DNA from: Phycisphaerales bacterium
GTDB taxonomy: Bacteria > Planctomycetota > Phycisphaerae > Phycisphaerales > SM1A02
Reading direction: 5' to 3'
Length of the DNA stretch: 62,223 nt
NCBI GenBank assembly: GCA_009691785.1
Contig: SIAM01000008.1
Location: 1 to 62,223 of the forward strand
Below the pieces are notes generated by a model. That model did not search any database. It worked only from the letters and a program-made list of their open reading frames with translations, and had not been told where the DNA came from. Shown piece by piece: positions 1 through 62,223 of this stretch (position 1 is its first letter; every line of letters starts with the position of its first letter). The position numbers and the translations under genes are program-made.

Positions 1-2933
1 GCGAATTTTTTGGCGTGCGCGCGCGCGGCGTCTAGGGCTTCTTGCGCTTTGGATGGATCTTTTCCACCCGCTTGCGCCATGTCTGGCTTGCCGCCGCCGC
101 CGCCGCCACACACTTGCGCCGCAACTTTCACCCAGTCACCGGCTTTCAATCCCTTGGCAATCAATGGCGCAGGCACGCACGCCACAATGGACACCTTTCC
201 TTCGGCGGCGTCGGGCCACGCAAGCAGCACCGCGGTTGCGGGCAATTTAGTTTTAGCCATGTTCAGCGCCGCTAACAACGCGGGCGCGTCGGCGTTTTCC
301 AACAAAGCAATGAACGCGTCGTTGGCCGCCGCCTGCTCATGCGCTGCGATTAGTTCTTGCATGCGCGCAAGAGTGGCTTCGCGCGTCGACGCTTCATTTT
401 CGCGGCGCGCGGCTTTGGCCAAGTCGCGCAACGCGTCCATGGTGACGCTCAATGATTGCTTGTGCGAATGCGGAACTGAAAGCGATTGCAAAAGTTGGCC
501 AATCTCGGAAACTTCCGCGTTCAACTGCGCGCCTTGCATGGCGCGCGCTTGCTCCATGCGCGCGTGAAGATTGCGCGCGGTTTCCATGGCGGCGATTGCA
601 GCCACGCCAGCGACCGCCGTAATACGCCGCACTCCAGTGCTGAGCGCGCCTTCGCTCATTATGGCGAAGGCTTGCGCTTCTTTGCTGCAAGGCAAATGGG
701 TTCCGCCGCAGAATTCAACGCTGGCGCCGCGCCATTTGGCGTTGGTTGGGTCCGCAAGCAGCGCCGCGACAGTGGCGCCAATGGAGACCACGCGCACAGG
801 GTCGGGATATTTTTCGCCGAACACCGCGCGCGCGCCGGTGATTTTTTTGGCCTGCTCCAGCGGCGCATTGGCGGCATCCACCACGCTGTTGTTATTGATG
901 TGCGCCATCACCAACTTTTCCACGCTGGCAATTTCGTCGTTGGTCATGGCGCGCGCAAATGAAAAGTCAAAGCGCAGACGATCGTCGGCCACCAAACTAC
1001 CGCGCTGCTGTACATCTTCGCCCAGCGTTTCGCGCAGTGCCCAGTTCATTATATGCGTGGCAGTGTGGTGCGCCGCAACCAAATGGCGACGCGGCTTTTT
1101 TAAATCCATGATCACGCTATCGCCGCGATGCAGTACGCCGCGTTTGACATGGCCAATGTGCAACACATAGCCAGCCTCATTTTGCACATCCGTGATTTCA
1201 AATTCAACCGCGTCCACGATGTCACGCTGCGCTGGCACCGCGGCCACGTCCCCAATCATTCCCAGCGAACTGTTGGCCGCGCTTACAACCCCGCCAGTCA
1301 TTTCGTCCATGTCATGCATAGCCGCGTCTAGCGCCGCGCCGGAATGCTCGGATAAAATGGAACCGCTGTCCGCGATTTGCCCGCCGCCCTCGGCATGAAA
1401 GCAGGTGCGTTTCACAACCACTGCCGCTGGAATTCCGGCTTCTAGTTTCTCTTGCAAATGGTGGCCGTCCCAAATTGCCACCACAAGGCTTGTGCAAGAT
1501 TTGCCTCGAAATTTAGGTGTTTCGTCGGTGTGCGCAACATGAAGCGTGCGAAGTTTTTCAATAGCGTCCGGCGTCAGAGTGATGCGCGTGGAGTCATGCG
1601 TTCCGGCGCGGCTGGTTTCACGCGCGCGCTCCATGAGTTCTTGATAGCCAGCGTCATCCACCGTGAGCGAGCGCTCTTGCGCCATAACTTGCGTCAAGTC
1701 AATTGGAAAGCCCATGGTGTCGTGCAAGCGAAAGGCGTCTTGCGCGCTCACCACGCCGCCCGCGGCGCGCGCCGCCGTGGCCGCCACTTCAAAAAGTTCA
1801 ATGCCGCGCTCCAAGGTTTTGCCAAACGCAATTTCCTCGTCGCGAATAATGTCGGTGACGCGTTTCTGTTGCGCGCGCAGTTCCGGAAAAATATCGCCAA
1901 GAGAATCGCACACGGCCGCGACCACTTTGTGCAAGAACGCTCCGCGCGCGCCCAGATGTTGATGACCCATGCGCGCCGCGCGTCGCAGAATTCGCCGCAA
2001 CACATAGTTGCGACCCTCGTTGCCGGGCGCCGCGCCGTCGGCGATTGCGCTGCACAAACAACGCGCGTGATCCGCCGCCACGCGGTAGGCAATGTCGGCG
2101 GGATCTGTGAGCGTGTTGGCGTAAGGCTTGGCGCCAGTTGCCGCTTGAATGGCCGCGAAGAGCGGCGTCCACAAATCGGTTTCATAATTGGAACGCTTGT
2201 TCTGCAATACGGAAACCAAGCGCTCCAAACCCATGCCGGTGTCCACATGCTTGGCGGGCAAAGGCGTAAGTTTGCCGCCACTTTCCCGGTTGAATTGAAT
2301 GAACACCAAGTTCCAAATCTCAAGCACATCGGGCTCGCTTGCGTTTACAAGCGCCGACGCGTCGCGACCACCAATGCGATCAAAATGAATTTCACTGCAT
2401 GGACCACATGGACCGGTCTCGCCCATTTCCCAAAAGTTGTCCTTCATGTTGCCAGGCAACACGCGCGACGCGGGCAGAAATTTTTCCCACAGCGCTTTGG
2501 CTTCCGTGTCAGGCTCAAGGCCCGCCTCTTTGGAGCCGCCAAAGTATGTCGCATACAAACGATCTTTGGGAAGTCCATACACGCGCGTCAATAAATCCCA
2601 CGCCCACTCAATGGAATCTTTCTTGAAGTAATCGCCGAAAGACCAATTGCCAAGCATCTCGAAAAATGTGTGGTGGTATGTGTCGCGGCCAACATCTTCC
2701 AAGTCATTGTGCTTGCCGCCAGCGCGAATACATTTTTGCGTGTCCACGGCGCGTTTGTAAGCGCGCGCGCCGCGGCCAAGAAACACATCTTTGAATTGAT
2801 TCATGCCCGCGTTGGTGAACAGCAGCGTTGGATCGTCGTGCGGCACCACCGGACTTGACGGCACAATGGTGTGGCCGGCGTGTTGGGCGAAATAATCCAG
2901 GAATGATTTACGAATGTCGGCGGCCCGCTGCAT
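1..2933 (-). CDS. alaS: Alanine--tRNA ligase (3' end cut by window edge)
   Basis: Charges tRNA-Ala with alanine in the cytosol and edits mischarged tRNA. The N-terminus opens with the class II catalytic core (DIRKSFLDYF, then TNAGMNQFKDVFLG). The editing domain shows HTATH at about residue 620 and the zinc motif CGGTH at about residue 742, and the C-Ala glycine-rich segment GGGGGKPDMAQAGG lies at about residue 944. The ATG at 2933 gives the expected class II start. The frame is open to base 1, and by comparison with the family only a few C-terminal residues are missing. At 977 residues or more it is longer than the usual 870-880. It is divergent from tpiA with only 37 bases between the two starts. 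Confidence 0.96.
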   Translation of the reverse strand, partial: MQRAADIRKSFLDYFAQHAGHTIVPSSPVVPHDDPTLLFTNAGMNQFKDVFLGRGARAYKRAVDTQKCIRAGGKHNDLEDVGRDTYHHTFFEMLGNWSFGDYFKKDSIEWAWDLLTRVYGLPKDRLYATYFGGSKEAGLEPDTEAKALWEKFLPASRVLPGNMKDNFWEMGETGPCGPCSEIHFDRIGGRDASALVNASEPDVLEIWNLVFIQFNRESGGKLTPLPAKHVDTGMGLERLVSVLQNKRSNYETDLWTPLFAAIQAATGAKPYANTLTDPADIAYRVAADHARCLCSAIADGAAPGNEGRNYVLRRILRRAARMGHQHLGARGAFLHKVVAAVCDSLGDIFPELRAQQKRVTDIIRDEEIAFGKTLERGIELFEVAATAARAAGGVVSAQDAFRLHDTMGFPIDLTQVMAQERSLTVDDAGYQELMERARETSRAGTHDSTRITLTPDAIEKLRTLHVAHTDETPKFRGKSCTSLVVAIWDGHHLQEKLEAGIPAAVVVKRTCFHAEGGGQIADSGSILSEHSGAALDAAMHDMDEMTGGVVSAANSSLGMIGDVAAVPAQRDIVDAVEFEITDVQNEAGYVLHIGHVKRGVLHRGDSVIMDLKKPRRHLVAAHHTATHIMNWALRETLGEDVQQRGSLVADDRLRFDFSFARAMTNDEIASVEKLVMAHINNNSVVDAANAPLEQAKKITGARAVFGEKYPDPVRVVSIGATVAALLADPTNAKWRGASVEFCGGTHLPCSKEAQAFAIMSEGALSTGVRRITAVAGVAAIAAMETARNLHARMEQARAMQGAQLNAEVSEIGQLLQSLSVPHSHKQSLSVTMDALRDLAKAARRENEASTREATLARMQELIAAHEQAAANDAFIALLENADAPALLAALNMAKTKLPATAVLLAWPDAAEGKVSIVACVPAPLIAKGLKAGDWVKVAAQVCGGGGGGKPDMAQAGGKDPSKAQEALDAARAHAKKF

Positions 2934-2970
2934 CAAGCGATTCTAGAAATCTGTGGCTATCCTGCTTGGC

Positions 2971-3768
2971 ATGACGCAGCACAATTCCAAACGACTCTTC
3001 ATTGGCGGCAATTGGAAAATGAACGGCACGCGCGAGGCCTCGACTGTGTTGGCCACGGATTTGGTAACCGCTTTTGAACCGCTGGCCATGAGCGTGGATG
3101 CCGCCATATTTCCGCCATTTCCATATTTGCAGCATATTGGCGGCATAATTCGCGGAAGTGGCTTGATGTTGGGCGCGCAGCAAGTGAGCTCCGAGGCCAA
3201 TGGCGCATTCACGGGGCAAGTCAGCGCAGAAATGCTGCTTGATGTTGGCGTGCAAATTGTAATTATAGGACATTCAGAATGCCGCAAACTGTTAGCCGAG
3301 GCGGATGAATTGATCGGCGAAAAAGTTGCAATCGCTGTTTCAACAGGACTTTCCGTAATGCTTTGCGTTGGTGAGACTTGGGAAGAACGCCAAGCTGGCC
3401 ACGCAGAAGCCGTGTGCCAGCGCCAGATTTCAGCGGCCCTGAAGGGCATTCATTTGGACCACATGGGAGCCATTCATATCGCCTACGAGCCAATTTGGGC
3501 CATTGGAACTGGTCGATCGGCCAGCCCGCAGGACGCCGCTATAAGCCACGCATCGCTGCGGAAGGACATCGAAGATCTGTATGATCCTTCGCTCGCCGCT
3601 GCGACCCGAATCCTTTACGGAGGCTCGGTGAATCCCGCAAACGCGACATCCTTGTTTGCGCAACCTGAAATTCAGGGCGCGCTTGTCGGGGGTGCCAGTT
3701 TGAAGGCGGCGGACTTTGCTTCAATTCTTCGAAGCGCATCACAGGCGACAAGCAGTCGCCCTAATTAG
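2971..3768 (+). CDS. tpiA: Triosephosphate isomerase
   Basis: Interconverts dihydroxyacetone phosphate and glyceraldehyde 3-phosphate in glycolysis and gluconeogenesis. The protein has 265 residues, about normal for the family. All signature elements are present: GGNWKMNG with catalytic Lys16, IGHSECR with His101, AYEPIWAIGTG with Glu173, and the phosphate-binding YGGSVNPAN. I chose the ATG at 2971. A GTG at 2953 would add six residues and is less likely, because the family normally begins just before the first beta strand. The gene is followed by secG after 13 bases, a common bacterial order. The short gap to alaS implies a compact divergent promoter. Confidence 0.97.
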   Translation: MTQHNSKRLFIGGNWKMNGTREASTVLATDLVTAFEPLAMSVDAAIFPPFPYLQHIGGIIRGSGLMLGAQQVSSEANGAFTGQVSAEMLLDVGVQIVIIGHSECRKLLAEADELIGEKVAIAVSTGLSVMLCVGETWEERQAGHAEAVCQRQISAALKGIHLDHMGAIHIAYEPIWAIGTGRSASPQDAAISHASLRKDIEDLYDPSLAAATRILYGGSVNPANATSLFAQPEIQGALVGGASLKAADFASILRSASQATSSRPN

Positions 3769-3781
3769 GAGTTGGATTTCA

Positions 3782-4291
3782 ATGAGTGTCTTCTTCACCG
3801 TTTTAACTTTTCTTTTCATGGTGGTCAGCCTGGCATTGGTGCTGGTCATTCTTGTGCAACGACCACAAGGCGGCGGACTTGCCAGCGCCTTTGGTGGCGG
3901 CGGTGGAACGGACACGGCGTTCGGTGGTCGCACTGGTGACGCGCTGACGGTTGGAACAGTTTCTGTATTCGTTGTGTATTTAATTCTTGCCATGGCGTTG
4001 AACATATTCAATCCGCAATCAACACTCATGACAGAAGAGACCGCCAAGAGCGAAGCCGCGAAAGCAATTCCTTCGGTGACCATGCCCGCTCCGGTTGGTT
4101 CGACAGCGCCCGCAACTGCGACTCCAGTAACAACTGATACAACGGCACCAATTGATGGAGCCGCGCCAATTCCCGCGACCTCAATTCCTGCACCTGCAAT
4201 AGTTGCGCCAACCGCGCCAACAGCAACAGAACCAACCACCGCTCCTGCCGCGGTTGCGCCAGTGGTTCCCGAGAATCCAAAGCACTCATGA
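3782..4291 (+). CDS. secG: Preprotein translocase subunit SecG with long C-terminal tail
   Basis: Accessory subunit of the SecYEG translocon in the inner membrane. The first hydrophobic helix spans about residues 3-24, followed by the family signature RPQGGGLASAFGGGG and a second helix at about 55-73. The usual protein ends shortly after the second helix (75-115 residues). Here a tail of about 90 residues follows, rich in Pro, Ala and Thr and without cysteines or predicted helices, giving 169 residues. The ATG at 3782 has an AGGAG ribosome site close upstream, overlapping the tpiA stop region. The stop overlaps the yicC start as ATGA, implying coupled translation. Confidence 0.93.
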   Translation: MSVFFTVLTFLFMVVSLALVLVILVQRPQGGGLASAFGGGGGTDTAFGGRTGDALTVGTVSVFVVYLILAMALNIFNPQSTLMTEETAKSEAAKAIPSVTMPAPVGSTAPATATPVTTDTTAPIDGAAPIPATSIPAPAIVAPTAPTATEPTTAPAAVAPVVPENPKHS

Positions 4292-5172
4292 TTCGCTCCA
4301 TGACAGGTTTCGGATCCGCTTCGGGGACTCACGAAGGTCTTCACCTTGCGCTGGAAGTTCGCTCCGTCAACAATCGTTTTTTTAAGGGCGTCATTCGCTT
4401 GCCCAGCGAGTTGTCGTCGCTTGAGGGCGAACTTGAAGCCAAGTTGGCGACCAAGGTCGCGCGTGGCAGCGTCACGCTGACCGTGCGCGCCACTGATTCA
4501 ACCGCTCGCGGCGCGGGACGAATCAACACCGAAGTTCTCAAGAGCTATTTGTCGCAACTTGAAAGCGTCATGCCCGATGGGCGCAAGGGTTCGCTGGATG
4601 CCAGCGCGTTGTTGTCCTTGCCTGGAGTGATCATTGACGATGGCTCGCAGAAAATGTGCGAGACCGCGCGCGCGTGCATTGACGGATTGCTTGATCAAGC
4701 CATTACCCATATGAATGAAATGCGCAAGAGAGAAGGCGAGGCGTTGTGCGGTCAACTTGTGAATTTTGGCGTGACGCTGAATGAGCGGCTGAAGGAAATT
4801 GCCGCGCGCGTTCCAGATGTGGCCAACTTGTACCGCGAGCGATTGCGCACGCGCATGCAAACATTGCTGGCGGAAGTTGGCGCCACCGTGCGTCAAGAGG
4901 ATTTGCTGCGTGAAGTGGCGGCCTTTGCGGAGCGCAGCGACATTGCCGAGGAAGTGCACCGACTTGAGGGACATTTGCAGCAATTTGCGCAGCTTTTGGA
5001 TCCCAAGCGTCCCGACGCCGTTGGTCGCGCGCTGGATTTTCTTTCACAAGAAATGTTGCGCGAGGCCAACACCATCGCCAGCAAGGCTTCGGACTATGAG
5101 ATCAGCAAGCGTGTGGTTGATATGAAGACCGCCATTGATCGAATCAAGGAACAAGCCGCGAATGCCGAGTGA
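4288..5172 (+). CDS. yicC: YicC/YloC family endoribonuclease
   Basis: Member of the YicC family, reported to act as an endoribonuclease and linked to stress and stationary phase. The diagnostic N-terminus is present (MIRSMTGFGSAS, then EVRSVNNRFFKG), as is the conserved C-terminus with LDFLSQEMLREANTIASKA and VDMKTAIDRIKEQ. The length, 294 residues, matches the family. The start overlaps the secG stop (ATGA) and the end overlaps the next gene by 11 bases. In many bacteria yicC precedes gmk; here a kinase-fold gene of another family takes that place. Confidence 0.93.
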   Translation: MIRSMTGFGSASGTHEGLHLALEVRSVNNRFFKGVIRLPSELSSLEGELEAKLATKVARGSVTLTVRATDSTARGAGRINTEVLKSYLSQLESVMPDGRKGSLDASALLSLPGVIIDDGSQKMCETARACIDGLLDQAITHMNEMRKREGEALCGQLVNFGVTLNERLKEIAARVPDVANLYRERLRTRMQTLLAEVGATVRQEDLLREVAAFAERSDIAEEVHRLEGHLQQFAQLLDPKRPDAVGRALDFLSQEMLREANTIASKASDYEISKRVVDMKTAIDRIKEQAANAE

Positions 5173-6226
5173 GGCGTTTACTGCGGCAAGTATTTCGCCC
5201 GCCGAAGTGAATGACATGTTGAAACACTGGGATGTCGGCCTTGTGGGCGAGACTGCTCCCATTACTGGTGGAAGTCGCACAAGCCCAAAAATAAAATTGA
5301 CGGCTGAGCGCGGAACATTTGTGTTGAAGCGTCGGCCGCTTTATCAAGCCAATATAGAGCGCATTCAGTTTGCCCACCATGTAATGATGACGGCGAGCAC
5401 CGCGGGTCTGCCAATCGCCTTGCCACAAGTTGCCCGTGATGGAACCACATTTCAAGTTCAACCCGATGGCATATACGAATTACTTTTATTTCTCAATGGC
5501 GGGCGTTGGAAACGAACGCCGCAGCAAGCCTTTGAAGCTGGGCGCGCCTTGGCCACGCTGCATCGTGGCGCGCTGGACATGTTGTGGAAAGGCAATGTGA
5601 AGGCGTCTTGTTTTCACGGAAACTTGATAGTGGTTGAGGCGTTGCGGCGAGTGCCCGCGTCGATTGCCGCCGTATACCCAGACCTCGAGCAACAACAACT
5701 GCTTGATGTATGCCAGCATCTTTCGCATTTATATCAACAGGCCTCGGAGCAAGTGGATGTTTTTGGATACGAGCAGATCAGTAGTCAAGTGGTGCATGGA
5801 GATTGGCATCCCGGCAATATTTTATTTGACGGCGACCGCGTCACTGGAGTGCTTGATTTTGACTCCACTCGATTGGAACCAGCGATTGTTGATATCGCCA
5901 ATGGTCTCTTGCAATATTCGATCCGCGCTGGGCCGTCACGAGCCATCGCGAAATGGCCGCACCAATTTGAACAATCCTTATTCTCCGGATTCACCAAAGG
6001 TTTCCACAGTGTCAATTCCGGAAATTTTTTGGAGTTTGTGGACATGGTGCCAGGACTTATGATTGAATCATGCATCGCCGAAGCCGTAATTCCAATCGCT
6101 CGACAGGGAATGTTCGCCACTATTCCAGGGGACAAAATGCTTGCAATGATTTTACGCCGCGTCTCATGGATTCAAAGCAACACGGCTACTTTGGTGCAGC
6201 GACTTGTCACGGATCTCAAGCCATGA
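5162..6226 (+). CDS. APH-family (kinase-fold) phosphotransferase
   Basis: A small-molecule kinase of the aminoglycoside phosphotransferase / homoserine-kinase-II superfamily, 354 residues. It has a lysine-containing N-lobe (TFVLKRRPL), the catalytic loop HGDWHPGN at residues 212-219, and a metal-binding DFD about 20 residues later (GVLDFDSTRLEP). The substrate cannot be read from sequence. Relatives act on homoserine, choline, sugars or protein side chains. The ATG at 5162 lies inside the end of yicC, and the stop overlaps the next start as ATGA, so the three genes are probably translated together. Confidence 0.85.
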   Translation: MPSEAFTAASISPAEVNDMLKHWDVGLVGETAPITGGSRTSPKIKLTAERGTFVLKRRPLYQANIERIQFAHHVMMTASTAGLPIALPQVARDGTTFQVQPDGIYELLLFLNGGRWKRTPQQAFEAGRALATLHRGALDMLWKGNVKASCFHGNLIVVEALRRVPASIAAVYPDLEQQQLLDVCQHLSHLYQQASEQVDVFGYEQISSQVVHGDWHPGNILFDGDRVTGVLDFDSTRLEPAIVDIANGLLQYSIRAGPSRAIAKWPHQFEQSLFSGFTKGFHSVNSGNFLEFVDMVPGLMIESCIAEAVIPIARQGMFATIPGDKMLAMILRRVSWIQSNTATLVQRLVTDLKP

Positions 6227-7281
6227 AATTATTTTCGCCGCTGCAATTGGTTGGCCGCTTTTTCAAGATTGCTGTGGACCAAATAGCTCGAATTGCATGT
6301 GTGGGCGTAGTGGTAATTTGCGCCGCGCCTGAGTTGTTGTTGGCGCAAGCGGACAATCCTCCGGCGGATATTCCCGCGGTCAACCCCGTGGAACCCGTGG
6401 GCAAGCCAGTCAACAAGCCCGCAACAAAGCCAGGCAAGAAGCAGGTCAATCAGGGCGCGAATCAAAAGATGCGTGTTCCGGCGTTGAATCCCATGAATGC
6501 CAACGCAAATCAAATCGCCATTTTGCAGCAGGCACTGCAGAACCGCAACGCGCTTGGCGGGATTAATTTGGGCGAGGAACGAATGGCGCAGGCCATGTCG
6601 CCTGAGCGGCTTGCAAATGTTGAACCGCCGCCCGAGGTGTTGAAGTTGCTTCCCGATTTGAATGATCCGTCATTCAAAGTGCGTGAGGCGGCCTCACAAA
6701 AGTTGCTTGAGCCAACAATTTCCGACGAGGCGATTTGGGCGGTGCTTGACCGATTCACTTTAAGTGATGAGGCGCGAAGCCGACTTCTGACTGCGGCCAT
6801 GCGCCGAGTCGGTGAGCGGCCGCGCGGCGCGCTTGGCATTCGCATGGGTCAAGCTCCCATGGATCGACCAGGCGTTGTGATTGTCGCAACCTTGACTGGA
6901 TTGCCCGCCGAAAAATTTCTCAAGGCGGGAGATGTCATAGAGGAAATTGAAGGCATGCCAGTGCTGACCACTATTGATCTTGTGGATTCGATCCGCAATT
7001 TCGCGCCTGGTCGCGAAATTAAAATCAAGTTGCGCCGCCCCGACATGGACGCGCAAGGGCGGCCGTTGATTGGACCAGATGGCAAAACCAACGATCGCCC
7101 GGTGGATATTGTCATGCCGCTTGGCAACGCCGAGGATCTCAACAAAGCCGAGCCTGGGGAGTTGCAAGCCACGCAAAATATGCAACTTCAGCAACGGGCA
7201 TCGGAGGGAAAAATGATTCTTCGACGCTTTGCCGAGCCCGCATCCAACTCAAATCACGCGTTGCCGGCCGAGACCCCGTAA
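6223..7281 (+). CDS. Secreted PDZ-domain protein
   Basis: Exported protein of 352 residues with an N-terminal signal peptide (hydrophobic stretch at about 20-42, likely cleavage near LLLAQA). A Pro/Lys/Asn-rich linker follows, then an alpha-helical segment (about 130-195), then one PDZ domain (about 200-290) with GALGIRMG, AEKFLKAGDVIEEIEG and REIKIKLRRPD. No protease domain is visible, so it is not an HtrA enzyme by itself and probably binds peptides as an adaptor. The start overlaps the upstream kinase stop as ATGA. It is convergent with adk. Confidence 0.8.
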   Translation: MKLFSPLQLVGRFFKIAVDQIARIACVGVVVICAAPELLLAQADNPPADIPAVNPVEPVGKPVNKPATKPGKKQVNQGANQKMRVPALNPMNANANQIAILQQALQNRNALGGINLGEERMAQAMSPERLANVEPPPEVLKLLPDLNDPSFKVREAASQKLLEPTISDEAIWAVLDRFTLSDEARSRLLTAAMRRVGERPRGALGIRMGQAPMDRPGVVIVATLTGLPAEKFLKAGDVIEEIEGMPVLTTIDLVDSIRNFAPGREIKIKLRRPDMDAQGRPLIGPDGKTNDRPVDIVMPLGNAEDLNKAEPGELQATQNMQLQQRASEGKMILRRFAEPASNSNHALPAETP

Positions 7282-7329
7282 GTGGCGGCGCGAAACAGCG
7301 AGCCACCCGCGAAAAATCCTTCAAACAAC

Positions 7330-7950
7330 TTACGCTCCAAGTGGATTGCGAAAGTGGTGGTCCTGAATTGGCGCCACAACATCAAGCACCGACATCAGAA
7401 CTATGGACGGACTGGCAATGGCGGAGACGTTGTGAATGATGTCCTTCGGGTAATAGGAGAGAATCGGTTCGGTTTCCTTTCGATAGACCTCGAAGCGGTG
7501 ATGGATCACCTTCTCATCGGCGTCGTCAAGACGATTCTCTTTCAGCGCCCGGCGGCGCATGCGACGCCCCATCTCGGTCTCATCGGGACAGACCAAATGC
7601 AGCACAGCAAGAACATCAAGATGATCCTTGAGCGCCTTGGCTTGGCTGACGGTGCGCGGAATTCCATCAAGCACCAATAAATCTTGCGTGGGTTTGAAGA
7701 TGCTCAGCGACACTTGCGCCTTCATGTTGTTCTGCCACATTTCAACGGTGAGTTCATCGGGAACCAACTCGCCCTTGCTGGAATGGGACATGAATTTTTT
7801 ACCAAGCGGGCTGGTTAAATCAAGCGAGCGAAAGACGTCTCCGCAGGCAAGGTGAAAGAAGCCGGGAATTTCACCAAGGATTTTTCCTTGAGTGCCTTTG
7901 CCAGAACCGGGTGATCCAAAAAGAAGAATGCACTTGTATCGATGACTCAT
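7330..7950 (-). CDS. adk: Adenylate kinase family protein
   Basis: Transfers phosphate between adenine nucleotides (ATP + AMP to 2 ADP). The P-loop GSPGSGKGT is at residues 12-20, the AMP-binding region includes CGDVFRSL, and DGIPRT matches the family's DGFPRT. The lid is the short form: the segment between MGRRMRRRALKENRLDD and HHRFEVY has no 27-residue insertion and no zinc cysteines. The length of 206 residues suits a short-lid enzyme, so UMP/CMP kinase activity is an alternative. The ATG at 7950 immediately precedes MSHRYKCILLFG. It is divergent from recJ. Confidence 0.87.
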   Translation of the reverse strand: MSHRYKCILLFGSPGSGKGTQGKILGEIPGFFHLACGDVFRSLDLTSPLGKKFMSHSSKGELVPDELTVEMWQNNMKAQVSLSIFKPTQDLLVLDGIPRTVSQAKALKDHLDVLAVLHLVCPDETEMGRRMRRRALKENRLDDADEKVIHHRFEVYRKETEPILSYYPKDIIHNVSAIASPSIVLMSVLDVVAPIQDHHFRNPLGA

Positions 7951-8015
7951 TGTGGTGTGGGGAGTATGCCATAGGAACGCGTTCCGCGAAAGGCAATGGT
8001 GGATACGCTTGGGGC

Positions 8016-9761
8016 GTGGAATTTCCCAAATATGAATGGCATTCCGGCGCGGCGGCGCGTGATTCATCCATTGCATTTCGCGAGCGGGTGATTCGAGTTC
8101 GTGGATTGGGTGGCGAGCGCAACGCGCAATTGTTCGCCACCAATCTTCCGCCGCTGGCCCTGATGCATGATTCCGGTTCGCTCAAGGGCGCGGACGATGT
8201 GGCGCGCGTGTTGGATCGTTGGATCACCCAAGGCAAACGCATTGCGGTGTATGGCGATTACGACGCGGACGGAATTTGCGCCACGGCGATTTTGATTCGC
8301 TTGTTTCGTCAACTGAATGTGCAGCCGGCGCCCATTGCGTACATACCGCACCGCGTGATTGAAGGCTACGGTTTGCACAACGAGGCGCTTGATGATTTGC
8401 GCTCACGCGATATTGAAGCCGTTGTCACCGTGGATTGCGGCGGGTCCTCCGTTGAGGAGGCGCAACACGCGCGCGCGGTGGGAATTGAAATGGCCATCAC
8501 GGATCACCATCGACTGCGCTATGACGATCAGGGCAATGTGCAGTTGCCGCCCTGTGAGGCCATTGCGCATCCTGAATTAGGCGACACGCCGTTTCGACCA
8601 ATTTGCGCCGCAATGGTGGCGCTGAAGGTTGCCAAGCGTTTGATTCAAATTCGCATGGGCGATCAACCTCCGCAAGTCATGCAGCAGTGGATTGTGAATG
8701 AGGCAATACCACTTGCGGCCGTGGCCACCGTGGCGGATGTCATGCCCATGATCGATGAAAATCGCGTTGTGGTTGCAAGCGGTTTGGCGGCTTTACGAAA
8801 CACAACCGTGGTGGGACTGCGTTGTTTAATTCCAAGCGCCGCGCTTGCTGGCGCGCAACTTGACGCCAGCGTGATTGGGTTTCAAATTGCGCCGCGTTTA
8901 AATGCGGCGGGGCGGCTTGAGCACGCCACGCAAGCGCTGGATTTGCTTCTGAACAACAACCCCGCCGACTGCAAAAACATGGCGGCAAAATTGAATGAGT
9001 TGAACAATGTGCGCAAGCAGGACACCGAAGCCATGGTGGGCGTGGCGCGCGCCAAAGCGGTGGCCGCGTCGCTGCACGCCGCTCATCGTTGCTCCATTGC
9101 CATGGCGGACAAAAGTTGGAATCCGGGCATTCTTGGTTTGGCCGCGGGCAGACTTTCCGAGGAATTCGTGCGCCCTGTGATGTTGTTTGGCGCCAGTGAC
9201 AGTGGGTGGAAAGGTTCGGGTCGCGCGCCCAATGGATTTGATTTGCACGAGTGCCTGACCAACTGCGCGAAATATTTCACCAACTTTGGCGGGCACGCGG
9301 CGGCGGCGGGGGGTTCCATGCACTTTGATCAATTCGATGCGTTTGCGCCGGACTTTGAGAGTTCCGCGCGAATTCAAATGCGTGACGGTGTTCAAAAGCC
9401 GGCGCTTGAAATTGATGCCGAGCTTTCATACGGCACGGCCAAGGATATAAAAACAATGGCTTCGATTCAATCGCTTGGACCATTTGGCCAAGGATTTGCG
9501 GATCCAAATATTCTCATGTGCAACTTGCAAGTATTGCGCACGGATATTCTCGCGGGAACGGGGTTGAAATTATTGGTGCAGGACGACGCCGGCGCCAAGG
9601 GTGAGCTTATTCTGTGGCGCAACGCGCAATACAGGAATTTATTCACGCCTGGCCGGCGCTTTGACGCGGTGGGTTGTCCAAAAGCTAGCAATAATCCGCG
9701 CTTTCCACCGTCGGTGCATGTGAAAGACATTCGCTTTCATGACGCGTCCACGCCCGCGTGA
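8016..9761 (+). CDS. recJ: Single-stranded-DNA-specific exonuclease RecJ
   Basis: 5'-to-3' single-strand exonuclease of recombination and mismatch repair. The DHH phosphoesterase motifs are clear: DYDADG at residues 81-86 and TDHH with DHH at 163-165. The DHHA1 domain follows with SWNPGILGLAAGRLSEEF and FGGHAAAAGG. A C-terminal OB-type region carries SLGPFGQGFADPN. The start is uncertain. The reading frame is open upstream into adk with no good ATG, and GTG 8016 (first residues VEFPKYEW) fits the family N-terminus best. A TTG or an in-frame start nearer 7911 is possible. The length is about 581 residues. Confidence 0.93.
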   Translation: MEFPKYEWHSGAAARDSSIAFRERVIRVRGLGGERNAQLFATNLPPLALMHDSGSLKGADDVARVLDRWITQGKRIAVYGDYDADGICATAILIRLFRQLNVQPAPIAYIPHRVIEGYGLHNEALDDLRSRDIEAVVTVDCGGSSVEEAQHARAVGIEMAITDHHRLRYDDQGNVQLPPCEAIAHPELGDTPFRPICAAMVALKVAKRLIQIRMGDQPPQVMQQWIVNEAIPLAAVATVADVMPMIDENRVVVASGLAALRNTTVVGLRCLIPSAALAGAQLDASVIGFQIAPRLNAAGRLEHATQALDLLLNNNPADCKNMAAKLNELNNVRKQDTEAMVGVARAKAVAASLHAAHRCSIAMADKSWNPGILGLAAGRLSEEFVRPVMLFGASDSGWKGSGRAPNGFDLHECLTNCAKYFTNFGGHAAAAGGSMHFDQFDAFAPDFESSARIQMRDGVQKPALEIDAELSYGTAKDIKTMASIQSLGPFGQGFADPNILMCNLQVLRTDILAGTGLKLLVQDDAGAKGELILWRNAQYRNLFTPGRRFDAVGCPKASNNPRFPPSVHVKDIRFHDASTPA

Positions 9762-9817
9762 TTTGAATTTTTGCGCGGCGCGCAAGGCGGCTTCAATTGT
9801 AAAGCTGTCAGGTTATT

Positions 9818-9844
9818 GAAGGCGTCTTTACGTTTAGACGCTTC
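9818..9844. terminator. Possible terminator between convergent recJ and pyrophosphorylase genes
   Basis: An inverted repeat with arms GCGTCT (9822-9827) and AGACGC (9836-9841) around an 8-base loop is extended by GAA/TTC with one bulged base. It lies in the 148-base gap between two convergent stops. A run of six T lies about 14 bases further right on the plus strand, which is farther than usual, so this is tentative. Confidence 0.35.
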
Positions 9845-9909
9845 AGTTGTAAAACGCTTTTTTGTCATGCCAACAAATAACTGGTTCGCCAGCGCTGCAA
9901 TTTTTCCAC

Positions 9910-11325
9910 TCACATCACAAATTCTTCGCCGCGGCGGATGGATTTAATAGCGGTTCGATTGCGTAAATCATTGGCTTCCAGCGCCGCCAGCGGACCAATC
10001 TCAATCTTGGCGTCCACGCTGCCATCGGTTCGACGCGGAATAACCACGCCCACGCTTTCAAGCCACGCGCCGTTGCGGTCGCTTTGAATGCGGTGGCTGC
10101 TCGCGGGACTGTCCTCTCCCTCGGCGTTTTTAATGGGCGCAAATTCCTCCATGCGGCTGGTCTGCAGGGTAATGCTTGAGCGCGCCAAAGGCAGCGCGTC
10201 GAAAATAAAACATTCAAACTTGTAAGCGTTGGGTTTGTCCGGTTGCTTGTGCGCGCCAGTTGCGGCGTCGAAGCAGGGAACTTTTTTGTGCGCGCGGTGC
10301 CACGGAAGTTGCGTGTCGCCGCTGATGGCAAGTCGCATGGCAAACTCAACCGATAGCACATGCACCGCAATGTTGGCGGCGCCAAATGCAAGTTCACCGG
10401 CCGCGTCGCGTTGATGCGCCATGGCGTGTGGCAAATCCGAATATTCAATCACCGTTGTGCGGCTACCGGCAGCGGTTGGAATGTTGCATAGCACACCCAC
10501 TTTTTCGGCGGCATTGCGCTTGGGAACACATTTGCTGCTCATCTCGCCGCTGGTACCCGCCGCGCCAACATGCGCGCCAAGAAAGATTGGATCAATGGCG
10601 CGCACCAACGGATTGTCAATTTGAAAGTAACTCACTTGCGTGATTCCGCGCGCCGACATTTCTTTTAGAGCGCCCGAATTGTGCAGCGCGCGAATGGCGC
10701 CACCGTGGCCATCTGGATTTGTCGCAATCTCACCCGCGGCGGACATCAGAATGTTGCCATCCGCGTCTGTGCATGGAACCACGCCTTGGGGAATAAAAAC
10801 ATGCTCATATTTTTGACGGCCAAAATAATTATTGTCGGCGAAGAAGGCGCGCGTGTCGGAGTCATTCTGCGGACTGGTCATAATGAACCACGGAATACGC
10901 ACGCTGTAGCGGCGCTCGGAGGCAAGAATTTGCTCGGCGAACACGCGAAAGAGCGGCTTGCCCGTGACCACCGTGGCGGGATAGGTTCCCTTGGGTCCGC
11001 GCCAACCAAGACGCGTGCCTTGACCGCCGGCCACCGTGAACGCGGCGACTTGTCCGCGTCGGATCATCTGCTCGCCCGCAGCGCGAAAATCAGCCGCGCT
11101 CGCGGTGTCGTAACGAATGACATTGGGTGGAGTCAGAACGGAAAGGTCGCGCGACTTTTGCGAGCTGGTTTGCGCCAGCATGTCCGCCAGTTCCTCCAGC
11201 GGCAATGAATTGATTTGATTTAGAAAACGCGTCAACGCCTGCGCGCTTAATTTTTCGGCGCCCACAAGTAGGTGCGTTTGTGAGAAGCGCTTCAATCGTT
11301 CAGTTGTTTCTTGCATTCGATCCAT
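9910..11325 (-). CDS. UDPGP-family UTP:sugar-1-phosphate uridylyltransferase
   Basis: Eukaryote-type UDP-glucose / UDP-N-acetylglucosamine pyrophosphorylase, forming a UDP-sugar from UTP and sugar 1-phosphate. The nucleotide-binding signature GGQGTRLGWRGPKG is at residues 100-113. Downstream are FIMTSPQND and VSYFQIDNPLVRAIDP, which match the eukaryotic UAP1/AGX pattern. The exact sugar cannot be decided by eye; GlcNAc-1-P is favoured by similarity to UAP1. The frame is open upstream into phoU, but the ATG at 11325 lies beyond the phoU stop and has AAGGA upstream, so I use it (471 residues). Confidence 0.88.
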   Translation of the reverse strand: MDRMQETTERLKRFSQTHLLVGAEKLSAQALTRFLNQINSLPLEELADMLAQTSSQKSRDLSVLTPPNVIRYDTASAADFRAAGEQMIRRGQVAAFTVAGGQGTRLGWRGPKGTYPATVVTGKPLFRVFAEQILASERRYSVRIPWFIMTSPQNDSDTRAFFADNNYFGRQKYEHVFIPQGVVPCTDADGNILMSAAGEIATNPDGHGGAIRALHNSGALKEMSARGITQVSYFQIDNPLVRAIDPIFLGAHVGAAGTSGEMSSKCVPKRNAAEKVGVLCNIPTAAGSRTTVIEYSDLPHAMAHQRDAAGELAFGAANIAVHVLSVEFAMRLAISGDTQLPWHRAHKKVPCFDAATGAHKQPDKPNAYKFECFIFDALPLARSSITLQTSRMEEFAPIKNAEGEDSPASSHRIQSDRNGAWLESVGVVIPRRTDGSVDAKIEIGPLAALEANDLRNRTAIKSIRRGEEFVM

Positions 11326-11368
11326 GTTCAGAATCTGTCCTTCAAGTCTCAAGAGTTCGACGATTGAT

Positions 11369-12070
11369 TCACTTTTTGGCGTTGCTGCCCACAGACTCTG
11401 GAGACTCTGGGTCGCTCCAGCCATCTGGTCTATGTCGCACAATCAAGCCACGACGCAAATAAATAACTTGCTCACAAATATTTGTGGAGTGATCCGCAAT
11501 TCGATCAACGGCTTTCACAACAGCCAAAAGCCGAAACGCAAAGCCCGCGCTGAAGGCGCCGCTTTCGACTTGCATTTCCGTGTCCAGCAAAATTTCTTTT
11601 TTAAAGCGCTCAACCGTGTCGTCAAATAGCAGCACTTGACGCGCTAACCCAGCGTCCTCGCGTTCAAGCGAGCGCGTGGCGTCCCGCAACATTCCAAGCA
11701 CGCTGTTGGCCATCACGCGGAAAGTGTTGGGCGTCCGTTCTTTGAAAGTGCGTGGATCAAATACGCGTTCCGCAATAGTCACGCCCGCGTCGGCGATACG
11801 CTCAAGCTCATTGTTCACTTTCACCATGGTCAACACGCAGCGAATCGCGTGCTCATCGGTTTGCCCCATTGCCAAAAGCGGCACGCTGGAGCGCTCAATT
11901 TCAACATCGGCTTTATCAATGGCCTCGTCAGCCATGACCACTTCGCGGGCTGTTTCAGTGTCGGAGTCAAAGAAGCAATCCACGGCTTGCGTGCAAAGTT
12001 CCAACACGCGGCGACCTTGAATTGTCATTTCTTTTTTAAGCGCCGCAAGTTGGGGGTCAAATTCACTCAT
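11369..12070 (-). CDS. phoU: Phosphate signalling protein PhoU
   Basis: Regulator of phosphate uptake and of PhoR/Pst signalling, 233 residues, composed of two three-helix repeats. Visible family features are [15 protein letters not shown]-type helices ([17 protein letters not shown]) near residue 90 and the second-repeat counterpart [17 protein letters not shown] near residue 205, which carry the metal-binding acidic motifs. No pst genes are nearby. It lies upstream of the pyrophosphorylase on the same strand with a 43-base gap and is divergent from pdxJ. Confidence 0.93.
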
Positions 12071-12101
12071 CGACTCCGATCTTAGCGGCTACTCTTTGTT
12101 C

Positions 12102-12848
12102 GTGCCTCTACTGAGCGTCAATGTGGATCATGTTTGCACGCTGCGCCAAGCTCGCAAGGGAGTTGAGCCCAATCCCGTTCTGGCCGCTGCGCAAGCCGAA
12201 CTTGGCGGCGCTAATGGAATCACGGTTCATCTGCGCGAAGATCGCCGGCACATTCAAGACGCCGATGTGCGCGCGTTGAAGCACCATGTGTCCACGCGGC
12301 TTCATTTTGAAATGGCGGCCACCAAGGACATGGTCGCGTTTGCGATCGACATCAAGCCTGCCACGGCCATGCTGGTGCCGGAGCGGCGACAAGAGTTGAC
12401 CACCGAAGGCGGTCTTGATGCGGCGGGACAAATTTTGTGGCTCAGTGAAGTTGTGAAAATGCTCGCGGGCGCGGGCATTCCCGTGAGCCTGTTCATTGAC
12501 GCGGATCGCAAACAGATCGACGCCGCGCGCAAAATTGGCGCGAGTATTTGTGAATTGCATACGGGGCCGTGGGCGCACGCTGTTCAAGCGCAAGGGGGCG
12601 AATTGCAAGGAAAGCATTCCGATGTGGAACTGGCCACCTTGTTGACCGCCGCGCGCCACACGCGCGAACTTGGTTTGCAACTGAACGCGGGTCACGCCTT
12701 GAATGTCGCCAATGTCGCGCCAGTGGCGCGGCTACCGGAATTGCATGAACTTCACATTGGACATTCCATTGTCAGCCGCTCTATCTTTGTTGGCATGAAA
12801 GAAGCCGTGCGCGAAATGAAAGCCGCCATGCAAGAGGATCACACATGA
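12102..12848 (+). CDS. pdxJ: Pyridoxine 5'-phosphate synthase
   Basis: Condenses 1-deoxyxylulose 5-phosphate with 3-amino-2-oxopropyl phosphate, the last ring-forming step of DXP-dependent vitamin B6 synthesis. Family hallmarks are [16 protein letters not shown] at the N-terminus, [12 protein letters not shown], and the C-terminal [16 protein letters not shown] phosphate-binding segment. The length (248 residues) is typical. The start is GTG at 12102, which gives [10 protein letters not shown]; a TTG six bases upstream is an alternative. The stop overlaps the dapA ATG, so the two are coupled. Confidence 0.95.
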
Positions 12849-13783
12849 ACGCACACGCAAAATTAAAGTTGCCGGGCTGCTGGACCGCCATGGTCACGCC
12901 ATTTTCAAGCGACGGCGAGCGCGTTGATGTGGAATGTTTCAAGCAACAAATACGCGCGCAGGCCGAGGGCGGCGTGACGGGAATTGTTCCGTGCGGCACA
13001 ACTGGCGAGGCGCCAACACTTTCCGCGCAGGAACATGAACATGTAGTCGCCACCGCCGTGGAGACAGCGAAGACTTTCAACATGCAAGTCATGGCGGGTG
13101 CTGGTAGCAACAGCACCGCAAGCGCGGTGAAGTTGCACAAGTTGGTGGCGTCGCTGGGCGCCGACGCCGCGTTGCATGTCGCGCCGTACTACAACAAGCC
13201 CAATCAAGAGGGCATTTACCAGCATTTCATGCATGTCGCCGACGCCGCGGATTTGCCCGTGGTTTTGTATTCCATTCCTGGCCGCTGCGGCGTGGCCATT
13301 GTTCCAGAAACAGTGGAGCGACTTTGCAAACATCCAAACATTGTTGCCATTAAAGAAGCCACCGGCAGCGTTGAATCCGCCACGGAAATTCGCCGTCGTT
13401 GCGCGCTGCCTATTTTGTCTGGCGACGATGTGCTCACGCTGGCATTTGCGTCGGTCGGAGCCATTGGCGTTGTCAGCGTGGTCAGCAATCTCATGCCCGC
13501 GCTGGTGCAGTCCCTGATTCAAGCGTGCTTGAAAAATGATTTCGCGGCGGCGCGCGCCATTCATGAAAAACTTTTGCCGCTCTCAAAAGGGCTGTTGTCT
13601 CTTGACACCAATCCCGTACCAATTAAATCCGCCATGCAACTTCTTGGTCGCGACAGCGGCGCGGTGCGCTTGCCGCTTGTCAAGGCGACGGCGGCAACGC
13701 ACAAATCCATTGGCGAACTTTTAAAACAGGCGGGCTTGGTCCTGAAGCAGTCGGGCGTCATTCAAACGGAGAGCGTGCATTGA
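12845..13783 (+). CDS. dapA: 4-hydroxy-tetrahydrodipicolinate synthase
   Basis: First committed step of lysine and diaminopimelate synthesis: pyruvate plus aspartate semialdehyde. Active-site residues are visible. Thr52-Thr53 lie in GTTGEAP, Tyr142 lies in LYSIPGRCG, and the Schiff-base Lys170 lies in VAIKEATG. The length of 312 residues is slightly above the usual 290-300. The start overlaps the pdxJ stop (ATGA) and the end overlaps the Nudix start (TTGA), forming a three-gene coupled set. Confidence 0.95.
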
Positions 13784-14334
13784 GTGATTTGCATTCGGCG
13801 CAATACAGCCTTGAGAATTTACCTTATAAAGTGGCTGTTTTATGCTATTTGTGGGACAAGCAGGGGCGCGTTCTATTGTTGCATCGCAAGAAGCAACCCA
13901 ACATTGGAATGTGCAGTCCCATTGGCGGCAAACTGGAAGTGAGCCAAGGCGAGGGTCCGCATCAATGCGCCATTCGAGAAATTTTCGAGGAGGCCGGCGT
14001 CACGCTTGCCAGCGACGATGTGCGTTGCATGGGCGTGGTCAGCGAGCGGGGCTATCAAGGCCACATGCATTGGTTGATCTTCTTGTTTGAGACAACGCGC
14101 ATGATCGACCCCGCGCTGATTCCTGAAAATGAATTTGAAGAGGGACGCTTGGAGTGGGTCCCGCTGGGTGAAGTGGAGACCCGCGAAATTCCGTGGACGG
14201 ATCGCCACATCATGTGGCCCGCGGTTCGCAAGCACAGGGATGGCGGATTTTTCATGGTGCACATTGATTGCTCCACGCAGCCGCCGCAACATATCATGTG
14301 CGAAAGCAAGTTGCCCGCGACATTTCAAAAATAA
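13780..14334 (+). CDS. Nudix hydrolase
   Basis: Pyrophosphohydrolase acting on a nucleoside diphosphate linked to another moiety. It has a complete Nudix box of the pattern Gx5Ex7REUxEExGU at about residues 50-73 (GGKLEVSQGE then REIFEEAGV). The N-terminal half resembles 8-oxo-dGTP diphosphatases, but the substrate cannot be assigned. The gene starts with TTG at 13780, overlapping the dapA stop as TTGA. It has 184 residues and ends 11 bases before the convergent phosphohexomutase. Confidence 0.88.
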   Translation: MSDLHSAQYSLENLPYKVAVLCYLWDKQGRVLLLHRKKQPNIGMCSPIGGKLEVSQGEGPHQCAIREIFEEAGVTLASDDVRCMGVVSERGYQGHMHWLIFLFETTRMIDPALIPENEFEEGRLEWVPLGEVETREIPWTDRHIMWPAVRKHRDGGFFMVHIDCSTQPPQHIMCESKLPATFQK

Positions 14335-14345
14335 TTCCGAGCGTC

Positions 14346-15743
14346 TCACGCTGGCAAGCCGGCGCTTGCGGCCACTTCATCGGCTAATGCGTTGGCCACG
14401 GCCAAGGTTGTCGCCTCCGCAATAAGCCTGATAATTGGCTCGGTATTGCTGGCTCGCAAGTGCACCCAGCCGCTTGGCAAATCAATGCGAACGCCATCGG
14501 TGTTGTCCACCTTGGCGTGCGCGAATATTTTTCTTACACGCTCAAGCGCTGGCTTGACCGCGTCCATTCCACCAACGCTGGCAAGTTCAAGTTTGCGCTT
14601 GATCATGGACACGGCTGGAATTTCCGCCGCGATGACAGACAGCGACTTGCCGCGCGTGGCCAGAAGTTCCAGCGTTAGGGCGATGGCGCTGAGCGAATCG
14701 CGAATCCAGCACACGCTTGGCCAGATCACGCCGCCGTTGCCTTCGCCCCCAATAACGCTGCCGGAATTTTTCATGGCGGCCACAACATTGGCCTCGCCAA
14801 CCGCGCTGCGATGGACGCGGCTGCCGGGAAATTTTTCGGCGACGGAATCAATCATGCGGCTGGTGCTGAGATTGGTGGCCATGGAGCCGGGCCCTGAGCG
14901 TTCAAGCACGCGCAACGCGCACAGCGTCAACGTGTATTCCTCGCCAATGTAGCGGCCGTTCTCATTCACAATCGCAAGTCGATCGGCGTCTGGATCTTGC
15001 GCGAAACCGCAGGCAAAGCCGCCTTTTGCTACCGCGCCCGCAAGTTGAAGCAGGTTGGCCTCGGTGGGTTCCGGCGTGTGCGCAAATGTGCCCGTGACCA
15101 CGCCGTTGAGGTGCTCAAGGTGCACGCCCAATTCTTGCAACAACAAGCGCACCGCTTTGCCGCCGGCGCCATTGATGCTGTCCACCACCACGCGCAATTT
15201 CGCGGCGCGTATGGCTTTCACATCGATCAAGTTCAGCACGCGTCGCACATGAATTTCATCGGCGTCGGTTTGTCGGGCAACGTGCCGAGTCGACACGGCC
15301 CTTGGTCCATTTTGGCTGGAATTTTTAAGTTCAACTTTAAAGCGTCGAATAATTTCATTGGCTTGTTCAATTTGCGGCGCCGCTCCGGAAGCGTCTAGAA
15401 ATTTAAAACCATTCCACTCAATTGGATTATGACTGGCGGTTGAAATCAACGCGCCAGCCGCTTTGGTGTGCAATACCATCACGCCAATTGTTGGCGTCAT
15501 GGACACGCCAAGGTCAGTCACCCGACAACCGGTTGAAACAAGTCCCGCAATGGCGCACTCCAAAAGTTCCGCGCCGCTGCCGCGGCCATCACGGCCAGTG
15601 ATAACATGCATTTCGCCTTTGCAATGGTGGCGCAACCATGAACCAAATGCGCGGCCAAACGCCATGGCCACGTTGGGCGTCATGGATTTACCAACAATGC
15701 CACGGGCGCCAGAAACACTCAGCATGAAAGGTGCGGGGGTCAT
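14346..15743 (-). CDS. Phosphoglucosamine/phosphomannomutase family enzyme
   Basis: Alpha-D-phosphohexomutase, 465 residues, interconverting sugar 6- and 1-phosphates. The active-site serine loop is TASHNP with Ser104. The metal-binding loop is DPDADR at 250-255. The sugar-binding loop GEGNGG lies near 335 and the phosphate-binding loop RASNTEPIIR near 435. The family covers GlmM, ManB and Pgm. The DPDADR and RASNTEP forms suit GlmM or ManB, and a role in UDP-GlcNAc supply is likely. The gene is divergent from the pterin-synthase-like gene. Confidence 0.9.
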   Translation of the reverse strand: MTPAPFMLSVSGARGIVGKSMTPNVAMAFGRAFGSWLRHHCKGEMHVITGRDGRGSGAELLECAIAGLVSTGCRVTDLGVSMTPTIGVMVLHTKAAGALISTASHNPIEWNGFKFLDASGAAPQIEQANEIIRRFKVELKNSSQNGPRAVSTRHVARQTDADEIHVRRVLNLIDVKAIRAAKLRVVVDSINGAGGKAVRLLLQELGVHLEHLNGVVTGTFAHTPEPTEANLLQLAGAVAKGGFACGFAQDPDADRLAIVNENGRYIGEEYTLTLCALRVLERSGPGSMATNLSTSRMIDSVAEKFPGSRVHRSAVGEANVVAAMKNSGSVIGGEGNGGVIWPSVCWIRDSLSAIALTLELLATRGKSLSVIAAEIPAVSMIKRKLELASVGGMDAVKPALERVRKIFAHAKVDNTDGVRIDLPSGWVHLRASNTEPIIRLIAEATTLAVANALADEVAASAGLPA

Positions 15744-15825
15744 GTTGAAACAATAACGCCTTCCACGGCGTCACGAAACATAGCGTATTGCAGCAGAATG
15801 GCGCGCAGACCATATACTCAATTTC

Positions 15826-16287
15826 ATGTTTGAACTCCGCATTCAACGCACATTCGCCGCCGCGCACGCCATTGTCATGGCGGGAGTGCGCGAGCCAATG
15901 CACGGGCACAACTGGGAAGTCACGGTGGCGGTCTGTGGCGAAGCACTTGACGCCGATGGTTTGCTTTGCGATTTTCATTTGCTTGAGGGGGCTGTTGATG
16001 AAACCATTCGGCCATTCATGAGCCGCTGCCTGAATGAGACGCCGCCGTTTGACCGCGACAATCCAACCGCGGAATTGGTCGCGCAGCACATTGCGAACAA
16101 AGTGTCGGCGCATCTTCCAGTTGGAGTGCGCGTGAAAGAAGTGCGCGTTGTGGAGGCGCCGCAATGCGAAGCGTGTTTTGTCGTGCCCACCAATGTAACT
16201 CACAATTTCTCACAAGATAGAGCCAGCGACAAGACCAGAAATATATCTAGCGATGCGCGCGTTCTTCAGCCCGGCGTCATCCAATGA
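15826..16287 (+). CDS. COG0720 (6-pyruvoyl-tetrahydropterin synthase fold) protein, atypical active site
   Basis: Member of the QueD/PTPS fold, 153 residues. The three zinc histidines are present (His14 in AAAHAI; His26 and His28 in HGHNW), as are NPTAELVAQHI and the C-terminal Glu in VVEAPQCEACFV. The QueD cysteine four residues before HGH is Arg22, and a Glu (E23) sits three before, as in the ExxHGH form described for PTPS-III proteins that replace FolB in folate synthesis. The Asp-His pair normally seen before LN (LDHxxLN) is also missing: the segment reads FMSRCLNE. It may act in pterin/folate or queuosine chemistry, but the substrate is unresolved. The stop overlaps the ppk start (ATGA). 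Confidence 0.8.
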   Translation: MFELRIQRTFAAAHAIVMAGVREPMHGHNWEVTVAVCGEALDADGLLCDFHLLEGAVDETIRPFMSRCLNETPPFDRDNPTAELVAQHIANKVSAHLPVGVRVKEVRVVEAPQCEACFVVPTNVTHNFSQDRASDKTRNISSDARVLQPGVIQ

Positions 16288-18458
16288 AACGTAATCGTAT
16301 TCAACGCGACCCCGTCTCGGCCGACGCTGGCTCCACCACAACAAGTGGGACCGCGATGACTCCGCTCACCAATCCCGCGCGATTTCTCAACCGCGATTTC
16401 GAGTGGCTTGAATTCAATCGCCGCGTTCTGGACATGTCCGGCGACGCGGGCGTTCCATTGTTGGAGCGCATTCGTTTTCTGTGCATCTTCTCCAGCAACT
16501 TGGACGAGTTCTTCATGAAGCGCGTTGGTTCGTTGCGCCATCAAATTGAGGCGGGTCTTGCTGGGCCGGTCGTGGAGGCACTCACGCCCGCGCAGCAATT
16601 CGCAGGCATTCGTGAGCGCGTCATGATTATGGCAAATACGCAGGCAAACATGCTGAAAACCGATTTGTATCCAGCATTGCGCGCGCACAATATCGAACTG
16701 CTGAAATGGAATGAGCTCAATATTGAAGAACAGAACGAGGCGCGAAAATGGTTCCGCCACAATGTGTTCCCCATTCTTACGCCGTTGGCGGTTGACCCCG
16801 GCCATCGATTTCCTTTCATATCCAACATGAGCGTGAGCTTGGGCGTGATGTTGCAACGGCCCGGCGAAAGCGAGCAACTGTTCGCGCGCGTGAAGGTGCC
16901 GGAAATTCCATCACGCCTCTATCGAGTGCCTGGCACGCGGCGGTGGATTCCGCTGCAGGACATTATTGAGCACAACTTGGACGAGCTCTTTCCCGGCATG
17001 GAAATTCTGAAAGTGCTTCCGTTTCGTGTCACGCGCAATGCGGAGATTGACAACGACAACGACGACGCTGACGATTTGCTTGAGGCCATTCAGCAGCAGT
17101 TGCGCGAGCGCCGGTTCGCCCGCGTGGTGCGCATGGAAATTCCAACCAACGCCAATCCGCGCATTCTGAAGTTCTTAATGGACGAACTTGAAATTGACGA
17201 GGCGGATATTTACGAGTCCGATGGCGTGCTTGATTACGGCGCGCTGAATGAGATCGCGGATGTGGACGACGCCAATCTGCATTTCAGCACTTGGATTCCA
17301 CTAAAGCCTTTGGGTTTTGACCACGGAAACTACGATATTTTCGCGCGAATTCGCAAAGGCGATGTCTTGCTGCATCATCCCTACGAAAGTTTTGAGGCCA
17401 GCGTTGAGCAGTTCATAGAGCAAGCCGCCAAAGACCCGAAGGTGCTTTGTATCAAGCAAAGTTTGTATCGAACCAGTGGCGATAGTCCATTCATCACCAG
17501 TCTAATTCACGCCGCGGAAACGGGAAAGCAAGTCGCGGTGCTGGTTGAACTTCGCGCGCGCTTTGATGAGGCTCGAAATATTCGCTGGGCCAGAAAACTA
17601 GAGGACGCTGGCGTGCATGTGGCCTACGGCGTTGTCGGACTCAAGACGCACACCAAGACCGCGCTCGTTGTTCGACAAGAAGCCACTGGCATTCGTTGCT
17701 ACGGACATATTGGAACTGGAAATTACAATTCAAAAACCGCGCGTCTGTACGAGGACATTGGTTTGTTGACATGCGATCCGGAGATCACGGAGGACTTGAC
17801 CGGCTTGTTCAATTACATGACTGGTCGAAGTCGCCAGCGCGATTACTTGAAGTTGTTGATCGCACCCGTCGCCATGAAGAAACGCTTTCTGCAATTGATC
17901 GAGAATGAAATTGAATTGACCAAACCGGGCAAGCCAGGGCGCATCATCGCCAAAATGAATCAGCTTGAGGACCGTGGCATTATGGACGCGCTCTATCGCG
18001 CCAGCCAAGCCGGCGTGCAAATTGACCTTATTGTCCGTGGTTTTTGCTGTTTACGGCCTGGCGTTCCCGGCCTCAGCGACAACATTCGCGTGCGCAGCGT
18101 GGTGGGGCGATTCTTGGAGCACAGCAGAATTTTCTGGTTCCAAGCGGGCAAGGACAATCCACTTCATGGCGACATGTACATTGGCAGCGCCGATTGGATG
18201 TACCGCAATTTGCAAACACGCGTGGAAGCGGCCACGCCAATTCTTCTGGAGCAACATCGCGCGCGGTTGTGGGATGTAATTCAAACTTGTCTAAACGATT
18301 GTCGGCAATCGTGGCAAATGCGCGGCGATGGAACTTACGAGCGAGTTGCATGGGATCATTTGGACGCGCAAGATCCGCGCGCCATTGGCGTGCATGACTA
18401 CTTAATGAACAGCGAAACACACCGTCACAGCCAGTTGGAACAGCCGAATCATTTGTGA
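16284..18458 (+). CDS. ppk1: Polyphosphate kinase 1
   Basis: Makes polyphosphate reversibly from ATP through a phosphohistidine intermediate. Conserved blocks occur in the expected order: NPARFLNRDFEWLEFNRRVL, LCIFSSNLDEFFMKRVG, LLHHPYESF, HIGTGNYNSKTARLYEDIG with the phospho-accepting His475, RQRDYLKLLIAPV, and RGFCCLRPGVPG followed by RFLEHSRI with the second catalytic His. It has 724 residues, typical for the family. The start at 16284 overlaps the upstream stop. An internal ATG (MTPLTNPARF) is a possible alternative start, since the first 24 residues are low-complexity. phoU lies about 4 kb away, consistent with phosphate metabolism. Confidence 0.95.
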   Translation: MKRNRIQRDPVSADAGSTTTSGTAMTPLTNPARFLNRDFEWLEFNRRVLDMSGDAGVPLLERIRFLCIFSSNLDEFFMKRVGSLRHQIEAGLAGPVVEALTPAQQFAGIRERVMIMANTQANMLKTDLYPALRAHNIELLKWNELNIEEQNEARKWFRHNVFPILTPLAVDPGHRFPFISNMSVSLGVMLQRPGESEQLFARVKVPEIPSRLYRVPGTRRWIPLQDIIEHNLDELFPGMEILKVLPFRVTRNAEIDNDNDDADDLLEAIQQQLRERRFARVVRMEIPTNANPRILKFLMDELEIDEADIYESDGVLDYGALNEIADVDDANLHFSTWIPLKPLGFDHGNYDIFARIRKGDVLLHHPYESFEASVEQFIEQAAKDPKVLCIKQSLYRTSGDSPFITSLIHAAETGKQVAVLVELRARFDEARNIRWARKLEDAGVHVAYGVVGLKTHTKTALVVRQEATGIRCYGHIGTGNYNSKTARLYEDIGLLTCDPEITEDLTGLFNYMTGRSRQRDYLKLLIAPVAMKKRFLQLIENEIELTKPGKPGRIIAKMNQLEDRGIMDALYRASQAGVQIDLIVRGFCCLRPGVPGLSDNIRVRSVVGRFLEHSRIFWFQAGKDNPLHGDMYIGSADWMYRNLQTRVEAATPILLEQHRARLWDVIQTCLNDCRQSWQMRGDGTYERVAWDHLDAQDPRAIGVHDYLMNSETHRHSQLEQPNHL

Positions 18459-18469
18459 TTATTTCGTGA

Positions 18470-18991
18470 TCAACCCGCGCTTGGAATTGTTCCGCCCGAA
18501 CCCATGCCTGGGCCTGAAGCGGAAAACAGGGTAGTCGGGCGTTTTAAACCAAGGTCGTACAACAATTGGCTGAAGCGTGTGGTTTCCAGAAACAGCAATG
18601 ACCCTTCCACGCTCCATGGTGAATCCGGTCCGGGTTGACTTTGTATTGGAACCACCGCGGGAATAGCCGTCAGCAATCTGCTTTCCGGTGGAATGGTGAT
18701 CGCGGAGACCCATTCGCCGGAATAGACTTCCTTATTGCGCACGCGAATGGAATATTTCCAAGTGTCAATGCGAATCGAAACCTTGGTGGGATTGGAAAGT
18801 TGAATTCGAATGGCAACTTCATTGTCTGTGCTTCCCACTTCCACCACATCAATCGCCGTGACAGAAATTCCAGGTGGCGTGGCGCAAGCCGACAGAAGCC
18901 AGATTGCGGATGTGAGCGCGGGAAAAACAAACCGCCTTGCCGCACGGCGCACGAATGAAAATTTGGTTTCTAGGCGCACGCACTTCGACAT
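18470..18991 (-). CDS. Predicted lipoprotein, LEA/WHy-like
   Basis: A 173-residue exported protein with a basic N-terminus, hydrophobic core and a lipobox LLSAC near residue 36, so it is probably lipid-anchored. The mature part has the beta-rich pattern of LEA14/WHy domains: ISVTAIDVVEVG, VAIRIQLSNPTKVSIRI, WKYSIRVRNKEVYSGEWV. The C-terminus is Gly/Ser/Pro-rich. The start is ATG at 18991. It is convergent with ppk1 and starts back-to-back with the large propeller gene. The role is unknown; the fold assignment is by pattern only. Confidence 0.65.
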   Translation of the reverse strand: MSKCVRLETKFSFVRRAARRFVFPALTSAIWLLSACATPPGISVTAIDVVEVGSTDNEVAIRIQLSNPTKVSIRIDTWKYSIRVRNKEVYSGEWVSAITIPPESRLLTAIPAVVPIQSQPGPDSPWSVEGSLLFLETTRFSQLLYDLGLKRPTTLFSASGPGMGSGGTIPSAG

Positions 18992-18998
18992 GGTTGCA

Positions 18999-21900
18999 AT
19001 GTATCGTTCAGGCGTGAAACGCGTCGCCCTTGTAAATGACCCTCTTCTGATCGTGTTGAAGATCATTTGTTTTATGGTTGTCATTTCCACCAGCGCCAAT
19101 GCGCAAGAATCCGCGCCAATTACTATTGATACAAGTCCAACAGCGACTGAATTATTGCGCCGCGCGCAAGAGGCGTCGGCGAACAATCCAAACGAAAGCG
19201 CGCGCGTGCTGCAAGAAGCCGTTGATCGCTTTCCAAATAAATTGGTTCCATGGGATAATTCATCCGATCGATTTCAAAACACCATCGACGCCGCCAATCG
19301 ATTTTTGCTGACCAACAACACTGTGAGGGAAAGTTGGCTGCGCGCGGAATCTTCCACAGCGCAGCGCCGTCTTGATCAAGGTGAGGTATTGCAAGTCGCC
19401 GAGCTTCGAGCCTTGACGCCCGCGGGTTTGCAAGCCATGTTCACGCTGGCTCAACAATCTCTCGACCAAGGCAGCACGGCTTCCGCGCTTCATTGGATCG
19501 ACAAGGCGCTTCGCCATCCAGCGCTTGCACCCGCGCAAAAAAAACTCCTTGAAGATGCAAAGCGCGACATTGCACTTGCAAATATTTCTTCGCGCGTGAT
19601 TTGGGAGGCGTCAACAGCCAACGAAATTGGCGCGCAACAACCAAACGAAGTCACCGCATGGCGACCACTGTGGAGTGTTTGGCTTTCAGAAACTTGGCTC
19701 AATCGTTCAATCGCTGAGTTGGATCCCCAAGCGGTTCTAGTGGCGCAAAAAAATGCCGCCATAAATGGCTCGGCGCTTGTGGCGAAAGCGCAATTCACCT
19801 CCGATGGCGTGTTGATTGCGGAAGGCGCCACCGTGCGCTTGCTTGATCGTCTTTCGGGCGCGGAGCGATGGCAACATGTTGTGGGTTTGCCGCAGGATCG
19901 CACCATTCTTGCGCCTAGCGATCTGTCTGTCGCGGTGCCCGCGGGGGACTTGGTCATCACTCTTCCCGGGCAGGCTCTTGCGGATCAGCGATCTGGTGCG
20001 CAATCCAGAATCACGGCTCTTTCCATTCAAACTGGCGCGCTGCAGTGGGAAGTTCATCTAGACCGATTGGGGCGAAGTGAATTTTCAGAACTTTTCCCGC
20101 ATGGTGACCCGCTCATTTTAGAAGAGGTGGTCATTGTTCAAGCGCGCAAAAGTAATTCGCGACTTGAAAGCGCGGCGTGGTTGATCGCACTGGACCGCAC
20201 TACTGGAGCATTCCGCTGGGCGAATTCGTTGGGCGCAGCTGGTGGTGTTCGCCTGGCTGTGTCAAGGCCGCTGAGTTCGCCCACGCAATTCAATGGCGAT
20301 GTGATTGCCGCCACAAGTTTAGGAGTGGTCGCGCGCATCGACGCCTCCAACGGGCACATTGTTTGGTTACGAAAGTGGTCTGCGCCGCTTCGTGAGCCGC
20401 GCAACGCCAATCCTGCGTGGCAACTTCCGTCGCCCGTTGTCGCCAATGACCGCGTGTTCTGGATTGAGCCCGACCAACATACATTGGTGTGTTTGTCCGC
20501 GCAGGATGGATCCACAACGTGGTCAGCCATGCTTGGCGTGAGCGAGCAACTTCCTGCAGCGCGCGCTTTGTTGGCGGATCATGAGCGCCTTTATCTTTTA
20601 TGCGAAGATGTGGTGGCTGTTGATATCACTGACCCGCGCAAGACGCTGTGGAAACTTTCCGAGCAATTGAATGAACGAATCGCGGTGCGCGGTGAATGCA
20701 CTCTTGGGACGGATGCGCATGGTCGACCAATTCTGGCTGTTCCCTTTGAAAACCAAGCGCTTGTGCTGGATTGCACCAATGGACACGTGTTGGGAAATTT
20801 GCCGCTGAAAGCCGGCGGAAATTTAGCCCTGCAAGATGGACAACTTGTCGTAGTGGATGCGCAGTATGTCTTGCTTGCCATGCCAGCCAATGAGGGCGAA
20901 CGATTGTTGCGCGCCCGCTTTAGCGAAAATCCCAAGAACCCCCGCAATGGGCTCGCTCTATTTGAATTTGGCCGTGCGTGGCTTCGTGGCGAATTGATGT
21001 TGGAAGGCGCGATCGCCATGACCAATGCAATCAATCCAGGTGATCCGCAATCAAACGCCTTGCTTGATGAGATGCTTGAAAAAATCCTGGCGGTGCTGGG
21101 CATGAAAGAAGTTGATCCCAACGTGCGGGCGCAGTTTCTTGCGATCGCCAAAAAATACGCGCGATCTCCCTCACAGCAAGCCGCCGTCGCGCTGCGCGTG
21201 GGAGATCTTGCTGCTGCTCAAGGGCAGTTGCAGGAGGCGCTTGAACAATGGATTGCGCTGTTGGAATCCAAGGAAATGCGTTATGAAATTGTGGGCAATG
21301 CCCCGCGCAGAACTTCCGCGAAAGTTGCGGCGCTTGAGCGCATGCTTGCGTACCCACAAACTTCCACCATGCAACTTCGCAAGCGTGCGTTTGAAAATGC
21401 CGTCGCACAAATGCGCCAATGCGATTCATGGTCCTTCATCAATGCGGTGAATATGGCGGCGTTGTTGGCCTGCACGCCGGACGCCGCGCACGTAATGTTG
21501 CAAGAAGCGGCGGCGCGCGCTCAAAAAATGGGTTGGTCAGAAGCCGAACAAATGTGCATGGCCATGAATTCAAGCGATACAGCAGCGACAAGTTGGCCAC
21601 ACATGCCCAACGCAATCAATCTGCCAAAATTGGGTGTGCCATTGCTGCCAGCCACAACGTTTACGGGGCGCTTGCTGGCCATGGATCCCCAAGCGCAACT
21701 CGAACAGACGCGCGCAGCCATGTTGTTTGCGGAGCCAACATCTCTTTTTCTCAGAAGCTCGGACAACCTCAGTATTGTTTGGCGCATCAACATTGAGGAG
21801 CGCAATCCAATTGTCATGGCCATGGCGGAGAACATTGTCTTGTGGTGTCTGCAATCTTTGCAGGATGGCGCGTTGGTTGCATTGAATCCCAAAGACGGCG

Positions 21901-22919
21901 CCAGCGCGTGGCGGATTGATTCTGTCGCGCCGCTTTTTCAAGAGCGACGACTTGCCGACTTGAAACTTGTGCTGGACAATCAGTCGGCCGGGGCTCTTGT
22001 GTGTTTGCGCGCGGGACCAGTTTGCGCCTTGGTTCGAGATGATGGCGAGGTAATTGGCGTGAACAATGCCACAGGTTCGACACGGTGGAAATTCTCCTCA
22101 CCGATTCATGCCGTTGATGCGGTGGAGACATCCTTTGATCTTGTCGCAATCGCGGGTCGCGAGATTGCCACCAATGAGGATTTGACTCAGAATCCAGCGC
22201 TTATTCAATTGATCAGCGCCCACACTGGGGCGGTCGTTTGCCAACGAGATGTCCCCGAGGAGTGGGGGCGAATTCGTTGGGTGCAGATTCAACCAGATTG
22301 TCTGTTGATCGCCACGGATGAAGTCATTGCGGCGCTCGAACTCGCGCCTAATTTGCCAACTCGATGGAGTCAAACCGATCGACGCTACAAAGATTCACCG
22401 CCGGCGCAAGTCGCGGGCTCATGGTGCTTACTGCGCGAGCGTTCTGGCAATACAGTTTCTCTTGACATGGGAACCGGCCAAGCCAGCATGCTGCCGTTCG
22501 CCATTGCTCCAAGCGGTGGATCGTCAATCAACATGAAATCGGCGGTCGTTTCATATAGACCGTTTCATGGTCAATGGTTTGTCCTGCGCCCGCAACGACT
22601 CAGTTTGCATTCCAACGATGGTTCGCTACAAGGCGCCGACGCGGTGGCTATTGAACGACGATATGAAAGTATAATTCTTGGCCAGGACACGGTCTATGTT
22701 GTCGATAGCGCGCGTTCCTCAATCGTCGACGACCAGAGCAGTGGGTTTGCATATCTTTTGCGCGAATTTCTTCCGAGCGAGGGATTGCGATCCGCGGGTC
22801 CGCCCATTTCCCTTCGTGGCGCTTTTGGAAGAATCGCAAGGACTGATGCCATCGATGGATGGATCTTTATTGGGGGCGATGATAAAACCATTGCAATTCC
22901 CACTCCATTGTCCCATTGA
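18999..22919 (+). CDS. Large exported TPR / PQQ-like beta-propeller protein
   Basis: A 1306-residue protein with a signal peptide (hydrophobic LLIVLKIICFMVVI, cleavage near SANAQ). Residues about 45-190 are helical and TPR-like (ARVLQEAVDRFPNK, ALHWIDKALRHPALAP). Two propeller-like halves follow with PQQ-type repeats such as TGAFRWANSLG, DGSTTWSAMLG and TGSTRWKFSSP, separated by a helical region at about 640-850. Such propellers in planctomycetes are often envelope or outer-membrane assembly proteins. There is no sign of a dehydrogenase active site. The ATG at 18999 was preferred over 18990, which would overlap the divergent lipoprotein start. Confidence 0.78.
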   Translation: MYRSGVKRVALVNDPLLIVLKIICFMVVISTSANAQESAPITIDTSPTATELLRRAQEASANNPNESARVLQEAVDRFPNKLVPWDNSSDRFQNTIDAANRFLLTNNTVRESWLRAESSTAQRRLDQGEVLQVAELRALTPAGLQAMFTLAQQSLDQGSTASALHWIDKALRHPALAPAQKKLLEDAKRDIALANISSRVIWEASTANEIGAQQPNEVTAWRPLWSVWLSETWLNRSIAELDPQAVLVAQKNAAINGSALVAKAQFTSDGVLIAEGATVRLLDRLSGAERWQHVVGLPQDRTILAPSDLSVAVPAGDLVITLPGQALADQRSGAQSRITALSIQTGALQWEVHLDRLGRSEFSELFPHGDPLILEEVVIVQARKSNSRLESAAWLIALDRTTGAFRWANSLGAAGGVRLAVSRPLSSPTQFNGDVIAATSLGVVARIDASNGHIVWLRKWSAPLREPRNANPAWQLPSPVVANDRVFWIEPDQHTLVCLSAQDGSTTWSAMLGVSEQLPAARALLADHERLYLLCEDVVAVDITDPRKTLWKLSEQLNERIAVRGECTLGTDAHGRPILAVPFENQALVLDCTNGHVLGNLPLKAGGNLALQDGQLVVVDAQYVLLAMPANEGERLLRARFSENPKNPRNGLALFEFGRAWLRGELMLEGAIAMTNAINPGDPQSNALLDEMLEKILAVLGMKEVDPNVRAQFLAIAKKYARSPSQQAAVALRVGDLAAAQGQLQEALEQWIALLESKEMRYEIVGNAPRRTSAKVAALERMLAYPQTSTMQLRKRAFENAVAQMRQCDSWSFINAVNMAALLACTPDAAHVMLQEAAARAQKMGWSEAEQMCMAMNSSDTAATSWPHMPNAINLPKLGVPLLPATTFTGRLLAMDPQAQLEQTRAAMLFAEPTSLFLRSSDNLSIVWRINIEERNPIVMAMAENIVLWCLQSLQDGALVALNPKDGASAWRIDSVAPLFQERRLADLKLVLDNQSAGALVCLRAGPVCALVRDDGEVIGVNNATGSTRWKFSSPIHAVDAVETSFDLVAIAGREIATNEDLTQNPALIQLISAHTGAVVCQRDVPEEWGRIRWVQIQPDCLLIATDEVIAALELAPNLPTRWSQTDRRYKDSPPAQVAGSWCLLRERSGNTVSLDMGTGQASMLPFAIAPSGGSSINMKSAVVSYRPFHGQWFVLRPQRLSLHSNDGSLQGADAVAIERRYESIILGQDTVYVVDSARSSIVDDQSSGFAYLLREFLPSEGLRSAGPPISLRGAFGRIARTDAIDGWIFIGGDDKTIAIPTPLSH

Positions 22920-22966
22920 CAAAAAGTCAATTCTCATAGATAACCCTACTGAGATTAACCCCACCT

Positions 22967-23527
<561 letters not shown>

Positions 23528-23670
23528 TCGTTGAGCATGTTTATCAGTGCCCGTGGGCACCTCATGTTGGAAGAACAGGCTGAAAATGCCTAAGTCCTGC
23601 AAGTATTGAGTCACTACGCGCTTCCAATTTAGGATTGCGTGTTCACTTCCCACGCAATCTAGCTTCACGT

Positions 23671-24873
23671 TTAATTTAAATTCAACTCAGCAATTTTGCA
23701 TTGATCTGCTTTGGGCAAAAATAAAATAATTCGGCCAGCGCTGCTTCCTTCTCCACTTGGAGTGCGAGCGAGCCACGGTTGCTCAATTAGAGTCACGGAT
23801 CCATGCTCGGAATCCAAAGGCATTGAAAGCATGGCCAAGTGGTCGCGGAATGTGATCAGCAGTTGTTTGTCGTTCTTCGCGGTCGCTGACAGAGTGCCAA
23901 AAGGCAATGGCGTAATTGTGTCGCTGCGAGGTTGCCATATCGCCATGCGCCCGTAGTCTGGATGAAAGAACAATAGAGACCCATCTGCCAAAACCGCGCG
24001 ATCTGGCGGCAGCGATCCCACGCATTGATACGCCATTTGCTCTGAGCCACGCAGTGAAATACTTCGCTGAATAATCGCCGAGCGCGATTCCTCGGTGGGC
24101 ATGGTCTGTCCGGCTCGAAGCGGCAAGTACGCAAGTTCAAGTACGCCATCACGTAGGCGCATGGCGAATATGCCTTCGGTTGCAACAATAGGAAGCATCC
24201 AACTTTCATTGTCTTTGCGAGGCCATTCAAACTTTCCTTCAGGCCGCGCCACGGTCAAAGAAAATTCTCGCTCACCAATTTCACGGTGCGACCACGCCAA
24301 CTCACCACGCGGTCCAAAGCAAGCAAAGGCGTTCACCTGCGCATCCTGCACCAACCAGCTCGCATCGCCACCGTTCCAAGGCAGTACGCCAATCCAACGA
24401 GCACCGTCTTTTTGAGGGCTTTCAACCAGAACGCCGTCGCTGTTGCACGATCTTCCCAGCATGTACGCGCCGTTGAAGCTATGCGCGGGCGCAAGGTCAT
24501 CCAATGCGCGCACGGACACAACTCCGTGAACCGCAAGTGGCGCCTCTGGTAGCGCCAACAACATGGGCCAATTAAAATTTGATTCCTGCTGCCATGCCAA
24601 ACGCATTCCATCGGAACTTGCCAGCGGAAGAAAGAAACCGTCTGTCTGCACGGGCGCCATCGAATTCAGTTGAAACCCAAAAGCAGTATCGCGCGTGACC
24701 GCGCCCGACTCACTGCGGACAATTGTGTCGGTGCCGCCGCTATTGACAATCAAACGCCCACTGCCAAGCGGAGTCACTTGTTTCACGCAACTTGCGCAGG
24801 CCAGCACGCACGCCATAATTTCGGTTATGACGCCAGGCAACCGCTCACATTTTTGATTTGAGATTGTTTGCAT
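23671..24873 (-). CDS. Predicted exported beta-rich protein, possible lipoprotein
   Basis: No family recognised with confidence. The protein has 400 residues. An N-terminal hydrophobic stretch ends in VLACASC near residues 22-28, which could serve as a lipobox (VLAC). The remainder is rich in short beta-like segments with WP, WS and FAMRLRDGVLELAYLPLR patterns, as in a propeller, but no clear repeat can be set by eye. The ATG at 24873 has AAAGG eight bases upstream. It lies downstream of gspD on the same strand after 181 bases and may be the last gene of the secretion locus. It is convergent with the polyaspartate gene. Confidence 0.6.
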   Translation of the reverse strand: MQTISNQKCERLPGVITEIMACVLACASCVKQVTPLGSGRLIVNSGGTDTIVRSESGAVTRDTAFGFQLNSMAPVQTDGFFLPLASSDGMRLAWQQESNFNWPMLLALPEAPLAVHGVVSVRALDDLAPAHSFNGAYMLGRSCNSDGVLVESPQKDGARWIGVLPWNGGDASWLVQDAQVNAFACFGPRGELAWSHREIGEREFSLTVARPEGKFEWPRKDNESWMLPIVATEGIFAMRLRDGVLELAYLPLRAGQTMPTEESRSAIIQRSISLRGSEQMAYQCVGSLPPDRAVLADGSLLFFHPDYGRMAIWQPRSDTITPLPFGTLSATAKNDKQLLITFRDHLAMLSMPLDSEHGSVTLIEQPWLARTPSGEGSSAGRIILFLPKADQCKIAELNLN

Positions 24874-25054
24874 ACCAAAGACCTTTGAAATGAAAAGTGT
24901 ATATGACTATTGCGCGTGTTCAGAAGCATTGCCGCGATTGATTTCACAAATATGCGGTCGTTGTTCGCACATCAAATTGCTTGAAATCAAAGGCGTTTGG
25001 CTGTCTGCGATGCCTAGCAGGTGGCGTGTGCGCGCCTAGACTTTCAAGCATCAC

Positions 25055-28000
25055 CTAAGGAGCAGGGGTCTTAGCAGTGGAAGTGGTTGTGGCTGGAGCA
25101 ATCGTAGACGCGCCCTTGGCTTCCGGAGTGATAATCGTTTCTAGCGGCTCGCTAGTTGGGTTGGCCTTGGCTGGTTGGGTTGTTCCCTGTTTATCATCAA
25201 GCAACTTCAACATTTCCTCGGTCTTGCTGTCCAAAGGCTTCTGAAGGGCACGCAGACGCTCAATTTCTTGCACATTGAAATTGGTATCGTTCACATCTGG
25301 ATTCTCAACAACAGTTGGCGTGACAAACAATACAAGTTCCGTGGCCGCGCTCACTTTTTCTGTGGAAGAGAAGACCCAATCCAATATAGGCACATCACCA
25401 AGCAAAGGAACCTTGGTCTTCACTTTGTTCTCGGTTTCTTTACGGATTCCACTAATCACAATAGTCTGGCCATTCTTGATTACCACCGAAGTATTGGTCT
25501 GGCGCCGTTGAATGGTTGGATTGTCTCCAGGCGAGGCAACCGCTCGCGTGGTGGTGTCCACATTGCTCAATAAAATCTCAATTTGCATGGCCACATTCAA
25601 ATCCTTGGTAATGCGCGGCCGCACATTCAAGCCAATGCCCACGGCAATTTGATCAAAGCTGGCTGTGGTTCCGCCGCCGGTTGATCCACCAGTTGTGGAA
25701 CCTGTTTGAAAGGGCACGTCGGCTCCGTCAAAAAACTTAGCCTCTTGATTGTCGCTGGTGAACACGCGTGGTTGCTGCAAAATGCGAACCTGAGTTTGTT
25801 CCTCAAGCGCTTGCAATATGACCGACGCATCCACGCCAAAGCTAAGAACGCTGGAAGTCAAATCCCCAATGAAATCGCCTGTGCGTGAACCCTCATAAAT
25901 TGGCGAGCTTCCTTGGCCGTTGATCACAATGGCGTTGGCGCCAGTGAGCGGTTGAATGTCGCCGCGCTTTCCAAACTTCAAACCAAACGCGAATTGATCT
26001 CCAAGCACAACTTCAGCCAGAACCGCACTGATCATCACTTGGCGACCGGGCTTGTCCAACTTTTCAATGATGTCCAACATGGCTTGCTGAATTTCTGGAT
26101 TGGCAAGCACCAACAAACTGTTCTGTCCAGCGTTTGGAACAACGCGCGTCTTGCCAACAAGTGCGCTCACTTCGGTCGCCGTGTCATCAGCGCCACGAGC
26201 TGTTTGCCAAGGAAATTTAATTTCCGTCGCTGTTCCACCAGCCGAGCCATTGCTCGCAATGGTTGTGCTTTGACCAGTGCCACCAGCATCGCCAGCCGCG
26301 GCGCCTTGGAAATCAATGCCAGTCAAGCCCTCATTTGGCGCTTTAATTCCGCTGCCGCTGCCAGCTTCCGCAAGAAGTGCGTTGAGAATTTCAGCCACTT
26401 GCACGGCGCTGGCGTGCTTCAGCTCCACGCTAATTGGCAGGCCAGCTTGCAACGGTTGATCAATATCATGGATGAGTTTGTCCAGCCACAAAAAATTCTC
26501 AGGGGTCTTGGTCACCACAAGCAGGCGGCCAGAATCTGGATAGGCCTCAATGCGGAAGACATTTGACACCGCCACATCCGCGCCGCTATCGCCACCACCA
26601 CCGGCGCGGCTTGCACCGGCATTTCTATTTGCGCCACCCGTGCCGCCAGCCCCGGAGAATGGTCTGCGTGTCGCCGAAGCACCACCGCCAGATTCAAGCA
26701 GGGCTTGCAACAAATCTTTCACCTTGATCGGATCGGTGTACTTCAAGTCGTACAAGCGAAATGGTTGTCCATCTTTTGTAATCGGAATATCCCACGCCGT
26801 GGTGATTAAGCGTTGAATCTCCACAAGAATTTCGGGCTCCGCTCGAATGGTCAGCGAGTTCATAGTGGGCAACACGGTGACCACAAGTTGCTCGCTGGTT
26901 CCAGGAATAAGTGCATCCCCGCCGCTGGAGCCACCAGCGCGACGCGGTTGTACTGCTTGCCCTGGCCGTTGCGGCTGTCCTTGCTGACCGGGTTGCGGCG
27001 TCGCCGCGCCACCACCGCTAATCGTTTTGGCCGCAAAAAGTTCTTGAATTAAAGTTGCAATTTGCGTGGCGTCCGCATACTTCAACTTGAATGTTTCCGT
27101 TCGAACTTCCAAGTACGCGGGCACATCAAGCAGCGAAATCATTCGTTGCACGCGCTTCGCAGTGCCAATGTCGCCTTCCAGAATGAGCTGATTGGAGTTG
27201 GCATCCGCACTAAATTGAACATAATCAGGCAAATTGCCCTGCAATTGATCAACCACGTTCTGCGCCTTCGTATTTTCAATCTTGAACACTTTGATGCACA
27301 CTGTGCCATCCTCTGACAAGGTGGACACGTCGATTTCTGGACCAAGCACTGTGATGGGCTGGAGTTTGTTGACTTCAGTCAACATATCAATCATTACCAC
27401 CTTGTCGGTTTCAACCACGCCCACGGCGTTCAGTCGGAATGCCTGAAACAAAAGATCAAGCGCTTCTTGTCGGCTGACTTCTCTGTCCAATACCAAAGTG
27501 ATTTTTAACGAAGCAATTTGCGACAACCGAATCATCACCGCTTTGCCCGTGGTCTCCACGATGAAGGGAATTGTGTCTTCAAGTTTTGTATCGCGGAAAG
27601 AGAGTTTGACTTTGTCGGTTGGACCCACTCGGCGCGATCCACGAATTTCTTTGGCGCCTCCTGAATTCAGCGACCCTTCAAGTTGGATCACGCCCTCTGG
27701 AACTTCATTTGCAACGGGAGTTGTGCTTGCGGTTGAGTTGGGATTTGTTTCAGAAATTTCCGCGGGGTTTTTCCCCGCTTGCGATCCAGTGGATGGGTCG
27801 GAAGGCTGCGTTGGAGCGGCTGGAGCGGCTGGAGCGGCTGGAGCGGCTGGAGCAGCTGGAGCGGGCGCGCTCGTTCCGAACGTTCCGGCAGTTGGTTGCA
27901 CGGTTGCCGTTGGTCTTCGCGGCGCGTCTTGCGGCAGAATGACCGCGGAGCTATATGAAATTGGTTTTTCAAACACAGTCGCAATGGGTTGCGGTGTGGC

Positions 28001-28165
28001 TTGCGGTCGCGTGGGGCGATCCGTTGGATCGAATGAAGTCATAGCCAAAGCGGGGGCAACAAACGCCGTCGCAAGGAGCAACGAGGTTCGTAAATTAGAG
28101 AGTTGTAATTTGAATGGTCGCAAGGCTTGTAATTCTGAATAAATGGTTCTTGAGGTATCGACCAA
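25055..28165 (-). CDS. gspD: Type II secretion system secretin GspD
   Basis: Outer-membrane channel of the T2SS, 1036 residues. It has a signal-like N-terminus (LLLATAFVAPALA) and a Pro/Ala-rich linker of about 150 residues with AAP repeats. An N0 domain lies near 185-265 (KVKLSFRDTKLEDTIPF). N1-N3 repeats contain two Gly/Ser/Gln-rich insertions (near 385-425 and 510-545). The secretin domain (about 720-960) has VPFQTGST, NGQTIVISGIRKE and VPLLGDVPILDWVF. The start is unclear: the frame begins with TTG at 28165 and has no ATG before the signal core, so a TTG near 28123 is an alternative. It is the last core gene of the locus in transcription order. Confidence 0.93.
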   Translation of the reverse strand: MVDTSRTIYSELQALRPFKLQLSNLRTSLLLATAFVAPALAMTSFDPTDRPTRPQATPQPIATVFEKPISYSSAVILPQDAPRRPTATVQPTAGTFGTSAPAPAAPAAPAAPAAPAAPTQPSDPSTGSQAGKNPAEISETNPNSTASTTPVANEVPEGVIQLEGSLNSGGAKEIRGSRRVGPTDKVKLSFRDTKLEDTIPFIVETTGKAVMIRLSQIASLKITLVLDREVSRQEALDLLFQAFRLNAVGVVETDKVVMIDMLTEVNKLQPITVLGPEIDVSTLSEDGTVCIKVFKIENTKAQNVVDQLQGNLPDYVQFSADANSNQLILEGDIGTAKRVQRMISLLDVPAYLEVRTETFKLKYADATQIATLIQELFAAKTISGGGAATPQPGQQGQPQRPGQAVQPRRAGGSSGGDALIPGTSEQLVVTVLPTMNSLTIRAEPEILVEIQRLITTAWDIPITKDGQPFRLYDLKYTDPIKVKDLLQALLESGGGASATRRPFSGAGGTGGANRNAGASRAGGGGDSGADVAVSNVFRIEAYPDSGRLLVVTKTPENFLWLDKLIHDIDQPLQAGLPISVELKHASAVQVAEILNALLAEAGSGSGIKAPNEGLTGIDFQGAAAGDAGGTGQSTTIASNGSAGGTATEIKFPWQTARGADDTATEVSALVGKTRVVPNAGQNSLLVLANPEIQQAMLDIIEKLDKPGRQVMISAVLAEVVLGDQFAFGLKFGKRGDIQPLTGANAIVINGQGSSPIYEGSRTGDFIGDLTSSVLSFGVDASVILQALEEQTQVRILQQPRVFTSDNQEAKFFDGADVPFQTGSTTGGSTGGGTTASFDQIAVGIGLNVRPRITKDLNVAMQIEILLSNVDTTTRAVASPGDNPTIQRRQTNTSVVIKNGQTIVISGIRKETENKVKTKVPLLGDVPILDWVFSSTEKVSAATELVLFVTPTVVENPDVNDTNFNVQEIERLRALQKPLDSKTEEMLKLLDDKQGTTQPAKANPTSEPLETIITPEAKGASTIAPATTTSTAKTPAP
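27813..27862 (-). repeat. Nine-base tandem repeat encoding Ala-Ala-Pro in gspD linker
   Basis: On the plus strand GGAGCGGCT is repeated four times in perfect tandem (27813-27848), then once with a single change, then partially. It encodes an AAP-type linker in the secretin between the signal peptide and N0, a likely slippage-variable segment. Confidence 0.85.
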
Positions 28166-28255
28166 AATAGGTCAACAAGTGGTTTAAAAAATAGGCATTT
28201 TCACAACTTTGATTCGCTCAACTCAACAAGGCAATCCTTGCTTCAAGACAACGGC

Positions 28256-29350
28256 TCAGGGGGGATTTGATTGCCCTTTTAATGCATTTATCCTTTGCGC
28301 AAGTTGGGCCAACTCATTGGCCAAGCGCTCGGCGGTGGCACCGTCAAGAGATGGGTTGGATTTCGCCTTCTGAATGGTCGCCTGTGTGGCTATGGCTTGA
28401 GAAAGTGGCATATCGTTGATTTGTTCGGGTGTAAATGGCGGTGGTGGGGCCATTTGATTTGAGTTCCAACCACTGTTTTTAGAAGCACTTGCGGAACTTT
28501 GTGGAGGTTGGGACTGGGGTTCCAAGGCAGGTTGAATAGGTTCTGGCGGTGGCGCACTTTCAGGCAATCCAGCTTCAAGTGGGCCGCCTGGGCCTGTCCC
28601 AGCAGGATGAGGGTTGCTTGGTGTCGAACCTAGTGGTGAAAGAACCGTTGTTCCAGGTGGGACAGCACCGCCTGGGTGTGAAGGTCGATTGCCAGCACCA
28701 CTCTTGGCAATACCAGAGGTTGCGCCACGACCAGCTCCATCTGGATTGTTTTTATCTTTTCCAGAAACTGAAGAGGTAGTGCTTTCAATGCCTTGGGTCT
28801 TGGATGTTGGCCATTTCCCGCTAAAAAAGTCTTCTTTTTTCTGTTCCCAAATTGCGACCTCATATTCGCCGCCTTCGTATCCAAGTTTCACATTCCATGG
28901 CGCGTTAGTCGCGATCACTTTTATGCCATTGCTTTCTTCACCAACTTTAATTTGAAAATTGTCGAAGTAAACCATTGGACCAAGTATGGCAATCGGCTTT
29001 TTGCCCAGGTATTCGAGGGGAATAACAGGCGCGGGTGGTGGAAGGGGTTTCTCCACTTTGGGCGGAGGTGGCTTGGGAATAATGCGCACTGGCGCAACAG
29101 GCATAAAGAATGCGCTGCGGCCATCAAAGCGGTCGCGATCAATCTTGGCGAGTTGATCGTGCGTCTTCAGTGAATTTTCCAGTGTCGCCGCTGGATCTGC
29201 GTCGCCGCCAAAGGTGAACAAGGCCAAAATCACGCTCAGTAATCCGCGTAGTGCAAGCACGCCCGTGATCACAATCAAGGCCAATGTCGTGGCAAGCTTT
29301 GGAGTCCAGTGCACTCCTCTAGGGGGCCGTAACCAAGTGGGCGCTTGCAT
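28256..29350 (-). CDS. GspC-like T2SS inner-membrane protein
   Basis: Single-pass inner-membrane protein of 364 residues placed where gspC or gspP is expected, next to the secretin. The transmembrane helix is at about 18-48 (LATTLALIVITGVLALRG). A Pro-rich periplasmic linker follows, then a small beta domain (about 105-170) with PLEYLGKKPIAILG and VEYEVAIWEQ-like strands (EYEVAIWEQ), like the homology region of GspC or PilP. A Gly/Pro/Ser-rich spacer comes next. A C-terminal helical segment (about 312-360) resembles that of the GspL-like protein. The ATG overlaps the upstream stop as TAATG. The assignment rests on topology and position. Confidence 0.65.
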   Translation of the reverse strand: MQAPTWLRPPRGVHWTPKLATTLALIVITGVLALRGLLSVILALFTFGGDADPAATLENSLKTHDQLAKIDRDRFDGRSAFFMPVAPVRIIPKPPPPKVEKPLPPPAPVIPLEYLGKKPIAILGPMVYFDNFQIKVGEESNGIKVIATNAPWNVKLGYEGGEYEVAIWEQKKEDFFSGKWPTSKTQGIESTTSSVSGKDKNNPDGAGRGATSGIAKSGAGNRPSHPGGAVPPGTTVLSPLGSTPSNPHPAGTGPGGPLEAGLPESAPPPEPIQPALEPQSQPPQSSASASKNSGWNSNQMAPPPPFTPEQINDMPLSQAIATQATIQKAKSNPSLDGATAERLANELAQLAQRINALKGQSNPP

Positions 29351-29967
29351 TAGCCAACTCCTTTAGAGTTCATGGATTTACTTGGTATCACCCAAGAGTC
29401 CACTGTCATGCGCACCACAATTTTTTTTTCCGCCTCTTTGCGGTGCACACGGATGGATGAGATGGATTCAATCGCGGGGTTTGATTCAATGTCGGCGACA
29501 ATTTTAGAAAAGGTGTCTGGCGAGCATTCAAATTGAAGTTCGCCGCTCACTTTAGAAATTTTTTCGCCGGTCGTAGATAGCCCCGATATTCGGGTGCTCG
29601 CTCGTTGCGCGTCGTAACTAAAATTAGTGGTGGAATATTTTTTCACGATCTCCACCACGGCCTTGGCCATGGATTCGGCGCCTTCAGATTCACTGGCGAT
29701 CGGGTTCACTAAACCATACAGTTCGGGACCAGAATGCACGGTCATGGCGCTATCGTCAATGATTCGTTGGGAATCTGCCAGGATTTTTTGAATGTGATCG
29801 GCTTGGGCATTCCAAGAGCGCGCCCAACTCCAACTCCATGAATTAATGGCAATATAGGCGGCAAGTATTCCCACGGCAATCAAGCCGTAGCGACTAGCAG
29901 TGGGCAGCGAACGGATTCGCGCGAGTGTTGGATTGCGATCAAGATTGAAGTCAAGTTTAAAATTCAT
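29350..29967 (-). CDS. GspM/PilO-like T2SS inner-membrane protein
   Basis: A 205-residue bitopic protein with a short cytoplasmic N-terminus, one helix at about 27-45 (YGLIAVGILAAYIAI), a coiled segment, and a ferredoxin-like periplasmic domain (VSGELQFECSPDTFSKIVADI, ISSIRVHRKEAEKKIVVRMTVD) as in PilO and GspM. It would pair with the GspL-like platform protein. The start overlaps the GspL-like stop as ATGA. Confidence 0.75.
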   Translation of the reverse strand: MNFKLDFNLDRNPTLARIRSLPTASRYGLIAVGILAAYIAINSWSWSWARSWNAQADHIQKILADSQRIIDDSAMTVHSGPELYGLVNPIASESEGAESMAKAVVEIVKKYSTTNFSYDAQRASTRISGLSTTGEKISKVSGELQFECSPDTFSKIVADIESNPAIESISSIRVHRKEAEKKIVVRMTVDSWVIPSKSMNSKGVG

Positions 29968-31955
29968 TTCTTGCCCTTTATATAATTGTTAAGCTTGTCA
30001 AAATCTTCTTTCAGGCGCGTCTTGGTCGCATCATCCACTTCCGCACTTCGACGCGCAATTGCAACTTGTCCCATAGCGGCTTTCGCCTCTTCTTTGGTCA
30101 TGGCGTTTAATTCCGTATCGCTCAGAGGCGCTGGAATTGGCGCGAGCACATTTGCGCTGTCAGGGGTGCGCTCGCTGCGCTTGGGAAGATCGGTACCCGC
30201 CGTGGTGGTGGAACGACCGCCGCGTTTATTTTTCAGAGGCGAATTGTCGGATGCCGTTTCGTCACTCGCGGCATCGGCGGTGGCAGCGACAGGGGGATTG
30301 TTAACAACTTTGGTTGTGGATTGCGCGGGATTTGTAGGCGTTGGTTTTTTAACAGTGGCGGACTTCGTCGTGGCAGCAGTGACGCCGTGCTCTGCGGAAT
30401 CATGCAGCGGATCAATTGAAGGAATATCTTTGGGTACGGAAGAGGATTCGTCCGCGGCGTTGGCAGTTGTATTTGCAGTTGGAATTTCTTCGCCTTGCGC
30501 GGGCAAAGCAGCGTCATTTTTGGCAGGGGTTGGTGGATAGCGGCGTTCCGCCAATGTTTTGCGGCCAAAGTCTTGAGCCTCTTTAAAAATCGGTCGTAAC
30601 ATTGGTTTGACTACTGACGCGTTCAGTGTGAATTTCACCACGCCTTTGCTATCGGGCGAATCCCAACGCTTGGTCACTTTGTCAAACACTTTGCTGTCGC
30701 ACAATTGTTTTTCAAGACTCAAAATTACTTCCATTCCAGTGAGTTCGTCTTGTTGTTTTGCAAGTCCACGAATTGAAACGTTGCGATCTTGCGACAAAGT
30801 GAGATCTTCCCACTCAATGCCTTGGGGAGTGACATTGGATAAATCTCCAAGCAGTTTTCCCATGGGCAACACATGGCGCGAGAGGTCGGAATACAAGTCC
30901 AATTGTTTTTCGTATGAACGAAGGGAGCGCTCCCTGCTTTCCAGGGCGCCAATTTTCCAGTTAAGCCATAAGAGTCTGCAACCCGCGAACAGCGGCGGCG
31001 CCAACACCAATGTCACAATAAATAGAAGCGCGGCACGCATAAGTGCTTTTGGATCGCCCAAACGATTGATCCATTCTCCAACAAGTCCAGGGCGTTCGCC
31101 CAGTGGTTGCGCGCGCAAAGAAACCAGGGGTTTTGCGGGGCTAAACCATATCAAAGCGGCGAGCGCCTTCAGACCATGTTCGCGCCATGCGTTCACATCA
31201 TCAAGGCCGCTCACGCAAGCCGCAAGCGCGTCGCGATCTGTTTGGGTGCAACCAAATCCGCCATCGCCAGCAGCGGCAACGGCTTCATCCAGCAAGCCGA
31301 CTAGAGTTTCAGCCTGCTCAGCGTTCATGCCGCCGCCTAGCGCGCTTTCAATGACAGCCATCGTGGCGGCGTTTGGCCATTGCGATGGATCAATTCGAGT
31401 GCTGCGAACTGAAAGGCCTGTTGGAGTTTGGAGCGCGAAAGAAAATGCCGAGCGATCCTGGGCCACGGACACCAAAGGTCCGGCAGCGTAGCCATCCATC
31501 ACCGCGGCAAGAATGGCGGAGTCGCCCGCAAAAAGTGGTTCGCCATCGGGCGGCAAATCACGCGAGAGAGATGGACCAGCATCATTGCTGGGCCAATCAA
31601 CAACAACGCCGGTGCGCCCACCATTATCGCAGCGAAATGCAAGCACGGAACTTGCGGTACGCCATAGGTGAACTGAACCCATTTGTTTTGTCTCGGCTTG
31701 CAGTTGCAAAGCGATTTCCAATTTGTCCTGCGCGGCATCGGGCAATTCAATGGTGCGGCACACTATTCGCGCTGGTTGCAACACGGCGATTGTGGCCGCG
31801 GGGGATTTTGCATTGTTGTCGATCTGGCTCGCTTCCCAAACACCTTCCATGACAACACCAGTTTCGTTTCGACGAAATCGAAATGCCTTCTCATCGCTTG
31901 CCGAAAGGGCGACCACGCAATCTGGATCGATTTGTGCTTTTGTGCGCCGCTTCAT
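29964..31955 (-). CDS. GspL-like (PilM-PilN fusion type) T2SS platform protein
   Basis: A 663-residue platform protein. The N-terminal cytoplasmic half (1-300) has the layout of an actin-like GspL/PilM domain. One transmembrane helix (about 312-335, LMRAALLFIVTLVLAPPLFA) is followed by a coiled-coil and PilN-like periplasmic domain (ESRERSLRSYEKQLDLYSDL, EWEDLTLSQDRNVSIRG). A long low-complexity Thr/Ala/Pro/Ser tail follows, and then a helical C-terminal module (about 612-660) with LNAMTKEEAKAAM and DDATKTRLKEDF. GspL proteins normally have about 400 residues, so the tail is extra. It overlaps neighbours by four bases at both ends. Confidence 0.75.
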   Translation of the reverse strand: MKRRTKAQIDPDCVVALSASDEKAFRFRRNETGVVMEGVWEASQIDNNAKSPAATIAVLQPARIVCRTIELPDAAQDKLEIALQLQAETKQMGSVHLWRTASSVLAFRCDNGGRTGVVVDWPSNDAGPSLSRDLPPDGEPLFAGDSAILAAVMDGYAAGPLVSVAQDRSAFSFALQTPTGLSVRSTRIDPSQWPNAATMAVIESALGGGMNAEQAETLVGLLDEAVAAAGDGGFGCTQTDRDALAACVSGLDDVNAWREHGLKALAALIWFSPAKPLVSLRAQPLGERPGLVGEWINRLGDPKALMRAALLFIVTLVLAPPLFAGCRLLWLNWKIGALESRERSLRSYEKQLDLYSDLSRHVLPMGKLLGDLSNVTPQGIEWEDLTLSQDRNVSIRGLAKQQDELTGMEVILSLEKQLCDSKVFDKVTKRWDSPDSKGVVKFTLNASVVKPMLRPIFKEAQDFGRKTLAERRYPPTPAKNDAALPAQGEEIPTANTTANAADESSSVPKDIPSIDPLHDSAEHGVTAATTKSATVKKPTPTNPAQSTTKVVNNPPVAATADAASDETASDNSPLKNKRGGRSTTTAGTDLPKRSERTPDSANVLAPIPAPLSDTELNAMTKEEAKAAMGQVAIARRSAEVDDATKTRLKEDFDKLNNYIKGKK

Positions 31956-33445
31956 GGTTCTCGATACTCCAAAATCCGAACTGGTGATTCCGAACGATCA
32001 ACCAGCACAACTATTTCAGCCTCGGCGCCAGAAGTGTTGGCTCGACCGCGGCTGGAAATCATATAAACGCTGCTTGCCACATCGGCGACTTGACCCAATA
32101 TCTGTAGTTGCTCCTGAGTGGCACCAGGCAAATCTACGATATCAGCCAGACTTAGGAGCCCCGACTGTTTGGAAATGCGGCGACTCAAAATGGAATCCGC
32201 ATATCGGGTGTCCAGTTGCAAGATATCCCGCAGCAAGGTGCGGCTAGCCGTGTTCAAATTCACCTTGCCAATGTTGACCTGTGCGGTGCGTGTGTTCTCC
32301 AGCGTGCATTCGTTGAGCACAAGGCCAAGCTGTTTGTTGTCTAGATTTTTAACCGTGGCAGCGGTGGTTGTTGGGGTGGGGGTGCGACCAGCGCTTGATC
32401 GACCAGTTCGATTGGCTGACGCGGCACCAGTGGCGCTCGGGTTGCGTGAACCACTGAGTTGTGAAAGAGGCACCGAGAGAATGTTGGCCATGCGCGCGTT
32501 GCCAACTTTTGCGTAGGTCAAAATTGCCGCCGCTTGCGTGGAGTCCACGCCCGTGCGGGATATGATCTCCTCCGAATTTGCTTTGCGCAAATCAAGACGC
32601 TCTTGACCGCTGACGGACTTGGTGATTGACCGCGTGGAAGCGGTGAGGTATTGCGACCAACCAGCATCCAACTTTCCATTGGCGTTGTCGTCGGGCGTGG
32701 TGCGCTTGCCGTCGTCTTCATTTGGGTCAAGGCGGCCGTTCAGATTCCAGTCCTCGCCGCGCACATATTGTGGCCATGCTCCTGCCACCAACTCCAGTTC
32801 GGCAATCGAATGAAAATTTCCATTGCGTGGTTCATATCCAAGACTGCGATTTCTGTAGTAGTCAGCTTCGGCGCCCATTTGTTGGGGCTCTTCATCGGCG
32901 TCGCGCCAATCATTAATGGAATCCACAATATCTTGCGAAATGTTTGGCAATTCCAACAATTGCATGCGCGTGACCACATTGATGTTCAGTTTGGAATTTT
33001 CATCCATGGGTCCAGCCCATTCTTGACCATCAATGAAGTGGCGAATGTCCCATGTTCCAGTTTCAACTTCGCCAAACGCATTGCCTTCAAGGTCGCGAGT
33101 CAGGGCCAACGCATCGTCGGGATCGGGATTTGCGTTGTGCCACTCCATAATGGCGATCATAGTTTCAACCCCGGCGCGCGCGGCCCAACGCGCTTGCACG
33201 CGCGAAAGACATTCGCGGCCAATTGTGGCCTCGCGAAAGGCAAGAATTTGCGTGGCGGCCACAATAATGGACGCAATGGCAATGGCCCAAATCACCATGA
33301 TGGTCACCACGCCTTTGCGCCGCGCGAATTGATTCAGTGGGTGAATGTTATGAGCGTCCAAACAATGCGCGCGGAAATTATTTGCGTGAACATCGGGAGC
33401 TTGTATTGCGCGGTTGCATACAGAAATAATAGAGCCCAAAGTCAT
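31952..33445 (-). CDS. gspK: Type II secretion minor pseudopilin GspK
   Basis: Large minor pseudopilin that caps the pseudopilus. The prepilin cleavage region is RRKG/VVTIMVIWAIAIASIIVAA; as usual for GspK, position +5 is not Glu. The large alpha domain has DENSKLNINVVTRMQLLELP and IVDSINDWRDAD, the known GspK helix-hairpin features. A second TNLNTAS-like helix-hairpin occurs near residue 385 (VNLNTASRTLLRDIL). The leader before the cleavage site is about 45 residues, unusually long, with no better internal start. The start overlaps the gspJ stop (ATGA). Confidence 0.9.
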   Translation of the reverse strand: MTLGSIISVCNRAIQAPDVHANNFRAHCLDAHNIHPLNQFARRKGVVTIMVIWAIAIASIIVAATQILAFREATIGRECLSRVQARWAARAGVETMIAIMEWHNANPDPDDALALTRDLEGNAFGEVETGTWDIRHFIDGQEWAGPMDENSKLNINVVTRMQLLELPNISQDIVDSINDWRDADEEPQQMGAEADYYRNRSLGYEPRNGNFHSIAELELVAGAWPQYVRGEDWNLNGRLDPNEDDGKRTTPDDNANGKLDAGWSQYLTASTRSITKSVSGQERLDLRKANSEEIISRTGVDSTQAAAILTYAKVGNARMANILSVPLSQLSGSRNPSATGAASANRTGRSSAGRTPTPTTTAATVKNLDNKQLGLVLNECTLENTRTAQVNIGKVNLNTASRTLLRDILQLDTRYADSILSRRISKQSGLLSLADIVDLPGATQEQLQILGQVADVASSVYMISSRGRANTSGAEAEIVVLVDRSESPVRILEYREP

Positions 33446-34428
33446 GCTCCACCTCCGCCGCCGCGATTACCGTTGCTTGGTGGCCGAATTCCGCCGGGGC
33501 CCACTGCTCCGCCTTGTCCACCGCGACCGCCACCGCCGCCACTTTTGCCGCCGCCACTTTTGCCGCCGCCACTTTTGCCGCCGCCACCGCCGCCTTGATT
33601 CATGTCGCCACCTTTGCCGCCGCCACCATTTTCACTCATTCCACCACCCGATACGCCAGTAGCGGAGCCAGATCCTCCAGTAGCCGCATCGCTACCAGCC
33701 GCGCCACCGCCCGCGGCCGCTTGTGCCGCGGCTTCAGCTTGCGCGGCGAGAGTGGCTTCATCCAATTTTGGTATAATCACGCGGTCAATTGGAATTTCCG
33801 TGCGCAAGACCGCAAGCGCGCGAGGATCGTTAAACGCATCCTCACCTAGGCGTGCGCCACTAGCCGTCACAGTTGCACGAATGGAAATTGGCAGACCGTC
33901 CACATCGCTGTCCCATTCTTGAAGCCAACTTTGCCCGTCAAAGGCTTCAAAGCGAATGCCAATCACGCCATCGCCAATAGGTTCGGCAATTCCGCCGGCG
34001 TCCTCAAATTCATCGGGCACCGCGTCGCGGCGGCGCCACAGCGTGGGCCCATCGCCATCTTCCTGAATGCGATATTGTGTTTCGTATTCATAGCCTTCGC
34101 CCGAATAGTCAATGGTGCGAATGGGACGCAAGCGCGTGACAAATATAAGCATTTGATCGCGGTCCACTTCGCCAATGGGCGAGCGCGCCGCTTCATGCGC
34201 AAGACGCAGTCGCGTGTCATACAAGTCGTCGCTGCGGACGATGCTTTGCACATCGCGTCGAATGTTTTCCAAAGCGTCGATGGCGCGGCGCGAGGCGGTC
34301 ATGCGAATGCGCGAAATGTCCCGCGCCTTTCCCAATTGACTAAGGGCACTTGCCACCGCGCCGGAAATAATCGCGGCGATCATGATGGCGACAACCAATT
34401 CAACAATAGTGAATCCGCGCTTAGCCAT
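33442..34428 (-). CDS. gspJ: T2SS pseudopilin GspJ-like with glycine-rich tail
   Basis: Minor pseudopilin of 328 residues. The cleavage motif is KRG/FTIVELVVAI at the very N-terminus, with Glu+5 present. The pilin beta region (about 60-230) contains ETQYRIQEDGDGPTLWRRRD, as in GspJ. The last 90 residues are nearly all Gly with Ser, Lys, Asn and Ala, including three GGGKS units. GspJ proteins usually stop near 200-220 residues. The order H-I-J-K supports the name. Confidence 0.85.
   Translation of the reverse strand: MAKRGFTIVELVVAIMIAAIISGAVASALSQLGKARDISRIRMTASRRAIDALENIRRDVQSIVRSDDLYDTRLRLAHEAARSPIGEVDRDQMLIFVTRLRPIRTIDYSGEGYEYETQYRIQEDGDGPTLWRRRDAVPDEFEDAGGIAEPIGDGVIGIRFEAFDGQSWLQEWDSDVDGLPISIRATVTASGARLGEDAFNDPRALAVLRTEIPIDRVIIPKLDEATLAAQAEAAAQAAAGGGAAGSDAATGGSGSATGVSGGGMSENGGGGKGGDMNQGGGGGGKSGGGKSGGGKSGGGGGRGGQGGAVGPGGIRPPSNGNRGGGGGA
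33541..33585 (-). repeat. Three tandem 15-base units encoding GGGKS in gspJ
   Basis: Three perfect copies of ACTTTTGCCGCCGCC on the plus strand encode Gly-Gly-Gly-Lys-Ser in the minus-strand pseudopilin tail. Confidence 0.9.
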
Positions 34429-34888
34429 TTATGTTCTCATGTTTTTTCTCAAATCGATCTTTGCGATCGATTGGTTCTGTCGGCTTGCGCTCCGGCACAT
34501 CGTTTGCATTTCGCGGCGCCACTTTGGTGGCGCAGCGATGGTCCACGCCGTTGCTGTCTTGCACGCGTGCCACAACGTCCCACGCGTCGCCTTCGCCGTT
34601 GGAGGAAAAATCAATTGCGAAAGTCCATTCGTTCCACGGCGCATCGCATTTCCCAACCACGGGTCGTCGACGGGAAAACTCAACCGGACCTTCAGCCACA
34701 ACTTGACCAAGCAATTCATCCAATAGCGCGGAGGCCTGCGCTTGGCGTTCACCGCGTTGCAGCATGACAAGGCTGCGCTGCGACAATGTCACCACCGCTG
34801 CTAGTCCAAAAGCCAGCAACAAACCGCCCAAAATTGCGTCAATCAGCGCAAAGCCGCGGCGCGAGGCAAATGGTGTTCGCGTCACCAT
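34421..34888 (-). CDS. gspI: T2SS pseudopilin GspI-like
   Basis: A 155-residue minor pseudopilin. The prepilin motif is RRG/FALIDAILGGLLLAFGLAAV, with Asp rather than Glu at position +5. A short alpha-beta domain with EWTFAIDF and DVVARVQD follows. The C-terminus is charged and rich in Lys, Arg and Asp. The name follows from size and from its position between gspH and gspJ, overlapping both by a few bases. Confidence 0.78.
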   Translation of the reverse strand: MVTRTPFASRRGFALIDAILGGLLLAFGLAAVVTLSQRSLVMLQRGERQAQASALLDELLGQVVAEGPVEFSRRRPVVGKCDAPWNEWTFAIDFSSNGEGDAWDVVARVQDSNGVDHRCATKVAPRNANDVPERKPTEPIDRKDRFEKKHENING

Positions 34889-35436
34889 GGTTCACGGCTC
34901 ATTCCACGCGCGTCCAAATCTTGCACGGCTCTTTGATCTTCAATCACCTTTCCATTGTCAACACGGGTTGGCATGGCCGCGTGCGGTTCCATCCTCAGGT
35001 GCGAATCAAATCCGTTGGTCATCACTCGCATCTCAATGCGCGCGCGATTTCCTGATGGTGATCCAACGATTCGCCATTCACTTCCATCAAGGCGCATCCC
35101 ATCGGCCATCACTTCCAGTTCAACGCCCTCGGGCATGCGCACTGGTTGCACAAATCGATCTGGTATCCATTCGGCTGGATCTGTTGGTCGATTTGGATTT
35201 GGTTCAAGCGTCCACAGTTCAATGGCGGCTGAATCAGGGTTCATATAAATAGCGCATTGCTGCGAGCCCGCGTTGTCGCGCCACGCAAACAGACTCAGCA
35301 ACTCGCTTAGGCGTTCGCAGGCGACTTCGGCCTCGCCTTTGGAAAGGTTGCGCAAGCGGGGAATGACAACGCTCGACACTACCGCCAATATGGAGATGAC
35401 CACAATTAATTCAAGTAGTGTGAAGCCGCGGCGCAT
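34882..35436 (-). CDS. gspH: T2SS pseudopilin GspH-like
   Basis: A 184-residue minor pseudopilin with motif RRG/FTLLELIVVISILAVVSS at the N-terminus and a GspH-type beta domain (CAIYMNPDSAAIELWTL, VELEVMADGMRLDG). The ATG at 35436 gives a short MRRG leader and lies 19 bases after the gspG stop. Starts further upstream would overlap gspG. It overlaps gspI by seven bases. Confidence 0.82.
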   Translation of the reverse strand: MRRGFTLLELIVVISILAVVSSVVIPRLRNLSKGEAEVACERLSELLSLFAWRDNAGSQQCAIYMNPDSAAIELWTLEPNPNRPTDPAEWIPDRFVQPVRMPEGVELEVMADGMRLDGSEWRIVGSPSGNRARIEMRVMTNGFDSHLRMEPHAAMPTRVDNGKVIEDQRAVQDLDARGMSREPW

Positions 35437-35455
35437 TACTTCACGCCACGCCGGT

Positions 35456-35887
35456 TTACGGCGCTCCGTTGATGATGTCTTTGTTCTGGCCTTCGCCACC
35501 AGGCAGACCATCGGCGCCGTAACTCACGACATCAAAATCTTTGTTGTATGTGGGTGGATACACCAATACATATTGATGATTCCATGGATCGTTGAGTTGA
35601 TTCACATTGTTTATCAGGGCATCGTCACCTTCGGACAATTTTTCAAGCTCAAAGTCGTCACCCACGCGGTCCATTCCGTTATTCACCATGTACAGGCGCA
35701 CTGAGTTTGCCAGTGTGCTCACATCTGCTTTGGCCTTGCTTTGTTTGGTTTTGCTCAGCTGCCCGATCACGTTGGGAACAACCAACAGGGACAGCAGGGC
35801 CACAATGGTGACGGCGATAATGATTTCAAGCAGTGTGAAGCCCTTGGTGGCATATCGACGAGCATGATTGGAACGATCTGATTTCAT
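35456..35887 (-). CDS. gspG: T2SS major pseudopilin GspG
   Basis: Main subunit of the pseudopilus, 143 residues, the expected size. The cleavage motif is TKG/FTLLEIIIAVTIVALLSLLVVPNV. Downstream are the GspG features KADVSTLANSVRLYMVNNG, DPWNHQYVLVYP and a C-terminal DVVSYGADGLPGGEGQNKDI, which matches the calcium-site and GADG signature of GspG. The ATG at 35887 has AGAAAG upstream. Confidence 0.94.
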   Translation of the reverse strand: MKSDRSNHARRYATKGFTLLEIIIAVTIVALLSLLVVPNVIGQLSKTKQSKAKADVSTLANSVRLYMVNNGMDRVGDDFELEKLSEGDDALINNVNQLNDPWNHQYVLVYPPTYNKDFDVVSYGADGLPGGEGQNKDIINGAP

Positions 35888-35941
35888 AAATGTCTTTCTA
35901 CAAGTTGACAACGTGGCAAACGGCTTGGTAATGAACGAAGA

Positions 35942-35991
35942 ACAGGTAAATTTACTGCCAAACCTGTATAAAAGATTTCGTCATTTTACAA
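35942..35991 (-). promoter_or_regulatory. Possible promoter with operator-like inverted repeat upstream of gspG
   Basis: In the 140-base gap between gspF and gspG, the minus strand carries TTGTAA (35986-35991) and TATACA (35965-35970) separated by 15 bases, a weak sigma-70-like pair. An inverted repeat ACAGGT/ACCTGT (35942-35947 and 35962-35967) overlaps the -10 region and the expected start. The pattern is suggestive only. Confidence 0.3.
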
Positions 35992-36027
35992 CTCCGTCCG
36001 ATAGCGTAGGCATTGCGAATGTGCATA

Positions 36028-37323
36028 TCAGCCTCCCAAAGCGGATTGTAACTGCAAAAGCGGCATGAGAATTCCCGCCAGCACAAAGCCCGCGATAATG
36101 GCCATGACCACCAGCAGAATTGGGGGCAGGGTCTGGGTGAAAATTTTAATACGGGAGTTCACTTGCCTGTCAAAGGCGGTGGCAGCGTGCAGCAACATGC
36201 TTTCAAGGCGGCCAGATTTCTCTCCAATATTCACAATTTGAATCAACAACGGAGGGAAAAAACCGCAGCGTTCCAGCGGCTCCGCCAACGATTGACCCGT
36301 TGTGACTTTCTCTTCCACTTCTTCAATGGCGTTCATAAGCACGGCGTTGCCAAGCGTGTCTTTGGTAATTCGTAGCGACTGCAAAATGGGCAAGCCCGCG
36401 CTCACAAGTGTTCCCAAAGTTCGGGTGAAGCGCGCCACGGCAACATCACGCAGTAATTTTCCAAGTAGCGGTGTGCGCAGTAGGGCGTAGTCCTTCATGC
36501 GTCTATGTTCGGCGTCTTGAAGCCAACGCTTCACTCCAGTGATGGCGCCCAAGACAATGATGAAAATCAGCCACCAAAAATTTGAAATAAACCAGGCAAA
36601 TCCAAGCAGAATTCGTGTTGGAAGCGGCAGCACCATTCCAGGCTGGGCCGCCAGGGGAATCATGAGTTGTGGCAAAATCACGGTGACTAACAGCGTGACA
36701 CTGGCCAAAATCAGCGCGGCCACAATCATTGGGTACACGGTGGCGCCAATTAATTCTCTTTTTAATTCGACGGCGCGATCCAGCAAGTCCGCCAGTTGAT
36801 GCAGCACTTCCGGCATGCGGCCACTGGCGTCGGCGGCCCGCGCCATGCCAATGACCATGTCGTCAAATGGAGCGCCGAAAGCCTGCATGGCTTCATGCAG
36901 TGGTTGACCCGCCTCCACTTTTGCAATGAGCGCGTCCAGAATCACGGGCTGCGATTTGCCTGATGCTTGCTTGCGCACAATTTTAAGCGCCTGCATTAAA
37001 GGCAATCCAGCCTCAATTGCGGTGGCAAGTTCGCGAATTAAGTTTGACATGTCAGAGCGCGAAAGAGTGGGGCGCCGCGGCCCTAATGTCATCCAATTGG
37101 GCAACGTGATTTGAGTGGAGCCCATGGATGAACCTTGGAATTTCGTTGATGTCTTTGCCGCCGTTCGCCCCGTTGAGACATGCGCATCGTCCGATTCAAT
37201 CTTCAAAGGTGTCAGGCCCCGGCTATACAGCAAGCGGAATGCGGATGCGCGATCTGCAGCGACAACCACTCCGCTAGATTCAACGCCGCCTCGATCAAGT
37301 CCGTCGTATCGCCATGAGGGCAC
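36028..37323 (-). CDS. gspF: Type II secretion inner-membrane protein GspF
   Basis: Polytopic platform protein that contacts the GspE ATPase, 431 residues. It has the T2SSF domain twice: RSDMSNLIRELATAIEAGLPLMQALKI near 90-115 and ARFTRTLGTLVSAGLPILQSLRIT near 290-315. Three membrane segments lie at about 195-225, 245-270 and 400-425. The N-terminal segment includes a linker longer than normal (residues 50-85). It is separated from gspE by two bases. Confidence 0.95.
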   Translation of the reverse strand: MPSWRYDGLDRGGVESSGVVVAADRASAFRLLYSRGLTPLKIESDDAHVSTGRTAAKTSTKFQGSSMGSTQITLPNWMTLGPRRPTLSRSDMSNLIRELATAIEAGLPLMQALKIVRKQASGKSQPVILDALIAKVEAGQPLHEAMQAFGAPFDDMVIGMARAADASGRMPEVLHQLADLLDRAVELKRELIGATVYPMIVAALILASVTLLVTVILPQLMIPLAAQPGMVLPLPTRILLGFAWFISNFWWLIFIIVLGAITGVKRWLQDAEHRRMKDYALLRTPLLGKLLRDVAVARFTRTLGTLVSAGLPILQSLRITKDTLGNAVLMNAIEEVEEKVTTGQSLAEPLERCGFFPPLLIQIVNIGEKSGRLESMLLHAATAFDRQVNSRIKIFTQTLPPILLVVMAIIAGFVLAGILMPLLQLQSALGG

Positions 37324-37325
37324 GC

Positions 37326-38960
37326 TTAGCTCCCGTCCACTTCCTGGGTTGCGCGCATGACTTCCGAAATGGTGGTTTCGCCCGCGATGGCTTTGTTTAG
37401 CCCGTCGTCACGCATTGAAATAAATCCCGGATCAACTAAGCGATGCAACTCCACGACCGAGTAGCTTTTGGATATCGCCGCACGAAGCGCGGGATTCACG
37501 CGGACCAGTTCAAAGAATCCAATGCGTCCGCGGAAGCCACTTCCGGAACACGCCTCGCAACCAGCGCCCACGGTCACTTGGTCGTGAAAGCGTTCCAGCA
37601 CCGTCGGTGGAATGCGCACACGATCGTTTTCAGACATTGGAACCTTGTGCGCGCAAACTTTGCACACTCTGCGCCCAAGACGCTGTGCAAGCACGCCCTC
37701 TAAGACACTGGCCAGTAAATATGATTCCGCGCCCATATCCACAATGCGACCAACACTGGAGAGCGCGTCGTTGGTGTGAAGCGTGCTTAGAATTAAATGG
37801 CCGGTGAGCGCGCTGCGAATGGCAATATCAACGGTTTCCGCGTCGCGGATTTCGCCCACCAGAATCACGTCGGGGTCTTGGCGCAAAATACTGCGCAGAC
37901 CGCTGGCAAATGTCAGACCGCGTTTTGGATTCACTGGAATTTGATTGATGCCCGCGAGCTCATATTCAACAGGGTCCTCTATGGTCAAAATCTTTTTTCG
38001 AGGGTCATACAACTTGCTTAGCGCCGCGTACAGCGTTGTGGTTTTTCCACTTCCAGTGGGACCGGTCACCAACACAAGTCCGTGTGGTTTGGCGATCAGT
38101 TTGTCCATCATTGCAACTTGTTGCTCATGCATGCCTAAACTTTTCAGGTCCAACGGCAGCGATGACTTGTCCAAAATACGCATAACCACGCTCTCGCCAT
38201 AGATGGTTGGCACGGTGGAAACGCGCAGGTCGACTTTGCGTCCTTCAAATCGCAATGTAATGTGACCGTCTTGTGGAAGATATCTCTCCGCAATGTTCAT
38301 CATGGACATAATTTTTATGCGGCCCATGATGGCGGGCTGCAAATACTTTGGCGGACTTTGTTGCTCAATCAACACGCCGTCAATACGGTATTTCACCTTC
38401 AATTCGCCTTCAAATGGCTCAATATGAATATCGCTGGTTCGCTTTTGAATGGCCTCAAGAATTAAAAGATTGACCAAGTTGACCAGCGTGGGCTGCTCGG
38501 CCATGCGGTGCACATCGTCGGTTTGAATGGCGTCCAAATTTTGCTCGACTTCATCGGCGGCGCCACTGTTGCCAGCCAAACTTTCCGCCATGCGCGCCGC
38601 GGTGACGCCATATGATTGACGCATAAGTTCACCGAAAGCTTCTGGCGCAACACCCACGCGCTCCAATGGCATGTTGGAAATAGTCGCGGCTTCGTCAACA
38701 GAGTGCAGGTCAAATGGATCCATCATGGCCGCGCGCAATCGTCCCGATGTGATGGACAACGGAATCACGCCAAGCCGCACGGCGACCTCGGATGGAATCA
38801 ATCGAACTGCGTCGGCATCAGAAGGAATTGGCTTAGCGAGCCATGCAAATCCAGCCGCGATGCAGCGCTCTTGTGGAGTGGCGGCGGCGGCGGCGCGCAA
38901 TAGTGCGGCGACCGAAGCGACTCGTGTGCTGACATCAGGACTATGAACATCTTCATGCAC
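37326..38960 (-). CDS. gspE: Type II secretion ATPase GspE
   Basis: Cytoplasmic motor of the T2SS, 544 residues. It has an N-terminal N1E-type domain (about 30-125) and an N2E domain with ASDIHIEP-like RTSDIHIEPFE. The Walker A GPTGSGKTTT is at 300-309, the Asp box is LTIEDPVEYEL, Walker B is DPDVILVGEIRDAET, and the His box is GHLILSTLHTNDA. A zinc motif of two CxxC pairs (CKVC near 438 and CEAC near 470) distinguishes GspE/PilB from PilT. It follows the LTxxQ-like gene by 14 bases. Confidence 0.95.
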   Translation of the reverse strand: MHEDVHSPDVSTRVASVAALLRAAAAATPQERCIAAGFAWLAKPIPSDADAVRLIPSEVAVRLGVIPLSITSGRLRAAMMDPFDLHSVDEAATISNMPLERVGVAPEAFGELMRQSYGVTAARMAESLAGNSGAADEVEQNLDAIQTDDVHRMAEQPTLVNLVNLLILEAIQKRTSDIHIEPFEGELKVKYRIDGVLIEQQSPPKYLQPAIMGRIKIMSMMNIAERYLPQDGHITLRFEGRKVDLRVSTVPTIYGESVVMRILDKSSLPLDLKSLGMHEQQVAMMDKLIAKPHGLVLVTGPTGSGKTTTLYAALSKLYDPRKKILTIEDPVEYELAGINQIPVNPKRGLTFASGLRSILRQDPDVILVGEIRDAETVDIAIRSALTGHLILSTLHTNDALSSVGRIVDMGAESYLLASVLEGVLAQRLGRRVCKVCAHKVPMSENDRVRIPPTVLERFHDQVTVGAGCEACSGSGFRGRIGFFELVRVNPALRAAISKSYSVVELHRLVDPGFISMRDDGLNKAIAGETTISEVMRATQEVDGS

Positions 38961-38974
38961 GGGTTCGCCTTGGA

Positions 38975-40309
38975 TTACTCCATGGTCCTTGGGGTTGGTG
39001 GAGCGTCATTGTTTCCATCAGCGTCAGGAGGTGGAGCCTCGCCACTTGGCCCTGACTTTGGAGAATTCGTTTGATTATCCCCTGACTTTTCAGCCTTTGG
39101 GGGTTGACCAATTCTTGGCGGTTGAGACGTGGGCGGAGGTGGACGCAATCCTGGAATGCCGGCGGCAAGTCGATCGGTTTGATCTTGCGTGAGTAATTGC
39201 AAAACACTCTCTCTGGTTTTTTGCACCAACTGATTTTTTTCATTGCGCAATGGAATCAACAAGTCTGGCGGAACTTCTGGAGCCGTGGACCCATCTTTCG
39301 CGGCTTTCTTGGCGGCGTTGGCAAGAAGTTTTCGTTTTGATTTTGTCGGTTCATCAGCGCGTGTTGTTTCCAACATTCGAGTTTGCAACACCGTGAATTC
39401 CTCATCCCAAATTTTCAGTAAGGCTTGAATCTCCGTCTTTTGTTCCGCGGTGAGATCGTTCAAATTCAGAACAGCCGCAAAGAAACTTGAGAGTGGATCG
39501 GGTTGAAAAACTTCACGGTAGCCTTGCGAAAGAGCGCGCGTTCTGAAGTCTTGTGCGAATGGGGCGGGAAGCATCAGGGTAATTTTTTCAATTGAATCAT
39601 CTTGAATATCCCGAACCGCCATGCGCACAACCATGATTTGTCCCTGCAATGAGCTGCCCTTTTGCATATCCATGGTTTCCATTGCTTCCGTGAATTTTGG
39701 CAACAAAGCGCTGATCTGCTTGTCACGCGCAATCAGCGCGGCGTCAAGGGCAATTTCATATTGATCCATGGCTGGTTGCGCGGCTTCTAACACGGACTGT
39801 TGCAATTGCATTTGTCGCATGATTGAAATTAAGTCCACACCTTCGCCGGACAAATCAGAATCATCAAGAGACCGAGTGCGGCGAACGGCCCGTTCAAACT
39901 GTGGCCAACGCTCTTGTTGATTTGGACCAAGTTGGCTCTTAATGCTGCTCATTAAGTCCGCGAACAAGTGTTCTTTCTCTGGCATCCACGCTTCAATTGG
40001 TTCAAGCAAGCTGCGCATGTCTTTTGCGCCCCCTCCAGTTTTTTGTTTTTTAGCGGAGTTAATCATTTTTTCACGAATGGCGTCCGTTCCTGTTTTGAAG
40101 GAATCTTTGTAATCCTCGAGCAGACTTTGCACAATGGGTTGCTGCCAATCTTCTAGTTTCAATGTCTCCACAATCATGGACATGTCGCGAGGAAGCATGT
40201 CTGGCTTGAAAGCCTCGCTGAATCCAGCTTTGCCGCCAAATTGCGCGGAGGTAATCGGCGTTAAAATGAGAAACGCAAGAGCAAGGAGCGTAGGGCGCAG
40301 AAACTTCAT
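38975..40309 (-). CDS. Secreted helical protein, LTxxQ-like, head of T2SS cluster
   Basis: Not recognised as a named family. The 444-residue protein has a signal peptide (MKFLRPTLLALAFLILTPITSAQ). The body is almost wholly alpha-helical, with several motifs like the LTxxQ element of Spy/CpxP periplasmic chaperones: LEDWQQPIVQSLLEDY near 45, LTAEQKTEIQALLKIW near 290 and LTQDQTDRL near 385. The C-terminal 55 residues are Pro/Gly/Asp-rich. The ATG at 40309 has GGAGAT upstream. It starts the run that leads without interruption into gspE and gspF, so it may be co-transcribed and serve secretion. That link is inference from position. Confidence 0.6.
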   Translation of the reverse strand: MKFLRPTLLALAFLILTPITSAQFGGKAGFSEAFKPDMLPRDMSMIVETLKLEDWQQPIVQSLLEDYKDSFKTGTDAIREKMINSAKKQKTGGGAKDMRSLLEPIEAWMPEKEHLFADLMSSIKSQLGPNQQERWPQFERAVRRTRSLDDSDLSGEGVDLISIMRQMQLQQSVLEAAQPAMDQYEIALDAALIARDKQISALLPKFTEAMETMDMQKGSSLQGQIMVVRMAVRDIQDDSIEKITLMLPAPFAQDFRTRALSQGYREVFQPDPLSSFFAAVLNLNDLTAEQKTEIQALLKIWDEEFTVLQTRMLETTRADEPTKSKRKLLANAAKKAAKDGSTAPEVPPDLLIPLRNEKNQLVQKTRESVLQLLTQDQTDRLAAGIPGLRPPPPTSQPPRIGQPPKAEKSGDNQTNSPKSGPSGEAPPPDADGNNDAPPTPRTME

Positions 40310-40473
40310 GAAGATCTCCATCAGAAGGGGTGAATGTGGACTTAACACACTTGACTCGGTCACGACAACGAGAGAAACGATACTTTCATTCGGGCAAATA
40401 GCAATTTCTTGAACAAATTCTTTGCCCCAGCGATTTGGATACGCCCATAATGTAGGCGCAATTGGAATTTCGC

Positions 40474-41169
40474 TCAGCTTGGGGTGACTGTTCGCTGTTC
40501 AATTCGTTTTTCAGATGTGGTCACCACGATTCGGTCGACAAAAATTCCCGGGGTATGGATGCCTTCGGGGTCCAGTGCTCCAAGTTCGACCAGTTCCTCC
40601 ACCTCTGCCACGGTGACTTTCCCGCAAGACGCCACCATTGGGTTGAAATTTCTCGCGGTCTTTCTATACACCAAGTTGCCGCTTGCATCCGCTTTCCATG
40701 CTTTCACTAGCGAAAGGTCGGCGCGAATGCCACGCTCCAGCACAAATAACTCACCATCAAATAGTTCGGTGGGCTTGCCGTCGGCTACAACCGTTCCCAC
40801 GCCTGTCTTGGTATAGAAGCCTGGAATGCCGGCGCCACCAGCGCGCATGCGTTCCGCCAAAGTTCCTTGCGGGCAAAATTCAAGTTCAAGTTCGCCGCTC
40901 ATATATTGGCGCTCAAACTCCGCGTTCTCACCCACATAGCTTGACACCATGCGCCGTACTTGGCGCGTCTTTAAGAGCACGCCAAGACCCCAATCGTCAA
41001 TGCCCGCGTTGTTGCTGACGCATGTCAATTCTTTGGCGCCGCTGTCGCGCAAAGCAAGAATGAGTTGCTCAGGAATGCCGCACAGTCCAAAGCCGCCAAC
41101 CGCAATTTTCATTCCGTCGCGAGTCAGACCCGCAAGAGCCAAAACTGGAGTCTCAAAGACTTTGTTCAT
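40474..41169 (-). CDS. scoA: 3-oxoacid CoA-transferase subunit A
   Basis: Alpha subunit of a class I CoA-transferase (succinyl-CoA:acetoacetate or similar), 231 residues. Visible features are GGFGLCGIPEQLI near 25, SNNAGIDDWGLG near 50, YVGENAEFERQ, and GAGIPGFYTKTGVGTVVADGK near 115. The catalytic glutamate of this enzyme lies in subunit B, which is not adjacent on either side. The ATG at 41169 has no strong ribosome site. It is divergent from an MFS transporter gene. Confidence 0.9.
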   Translation of the reverse strand: MNKVFETPVLALAGLTRDGMKIAVGGFGLCGIPEQLILALRDSGAKELTCVSNNAGIDDWGLGVLLKTRQVRRMVSSYVGENAEFERQYMSGELELEFCPQGTLAERMRAGGAGIPGFYTKTGVGTVVADGKPTELFDGELFVLERGIRADLSLVKAWKADASGNLVYRKTARNFNPMVASCGKVTVAEVEELVELGALDPEGIHTPGIFVDRIVVTTSEKRIEQRTVTPS

Positions 41170-41204
41170 GGCAAGAGTGTAGTGACCATCAAGGGTTGTT
41201 AGGC

Positions 41205-42386
41205 TTGAGCCACCCAAAATCAACCGTGCGCATTGTCATCCTTCTCATCTTTCTTTCGGCTTTGCCAGACGCGCTTGTTGTGCCTGTTTTAAAGGATCTT
41301 TTTGCGGATCGCTATGGCGTGTCCACGGCGCAAGCGCAATTGTTTTTAGCGGTGAATTTGCTGGGCGCGTTGTTGGCCATTCCACTGGTGAAATACATGC
41401 GTCAACGCATGTCGGGTTGGGCCGTGGTGAGTTCCACGGCAATTGTGGACGGCATGTTATTGGCGCTCATGTGGCTGCCCATTGGATTCGCTGGAACATT
41501 GGCGCTGCGAACAATCGAAGGCGTGGTTGATGTTGCAACATTCGCCGCGTTGTTTCAAATGCTTGGCCGTAGTGATCAGCAACAGCGCGCGTGGAAACTT
41601 GGTTTGGGCGCAACCGTATTGGTTGCGGGCCTAGGAATTGGCGCGGTTCTTGGCGGATTTCTTACCAAACTTGCGGGCAGCGCCGCGGTCACATTGATTG
41701 TGGGATCCGTCTCGTGCATCGCTACAGGAATTCTTGCCAGCGCATTTAGAGCAACCCTGTCTCGCATGGGTGCGCGTGCAAAAAGTTCAACAATGGAAGT
41801 GGACGAATTAGAGTTGCAAGTGAAGCCTGGAAAAATCTGGCCAATTTTATTTATGGCTGCCACGGATCGCGCAACTGGCGCAATTTTAACGGCGGTGTTC
41901 GCCAGTTTTCTGTTAAGCGGTTTGGGCTACTCGCCAGAGCAACGGGGAATGTTGGTGGGATTGCCTTTGTTGTTGATGGCTATTGGAGCCGCTCCCGCGG
42001 GTTGGTTCGCCGATCGCTTTGGCGTGCTGCAAACGCGAACACTAGCGGCGATTGTGTACGCGATCATGCTTGGAATTGTGCCGTTTTTGGGGGCAAACAC
42101 AATGATTCTAGCGGTGGCGTTGCTTATTCTTGGCGTGGCGGCAGCGCCGCTTCTTCCAGCCTCACTGACCTTGGTCGTGACCACCAATCGCGGCATGTCC
42201 GGTTTGGCGGCTTTCCGCGCGGCGGGCGATATTGGATATTTCACTGGCATTGTTGTGGCCATTGCCACAAACGCCATGAGTGATGCGGAGCAATACAGCG
42301 TTCAAACCGGATTGGTTTGCGGCTTCGCATTGTTGCATGCGGCGGCAACCGCGACAGCGTGGTTGGTTTTGCGCGAACGCAAATAA
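41205..42386 (+). CDS. Major facilitator superfamily transporter
   Basis: An inner-membrane secondary transporter of about 393 residues with around 12 hydrophobic helices and the MFS loop-2/3 region (KYMRQRMSGW). The second half repeats the pattern, with WFADRFGVLQTRT after helix 8 as a motif-A equivalent. The substrate is unknown. The start is probably TTG at 41205, nine bases after AAGGG; a TTG at 41196 is also possible. It lies divergent from scoA with a gap of about 35 bases, which may reflect a functional link with organic acid use. Confidence 0.82.
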   Translation: MSHPKSTVRIVILLIFLSALPDALVVPVLKDLFADRYGVSTAQAQLFLAVNLLGALLAIPLVKYMRQRMSGWAVVSSTAIVDGMLLALMWLPIGFAGTLALRTIEGVVDVATFAALFQMLGRSDQQQRAWKLGLGATVLVAGLGIGAVLGGFLTKLAGSAAVTLIVGSVSCIATGILASAFRATLSRMGARAKSSTMEVDELELQVKPGKIWPILFMAATDRATGAILTAVFASFLLSGLGYSPEQRGMLVGLPLLLMAIGAAPAGWFADRFGVLQTRTLAAIVYAIMLGIVPFLGANTMILAVALLILGVAAAPLLPASLTLVVTTNRGMSGLAAFRAAGDIGYFTGIVVAIATNAMSDAEQYSVQTGLVCGFALLHAAATATAWLVLRERK

Positions 42387-42486
42387 ATATAATATGATTT
42401 TTTTCACTTCAAAGTGGGGATTCAAATTGCATTCGGGAAATACAAATGCAACAACCAGCCATTCAAAGAATCAAAGCGTTGAAAAA

Positions 42487-43521
42487 TTAGTTTGAAGTTG
42501 GAGTGGGCATTTCGCCACGCAGGGTAATGAGCGCGCCCTTGAGTTTTTCCAAGGCTTTGTTTTGGATTTGTCGCACTCGTTCCTTGGTCACTCCAATCAT
42601 TTGGCCAACTTGCTCTAAAGTGAGTTGAACTTGTGGAGCAACGCCGTCAAGACCAAATCTATGCAGGATAACTTTTTGCTCAATGTCGCTTAGTTCTCCA
42701 CTGTTACGCGTGATGATGTAACGCACTTCCGCGGCGGAATCTTTTTCGTTCTGCGCGCGCAAGACTTCCAGGTGGTTTGATTTTTCAAACTGTGGATCAA
42801 ACTCGCTGGGAAAGCGTTGGCGATACTTCTGCAATTTTATGCCAAAACGGCTGAAAGCCTTCAGAATTGCGCGGCAGCCATAGGTGCTGAACTTGAATCC
42901 ACGACCGCAATCAAACTTATCCACGGCGCGCATGAGAGCCATGTTGCCTTCGCCAATCAAGTCGCCGAAATCGCTTTCGCCAAGCGGCACGCGCTTAGCC
43001 ATGGCAAGAACAAGCGCCAAATTAATTTCCGCTATCTGCGCGCGGAAACCTTTGGCCATGCGGTGCCAACGCAAAATCTCGCGTGCTTGCTCGGTTAAAG
43101 GAGTTTGATTTTTCAGCGCGTCTTGCAATTGCCGCACGCGAAAGCGCGCGTAGTTGTATTGCAAAAAAATCACGCGCTCTTGCGCGCCAGTCAGCAGAAC
43201 CGAATCCGCTTTCTTGGCTTTGCGCTCCACTTGTTTCCCGCCAGTGCTGTTGGCCATCAGTGGTCGATACCAACTCACATCGGCGAAGCGAATCGCGGTT
43301 GGAGTTTCATAGATATTTTTTTCGGCGTCGCGCTTGCGAAATTCAGGCGAGTCCATGTAATCCATTGGCTCGATCATAATTTCGCGCATCAAGTCTTCTT
43401 CGTCATTGGTCAAAGCCGCGGCAGTGATCATGGGCATGCCAAAGCGTCCACGAACCGCCGGATGATTTCGTTGGCGCATTCGATCAAGCGGAGAATTTTT
43501 GCCAATCATTGAGTGGAGCAC
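42487..43521 (-). CDS. Sigma-70 family RNA polymerase sigma factor, atypical region 2.3-2.4
   Basis: A 344-residue sigma factor. Region 2 includes LALVLAMAKRVPLGESDFGDLIGEGNMALMRAVDKFDCGRGFKFSTY, close to primary sigma factors. The segment after FSTY reads GCRAILKAFSRFG, not ATWWIRQAI, so the melting tryptophans are missing. Region 4 is intact, with LTLEQVGQMIGVTKERVRQIQNKALEKLK. The N-terminus (1-120) is lineage-specific and has no 1.1 acidic domain. GTG at 43521 has AGGA eight bases upstream; an ATG four codons later is an alternative. It is probably an alternative (group 2/3-like) sigma factor. Confidence 0.88.
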   Translation of the reverse strand: MLHSMIGKNSPLDRMRQRNHPAVRGRFGMPMITAAALTNDEEDLMREIMIEPMDYMDSPEFRKRDAEKNIYETPTAIRFADVSWYRPLMANSTGGKQVERKAKKADSVLLTGAQERVIFLQYNYARFRVRQLQDALKNQTPLTEQAREILRWHRMAKGFRAQIAEINLALVLAMAKRVPLGESDFGDLIGEGNMALMRAVDKFDCGRGFKFSTYGCRAILKAFSRFGIKLQKYRQRFPSEFDPQFEKSNHLEVLRAQNEKDSAAEVRYIITRNSGELSDIEQKVILHRFGLDGVAPQVQLTLEQVGQMIGVTKERVRQIQNKALEKLKGALITLRGEMPTPTSN

Positions 43522-43728
43522 AGTTATTTCCTATGGGTAGGTGAATTTGAAATTGGATTTGGGTAATTCCGCACCATCCAACAAAACGAATATGAAACAA
43601 CTATGTGACTGTTCATCAAATTGGGACGGTTGGTTTCAAAAATAAATGAAATTATGAGTTATCAATCAAATTGAAACTAATGCCATTAATTCGGCATAAT
43701 ATAGTTTTAATTAAGTTATAAGACCTAA
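43522..43728. promoter_or_regulatory. AT-rich gap between ndk and the sigma-factor gene
   Basis: The 207-base gap is markedly more AT-rich than the flanking genes. On the minus strand a possible -35/-10 pair for the sigma gene is TTGATG with TCATAT 18 bases later. A small hairpin ATGCC/GGCAT (43680-43697) lies 30-50 bases after the ndk stop, without a clear T run. Neither signal is strong. Confidence 0.3.
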
Positions 43729-44199
43729 TTACTCAGGCTTGCTACCAGTCGAGTCGTAGACATACATGTCGCTGGCTCGGGAGTATTCCAGAATGTCGCC
43801 AGCCTTGAAGAACAGGCCTAATTCACGGGTAGCGGCTGCAGGGCTGTCAGATCCGTGGATCAGGTTGTAACTGTTGGAAACGCCAAAGTCGCCGCGAATG
43901 GTGCCGGCGGCGGCTTTGCTACCAAATGTGGCGCCCATCATGGAGCGGCAAATGGTAATGGCGCCAATTCCGCGCACGGCCATGGTCAATACGGGGTTGC
44001 CAGTCATGAAGCGAACAAGGCCGGGGTAGAAAGGTTTGGAAGCGTGGTCTTTGTAGTGTTCCGCGGCAAGTTCCTGCGAAATACGCATAAGTTTGCAGCC
44101 CACAATTTGCAGCCCCTTGTCCTCAAAGCGGGTCAAGATTCGGCCCATCAGATTGCGTTGCACGGCGTCTGGTTTCAAGATGATCAGTGTTGTTTCCAT
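43729..44199 (-). CDS. ndk: Nucleoside diphosphate kinase
   Basis: Balances nucleoside triphosphate pools by ping-pong phosphotransfer. The protein has 156 residues. METTLIILKPDAVQRNLMG opens the fold, and the active-site histidine is in NLIHGSDSPAAATRELGLFF. The ATG at 44199 is preceded by AAGGAAATCAC, a good ribosome site. It is divergent from the topoisomerase VI operon with a 168-base gap that must hold promoters for both. Confidence 0.96.
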   Translation of the reverse strand: METTLIILKPDAVQRNLMGRILTRFEDKGLQIVGCKLMRISQELAAEHYKDHASKPFYPGLVRFMTGNPVLTMAVRGIGAITICRSMMGATFGSKAAAGTIRGDFGVSNSYNLIHGSDSPAAATRELGLFFKAGDILEYSRASDMYVYDSTGSKPE

Positions 44200-44367
44200 G
44201 TGATTTCCTTTTTGGTTGAGGTTGTTGGGGAGCAAATGGTAGCGAAAATGTTGCTCTTGCAGGACTTTCAAACATGTGATTTCAAAGAAAAAGCGTTGAG
44301 GATTGCCCATGCGAGCCGAAGAAGCGGTACTTTTGCGCTTTCGTAGTGACATGGAACAGGAGTCAGC

Positions 44368-46503
44368 ATGGTTGGCAAGGATGCCGCATTGATGAGTAAG
44401 AGACAACCCAAGTCAGGCAAATCGCGCGCTAAGAAGAGCGTGGATGAATCAAGCGATAGCGCGGCGCCGCGCAAAGGCAAGAACCGTGGTGCGACAGCCG
44501 AGGAAATGGGCTCGCGTCAGCGCGACATTTCTGTCAGCGAATTTTTTGCCAAGAACCGACATTTGCTGGGCTTTGATAATCCGCGCAAGGCGTTGTTGAC
44601 CACGGTCAAAGAGGCGGTGGACAATAGTTTGGACGCCTGCGAAGAAGGTGGAATACTTCCTGAACTTGCGGTGATCATTGAGGATTTGCAACCTGATCGT
44701 CCGGCGACTTCCAAGAGTTCGCGCTACCGCATTACGGTGGTGGACAATGGTCCAGGAATTGTGCGCAAGCAAATTGAGAATATTTTCGGGCGGCTTTTGT
44801 ATGGATCAAAATTCCATCGCTTGAAGATGAGCCGCGGTCAGCAGGGCATTGGTATCAGCGCGGCGGGCATGTATGGATTGATCACCACTGGCAAGCCCAT
44901 GCAGATTGTCACCAAGATTCGCTCCAGCGATGCGGCGCATCGCATTGAGTTGGCCATGAATACAAAAACAAATCGCGCCGAAGTGACGGCCGACGCGGAG
45001 ACCAAAGATTTTCCGCCGGCGAAATTGCGCGATGTGACTGCGGGCTCGCGCTCGCTTGCGGCCACGGACGGTTTCTTAAGTCCAAAAATATTTCCAACTG
45101 GAACAAGTGTTTCCATTGAACTTGAGGGCCGCTATCAAAGGGGCCGCGGTTCTGTTGATGAGTTTTTAGAACTCACAGGCATCGCCAATCCGCACGCGCG
45201 CATTACCTATGTTCCGCCGTCGCGCGAGAGTGGCGCGGATGATGATGAACTTTTGCCGGCCGATGCGGTTGCCACCGCGGTGGATGCCGGCGAGGTGAAA
45301 GTTGAAGTCACCTCGGAGCACCATGGCGTGATTATGTTTCCGCGAGCGGTAAATGAATTGCCGCCGGAAACACGGGAAATTCAGCCACATCCTAAAGGGG
45401 TTGAATTGGGCACGCTGCTGCAAATGTTGAAGGAGTACGAGGCCGCGGAGAAAGGCTCGTTGTACAAATTTTTGCAGGATCAATTTTGCCGCGTGTCCGC
45501 CGCGACAGCGGGCACATTGTGCGAAGCCGCGGGCGCGACCAGCCGCACACGTGCTGGCGATATAGAGCCGCCGCAAGCGGAAAAATTATTCGCCGCGTTT
45601 CAAGAGGCCAAGTTGGGTCCGCCACCTGTTGATTGTTTGGCGCCCATTGGCGTGCGGCAATTGTTGGCGGGCATGCTGAAAGGTGTGCGCGCGGAATTTT
45701 ACGCCGCCAGCAGCCGCGAGCCAGAAATTTATCGCGGTCGTCCATTTCAAATTGAGGCGGCTATTGCCTTTGGCGGCGAGCTGCCAACGGAGGAGTCAAG
45801 CCGCGTGATTCGATTCGCCAATCGCGTGCCGCTTTTGTTTCAACAAAGCGCGTGCTCCAGTTTCAAAGCCGTGGCTGAAACAGGCTGGAAAAACTATGGT
45901 TTAACTCAGCCGCGTGGCAGCACGCCAATCGGGCCGCTGGTGATTTTAATTCACATGGCCAGCGTGTGGGTTCCGTTCACCAGCGAGTCCAAGGAGGCCA
46001 TCGCCGACTACGACGAGATCCGCAAGGAGATGAAGTTGGCGCTGATGGAGTGCGGGCGCAAACTAGGAAGTTATTTGCGCAAGCGTTTGAAGATGCGCCG
46101 CGAGGGCGAGCGCCGCGATGTGTTTGAGCGCTACATTGGCGAAGTTTCTAAGTCGCTGCATCACATTCATGGCGCCGACACGCGCAAGGTATACGACGCA
46201 TTGTTGGCGCAAGCTAAAAAGCGCACGCGCCAAGCCGATCAAGTGTTGAATGAAGATGGCAAGGTGGTCAAGGCCGAGGACCCATCGGATCAAGAGGGTG
46301 TGTTGGTTGTGGCCGACGCCATTCCAGCGCTGGCGCAAAGCGACCATAGTGAAGTAAAAGATTCGCATTTAGAAGCCAAAAAACCCTCTACAAGAGTGAA
46401 TGTGAATACCAAGACAAAGCGCGGCAAGGCTTCCGACAATGAAAATGTGAAGAGTAAAAAATCCAAGCGTGATGATTCCCCAACGCTCTTTGAAGCGGAT
46501 TGA
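44368..46503 (+). CDS. top6B: DNA topoisomerase VI subunit B
   Basis: ATPase subunit of a type IIB topoisomerase, the archaeal/plant enzyme. GHKL (Bergerat) motifs are present: N box KEAVDNSLDAC at 81-91, G1 VVDNGPGI near 124-131, and G2 SRGQQGIGISAAGMYG at 155-170. The transducer domain follows with VPLLFQQSACSSFKAV, then RGSTPIGP near the switch lysine region. The 100-residue C-terminal tail is Lys/Asp/Ser-rich and looks disordered. It has 711 residues, against about 530 in archaea. The ATG at 44368 has AGGAG five bases upstream. The A subunit follows after 11 bases, making the assignment firm. Confidence 0.96.
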   Translation: MVGKDAALMSKRQPKSGKSRAKKSVDESSDSAAPRKGKNRGATAEEMGSRQRDISVSEFFAKNRHLLGFDNPRKALLTTVKEAVDNSLDACEEGGILPELAVIIEDLQPDRPATSKSSRYRITVVDNGPGIVRKQIENIFGRLLYGSKFHRLKMSRGQQGIGISAAGMYGLITTGKPMQIVTKIRSSDAAHRIELAMNTKTNRAEVTADAETKDFPPAKLRDVTAGSRSLAATDGFLSPKIFPTGTSVSIELEGRYQRGRGSVDEFLELTGIANPHARITYVPPSRESGADDDELLPADAVATAVDAGEVKVEVTSEHHGVIMFPRAVNELPPETREIQPHPKGVELGTLLQMLKEYEAAEKGSLYKFLQDQFCRVSAATAGTLCEAAGATSRTRAGDIEPPQAEKLFAAFQEAKLGPPPVDCLAPIGVRQLLAGMLKGVRAEFYAASSREPEIYRGRPFQIEAAIAFGGELPTEESSRVIRFANRVPLLFQQSACSSFKAVAETGWKNYGLTQPRGSTPIGPLVILIHMASVWVPFTSESKEAIADYDEIRKEMKLALMECGRKLGSYLRKRLKMRREGERRDVFERYIGEVSKSLHHIHGADTRKVYDALLAQAKKRTRQADQVLNEDGKVVKAEDPSDQEGVLVVADAIPALAQSDHSEVKDSHLEAKKPSTRVNVNTKTKRGKASDNENVKSKKSKRDDSPTLFEAD

Positions 46504-46514
46504 ATGGAGTTCCC

Positions 46515-47642
46515 ATGGCCAAAAAAATAACCAAACAAGTTTCCACCAAAGCTCGCGATGTCAACACGCAGAAAAAGATTTATGTGCTTGCCGAGTCCGT
46601 GACCAAGGCCGCGTTGGGCGGCAAGGAACCCATCGTGAGCGTGCCCACGCGTTCGCGCTCCAACACCATTTGGAACAAGAAGCGCGGCATTCTTGAAATG
46701 GGAAATGCCACGCAAGAGCGTCAGTTGTTCAATTTGAATCAAGCGAAAATTTTCATGCAGACGCTGCTGCACTCTGGTTCTATCAAGGATTTAATCGAGG
46801 CCGACAAGACGCTGAGTTTGCGCGGTATGTTTTATAAGGGCCTGCACACGGTGGCTGGAACCAAGGAAAAAACATTCGTTGATCAGACGGAGTCCGACGG
46901 AATTCTGGAGGACTTGGAAGTTTCACTGACCGCGTTGCGCGAGGAACTTCACATTTTTGCCAAGAAAGCCGGCAGTATTGTGGGCAATATCACGCTGATT
47001 GATTCAGGCGACGAGATTGATTGCCGGCGCATGGGTTCCGGCGGCTACGCCATTCCCAGCATTGTGGAACCCGATGTGATTCAGTTTAAAAAGTGCGAAG
47101 CCAAATTTATTTTGCATGTGGAAAAAAATACCGTGTGGAGCCGCTTCAATGAGGATCGATTTTGGGAGAAGCACAATTGCATTTTGACCGAAGGTGGTGG
47201 ACAACCGCCGCGTGGCGTGCGCCGGTTGCTGCGTCGCATGCATGAGGAATTAAAGTTGCCCGTGTATTGCCTGCTCGATTGCGATCCGTGGGGGCATTAC
47301 ATCTATAGCGTCATCAAGCAAGGTTCCATTTCCCTGGCGTTTGAAAGTCAGCGGCTTGCGATTCCAGAGGCAAAATTTCTTGGCATTCGCGCCAAGGATT
47401 ACAAGGCGTGCGGTCTGAGCGACGATGTGCAAATTGCGCTGAACGACAACGACATCAAGCGCGCCAAGGAAATTGCCGCGTATCCATGGTTCCAAGGTCA
47501 CAAGCCGTGGCAAAAAGAAATTGAAGGCCTTCTGACCAACGGATTTAAAATGGAAGTGGAGTCCTTGATCACCAAGGATATTTCCTACGTGACGGAGGAA
47601 TATGTTCCGCAGCGTTTGAAGGCCAAAGATTGGCTAGAGTGA
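46515..47642 (+). CDS. top6A: DNA topoisomerase VI subunit A (Spo11 homologue)
   Basis: DNA-cleaving subunit of topoisomerase VI, 375 residues. The 5Y-CAP domain carries SLRGMFYKGLH, whose Tyr107 corresponds to the catalytic tyrosine. The Toprim metal residues are visible: Glu203 in ILHVEKNTVWSRF, and Asp255/Asp257 in LLDCDPWGHYIYSV. The C-terminal region DVQIALNDNDIKRAKEI also fits the family. The ATG at 46515 has GGAG upstream. It overlaps the 3' end of the convergent histidine kinase gene by nine bases. Confidence 0.96.
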   Translation: MAKKITKQVSTKARDVNTQKKIYVLAESVTKAALGGKEPIVSVPTRSRSNTIWNKKRGILEMGNATQERQLFNLNQAKIFMQTLLHSGSIKDLIEADKTLSLRGMFYKGLHTVAGTKEKTFVDQTESDGILEDLEVSLTALREELHIFAKKAGSIVGNITLIDSGDEIDCRRMGSGGYAIPSIVEPDVIQFKKCEAKFILHVEKNTVWSRFNEDRFWEKHNCILTEGGGQPPRGVRRLLRRMHEELKLPVYCLLDCDPWGHYIYSVIKQGSISLAFESQRLAIPEAKFLGIRAKDYKACGLSDDVQIALNDNDIKRAKEIAAYPWFQGHKPWQKEIEGLLTNGFKMEVESLITKDISYVTEEYVPQRLKAKDWLE

Positions 47643-48491
47643 TTTTGCGGGTAGAAACAGCGAAAAGCAGGTGCCTTTTGTTGCGTCGCTGAACACTTCA
47701 ATGCGGCCGCCGTGCTCCTCCACAATGCGGCGCGTGGTGGCAAGACCCAGGCCGCTTCCGCCAGGCTTGGTGCTGGCGTAAGGGCGAAAAATAGTTGCAA
47801 GGCGCAAGGCCTCAATGCCTGGTCCGGAGTCGATCACATCAATTCGATAGCCGCTTTCATACGCCTTGTTGGCTGGAACGGCTTCAATGCGAAGCAGCAA
47901 TTCGCCTTTGCGTTCTCCCGCGGCAACTTGCCCATCGGGACTCATAGCTTGGACCGCGTTGATGATTAAATTAAGAATGGCTTGCTTGAGCAAGCCCGCG
48001 TCAACATGGCACATGGCGGGCGTGGTCGGATTGTCGATGCGCATGAGCACGCCGGCGCGCTCCGCTTGAGGATGAAAAAAATCCGCCAGCTCTTGCACAA
48101 GACCGCGTAAGTCGCACGGCTGCGGATCAAGTTTCATGCGCCCAGCGAAACGTAAGAAGTCGCTTAAAATATCTTTCAGGCGGCTGGACTCGCGCGCCAA
48201 CGCGTCGGCGCGCTTGATGGCCGAGGCGCGCACAGGCTCTGGCAAATCGGAGTCAAGCACTTCTTCGCGCAGCAGTTGCGCGTTAAGCGTGAGCGTTGAA
48301 AGTGGATTTTTAATTTCGTGGGCCAGGCCGCTGGTCATGCTTCCAAGTTCCGCCAGCCGTTCGGCGGATTGCGCGCGGCGTTCAGCGGCAAGCGCGCGCG
48401 CGGCGCGTCGACGCAATGAGCCTGCCGCCGCAAGGCCAGCCAGCACGGCGCCAATCACGGCGCCAATTAAAATTGCGGGAAAGGAATTCAT
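47634..48491 (-). CDS. NtrB-type sensor histidine kinase without sensor domain
   Basis: A 285-residue kinase with one N-terminal membrane helix (ILIGAVIGAVLAGLAAAG) and a short basic linker. The HisKA domain has His58 in SGLAHEIKNPLSTL, and the ATPase domain has LNLIINAVQAM (N box), DSGPGIE (G1) and GGSGLGLATTRRIVEEHGG (G2). No periplasmic or PAS sensor domain is present. No response regulator lies next to it, so its partner is unknown. It is convergent with top6A with a nine-base overlap. Confidence 0.9.
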   Translation of the reverse strand: MNSFPAILIGAVIGAVLAGLAAAGSLRRRAARALAAERRAQSAERLAELGSMTSGLAHEIKNPLSTLTLNAQLLREEVLDSDLPEPVRASAIKRADALARESSRLKDILSDFLRFAGRMKLDPQPCDLRGLVQELADFFHPQAERAGVLMRIDNPTTPAMCHVDAGLLKQAILNLIINAVQAMSPDGQVAAGERKGELLLRIEAVPANKAYESGYRIDVIDSGPGIEALRLATIFRPYASTKPGGSGLGLATTRRIVEEHGGRIEVFSDATKGTCFSLFLPAKSL

Positions 48492-48532
48492 TCTGCGATA
48501 ACAATTCCTGAACTAGAAATACATGAAATATA

Positions 48533-48564
48533 AACGCCCGCCTTGTCAAAGAAGGTCGAGCGTT
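48533..48564 (-). terminator. Possible terminator after the cold-shock gene
   Basis: An imperfect hairpin (AACGC/GCGTT outside, CCTT/AAGG inside) lies about 70-100 bases after the cold-shock stop on the minus strand. The following sequence is only moderately T-rich, so confidence is low. Confidence 0.28.
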
Positions 48565-48631
48565 GGTAATTCAAAATATCAATAAAAAGAACAAACAGCG
48601 ACGCTTTCAAATCCAATCACATACGTTCAAC

Positions 48632-48892
48632 TTATGCGTTCGTAGTAGGAGTCTCAGTTGGAATGCGGGTTGATTGAACCTTGGTCGCGGACCAACCCTT
48701 GGCACCTTTGGTGGCGGAGTAGATGACTGCTTCGCCATCGCGCAAAGTGCGGAAGCCCGCCTCTTGTTCAATGGTGGAGAAGTGCACAAAAATATCCTCG
48801 CCTTGTGGACCAACAACAAATCCAAAACCCTTGCGTGGATCAAACCACTTCACGGTTCCTTGAACGTTAACATATTCAGTTTCATTGCTCAT
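48632..48892 (-). CDS. Cold-shock domain protein
   Basis: Single-stranded nucleic acid chaperone of the CSD family, 86 residues. The RNP1 motif is KGFGFV inside GTVKWFDPRKGFGFV, and RNP2 is DIFVHFS. A short Thr/Pro tail of about 15 residues extends past the normal end. The start has GGAG upstream at a slightly long distance. Confidence 0.95.
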   Translation of the reverse strand: MSNETEYVNVQGTVKWFDPRKGFGFVVGPQGEDIFVHFSTIEQEAGFRTLRDGEAVIYSATKGAKGWSATKVQSTRIPTETPTTNA

Positions 48893-49149
48893 TTATGAAT
48901 CTCCAGAATTACTGAGGTACAGCCAAACTATCTATGCCATATTGTGCTTCCATTTTGCCACTTATGCAAGGGAAATCTTAAAAACATTCGAAAGTAATTA
49001 ATCTCAGATACTTTTGTTGTAAGGCTTGCTCATGGCGTAAGATAAATTCAAAATATCAGCCATTAAACAGCGAAATTGAGTCAGTTGGATTGTGTTTGTT
49101 ACTCAAAATACAGGCTTGCCGCTTGGGAAATGAATCAATTTCTAAAAAA
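48893..49149. promoter_or_regulatory. AT-rich leader region upstream of cold-shock gene
   Basis: This is most of the 316-base gap between pnp and the cold-shock gene. It contains no convincing open frame or RNA gene. The size and AT-rich composition would allow a long 5' leader like those of temperature-controlled cold-shock mRNAs, but I see no conserved cold box. Confidence 0.3.
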
Positions 49150-49180
49150 AATACCCGCCCAATTGATATGGGCGGGTATT
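49143..49180 (-). terminator. Intrinsic terminator of pnp
   Basis: A perfect 11-base stem, AATACCCGCCC paired with GGGCGGGTATT, has a 9-base loop. On the minus strand it is followed by a run of at least seven T. It lies about 30 bases after the pnp stop. This is the clearest rho-independent terminator in the window. Confidence 0.92.
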
Positions 49181-49208
49181 GAAAGTCCTAAAATAAGATG
49201 AAGGCTGT

Positions 49209-51368
49209 TTAGTTCGCTGGCGCGGGTTCCGGTGTCAAGAGAGCCTTGCGGCTCAACTTAATGCGACCGTTCTCATCGACATTGATCACCTTCACCTTGA
49301 TCGACTCGCCAATCTTCACGTGCTCAAGAACATTCTTGACAAAGCCGTGAGCGAGTTCAGAGATGTGGCACATACCGTCGGTTCCTGGCACCAACTCCAC
49401 GAATGCGCCGAACTCTTTGACCGCAACAACCTTGCCTTCGAACACGGAGCCAACCTTGATCTCGGCGCCAAGCGCTTCGACTTCCAGTTTGGCTTGCGCC
49501 GCTTTGGCCGCGTCGGAGCACGCGATGAACACGGTTCCGTCTTCTTCCACATCGATCTGCGCGCCGGTTCGCTCTTGCAGCGAGCGAATTGTTTTTCCGC
49601 CTGGACCAATGAGCTTGCCGATTTTCTCTGGATCAATCTTGACCTTGGTGATGCGTGGCGCGAACGGCGACATCTCAGCGCGGGGTTTGGCGATGACGGC
49701 TTCGATCTTATCGATCAATTGCAAACGACCTTCACGCGCTTGCGTGAAGATGACCGCGATTTCCTCAAAGCCAAGTCCACGGGCTTTTAAATCAAGCTGA
49801 ATGCCCGTGATTCCATCACGAGTTCCGCTGACTTTGAAATCCATTTCTCCAAAGAAATCTTCCTCGCCAATGATGTCGGTGACATGCGTCACCTTTCCAT
49901 CTTTGGAGGTGAAGCGACCAACGCTGATGCCCGCGCACGTTGCCTTGATAGGCACGCCCGCATCCATCATTGCAAGGCAACCACCGCACACGCTTGCCAT
50001 TGAGCTGGAGCCGTTGCTCTCGGTGATCTCGCTGACAATGCGAATGGTGTATGGAAAATCTTCTGGGTTTGGCAGAATGGCAAGCAGACTTCGCTCGGCC
50101 AAAGCGCCGTGACCAATTTCACGACGACCTGGACCAGTGATGCGGCCAGCTTCGCCTGTGCAGAATGGAGGGAAGTAGTAGTGCAGGTAGAACTTCTTCG
50201 CGTACTCGGGCATCAGGCCGTCAATGATTTGCTCGTCCTTGATTGTGCCAAGAACACAGGTCACCAATGATTGAGTTTCACCGCGTTGGAACATGGCTGA
50301 ACCGTGCGTGCGCGGAAGCAAACCAATTTCCATTTCCAGCGGACGAATTTCACGCAGACCACGACCGTCAGGACGAATGCCCTGATTTCCCGCAAGATCT
50401 TGCGTCATTTTCTTCTCCAGAATGCGGAAGGCTTCCTTGGCATCGCGCTGAGCCTTGTCGGCCACGCAATGATCGGTGTAACTCAAGCTAGGCGCAACGG
50501 CGAAGTGGTTTTCAATCATCCACTTGCGCAGACGATCAATCTCCGCGTTGCGGTCGCTCTTGCCATGAATCTGGCGCGCCTTCTTCATGTCATCGCCGAC
50601 CACGGATTTCACCTTGGTCATGATGGCTTCGCTTGGCAATATCAGCGTGCCAAGAACTTGGGCTGGAGCATTCGACTTCACGCGAAGTTCTTCGATCAAC
50701 TTCAAGATTGGCTGAATGCCTTGCTCGTAACCAAATCGAATCGCGGCAAGCATGTCGGCTTCGCTAATTTCAGCGGCGCCAACTTCGATCATGTTCACGC
50801 CGTCCTTGTGGCCGGAAAGCACCAAGTCCAAATCGCTGAAATCAAGTTGAGCGACGGTTGGATTGATGACGAACTGCGCGCCGGTTTCGGTTTGCAAACG
50901 ACCCACGCGCACGGTTGCGATTGGACCTTGAAATGGAGCGTCGGTGATGGACAACGCGGCGCTTGCGGCGGTGCACGCGATCACGTCGGCATCGCTTTGA
51001 CCGTCGTGACTCAACACGATGGATTGCAATTGAATCTCATCAACGAAGCCATCTGGAAAGAGCGGCCGAATTGGCCGATCCATCATTCTCATTGTGAGCA
51101 CTTCCTTCTCCGAAGGAGCGCCTTCTTTCTTGCGGAAACCGCCTGGAAAACGACCAACCGCGGAATACTTCTCGCGGTAATCACAGGTCAACGGAAAGAA
51201 ATCAATTCCTAAACGAGGCGCGGCGCGAACCGCGGTGGCAAGAACAACTGTGTCGCCGTAGGTGGCAACAACGGCGCCGGATGCGAGTTTGGCGATCTTG
51301 CCAGTCTCTAACTTAAATGTGCGGCCACCAATTTGGCACTCAACTGATGCTGGAACGTGTTTTGACAT
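49209..51368 (-). CDS. pnp: Polyribonucleotide nucleotidyltransferase
   Basis: Phosphorolytic 3'-to-5' exoribonuclease of RNA decay, 719 residues. It has two RNase PH domains (first with DFFPLTCDYREKYSAVGRFPGGF, second with RTHGSAMFQRGETQSLV and GRREIGHGALAERSL). A KH domain follows with KIGKLIGPGGKTIRSLQERTG near residue 575. A C-terminal S1 domain has GSVFEGKVVAVKEFGAFVELVPGTDGMCHISE. The organisation downstream of rpsO is the common bacterial one. The gene ends at a strong intrinsic terminator. Confidence 0.97.
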   Translation of the reverse strand: MSKHVPASVECQIGGRTFKLETGKIAKLASGAVVATYGDTVVLATAVRAAPRLGIDFFPLTCDYREKYSAVGRFPGGFRKKEGAPSEKEVLTMRMMDRPIRPLFPDGFVDEIQLQSIVLSHDGQSDADVIACTAASAALSITDAPFQGPIATVRVGRLQTETGAQFVINPTVAQLDFSDLDLVLSGHKDGVNMIEVGAAEISEADMLAAIRFGYEQGIQPILKLIEELRVKSNAPAQVLGTLILPSEAIMTKVKSVVGDDMKKARQIHGKSDRNAEIDRLRKWMIENHFAVAPSLSYTDHCVADKAQRDAKEAFRILEKKMTQDLAGNQGIRPDGRGLREIRPLEMEIGLLPRTHGSAMFQRGETQSLVTCVLGTIKDEQIIDGLMPEYAKKFYLHYYFPPFCTGEAGRITGPGRREIGHGALAERSLLAILPNPEDFPYTIRIVSEITESNGSSSMASVCGGCLAMMDAGVPIKATCAGISVGRFTSKDGKVTHVTDIIGEEDFFGEMDFKVSGTRDGITGIQLDLKARGLGFEEIAVIFTQAREGRLQLIDKIEAVIAKPRAEMSPFAPRITKVKIDPEKIGKLIGPGGKTIRSLQERTGAQIDVEEDGTVFIACSDAAKAAQAKLEVEALGAEIKVGSVFEGKVVAVKEFGAFVELVPGTDGMCHISELAHGFVKNVLEHVKIGESIKVKVINVDENGRIKLSRKALLTPEPAPAN

Positions 51369-51425
51369 GACTGTCTCCTAAAATGAAATGGGTGAAATGA
51401 AGTGAACCCGCTCAGTCAATTTGAA

Positions 51426-51469
51426 GGCAGAAGGCAAAACGCGGTGTGCACCGCAAGTTGCCCACTGCC
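51426..51469 (-). promoter_or_regulatory. Long three-tier hairpin in the rpsO-pnp intergenic region
   Basis: Nested complementary arms GGCAG/CTGCC, GGCAA/TTGCC and GCGGT/ACCGC are separated by small symmetric internal loops and capped by a four-base loop. It spans 44 bases, about 57 bases upstream of the pnp ATG and 30 bases after the rpsO stop. Its place matches the RNase III-processed hairpin of the E. coli pnp leader. The inner stem plus a run of four T on the minus strand could also act as a weak terminator. Confidence 0.6.
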
Positions 51470-51498
51470 ACCGACCGATACGAACGGGAAATCTGCAA

Positions 51499-51765
51499 TT
51501 ATTTTCGCAGACCTAATTTGTGAATCAACGCGTTGTAACGCTCGCGGTCAATACCCACGAGATATTTGAGCAGGCTGTTGCGCTGCCCAACCATAAGAAC
51601 CAAGCCCCGTCGGGAGTTGTGATCTTTTTTGTTGGCGCGGAAATGGTCCTGAAGGGACACGATCCGCTCGGTCAACATGGCCACTTGCACTTCTGGACTT
51701 CCAGAATCCTTGGCGTGTCGACGATTATCTGTGATGACTTTCTTTTTTGCTGCAATCGAGATCAT
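51499..51765 (-). CDS. rpsO: 30S ribosomal protein S15
   Basis: Primary 16S rRNA-binding protein of the small subunit, 88 residues, the normal size. The signature DSGSPEVQVAMLTERI, DHNSRRGLVLMVGQRNSLLKYL and RERYNALIHKLGLRK is intact. The ATG at 51765 is preceded by AGGAAACAGA. It lies upstream of pnp and is divergent from the carboxylase gene. Confidence 0.97.
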   Translation of the reverse strand: MISIAAKKKVITDNRRHAKDSGSPEVQVAMLTERIVSLQDHFRANKKDHNSRRGLVLMVGQRNSLLKYLVGIDRERYNALIHKLGLRK

Positions 51766-51958
51766 TCTGTTTCCTAATACTTGTTTGAAGACCGATGTCT
51801 TCGAGGTGTTGCTACGAATTTGTAGTCGGGCAGTGTAGTGGAAAGTGGAAGTCCTCGGCAAGTGGTTGCGCTTGGTAAATGCGGCGATTTTGGGACTTCA
51901 TGGGCGGTCAGCGGGGGTGGAAAAGCGAAAAACCACCATCTTCGCCTATTCTGCGGGC

Positions 51959-53611
51959 ATGTCCGCCACCGTACCCAAAGTAGAGAACGCGTCTTTGAAG
52001 GAAGTGGTGAATATGTATTTGGCCGATGCGGCGCGGGCGGAGCAAGGCGGCGGACCTTCGGGCGTGGAGCGGCAGCATAAAAATAAAAGATTGACGGCGC
52101 GCGAGCGTTTGGAATTATTGCTTGACGCGGGTGCGCCACAAATGGAATTAGGATTGATGAGCGCGTGGGGCATGTACAAGGAGTACGGCGGCGCGCCGGC
52201 GGCTGGAGTAGTGACTGTGCTTGGCATGGTGCAAGGTCGGCCGTGCATGGTGATTGCCAACGACGCCACCGTGAAGGCGGGCGCGTTCTTTCCAATGACA
52301 TGCAAGAAAATAATTCGCGCGCAAATGGTTGCGGAGCGAGTGGCCTTGCCGCTTTTATATTTAGTGGACAGCGCGGGTGTTTTTCTTCCGCTGCAAGAGG
52401 ATGTCTTTCCAGACACGGATGACTTTGGTCGCATTTTCCGCAACAACGCGGTGTTTAGCGGCAAAGGCATTCCGCAATTCAGCGCCATCATGGGCAACTG
52501 CGTGGCGGGTGGCGGCTATTTGCCGGTGCTGTGCGATGTGTTGTTGATGACCGAGGGCAGCGGGTTGTATTTGGCGGGGCCCGCGCTAGTCAAGGCGGCG
52601 ATTGGCCAGGAAGTGAGCAGCGAGGAACTTGGCGGTGCCAAGATGCACGCGGAAATTTCCGGCACGATTGATTTTCGCGAGCCCAATGATGAGGCGTGTT
52701 TGCAGCGCATGCGAAGCCTGATGGCCAAGCACCAAGTGGCCAAGGCGTTGGCGATTGCGCCCAACGCTGTTGTGGAGCCTTCGCGCGCTGGGTCCGAGGT
52801 GTACGATATTTTTCGCGGCGACTTGGCCAAAAGTTACGACATGAAGGAGTTGCTTGAGTGCTTTGTGGACGGAGCCTCATTTGATGAATACCGCGCGGAA
52901 TTTGGGCGCAGCCTGATGTGCGGATACGCCAATATTGGCGGATTTCCCTGCGGAATTGTGGCCAATCAGCGCAAAATGACCGAGCGTGTTTTGCCCGGGG
53001 GCAAGACTGGACCAAGTAAGTCCGTGAATATGCCCGCCGTGATTTATGACGACAGCGCCGACAAGGCCGCGCGATTTATTTTGGAGTGCAATCAGCGGCG
53101 CGTTCCGATTATTTTTGTGAACGACACCACGGGTTTCATGGTGGGCCGCGACAGCGAGCAGAGCGGAATTATTCGCTCGGGCGCCAAGATGGTCAACGCC
53201 ATGGCCAATTGCATTGTGCCCAAGATTTCACTTTTGGTTGGCGGATCTTTTGGCGCCGGCAATTACGCCATGTGCGGCCGCGCGTTTGATCCATTCTTGA
53301 CATTGGCGTGGCCAAGCGCACGCTGCAGCGTGATGGGCGCGGGCCAAGCCGCAAGCACGTTGTTGCAAATTGATTTGGCGGCGCGCGAGCGCAAGGGCGA
53401 AAAGATCGACGCCGCCATGCGCGAGCAATTGTTGAAGGCCATTACGGATAGTTATTCACAGCAGCAAGACATTCGCTACGCGGCCAGCCGCGGTTGGGTG
53501 GATCGCATTATTCAACCGCAGGACACCAGGCAAGAACTTGCCTTCGCGTTGGCGCTCGCGGCCAATGTGCCCGTGACGGGCGAGTTGCGCACTGGCGTGT
53601 TGCAAACGTGA
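51959..53611 (+). CDS. Acyl-CoA carboxylase beta (carboxyltransferase) subunit
   Basis: Carboxyltransferase half of a biotin-dependent acyl-CoA carboxylase, 550 residues. Features include RLTARERLELLLDAG, LVDSAGVFLPLQEDVFPD, IPQFSAIMGNCVAGGGYLPV, and GFMVGRDSEQSGIIRSGAKMV, which is closest to methylcrotonyl-CoA carboxylase beta. Propionyl- or geranyl-CoA specificity remains possible. No biotin carboxylase or carrier gene is in the window. I chose the ATG at 51959 because upstream sequence encodes no conserved residues. The stop overlaps rdgB as GTGA. Confidence 0.9.
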   Translation: MSATVPKVENASLKEVVNMYLADAARAEQGGGPSGVERQHKNKRLTARERLELLLDAGAPQMELGLMSAWGMYKEYGGAPAAGVVTVLGMVQGRPCMVIANDATVKAGAFFPMTCKKIIRAQMVAERVALPLLYLVDSAGVFLPLQEDVFPDTDDFGRIFRNNAVFSGKGIPQFSAIMGNCVAGGGYLPVLCDVLLMTEGSGLYLAGPALVKAAIGQEVSSEELGGAKMHAEISGTIDFREPNDEACLQRMRSLMAKHQVAKALAIAPNAVVEPSRAGSEVYDIFRGDLAKSYDMKELLECFVDGASFDEYRAEFGRSLMCGYANIGGFPCGIVANQRKMTERVLPGGKTGPSKSVNMPAVIYDDSADKAARFILECNQRRVPIIFVNDTTGFMVGRDSEQSGIIRSGAKMVNAMANCIVPKISLLVGGSFGAGNYAMCGRAFDPFLTLAWPSARCSVMGAGQAASTLLQIDLAARERKGEKIDAAMREQLLKAITDSYSQQQDIRYAASRGWVDRIIQPQDTRQELAFALALAANVPVTGELRTGVLQT

Positions 53612-54258
53612 AGCGCGCGCCGATTGACATTGTGGTGGCCAGTGGAAACCCTCACAAAGTGCAGGAAATTTCAGCCATTTTTGCGCAAGAGGGGCTGGGC
53701 GAATGGGTGCGATTTCTTTCGCTGTCGGATGTTGGCGGACCATTCGCGGAGCCCGCGGAAACGGCGCGCACATTTCAAGAGAACGCGCGCATCAAGGCGC
53801 TGGCGTACGCGGCCCTGACGCATCGCATGGTGCTTGCCGATGATTCCGGTTTGCAAGTGGACGCGCTTGCTGGCGAGCCCGGAGTGGACAGCGCCATTTG
53901 GGCGGGCAAGCACGGAACGCGCGAGCAGCGCGACGCGCGCAATAATGAAAAATTGATGGCGGCCATGCGTGATGTGAAGCGGGGAGATCGCGGCGCGCGC
54001 TTTGTGTGCTTCATGTGCTTGGCCGATGCGCATGGAAAAGTAATCGCGCAGACGCGCGGCGCTTGCGAGGGCGCGATTGCGGACGCGCCCATGGGCGGCG
54101 GCGGCTTTGGATACGACGCGCATTTTCTTGTGGGGGGCAGGAATGTCACCAGCGCGCAATTGACGGCCGAGGAAAAACATAAAGTCAGCCACCGCGGCCA
54201 CGCCACGCGATTACTTGCGAATGAGTTGCGCGCGTTTGGTGGAGCACCAACGCGATGA
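53608..54258 (+). CDS. rdgB: dITP/XTP pyrophosphatase (RdgB/HAM1)
   Basis: Removes non-canonical purine triphosphates from the nucleotide pool. The protein has 216 residues. Family features are VVASGNPHKVQEI (the S/T-x-N-x-x-K motif), ENARIKALAYA, VLADDSGLQVDALAGEPGVDSA, GGGGFGYDAHF and the C-terminal VSHRGHA. It begins with GTG at 53608, overlapping the carboxylase stop, and its stop overlaps the next ATG. A GTGA and an ATGA overlap thus tie three genes together. Confidence 0.95.
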   Translation: MKRAPIDIVVASGNPHKVQEISAIFAQEGLGEWVRFLSLSDVGGPFAEPAETARTFQENARIKALAYAALTHRMVLADDSGLQVDALAGEPGVDSAIWAGKHGTREQRDARNNEKLMAAMRDVKRGDRGARFVCFMCLADAHGKVIAQTRGACEGAIADAPMGGGGFGYDAHFLVGGRNVTSAQLTAEEKHKVSHRGHATRLLANELRAFGGAPTR

Positions 54259-55598
54259 GGCTTCCGATTTATATTCCTGTATTGCCCGCGCAAAAATATT
54301 CTTGCCATGGATGCGGATCTTGCTGCCGCGACTTCACGGTGCAACTGGGCGAAGCGGATTTGCAAAAGTTGCATGAACAAGGCTGGAAAGAGCGACTTGG
54401 CCAAGAATATGTGGTGAAGTTTCGCGGGCATTCATGGCTGAAACAAACAGACGATGGCGCCTGCGTGTTTTTGGGTGACAACGGCTTGTGCAAAGTGCAC
54501 GCGGAATTTGGATTGGAGGCCAAGCCACTCGCGTGCCAGTTTTTTCCGTTCATGCTTTCGCCCAATGTGCGTGACACGCACGTGGGAATAAGTTTTGCTT
54601 GCGGCAGCGTGATTGCTTCCAAGGGCGCGGATTTGCAGTCCCACCGCGGCGATGTGCGGCGCATGAGTGAATTGTTGCCAGCATCGACGCCCGTGCCGGT
54701 GAAGTTGCAAGACAAACTGATCGCCAGCGAAGCGGAAGTTTCCATGGTGGAAGCAGCGCTTGACGTGTGGATGAGCAAAAAAAATATTTCGCCAGCCATG
54801 CGCTATCAAGGTTTGGCGTGGTTGATCACTTCGCTACTGCGGGCGAATTTGGCGAATGTGCGTGGCGAGAAATTACGGCAACTGCTGAGCACGCTGACCG
54901 ACGCAGTTGAACATGAGTTGCCCTTATTGGATTGGCCTGCGCCAACGCCCCGCGCCTGGAAATTATTGCGCCAGGCGGTGTTTACTCGGATTGAAGACCC
55001 CAAGATTGGTGACTTGCTCAAGCGCGGCAAGGTGGCGTCGGTGCTTGGGCAGTTGTCTCGCAGTCGCAAGTGGGGCGCTGGCAAGGGAATTTCCCCGCAA
55101 ACAGCTGGTTTTTTGTCAATTGATTTCGCGCGCTTTGAAAGCACGGTTGGAGTATTTGCCAATCAATTTGCGGGCGATGGCGCACCTGACAACGCGTTGG
55201 CGAAGAATGTTGCGCCAACGCATCCGCTTGATGGCGCATCTGGCGCGGCGATGTCGCAACAGCAAGACCAAGCGGCCATGGACGATCTATTGCAGCGCTG
55301 GATTCGCGCCACCATTCTTGGCGGCCGTGCATGGGGTTCGGGTTTGTACGGATTGCCCATTGACCAAGGGCTTGGATTGATACTGGTGAATCTGCTCACG
55401 GCGTTGTGGTTGGCGCGCTTTCACGCGGCTGGCGCTGGCGCCAAATCCGCGTCACTGTTGGATTTGCAAGTGGCGGTAGGCAGAGTGGATCGCACAAGTG
55501 GGCGCGCCGTGTGGCTTGCCACCGCAGGGGAACGCTTGCGCGTGAAGTGGCTTAGCCATTCAGATTCGCTGCGACTGCTTGTTCGCGCGCTTGTTTAG
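54255..55598 (+). CDS. YkgJ-family cysteine-cluster protein
   Basis: A 447-residue protein. Only the first 125 residues match the YkgJ/zinc-iron-chelating pattern: CHGCGSCCRDF with four cysteines at 17-24, then CVFLG, CKVH and ACQFFPF, and a further Cys near 115. The rest is helical and not recognised. The family is thought to bind a metal or Fe-S cluster; the reaction is unknown. It starts at ATGA with rdgB. Its last 47 bases overlap the 3' end of the convergent glycosyltransferase gene. Confidence 0.8.
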   Translation: MRLPIYIPVLPAQKYSCHGCGSCCRDFTVQLGEADLQKLHEQGWKERLGQEYVVKFRGHSWLKQTDDGACVFLGDNGLCKVHAEFGLEAKPLACQFFPFMLSPNVRDTHVGISFACGSVIASKGADLQSHRGDVRRMSELLPASTPVPVKLQDKLIASEAEVSMVEAALDVWMSKKNISPAMRYQGLAWLITSLLRANLANVRGEKLRQLLSTLTDAVEHELPLLDWPAPTPRAWKLLRQAVFTRIEDPKIGDLLKRGKVASVLGQLSRSRKWGAGKGISPQTAGFLSIDFARFESTVGVFANQFAGDGAPDNALAKNVAPTHPLDGASGAAMSQQQDQAAMDDLLQRWIRATILGGRAWGSGLYGLPIDQGLGLILVNLLTALWLARFHAAGAGAKSASLLDLQVAVGRVDRTSGRAVWLATAGERLRVKWLSHSDSLRLLVRALV

Positions 55599-57375
55599 AA
55601 AGTTTAAAGCGTTTCCAAATTGGATACAGCGCGAGCATACCAACAGGAATGGCCACCAACGCTTCGCCAGCGCTTTCAATGACCGCGAGTGTTTGAAATT
55701 TATTTTCCATGCCAGCCAGTCCGCCAATGGAAAGCGCACTGGCGGTGAACGCAACTGCGGCTTCGCGAAAACCAAGTCGGCCAAATGGGTTCAATGAGGC
55801 CGCGAAAGACGCCATGGAAATCAAGCAAGTTTGAGCCAAATTCAGCGGTAATCCAAGGATTTGTATGGCAAGCAGCACGCGACCTGTTGCGAAGAATAAA
55901 TCCAAAATGTGAAGCGCAATGGATCCCCACAACGCGGTTGGACTGGTGATGAGTCGTTCAAGACCTTGGGCGCGTTTCTGCACCATGCTGAGCGTGGCGC
56001 ACCAACGCCCGCTGAATCCACCAAGCATGGCGATGATGATCAAGGTTGGAAAAAATGTCCATGCGCCAAATTGAATCCACGCCAACGTGCCCGCCGTGAT
56101 AGCCACCAACGCCACCACAAATGTGAAGGCTACCGAGGCGAACCAAGCGACAAGTTCCACGGCGCGAAGATGGTCCACCTTGATGGCGTACGCGGCGCGG
56201 ACGAACATTCCAATTCGCACGGGCGCGTAATTCAACATGCTTGCCAAAGCGTTGATCCATTGCTGGTCTTGAACGCGAAGTGTTCGCACTGGCAGAGCCG
56301 CGATCCAAAATGTGAGACCGCTGACCATGATGCTGCCGAGCGAGCACAACAGAAGTCCAATCACCGATGCGCCAGATGCATTGCGCAATCTTTGCCAACC
56401 TTCTGGGTCCTTGGTGGCGCCCCACACGCACCAAGCGATAAGCGCCACGCCCAACGCGAAGCCCGTGATCTGCAAAATAATTTTTCGCGGCAGGTTCTTG
56501 GCTGACATGCTTGCCAACTGTCGCAAGGAATGCACCCCTGGAGTCGACCTTTGTTGGTGCTCTTGAAATTGATCCAGGTCCGCAGTGGTGTTGGTTTGCT
56601 TATGATTTGCCTGATTTTGCGTGGAGATCGGTTCTGAATTTGGTTGCACGCGCTCGCGCGCGATCACCCACAGCGCGCGAAGGCCATCGAGCGGGCCGAT
56701 TTTTTTTCCGTCGCCACGATTTCTTGGCGCGTAATGAATTGGCACTTCGCGCACACGCGCACCCACGCGCGCCAAAGCCGCTGTCATTTGCGGCTCAATG
56801 CCAAAGCGATCCTCGGTGAGCAGCGGCAGAATTGTGCGCAGCAGGGGCGCGCGAAAAAGTTTGTATCCAGTTTCCATGTCGTTGATATCAAGCCCGGTGA
56901 TTTGATTGCTTAAGAATGTCAGCAATCGATTGACCGACGCATGGAAAATTCGCCACGCACCGCCGCCACGCGTGTGCGCCCATCGATTGCCAAACACCGC
57001 CGCGAGCGGGTCGCTGCCAAGCGCATCAAGCAGCGAGGGATAGTCATTCGGGTCATATTCCAAATCGCCATCTTGGGTGATGATGGCGTCATGGTCGCCG
57101 GCTTGTTGCAGCGCCGCGGCAAAGCCAGTGAGAAGCGCCGCGCCCTTGCCAAGATTGACAGCATGCGTCAGCAACTGAAATTGCGAGTTGGCGCCTTGAT
57201 ACAACTGGGCAAGTTCACCGGCAACGGTGGCGGTGTCGCTGCCGCTGGCGTCGTCCACCACAATCACTTTCAGCGACCACCGCGGTGGCAATTGCACGGC
57301 CATGACATTGGCAACACACAGCGCAAGCGTGTGGGGCTCGTCATAAACAGGTATGACCGCGAAGAGAACGGGCAT
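55552..57375 (-). CDS. Glycosyltransferase family 2 fused to LPG-synthase-like membrane domain
   Basis: A 607-residue two-domain protein. Residues 1-230 form a GT2 domain of the polyprenyl-phosphate mannosyl/glucosyl-transferase type, with VVDDASGSDT at 39-48, the metal-binding DGD at 102-104 and GNRWAHTRGGGAWR. A Gln/Asn/Thr-rich linker (245-290) follows. The rest has about seven or eight membrane helices with SLNPFGRLGFREAAVAF near 540, resembling the family signature of lysylphosphatidylglycerol synthase/flippase-like proteins (UPF0104). A likely function is transfer or movement of a lipid-linked sugar in the inner membrane. The 14-base gap to floA suggests co-transcription. Confidence 0.82.
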   Translation of the reverse strand: MPVLFAVIPVYDEPHTLALCVANVMAVQLPPRWSLKVIVVDDASGSDTATVAGELAQLYQGANSQFQLLTHAVNLGKGAALLTGFAAALQQAGDHDAIITQDGDLEYDPNDYPSLLDALGSDPLAAVFGNRWAHTRGGGAWRIFHASVNRLLTFLSNQITGLDINDMETGYKLFRAPLLRTILPLLTEDRFGIEPQMTAALARVGARVREVPIHYAPRNRGDGKKIGPLDGLRALWVIARERVQPNSEPISTQNQANHKQTNTTADLDQFQEHQQRSTPGVHSLRQLASMSAKNLPRKIILQITGFALGVALIAWCVWGATKDPEGWQRLRNASGASVIGLLLCSLGSIMVSGLTFWIAALPVRTLRVQDQQWINALASMLNYAPVRIGMFVRAAYAIKVDHLRAVELVAWFASVAFTFVVALVAITAGTLAWIQFGAWTFFPTLIIIAMLGGFSGRWCATLSMVQKRAQGLERLITSPTALWGSIALHILDLFFATGRVLLAIQILGLPLNLAQTCLISMASFAASLNPFGRLGFREAAVAFTASALSIGGLAGMENKFQTLAVIESAGEALVAIPVGMLALYPIWKRFKLSKQAREQAVAANLNG

Positions 57376-57388
57376 CAGATGAAATTAT

Positions 57389-58408
57389 TCAACTGCCCGA
57401 CTTGCCAATGGAAGAACGCATTTCCGTGTCAGCTTGCACATTTTTCATTTTATACAAATCCATCACGCCTAAATTACCGGAACGCAGCGCCTCTGAAATA
57501 GCTTTTGGAATTTCCGCCTCGGCCAGCACAACCAGCGCGCGATTTTTCTGCGCCTCGGCCAAATGCTCGGCTTCTTGCGCAACCGCCAGTGCGCGTCGTT
57601 GCTCCGCCTCGGCTTGAAAGCGCTTGCTGTCGGCCTCGGCCTGCGCCGTTTGCAAGTTGGCGCCAATATTGGCGCCCACGTCAATCTCGGCGATATCAAT
57701 GGACAAAATTTCAAACGCGGTGCCGGAGTCAAGCCCCTTGGCTAAAACCGTTTTGGAAATTCGATCGGGTTGTTCAAGCACGGTCTTGTGGCTTTGCGAA
57801 GCGCCAATGGTGGCGATGATTCCTTCACCAACGCGCGCCACGATTGTCTCCTCGGTGGCGCCGCCGACTAGGCGCGCAAGATTTGTGCGCACCGTCACGC
57901 GCGCCTTGCAGCGCAACTGAATTCCATCTTGCGCCACGGCGTCAACGGTGAGTTTGCCGCTGATCTGGCTTGGACAATCAATCACCTTGGGGTCCACGCT
58001 GGTCTTCACGGCCTCTAAAATATCGCGGCCCGCAAGATCAATCGCGGTGGCACGGTCCCAGCCAAGATCAATCTTTGCCTTGCCAGATGCAATCATGGCG
58101 CGAATGACGCGGTCCACTCGGCCGCCCGCCATGTAATGCGCTTCAAGCATGTTGGTGGGCACATCTATTCCGGCCTTCTTGGCCATGATTCGATTCAGCA
58201 CAATCACGCTTGGCGGAACTTTTCGCAGGCGCATCATGATCAAGTCAAGCAAGCTCACGCGCGCGCCTGACAAGAATGCTTGCAGCCACAATTGCAAGTA
58301 TTGACTAATGATCACCAAGATGATCAAGCCCAGCAGCGCGAGAATTCCAAGTCCAACCATGCCTAATAAATAAAACGTGTCCACCGCCAAGATGAATGTT
58401 GTGTGCAT
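57389..58408 (-). CDS. floA: Flotillin-like protein FloA
   Basis: Scaffold protein of functional membrane microdomains, 339 residues. The N-terminal hydrophobic hairpin (about 12-45) anchors it. The SPFH/band-7 region includes [23 protein letters not shown] and [25 protein letters not shown]. The coiled tail is rich in Ala and Glu ([20 protein letters not shown]), as in flotillins. It lies downstream of nfeD by 97 bases, the known genomic pairing of FloA with NfeD. Confidence 0.95.
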
Positions 58409-58505
58409 GAATCAATCCTAGCACAGCGTGGCGCTCGCACGATTTGTGATTGTTGCGCCGTGAATTCGAAGTTTGTTGATGCGACATTGCCGCCGCAACT
58501 TCGCG

Positions 58506-59048
58506 TCACACGCTTTCAACCGCGCGTACGCGCGGTGTCGCATCGTCAAAGCCGGTGATTTGCACTTGCTGACCAGCAGCAATGAAACCTTCTTCGGCCA
58601 ACGCTTCATGGCGATTGGCCGCGATGCGAATCCAACCAACGGGACGCAGCGTTGTTTCCGCGATACCCAGGGTTCCAATGGCCATGCGCGCTGCGGCGCC
58701 ACCTTGCGCTGCTGGGTGATCTTCAATTGCTTGCGACAACACAACCCGCCGCGCCAATGGAGAGTTCGACCATATTTTTAAGCCATATCCTATTGCAATG
58801 GGAGCGCCCGCCAGCGTGGCGGTGAGAGACGCAAGCCCCCAAGTTGCCGAGTGCATGAAGAAACAGAAGATGCCAGCCACAACAACAAGTAAGCACAGTG
58901 TGGCAATGAGTCCGCCGCTTGGAATCACAAACTCTAGAGCGAAGAACACCAGCGCCACGCCAAAGAGCGCGAATCCGGCGATGAGCCATGAGTCATCGAC
59001 CGCTGGCATGGTCGCCGCTTGTTGGGCCAAAAGAAAAATAAGATTCAT
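58506..59048 (-). CDS. NfeD-like membrane protein with OB-fold domain
   Basis: A 180-residue protein with three or four membrane helices (about 20-110) and a C-terminal OB-fold (about 120-180: GTLGIAETTLRPVGWIRI, GQQVQITGFD). This is the short NfeD form without protease. The ATG at 59048 overlaps the stop of the protease gene as ATGA. It would work with FloA in the same membrane. Confidence 0.9.
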   Translation of the reverse strand: MNLIFLLAQQAATMPAVDDSWLIAGFALFGVALVFFALEFVIPSGGLIATLCLLVVVAGIFCFFMHSATWGLASLTATLAGAPIAIGYGLKIWSNSPLARRVVLSQAIEDHPAAQGGAAARMAIGTLGIAETTLRPVGWIRIAANRHEALAEEGFIAAGQQVQITGFDDATPRVRAVESV

Positions 59049-60739
59049 GTGATTTGCTCCACAACTATTTCGTTTCCTTCTGAGCGAAGGATACGCACGT
59101 TGGCGCCCGAAGAAATCCACGCGCCTTCGCTGCGCGCGTCAAAGCGCGTACCTGCGATTTCAATTTTGCCAACGGGTCTCAGGTCGGTCGCCGCGCGTGC
59201 CAGCGTGCCAACTGTTGCAAGCACGGGCACGGGGCTTGACGCATTTGATATCTCGCCCAAAGTGGCGTGCAATACCGCGGCTTGCCACGGGCGCATCAAT
59301 TGCAATCGCGGTCCCAGCAACCACGCCACAATTCCCGCCGCGCCCACGGCGGTGACCAGTGAAGCCATGCCTAAAAACGCTTGTTTTGTGCTTGATTCTG
59401 GAGTTGGATCGGCAACGACAAACAGGCCAATGACGCCGCCGGTGAATGCCAATACGCCCAACGCACCGCTAATAAAAGTTCCTTGCAAGAATAAAATTTC
59501 CGCGCCAATCAACACCAACCCCGCCATGATTGACAAGACGGGCCACCACTGTGACAAGCCCGCAAGAAATGATCCGCCGGCCAACAACGCCACGCACGCC
59601 ACGCCCGTGAAGCCGAACATGCCAAGTCCCGGAGCGGACATTTCGCCAAAGAAACACAGAACAAGAATCGCCACAAGCAACGTGCGCATCCACCAACTGG
59701 TCAGCACGCGCGCCAGTTGCTCGCTCCAAGGCGCGGCGATGGTGAAGACCTGCTGCGCGCCGAAGAAATTCTGCAATTCGTTTTCATTGGCAATCACTGC
59801 GCACGCCAGACCCAGTGCCAACGCCTCGTTCGCTTGCAGAGTAAGCAATTCACTGGCCGCGTCGATTTGTGAAATCACTTTCAAGCGCGGTCGATCTGCG
59901 GCGGTCAATGGCGCGCGGCTTGGCAAAAGTGATTGGTCGCTTTGAGGTGACGCTTGCGTGTCAGTGGTTTCCGATTGCCGAAGCGCGTTGGTTCGAAATG
60001 GAATGAGCGGCGTTATTGGTTCGGAAGCATCTTGCGGCTGGATTTCGGGGGTCTCTGTTGCCGCTTCTTTTGTAGTTGTTTCACTGCCTGAAATTGGCGG
60101 CGCAGCGGAGCCGCGCGTTCGAATTGGCTCCTCTCCAAATACAATTTTATATTCATTCACATCAACTACATAGCGCTCATTACGAGTGGCGTCTTGGACC
60201 AACCAGAGTTCTTCACCTACCGCGACAAATGCGCGCGCCAAGCGCTCGTCATGACCGGAACGGCGCGAACTGTCCGTGACCTCGGAAAGAAGCGGGGCTT
60301 CCAACTTGGCGCGCTCGGCGGCAGGCAGCGCAATGAGTCCAGCCACAGGCATGGCGGCAATGGGAGCCGCGTCGCCAAGAGCCGCTTGTGGCGCCATCAC
60401 AATTTCTCGGCTCGCCAATGCAGTGATGACGCCGGCGCTGTAGGCGCGCGGACGAATCCACGCGACGGTATTGGGCGGATACTCGGATTTAATTTGGCGG
60501 CATAATTCAAGCGTGGACAACAAGTCGCCACCAGGCGTGTCCAGTTGCAGCACTATGGCGTCCGCGCCCGCGCTCTTAGCTTGCGTTAAGCGCGACGCGA
60601 GACCTGAAACGGTAAGCGCATCCATTTCCCCTTGTATGGGAAGAATGCAAACCACAGAAGCCTTGCGAGCCAAGGGAATAGCCAAGCTTGGAGTTGGACT
60701 CTGAAACAGAAGAATCGTTAGAAGCCAAAGCACGATCAC
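59045..60739 (-). CDS. NfeD-type membrane serine protease (ClpP class)
   Basis: A 564-residue long NfeD. A signal/anchor leads into a ClpP-class protease domain with LDTPGGDLLSTLELC and the nucleophile Ser101 in RAYSAGVITALAS. A lysine such as Lys146 (AERAKLEAPL) is in the right region for a Ser-Lys dyad. A Thr/Pro/Gln-rich insertion of about 60 residues (215-275) is unusual. Four or five membrane helices (about 350-480) are followed by an OB-fold (PVGKIEIAGTRFDA). It is first in the operon protease-nfeD-floA. Homologues cleave hydrophobic membrane-protein segments. Confidence 0.88.
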   Translation of the reverse strand: MIVLWLLTILLFQSPTPSLAIPLARKASVVCILPIQGEMDALTVSGLASRLTQAKSAGADAIVLQLDTPGGDLLSTLELCRQIKSEYPPNTVAWIRPRAYSAGVITALASREIVMAPQAALGDAAPIAAMPVAGLIALPAAERAKLEAPLLSEVTDSSRRSGHDERLARAFVAVGEELWLVQDATRNERYVVDVNEYKIVFGEEPIRTRGSAAPPISGSETTTKEAATETPEIQPQDASEPITPLIPFRTNALRQSETTDTQASPQSDQSLLPSRAPLTAADRPRLKVISQIDAASELLTLQANEALALGLACAVIANENELQNFFGAQQVFTIAAPWSEQLARVLTSWWMRTLLVAILVLCFFGEMSAPGLGMFGFTGVACVALLAGGSFLAGLSQWWPVLSIMAGLVLIGAEILFLQGTFISGALGVLAFTGGVIGLFVVADPTPESSTKQAFLGMASLVTAVGAAGIVAWLLGPRLQLMRPWQAAVLHATLGEISNASSPVPVLATVGTLARAATDLRPVGKIEIAGTRFDARSEGAWISSGANVRILRSEGNEIVVEQIT

Positions 60740-60813
60740 ACATTGATTCTAGTAGATTTACTCGCAGTGGCGCAAAGTTGGTCGGAAGCTCAATGCCATG
60801 AATGTTGGGTACT

Positions 60814-60846
60814 AAAAAAGGAAGACCGATCTTGCGATCGGCCTTC
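60814..60846 (-). terminator. Intrinsic terminator after the pseudopilin-like gene
   Basis: A hairpin with arms GAAGACCGATC and GATCGGCCTTC (60821-60831 and 60836-60846) has one mismatch and a TTGC loop. On the minus strand it is followed by a run of six T, 43-75 bases after the stop at 60889. Confidence 0.85.
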
Positions 60847-60888
60847 TTGAAGCTTCCTGAAATTATGAAGCGAGAAAGTAAAGAGGAA

Positions 60889-61878
60889 TTAGTCCCAGTT
60901 ATCTTCTTCATCTACAATTTTAGTTGAGGCTCCGTCCATTTCAAGTTTGGGGACGATGGCCAAATACGCGTCAGAGGCACCATCTCTGCTTGTTCCGTTG
61001 GATTTAAAAATGTTGTCTAGACCCATCTGATTGGTTCCTACAGGACATGTTTTTATGTCCGGATCTCCTCCTGGCACGCAACTCATTCCTTCTGGCCAAA
61101 AAGTAGTTCCGTACAGAATGTGAGCATCGTTGAAGCAAATATTTCCCTCCCACTGGTTTACAGCTCCGTGAATTTGAAGGGTCTTAGACTCTGCGTAGGA
61201 CAGATCACCAGTCAACGTCATATCACCGTTCTTGGTGCCACGATTTGCAATCATGGGAAATTTACTACCGTTTGGCGCGCCAACACGCCATTGCAGATCT
61301 CGGCGGCAGGCAACTTTTGAGTCATTATTTTTATTGATAAGAGGCATACACCCATAACTTGTATTACAGCCCTTTGAACTTCCTTTTTTCATTTCACAAT
61401 TAAAATTTCCAGCTCCGCCAGCGTTGGAGGTGTCATTTGCCAAATCGCCATCCCAGTAGAGATCATTAGCTGGCTGGTGTGCATTCATGTTTATGTTTGA
61501 ACAAATTGTTATCGCACTACTGACTTCCGATGGGCTAACTAAAATCTGTGGTGTGAGGAAATTCTGAGCGATACACGCGGCATATAGATTTTTATGGCTA
61601 TCTTTTTGTTGATCCTCATCGCCACGACCGGGTAAATGTCCAATTCGATTTATATTACCAGGCGTAGGGTATGTCCCGCGAGGACTTTCACTTCCTTTGA
61701 TCACAAACCCAGTATAAACTTGTTTAATTTGAGTGGCGTCCTTGACTTGTCGAGCCGTGTTTCTGGCTTTTGTAAGTGCTGGGAGTAAAAGTCCTAGCAG
61801 AAGCGCGATAATCGCCATAACGACAAGTAACTCGATCAGGGTAAATGCATTTTTATTTTTCATATTTGTTTGTTTCAT
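60889..61878 (-). CDS. Type II secretion/prepilin N-methylation domain protein
   Basis: A 329-residue pseudopilin-like protein of the kind expanded in planctomycetes and relatives (DUF1559/H-x9-DG class). The processing motif is KNA/FTLIELLVVMAIIALLLGLLLPALTKAR, with Glu+5. The C-terminal half has GNICFNDAHILYGTTFWPEG, a variant of the NVLFADGHVE element. Eight or nine cysteines cluster in the middle (SKGCNTSYGCMPL), suggesting disulphides. The base composition is more AT-rich than the neighbours. The start used is ATG 61878; there is no good ribosome site, and a second ATG lies five codons in. Confidence 0.85.
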   Translation of the reverse strand: MKQTNMKNKNAFTLIELLVVMAIIALLLGLLLPALTKARNTARQVKDATQIKQVYTGFVIKGSESPRGTYPTPGNINRIGHLPGRGDEDQQKDSHKNLYAACIAQNFLTPQILVSPSEVSSAITICSNINMNAHQPANDLYWDGDLANDTSNAGGAGNFNCEMKKGSSKGCNTSYGCMPLINKNNDSKVACRRDLQWRVGAPNGSKFPMIANRGTKNGDMTLTGDLSYAESKTLQIHGAVNQWEGNICFNDAHILYGTTFWPEGMSCVPGGDPDIKTCPVGTNQMGLDNIFKSNGTSRDGASDAYLAIVPKLEMDGASTKIVDEEDNWD

Positions 61879-61930
61879 GTTAGGAGGAAGATAAAAATAT
61901 TACATAAGTTTCGCAGTACGTCAAGCTAAT

Positions 61931-62223
61931 TCATTCGTTATCTTTTCTATCAAATAGTGGTTCACTGAAAATATTTTGACCCCAATCCAATTTGGAAGAA
62001 AACATGCCAATCCAAGTATCTCCAGCAGATTTCTTCATTAATTTTCCTTGGCCATTGGATCGATTGCACCTTTGTGAAGTGAGTGAAGATTGATGAGTTG
62101 GAAAATCGGCGTCGAAAATATCATCCCTCTTTGCAGGCATACCACCACATTCGTAAGTTACGCCTTCCGGGAAATTGCTGATAATGCCTTCGACATGGTT
62201 ATCTGCAAATACAGCGTTTCCAT
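61931..62223 (-). CDS. C-terminal part of a second pseudopilin-like protein (cut by window edge)
   Basis: The frame is open from the right edge to a stop at 61931, giving the last 96 or so residues. It begins with GNAVFADNHVEGIISN, the H-x9-DG-type NAVFADNHVE element seen near the C-terminus of planctomycete pseudopilins. It ends with DTWIGMFSSKLDWGQNIFSEP. The N-terminal prepilin helix would lie outside the window. Its stop is 52 bases from the start of the similar gene at 60889-61878, so the two are probably tandem relatives. Confidence 0.7.
   Translation of the reverse strand, partial: GNAVFADNHVEGIISNFPEGVTYECGGMPAKRDDIFDADFPTHQSSLTSQRCNRSNGQGKLMKKSAGDTWIGMFSSKLDWGQNIFSEPLFDRKDNE

Follow-up and report, generated by a model that had tools for sequence, protein, structure and literature searches.

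The window, by which we mean the whole 62,223-nucleotide stretch analysed (contig SIAM01000008.1 of the Phycisphaerales assembly GCA_009691785.1), encodes at positions 44368-47642 both subunits of topoisomerase VI (topo VI), each of them intact: B of 711 and A of 375 amino acids. We infer, with a probability of about 0.75, that they form a working type IIB topo VI (A2B2) of mosaic A/B ancestry, active in the cell as the decatenase that works alongside gyrase, in a planctomycete that lacks topo IV. The presence of topo VI in Planctomycetota is already published and is not new. The features of the locus are the following:

44358..44362, + strand: AGGAG ribosome-binding site of top6B (read from the sequence)
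44368..46503, + strand: top6B, topo VI subunit B, 711 amino acids (NF003218, PF09239, PDB 2q2e_B)
44494..45009, + strand: GHKL ATPase part of B, residues 43-214 (HMMER alignment with Methanosarcina mazei topo VI B; invariant residues)
45622..46107, + strand: transducer domain of B, residues 419-580 (PF09239 match)
46279..46500, + strand: low-complexity C-terminal tail of B, residues 638-711 (the NF003218 match stops at 637)
46477..46491, + strand: S-P-T-L-F in B, residues 704-708, candidate β-clamp-binding motif of a Q-less variant (Leu-Phe count in the order; sequence)
46505..46509, + strand: TGGAG ribosome-binding site of top6A (read from the sequence)
46515..47642, + strand: top6A, topo VI subunit A, 375 amino acids, type I (NF003333)
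46833..46835, + strand: codon of catalytic Tyr107 of A (invariant in 23/23 A subunits)
47121..47285, + strand: Toprim acidic residues Glu203, Asp255 and Asp257 of A (invariant in 23/23; PF21180)

That the A and B genes are both complete, as an earlier note on this DNA had proposed, is confirmed by the family models and by the conserved residues. The top6B product scores 592 bits against NCBIfam NF003218 (cut-off 274) and matches the Pfam transducer family PF09239 (3e-55) and PDB 2q2e_B (3e-130); the top6A product scores 509 bits against NF003333 (cut-off 465; scored on a 380-residue version) and matches Pfam Toprim (PF21180) at 9e-58. For top6A, the ATG at 46515 was preferred over the TTG at 46500 because of the GGAG upstream. 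The GHKL motifs, Tyr107 and Toprim Glu/Asp residues, which the same note had called intact, are so: E82, N86, D126, G128, G130, G157, G160, G162 and K542 of B are invariant in 25/25 B subunits, and Tyr107, Glu203, Asp255 and Asp257 of A in 23/23 aligned A subunits. The locus thus has what defines topo VI, namely a B subunit with a GHKL ATPase and the topo VI transducer domain, an A subunit with a catalytic Tyr and the Toprim E and DxD, and separate A and B genes occurring together. Topoisomerase VIII and fused type IIB enzymes have A and B in one chain, whereas top6B and top6A are two separate reading frames (stop at 46501-46503), which places the window's enzyme outside that class. An intein or fusion in B was also rejected, genomes with a double PF09239 match showing just an insert of ~70 residues in the transducer; the long B frames of 1250-1386 amino acids in G154, G293 and G207 resembled fusions, but A is a separate frame there.

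The AlphaFold model of A (mean pLDDT 90.8) has topo VI A subunits as its top PDB matches. The model of B has a mean pLDDT of 74.6, with values below 50 at residues 1-52, 144-160, 292-310, 487-493, 536-544 and 651-711, the last of these segments being predicted as disordered (pLDDT about 35). Common to the window's proteins and archaeal topo VI (M. mazei, 2q2e/9o0g; Saccharolobus shibatae, 2zbk) are the GHKL and transducer domains in B, the Tyr and Toprim in A, and the fold of A. By the topo VI catalytic scheme of ATP closure of B, Tyr cleavage in A and duplex passage, ATP would close the B dimer, A would cut one duplex through Tyr107 with a metal bound by Toprim, and a second duplex would be passed, so that replicated sister DNA would be unlinked. 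The M. mazei enzyme favours decatenation, according to passages of PMC8837201.

The long tail of B, which had been described as absent from archaeal enzymes, is real, but its contrast with archaea is only partial: passages of PMC9348778 describe other C-terminal extensions on topo VI of gyrase-bearing archaea and an immunoglobulin-like domain in M. mazei B, where the window's B has instead a tail predicted to be disordered. Long low-complexity tails are found on the B subunits partnered with type I A subunits (the types are defined below). One Leu-Phe is present in 19/19 tails examined from the window's order (families f1, f2, f3 and f5 have 23 topo VI genomes, of which 19 were covered) against 2.0 expected; in the window it lies in SPTLF, without Q. 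For the wider motif counts, tails of ≤50 residues were left out, the first 35 residues were cut off, and 104 tails were thinned to 92; L133 and L184, which duplicate L087 and L096, were excluded both here and from the Leu-Phe counts. The bacterial β-clamp-binding pentapeptide is given as QL(S/D)LF in the relevant passages of PMC9690074. Its strict form, QL[SD]LF, occurs in 0/104 tails, the window's among them; the relaxed form, Q-x-x-L-[FLVI] or Q-x-x-M-F, occurs in 26/92 non-redundant tails against 1.2 expected, and the reversed pattern in 1/92 against 1.2 expected. Q-x-x-L-F or a similar motif was found in 15/28 non-redundant Nitrospirota rows and 10/42 Planctomycetota rows, and the relaxed Q motif in 0/12 Elusimicrobiota and Rokubacteria rows. 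The Q-x-x-L-F pattern known from β-clamp binding is present in some relatives and missing in others; the window's own SPTLF has no Q. At the HHH_6 edge, the DnaE encoded by the window's genome carries QLSMF. As a separate observation, whole Planctomycetota tails are enriched in LY (8/43 against 1.8 expected) and FL is absent from them (3.6 expected); in whole tails of other phyla FL occurs in 6/69 against 2.3 expected.

The tail of B may dock on the β clamp, as its motif predicts, and we suggest tentatively, at less than even odds, that type I topo VI is, in several lineages at least, a replisome-tethered decatenase held on the clamp by a Q-x-x-L-F-like motif in B. Somewhat short of an even chance is the alternative that the Leu-Phe binds a non-clamp partner (through an SSB-tip-like signal, or on another replication or segregation protein) or that it has no single function: 15/19 tails of the order have no Q at the clamp position, a residue kept in 17 of the 20 DnaE proteins inspected (those of G167 and of 19 genomes of the order), the Leu-Phe is often preceded by acidic or small residues (SPTLF, DGDLF and, ending the tail, DPRLF), and E-x-x-L-[FLVI] is also enriched (9/92 non-redundant tails against 3.3 expected). 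The SSB tip is a C-terminal signal, however, and in 7/19 tails the Leu-Phe lies 26-36 residues from the end; the excess of the relaxed Q motif likewise speaks against this alternative. DnaN binding, if true, would place the decatenase at the replication fork, where it would travel with the forks and clear precatenanes as they form. In this it would parallel, on the bacterial side, eukaryotic Topo II, which is bound to PCNA, and the topo VI of gyrase-bearing archaea with its C-terminal extensions. The bacterial clamp partners tabulated in PMC9690074 include no topoisomerase in the passages concerned, while the PCNA partners include Topo I and Topo II alpha.

A search of the window's genome for gyrA/gyrB and parC/parE, proposed earlier as a check, found a single gyrA and a single gyrB but no topo IV in an assembly that is 92% complete; G360, of the same genus, likewise has one gyrA and one gyrB. 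The GyrA RGG boxes of the window's genome are the variants QGRGGVG and QSRGGKG, the strict Q[RK]RGG[RK]G being absent. The earlier suggestion that topo VI may complement gyrase or topo IV in decatenation has comparative support in the case of gyrase, where topo IV is missing. Type IIA topo IV (ParCE) would have the same proposed role, decatenation beside gyrase, but is of another enzyme class and tends to be missing where topo VI occurs.

Topo VI was found in 191/392 Planctomycetota genomes, and the statement that type IIB topoisomerases are sparse in bacteria fails for this phylum. Genomes without topo VI are the ones in which a second type IIA enzyme is more often present: 167 topo VI genomes are without and 19 with a second type IIA gene, against 92 genomes with one and 106 with a second among those without topo VI, divergent second GyrB-like genes being counted as second type IIA in this tally. 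Many genomes with both enzymes have a second GyrB-like gene that is divergent (E 1e-29 to 1e-37) and not an ordinary ParE. The inverse link is weaker (p 0.01-0.07) once tested on an RpoB tree of 77 hand-picked genomes; 80 had been hand-chosen to take in families with variable topo VI, and G112 and G305 (no RpoB match) and G318 (two pieces) were left out. Across 19 independent topo VI contrasts on this tree, a second PF00521 gene changed in the opposite direction in 10.0 and in the same direction in 1.1 (median p 0.012). Ordinary ParE, a label assigned by eye from E-values and frame lengths and kept separate here from the divergent genes, gave 7.7 opposite and 1.0 same (median p 0.039), and any second GyrB gene 9.0 and 1.8 (median p 0.065, which misses 0.05).

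This repeated inverse switching of topo VI and the second type IIA gene, within families as well as on the RpoB tree, makes it rather unlikely that decatenation falls here to gyrase alone, as it does in bacteria that have no topo IV, with topo VI acting elsewhere (at stalled forks or in recombination, for instance). Gyrase alone can nevertheless suffice, since just one type IIA gene is present in 92 of the 201 genomes without topo VI (92/392 overall), among them G172 of the window's order, whose genus-mate G002 has topo VI. Passages of Allen and Maxwell (2024; PMC11302465) report bacterial topo VI in 17 families, five of which combine it with gyrase in the absence of topo IV; we take these five to be planctomycete. 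A phylum with such repeated replacement of topo VI and a second type IIA gene by one another amounts to a natural experiment on which enzyme separates linked sister chromosomes.

For the proposed mosaic ancestry of the enzyme, a contig scan kept 80 loci, bacterial by lineage (one by title only). A rows that were partial or unmatched (G364, G206 and the second A of G016) were dropped and 14 near relatives left out by hand, and 59 of 91 rows were used for identities and deep tests; L112 and L113 were put in type II by their tails, and L094 is a type II genome. The bacterial A subunits are of two types, with 34.4% identity between them, 59.8% within type I and 65.3% within type II; the corresponding values for B subunits, sorted by partner type, are 55.2% between, 58.7% within type I and 57.9% within type II. 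The two A types score best with different archaeal-side family models, the type I model being second-best, by a small margin, in 3/4 type II A proteins scanned. Type I A rows have 39.2% identity to S. shibatae against 32.8% to M. mazei, and type I B rows 47.9% to M. mazei against 35.1% to S. shibatae. Of the window's own two subunits, A is nearer the Sulfolobus-type A and B nearer Methanosarcina. In the type I trees (51 rows each; f43_G038 sits inside the tested window group), the A subunits of the window's group join f72/f81/f98 (100/96), and their union with the order-mates f3 and G278 is rejected (p 1e-5), whereas the B subunits join these order-mates (100/98) and their union with f72/f81/f98 is rejected (p 2.5e-4).

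Since the A and B trees conflict within the order although the genes are adjacent, one subunit was probably exchanged there, a claim based on the identities, the family models and this conflict; we infer that it was most simply A rather than B. In this reading B falls among the remaining bacterial B subunits, on the side of Methanosarcina, and A is a separate type on the Sulfolobus side, with a further exchange within the order. Whole-operon transfers from archaea, with A merely evolving differently from B, would agree with the two bacterial clusters described both for A and for B in passages of PMC11302465, which treat the same enzyme, and with our deep trees, which hold only four archaea with both subunits and reject neither a single group uniting every bacterial A (p 0.10) nor, for B, a union of type I with S. 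shibatae. We regard such transfers as quite improbable, given that A and B diverge alike within types (about 58-65%) and yet only A differs strongly between them (34 versus 55%), that the A types best fit different archaeal-side models, and that the A/B conflict within one order sits on short branches. In the passages of PMC11302465 the transfers are inferred to be whole, and a link with missing topo IV is not considered necessary; the data on one phylum at scale show here an inverse tendency, a conflict between A and B, and a motif in the tail. The conflict suggests that an obligate topoisomerase complex can have its cutting subunit replaced under the ATPase partner; with the tail on B and an exchangeable A, evolution could swap the cutting part while targeting and motor are kept.

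An archaeal contaminant contig or a dead operon can safely be dismissed in spite of the archaeal affinity of the proteins, because assembly contamination is just 0.8%, the catalytic residues are retained, the neighbouring genes in the window look bacterial (translations judged by eye) and top6B and top6A are also adjacent in 8/8 other family genomes fetched; the bacterial origin asserted in the earlier note stands on the low contamination and on this pairing. In one of these, G364, A is truncated by the contig end. A search of 80 genomes detected A in 76; it missed G364, for this reason, and three genomes that have no B.

The earlier note had described a complete topoisomerase VI (topo VI) operon, with intact GHKL motifs in the B subunit and an intact Tyr107 and Toprim Glu/Asp residues in the A subunit. 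Both genes are present on contig C15 of a 2.19 Mb assembly (77 contigs, completeness 92.0%, contamination 0.8%):

44368-46503, + strand: top6B, B subunit; GGAG-type ribosome-binding site upstream; Pfam, NCBIfam and PDB sequences agree
46515-47642, + strand: top6A, A subunit; GGAG-type ribosome-binding site upstream; Pfam, NCBIfam and PDB sequences and fold comparison agree

Tyr107, Glu203, Asp255 and Asp257 of the A subunit are invariant among aligned relatives (23 rows), as are Glu82, Asn86, the G1 and G2 glycines and Lys542 of the B subunit (25 rows); the catalytic role of each is presumed from the topo VI literature. Mean AlphaFold pLDDT is 90.8 for A and 74.6 for B, the latter falling below 50 at residues 1-52 and 651-711 and in four short inner stretches. 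The description thus holds and, judged by its sequence, the window's topo VI is a real, intact enzyme, of a kind already known in Planctomycetota.

Of 392 genomes of the phylum, 191 have the B subunit. A search of 80 genomes gave the A subunit in 76; of the four others, three also lack B, and genome G364 has an A gene truncated at a contig end. The B proteins of Phycisphaerae and Phycisphaerales records share a single clade with B proteins of the window's order (98/98). A profile scan of genome contigs confirmed at least 564 relatives of the window's A type, the best 80 of which belong to Nitrospirota, Myxococcota, Elusimicrobiota, Rokubacteria, Acidobacteriota, Pseudomonadota and Planctomycetota, with one lacking a lineage. 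Six genomes from families f6, f7 and f8 of the window's class (G057, G311, G127, G261, G142 and G287) have A and B far apart or on separate contigs, unlike the window's gene pair. Locus L083 (genome G038, family f43, outside the window's order) holds a topo VI operon that shares 75% identity with that of the window, on a misbinned contig or through recent transfer. In NCBIfam, NF003333 and several sister models of topo VI A have 'DNA topoisomerase IV subunit A' as their product name, so that public annotation gives topo VI A the wrong label.

It had also been proposed that the enzyme may complement gyrase or topo IV in decatenation. A search for gyrA/gyrB and parC/parE, suggested with that proposal, found a single GyrA/ParC-family gene, with an open frame of 886 aa, and a single GyrB-family gene, with one of 881 aa, in the window's genome (assembly 92.0% complete). 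The gyrA (locus L002) has a variant GyrA box, QGRGGVG, and another RGG box, QSRGGKG, further towards the end. Among the 392 genomes, those with topo VI have one type IIA gene in 167 cases, two or more in 19 and none in 5, versus 92, 106 and 3, respectively, for those without it (Fisher P = 1e-20, uncorrected for kinship). In the window's order, topo VI accompanies a single type IIA gene in 23 genomes of families f1, f2, f3 and f5; the seven genomes of f4 all have two type IIA genes each and no topo VI, the second GyrB-family frame being 641-659 aa long in the four examined. Switches between topo VI only and a second type IIA gene only occur within families (f37, 18:3; f72, 7:1; f20, 3:2; f53, 6:1). 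On an RpoB tree of 77 genomes topo VI changed at least 20 times, and over 19 independent contrasts a second PF00521 gene went in the opposite direction to topo VI in 10.0, in the same direction in 1.1 and did not differ in 7.8 (median P = 0.012); the values were 7.7, 1.0 and 10.3 for ordinary ParE (median P = 0.039), and 9.0 opposite and 1.8 same for any second GyrB gene (median P = 0.065). By label counts, ordinary ParE occurs in 2 of 42 topo VI genomes versus 19 of 35 others. The genome counts, the within-family switches, the RpoB contrasts and the ParE counts indicate a tendency for topo VI and topo IV to substitute for one another. There are exceptions: genomes that lack topo VI and have a single type IIA gene make up 16/16 of family f29, 14/16 of f39 and 18/23 of f49, and in f63, f26, f32 and f71 most or some members carry topo VI alongside a divergent second type IIA enzyme. 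This phylum-wide inverse tendency is apparently new within the literature examined.

Published observations on related systems are cited here from excerpts of each paper: the Methanosarcina mazei topo VI is a preferential decatenase (PMC8837201) and is said, as an unpublished result, to complement an Escherichia coli parE(ts) mutant (PMC11302465), and essential paralogue groups of Planctopirus limnophila appear to include DNA topoisomerase subunits (PMC10632474). Genome G172 (f2, genus g10) lacks both topo VI and a second type IIA gene, whereas topo VI is present in G002 of the same genus, pointing to recent loss or an assembly gap. Genomes of f63, f26, f32 and f71, together with G088, G374, G082, G009, G040 and G302, contain a second GyrB/ParE-family gene that diverges from ordinary ParE (PF00204 E 1e-29 to 1e-37); several of the genomes carrying it also have topo VI, and it possibly encodes another kind of type IIA enzyme.

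Two types of A subunit can be distinguished. The window's A and four other type I proteins scanned match NF003333 best and NF003336, the model of Saccharolobus shibatae A, next; four type II proteins, two of them from the class-mate family f7, match NF003337, the model of M. jannaschii A, best but below cut-off, with NF003333 second in three. Mean A identity, calculated from 30 type I rows and 25 of type II, is 59.8 within type I, 65.3 within type II and 34.4 between them, with no overlap of ranges; the corresponding B values are 58.7, 57.9 and 55.2. Type I A is closer to S. shibatae (39.2) than to M. mazei (32.8), and type I B is closer to M. mazei (47.9) than to S. shibatae (35.1). One enzyme would thus combine two ancestries, a reading for which the deep topology tests are weaker than the identities and models: in the A tree, grouping type II with S. 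shibatae was rejected (P = 0.006) and a single group of all bacterial A was not (P = 0.10); in the poorly resolved B backbone, type I and S. shibatae already form one side of an unstarred branch.

A second conflict lies within the window's order. In type I trees of 51 rows, the window's group (f1, f5, three f2 genomes and the stray G038 of f43) joins f72/f81/f98 in the A tree (100/96), its union with the order-mates f3 and G278 being rejected (P = 1e-5), and joins f3 and G278 in the B tree (100/98), its union with f72/f81/f98 being rejected (P = 2.5e-4). RpoB groups the sampled f1-f5 genomes together (100/100). Binning error does not explain the conflict, since A and B are neighbours on a single contig in G077 (f3), G278 (f2) and G121 (f72). 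The simplest reading is that A was exchanged while B stayed, and either lineage could have received the foreign A. The exchange is apparently new: the excerpts of PMC11302465 and PMC9348778 compared describe no such A/B conflict.

Beyond the stretch aligned to window B residues 321-605, the median number of further residues is 25 in B proteins paired with type II A (44 tails, range 20-58) and 114.5 in those paired with type I A (112 tails, range 24-193, overlapping the former). A basic, L-x-RSRK-like helix-end pattern closes 40 of the 44 type II tails; the type I tails are mostly low-complexity. Excerpts of Villain et al. 2022 (PMC9348778) report Top6B C-terminal extensions from archaea that have gyrase, never from those that lack it, and discuss how topo VI may have specialised so as not to interfere with gyrase. 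The tail of the window's B is predicted to be disordered (AlphaFold, window's B only). The bacterial tail could be another such solution.

A single Leu-Phe is found in each of 19 tails of the window's order, 2-36 residues from the end (2.0 expected, matched in 0 of 2000 shuffles), and is absent from the tail of the Phycisphaerae record L192. Of 92 type I tails left after removal of redundancy, 41 contain LF, against 2.9 expected, and 26 contain Q-x-x-L-[FLVI] or Q-x-x-M-F, against 1.2 expected, a count reached in 0 of 1000 shuffles. The same Q pattern in reverse (1 tail, 1.2 expected), K-x-x-L-[FLVI] (1, 4.5 expected) and A-x-x-L-[FLVI] (3, 5.0 expected) are not enriched; E-x-x-L-[FLVI] also is (9, 3.3 expected, 2 of 1000 shuffles). 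The Q pattern is present in 15 of 28 Nitrospirota, 10 of 42 Planctomycetota and 1 of 7 Myxococcota tails, and in none of the other 15 (6 Elusimicrobiota, 6 Rokubacteria, one each from Pseudomonadota and Acidobacteriota, one unplaced). Nitrospira tails contain, for example, QQELF, QIALF and QMPLF; an f81 protein ends with QLQMF; f3 has QEGLFD and QDSLFD, and a myxococcal tail QLSLV.

Such motifs resemble those by which DnaE binds the beta sliding clamp; E. coli DnaE has QADMF right after HHH_6. At this site in 19 genomes of the window's order and in G167, Q is kept in 17 of 20: the motif is, for example, QLSMF in the window's genome, QGSLF in f5 and QNALF in two f2 genomes, with DDFLF or ADFLF in f3. 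This likeness supports docking of the B tail on the clamp, a prediction from sequence to which we give a probability of about 0.35. Alternatively, the Leu-Phe motif may bind another partner or have no single function, for which the chances are slightly higher, though still short of even. The bacterial consensus QL(S/D)LF, possibly more variable according to excerpts of a review (PMC9690074), is matched in its strict form by none of 104 tails, and Q is absent from 15 of the 19 tails of the window's order, among them the window's own SPTLF. A shared shift of the clamp consensus does not account for this loss, since f3, without Q in DnaE, keeps it in the B tail, a discrepancy that also speaks against docking on the clamp. 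A tail with a clamp-like motif is apparently new within the literature examined: among the matches listed, mostly outside subscription papers, no title or abstract opening contains a claim of a topoisomerase with a bacterial clamp-binding motif or of topo VI with the clamp. Pyrococcus abyssi topo VI co-purified with NucS, PCNA and RF-C subunits (excerpts of PMC4929162).

Elsewhere in B, an insert of about 70 residues in the transducer domain was seen in G121, G205, G339 and G353 (f72), G167 and G357 (f81), G369 (f98) and G076 and G110 (f53), and loci L075, L080 and L090 (genomes G154, G293 and G207) have very long frames of 1250-1386 aa with extra N-terminal sequence.
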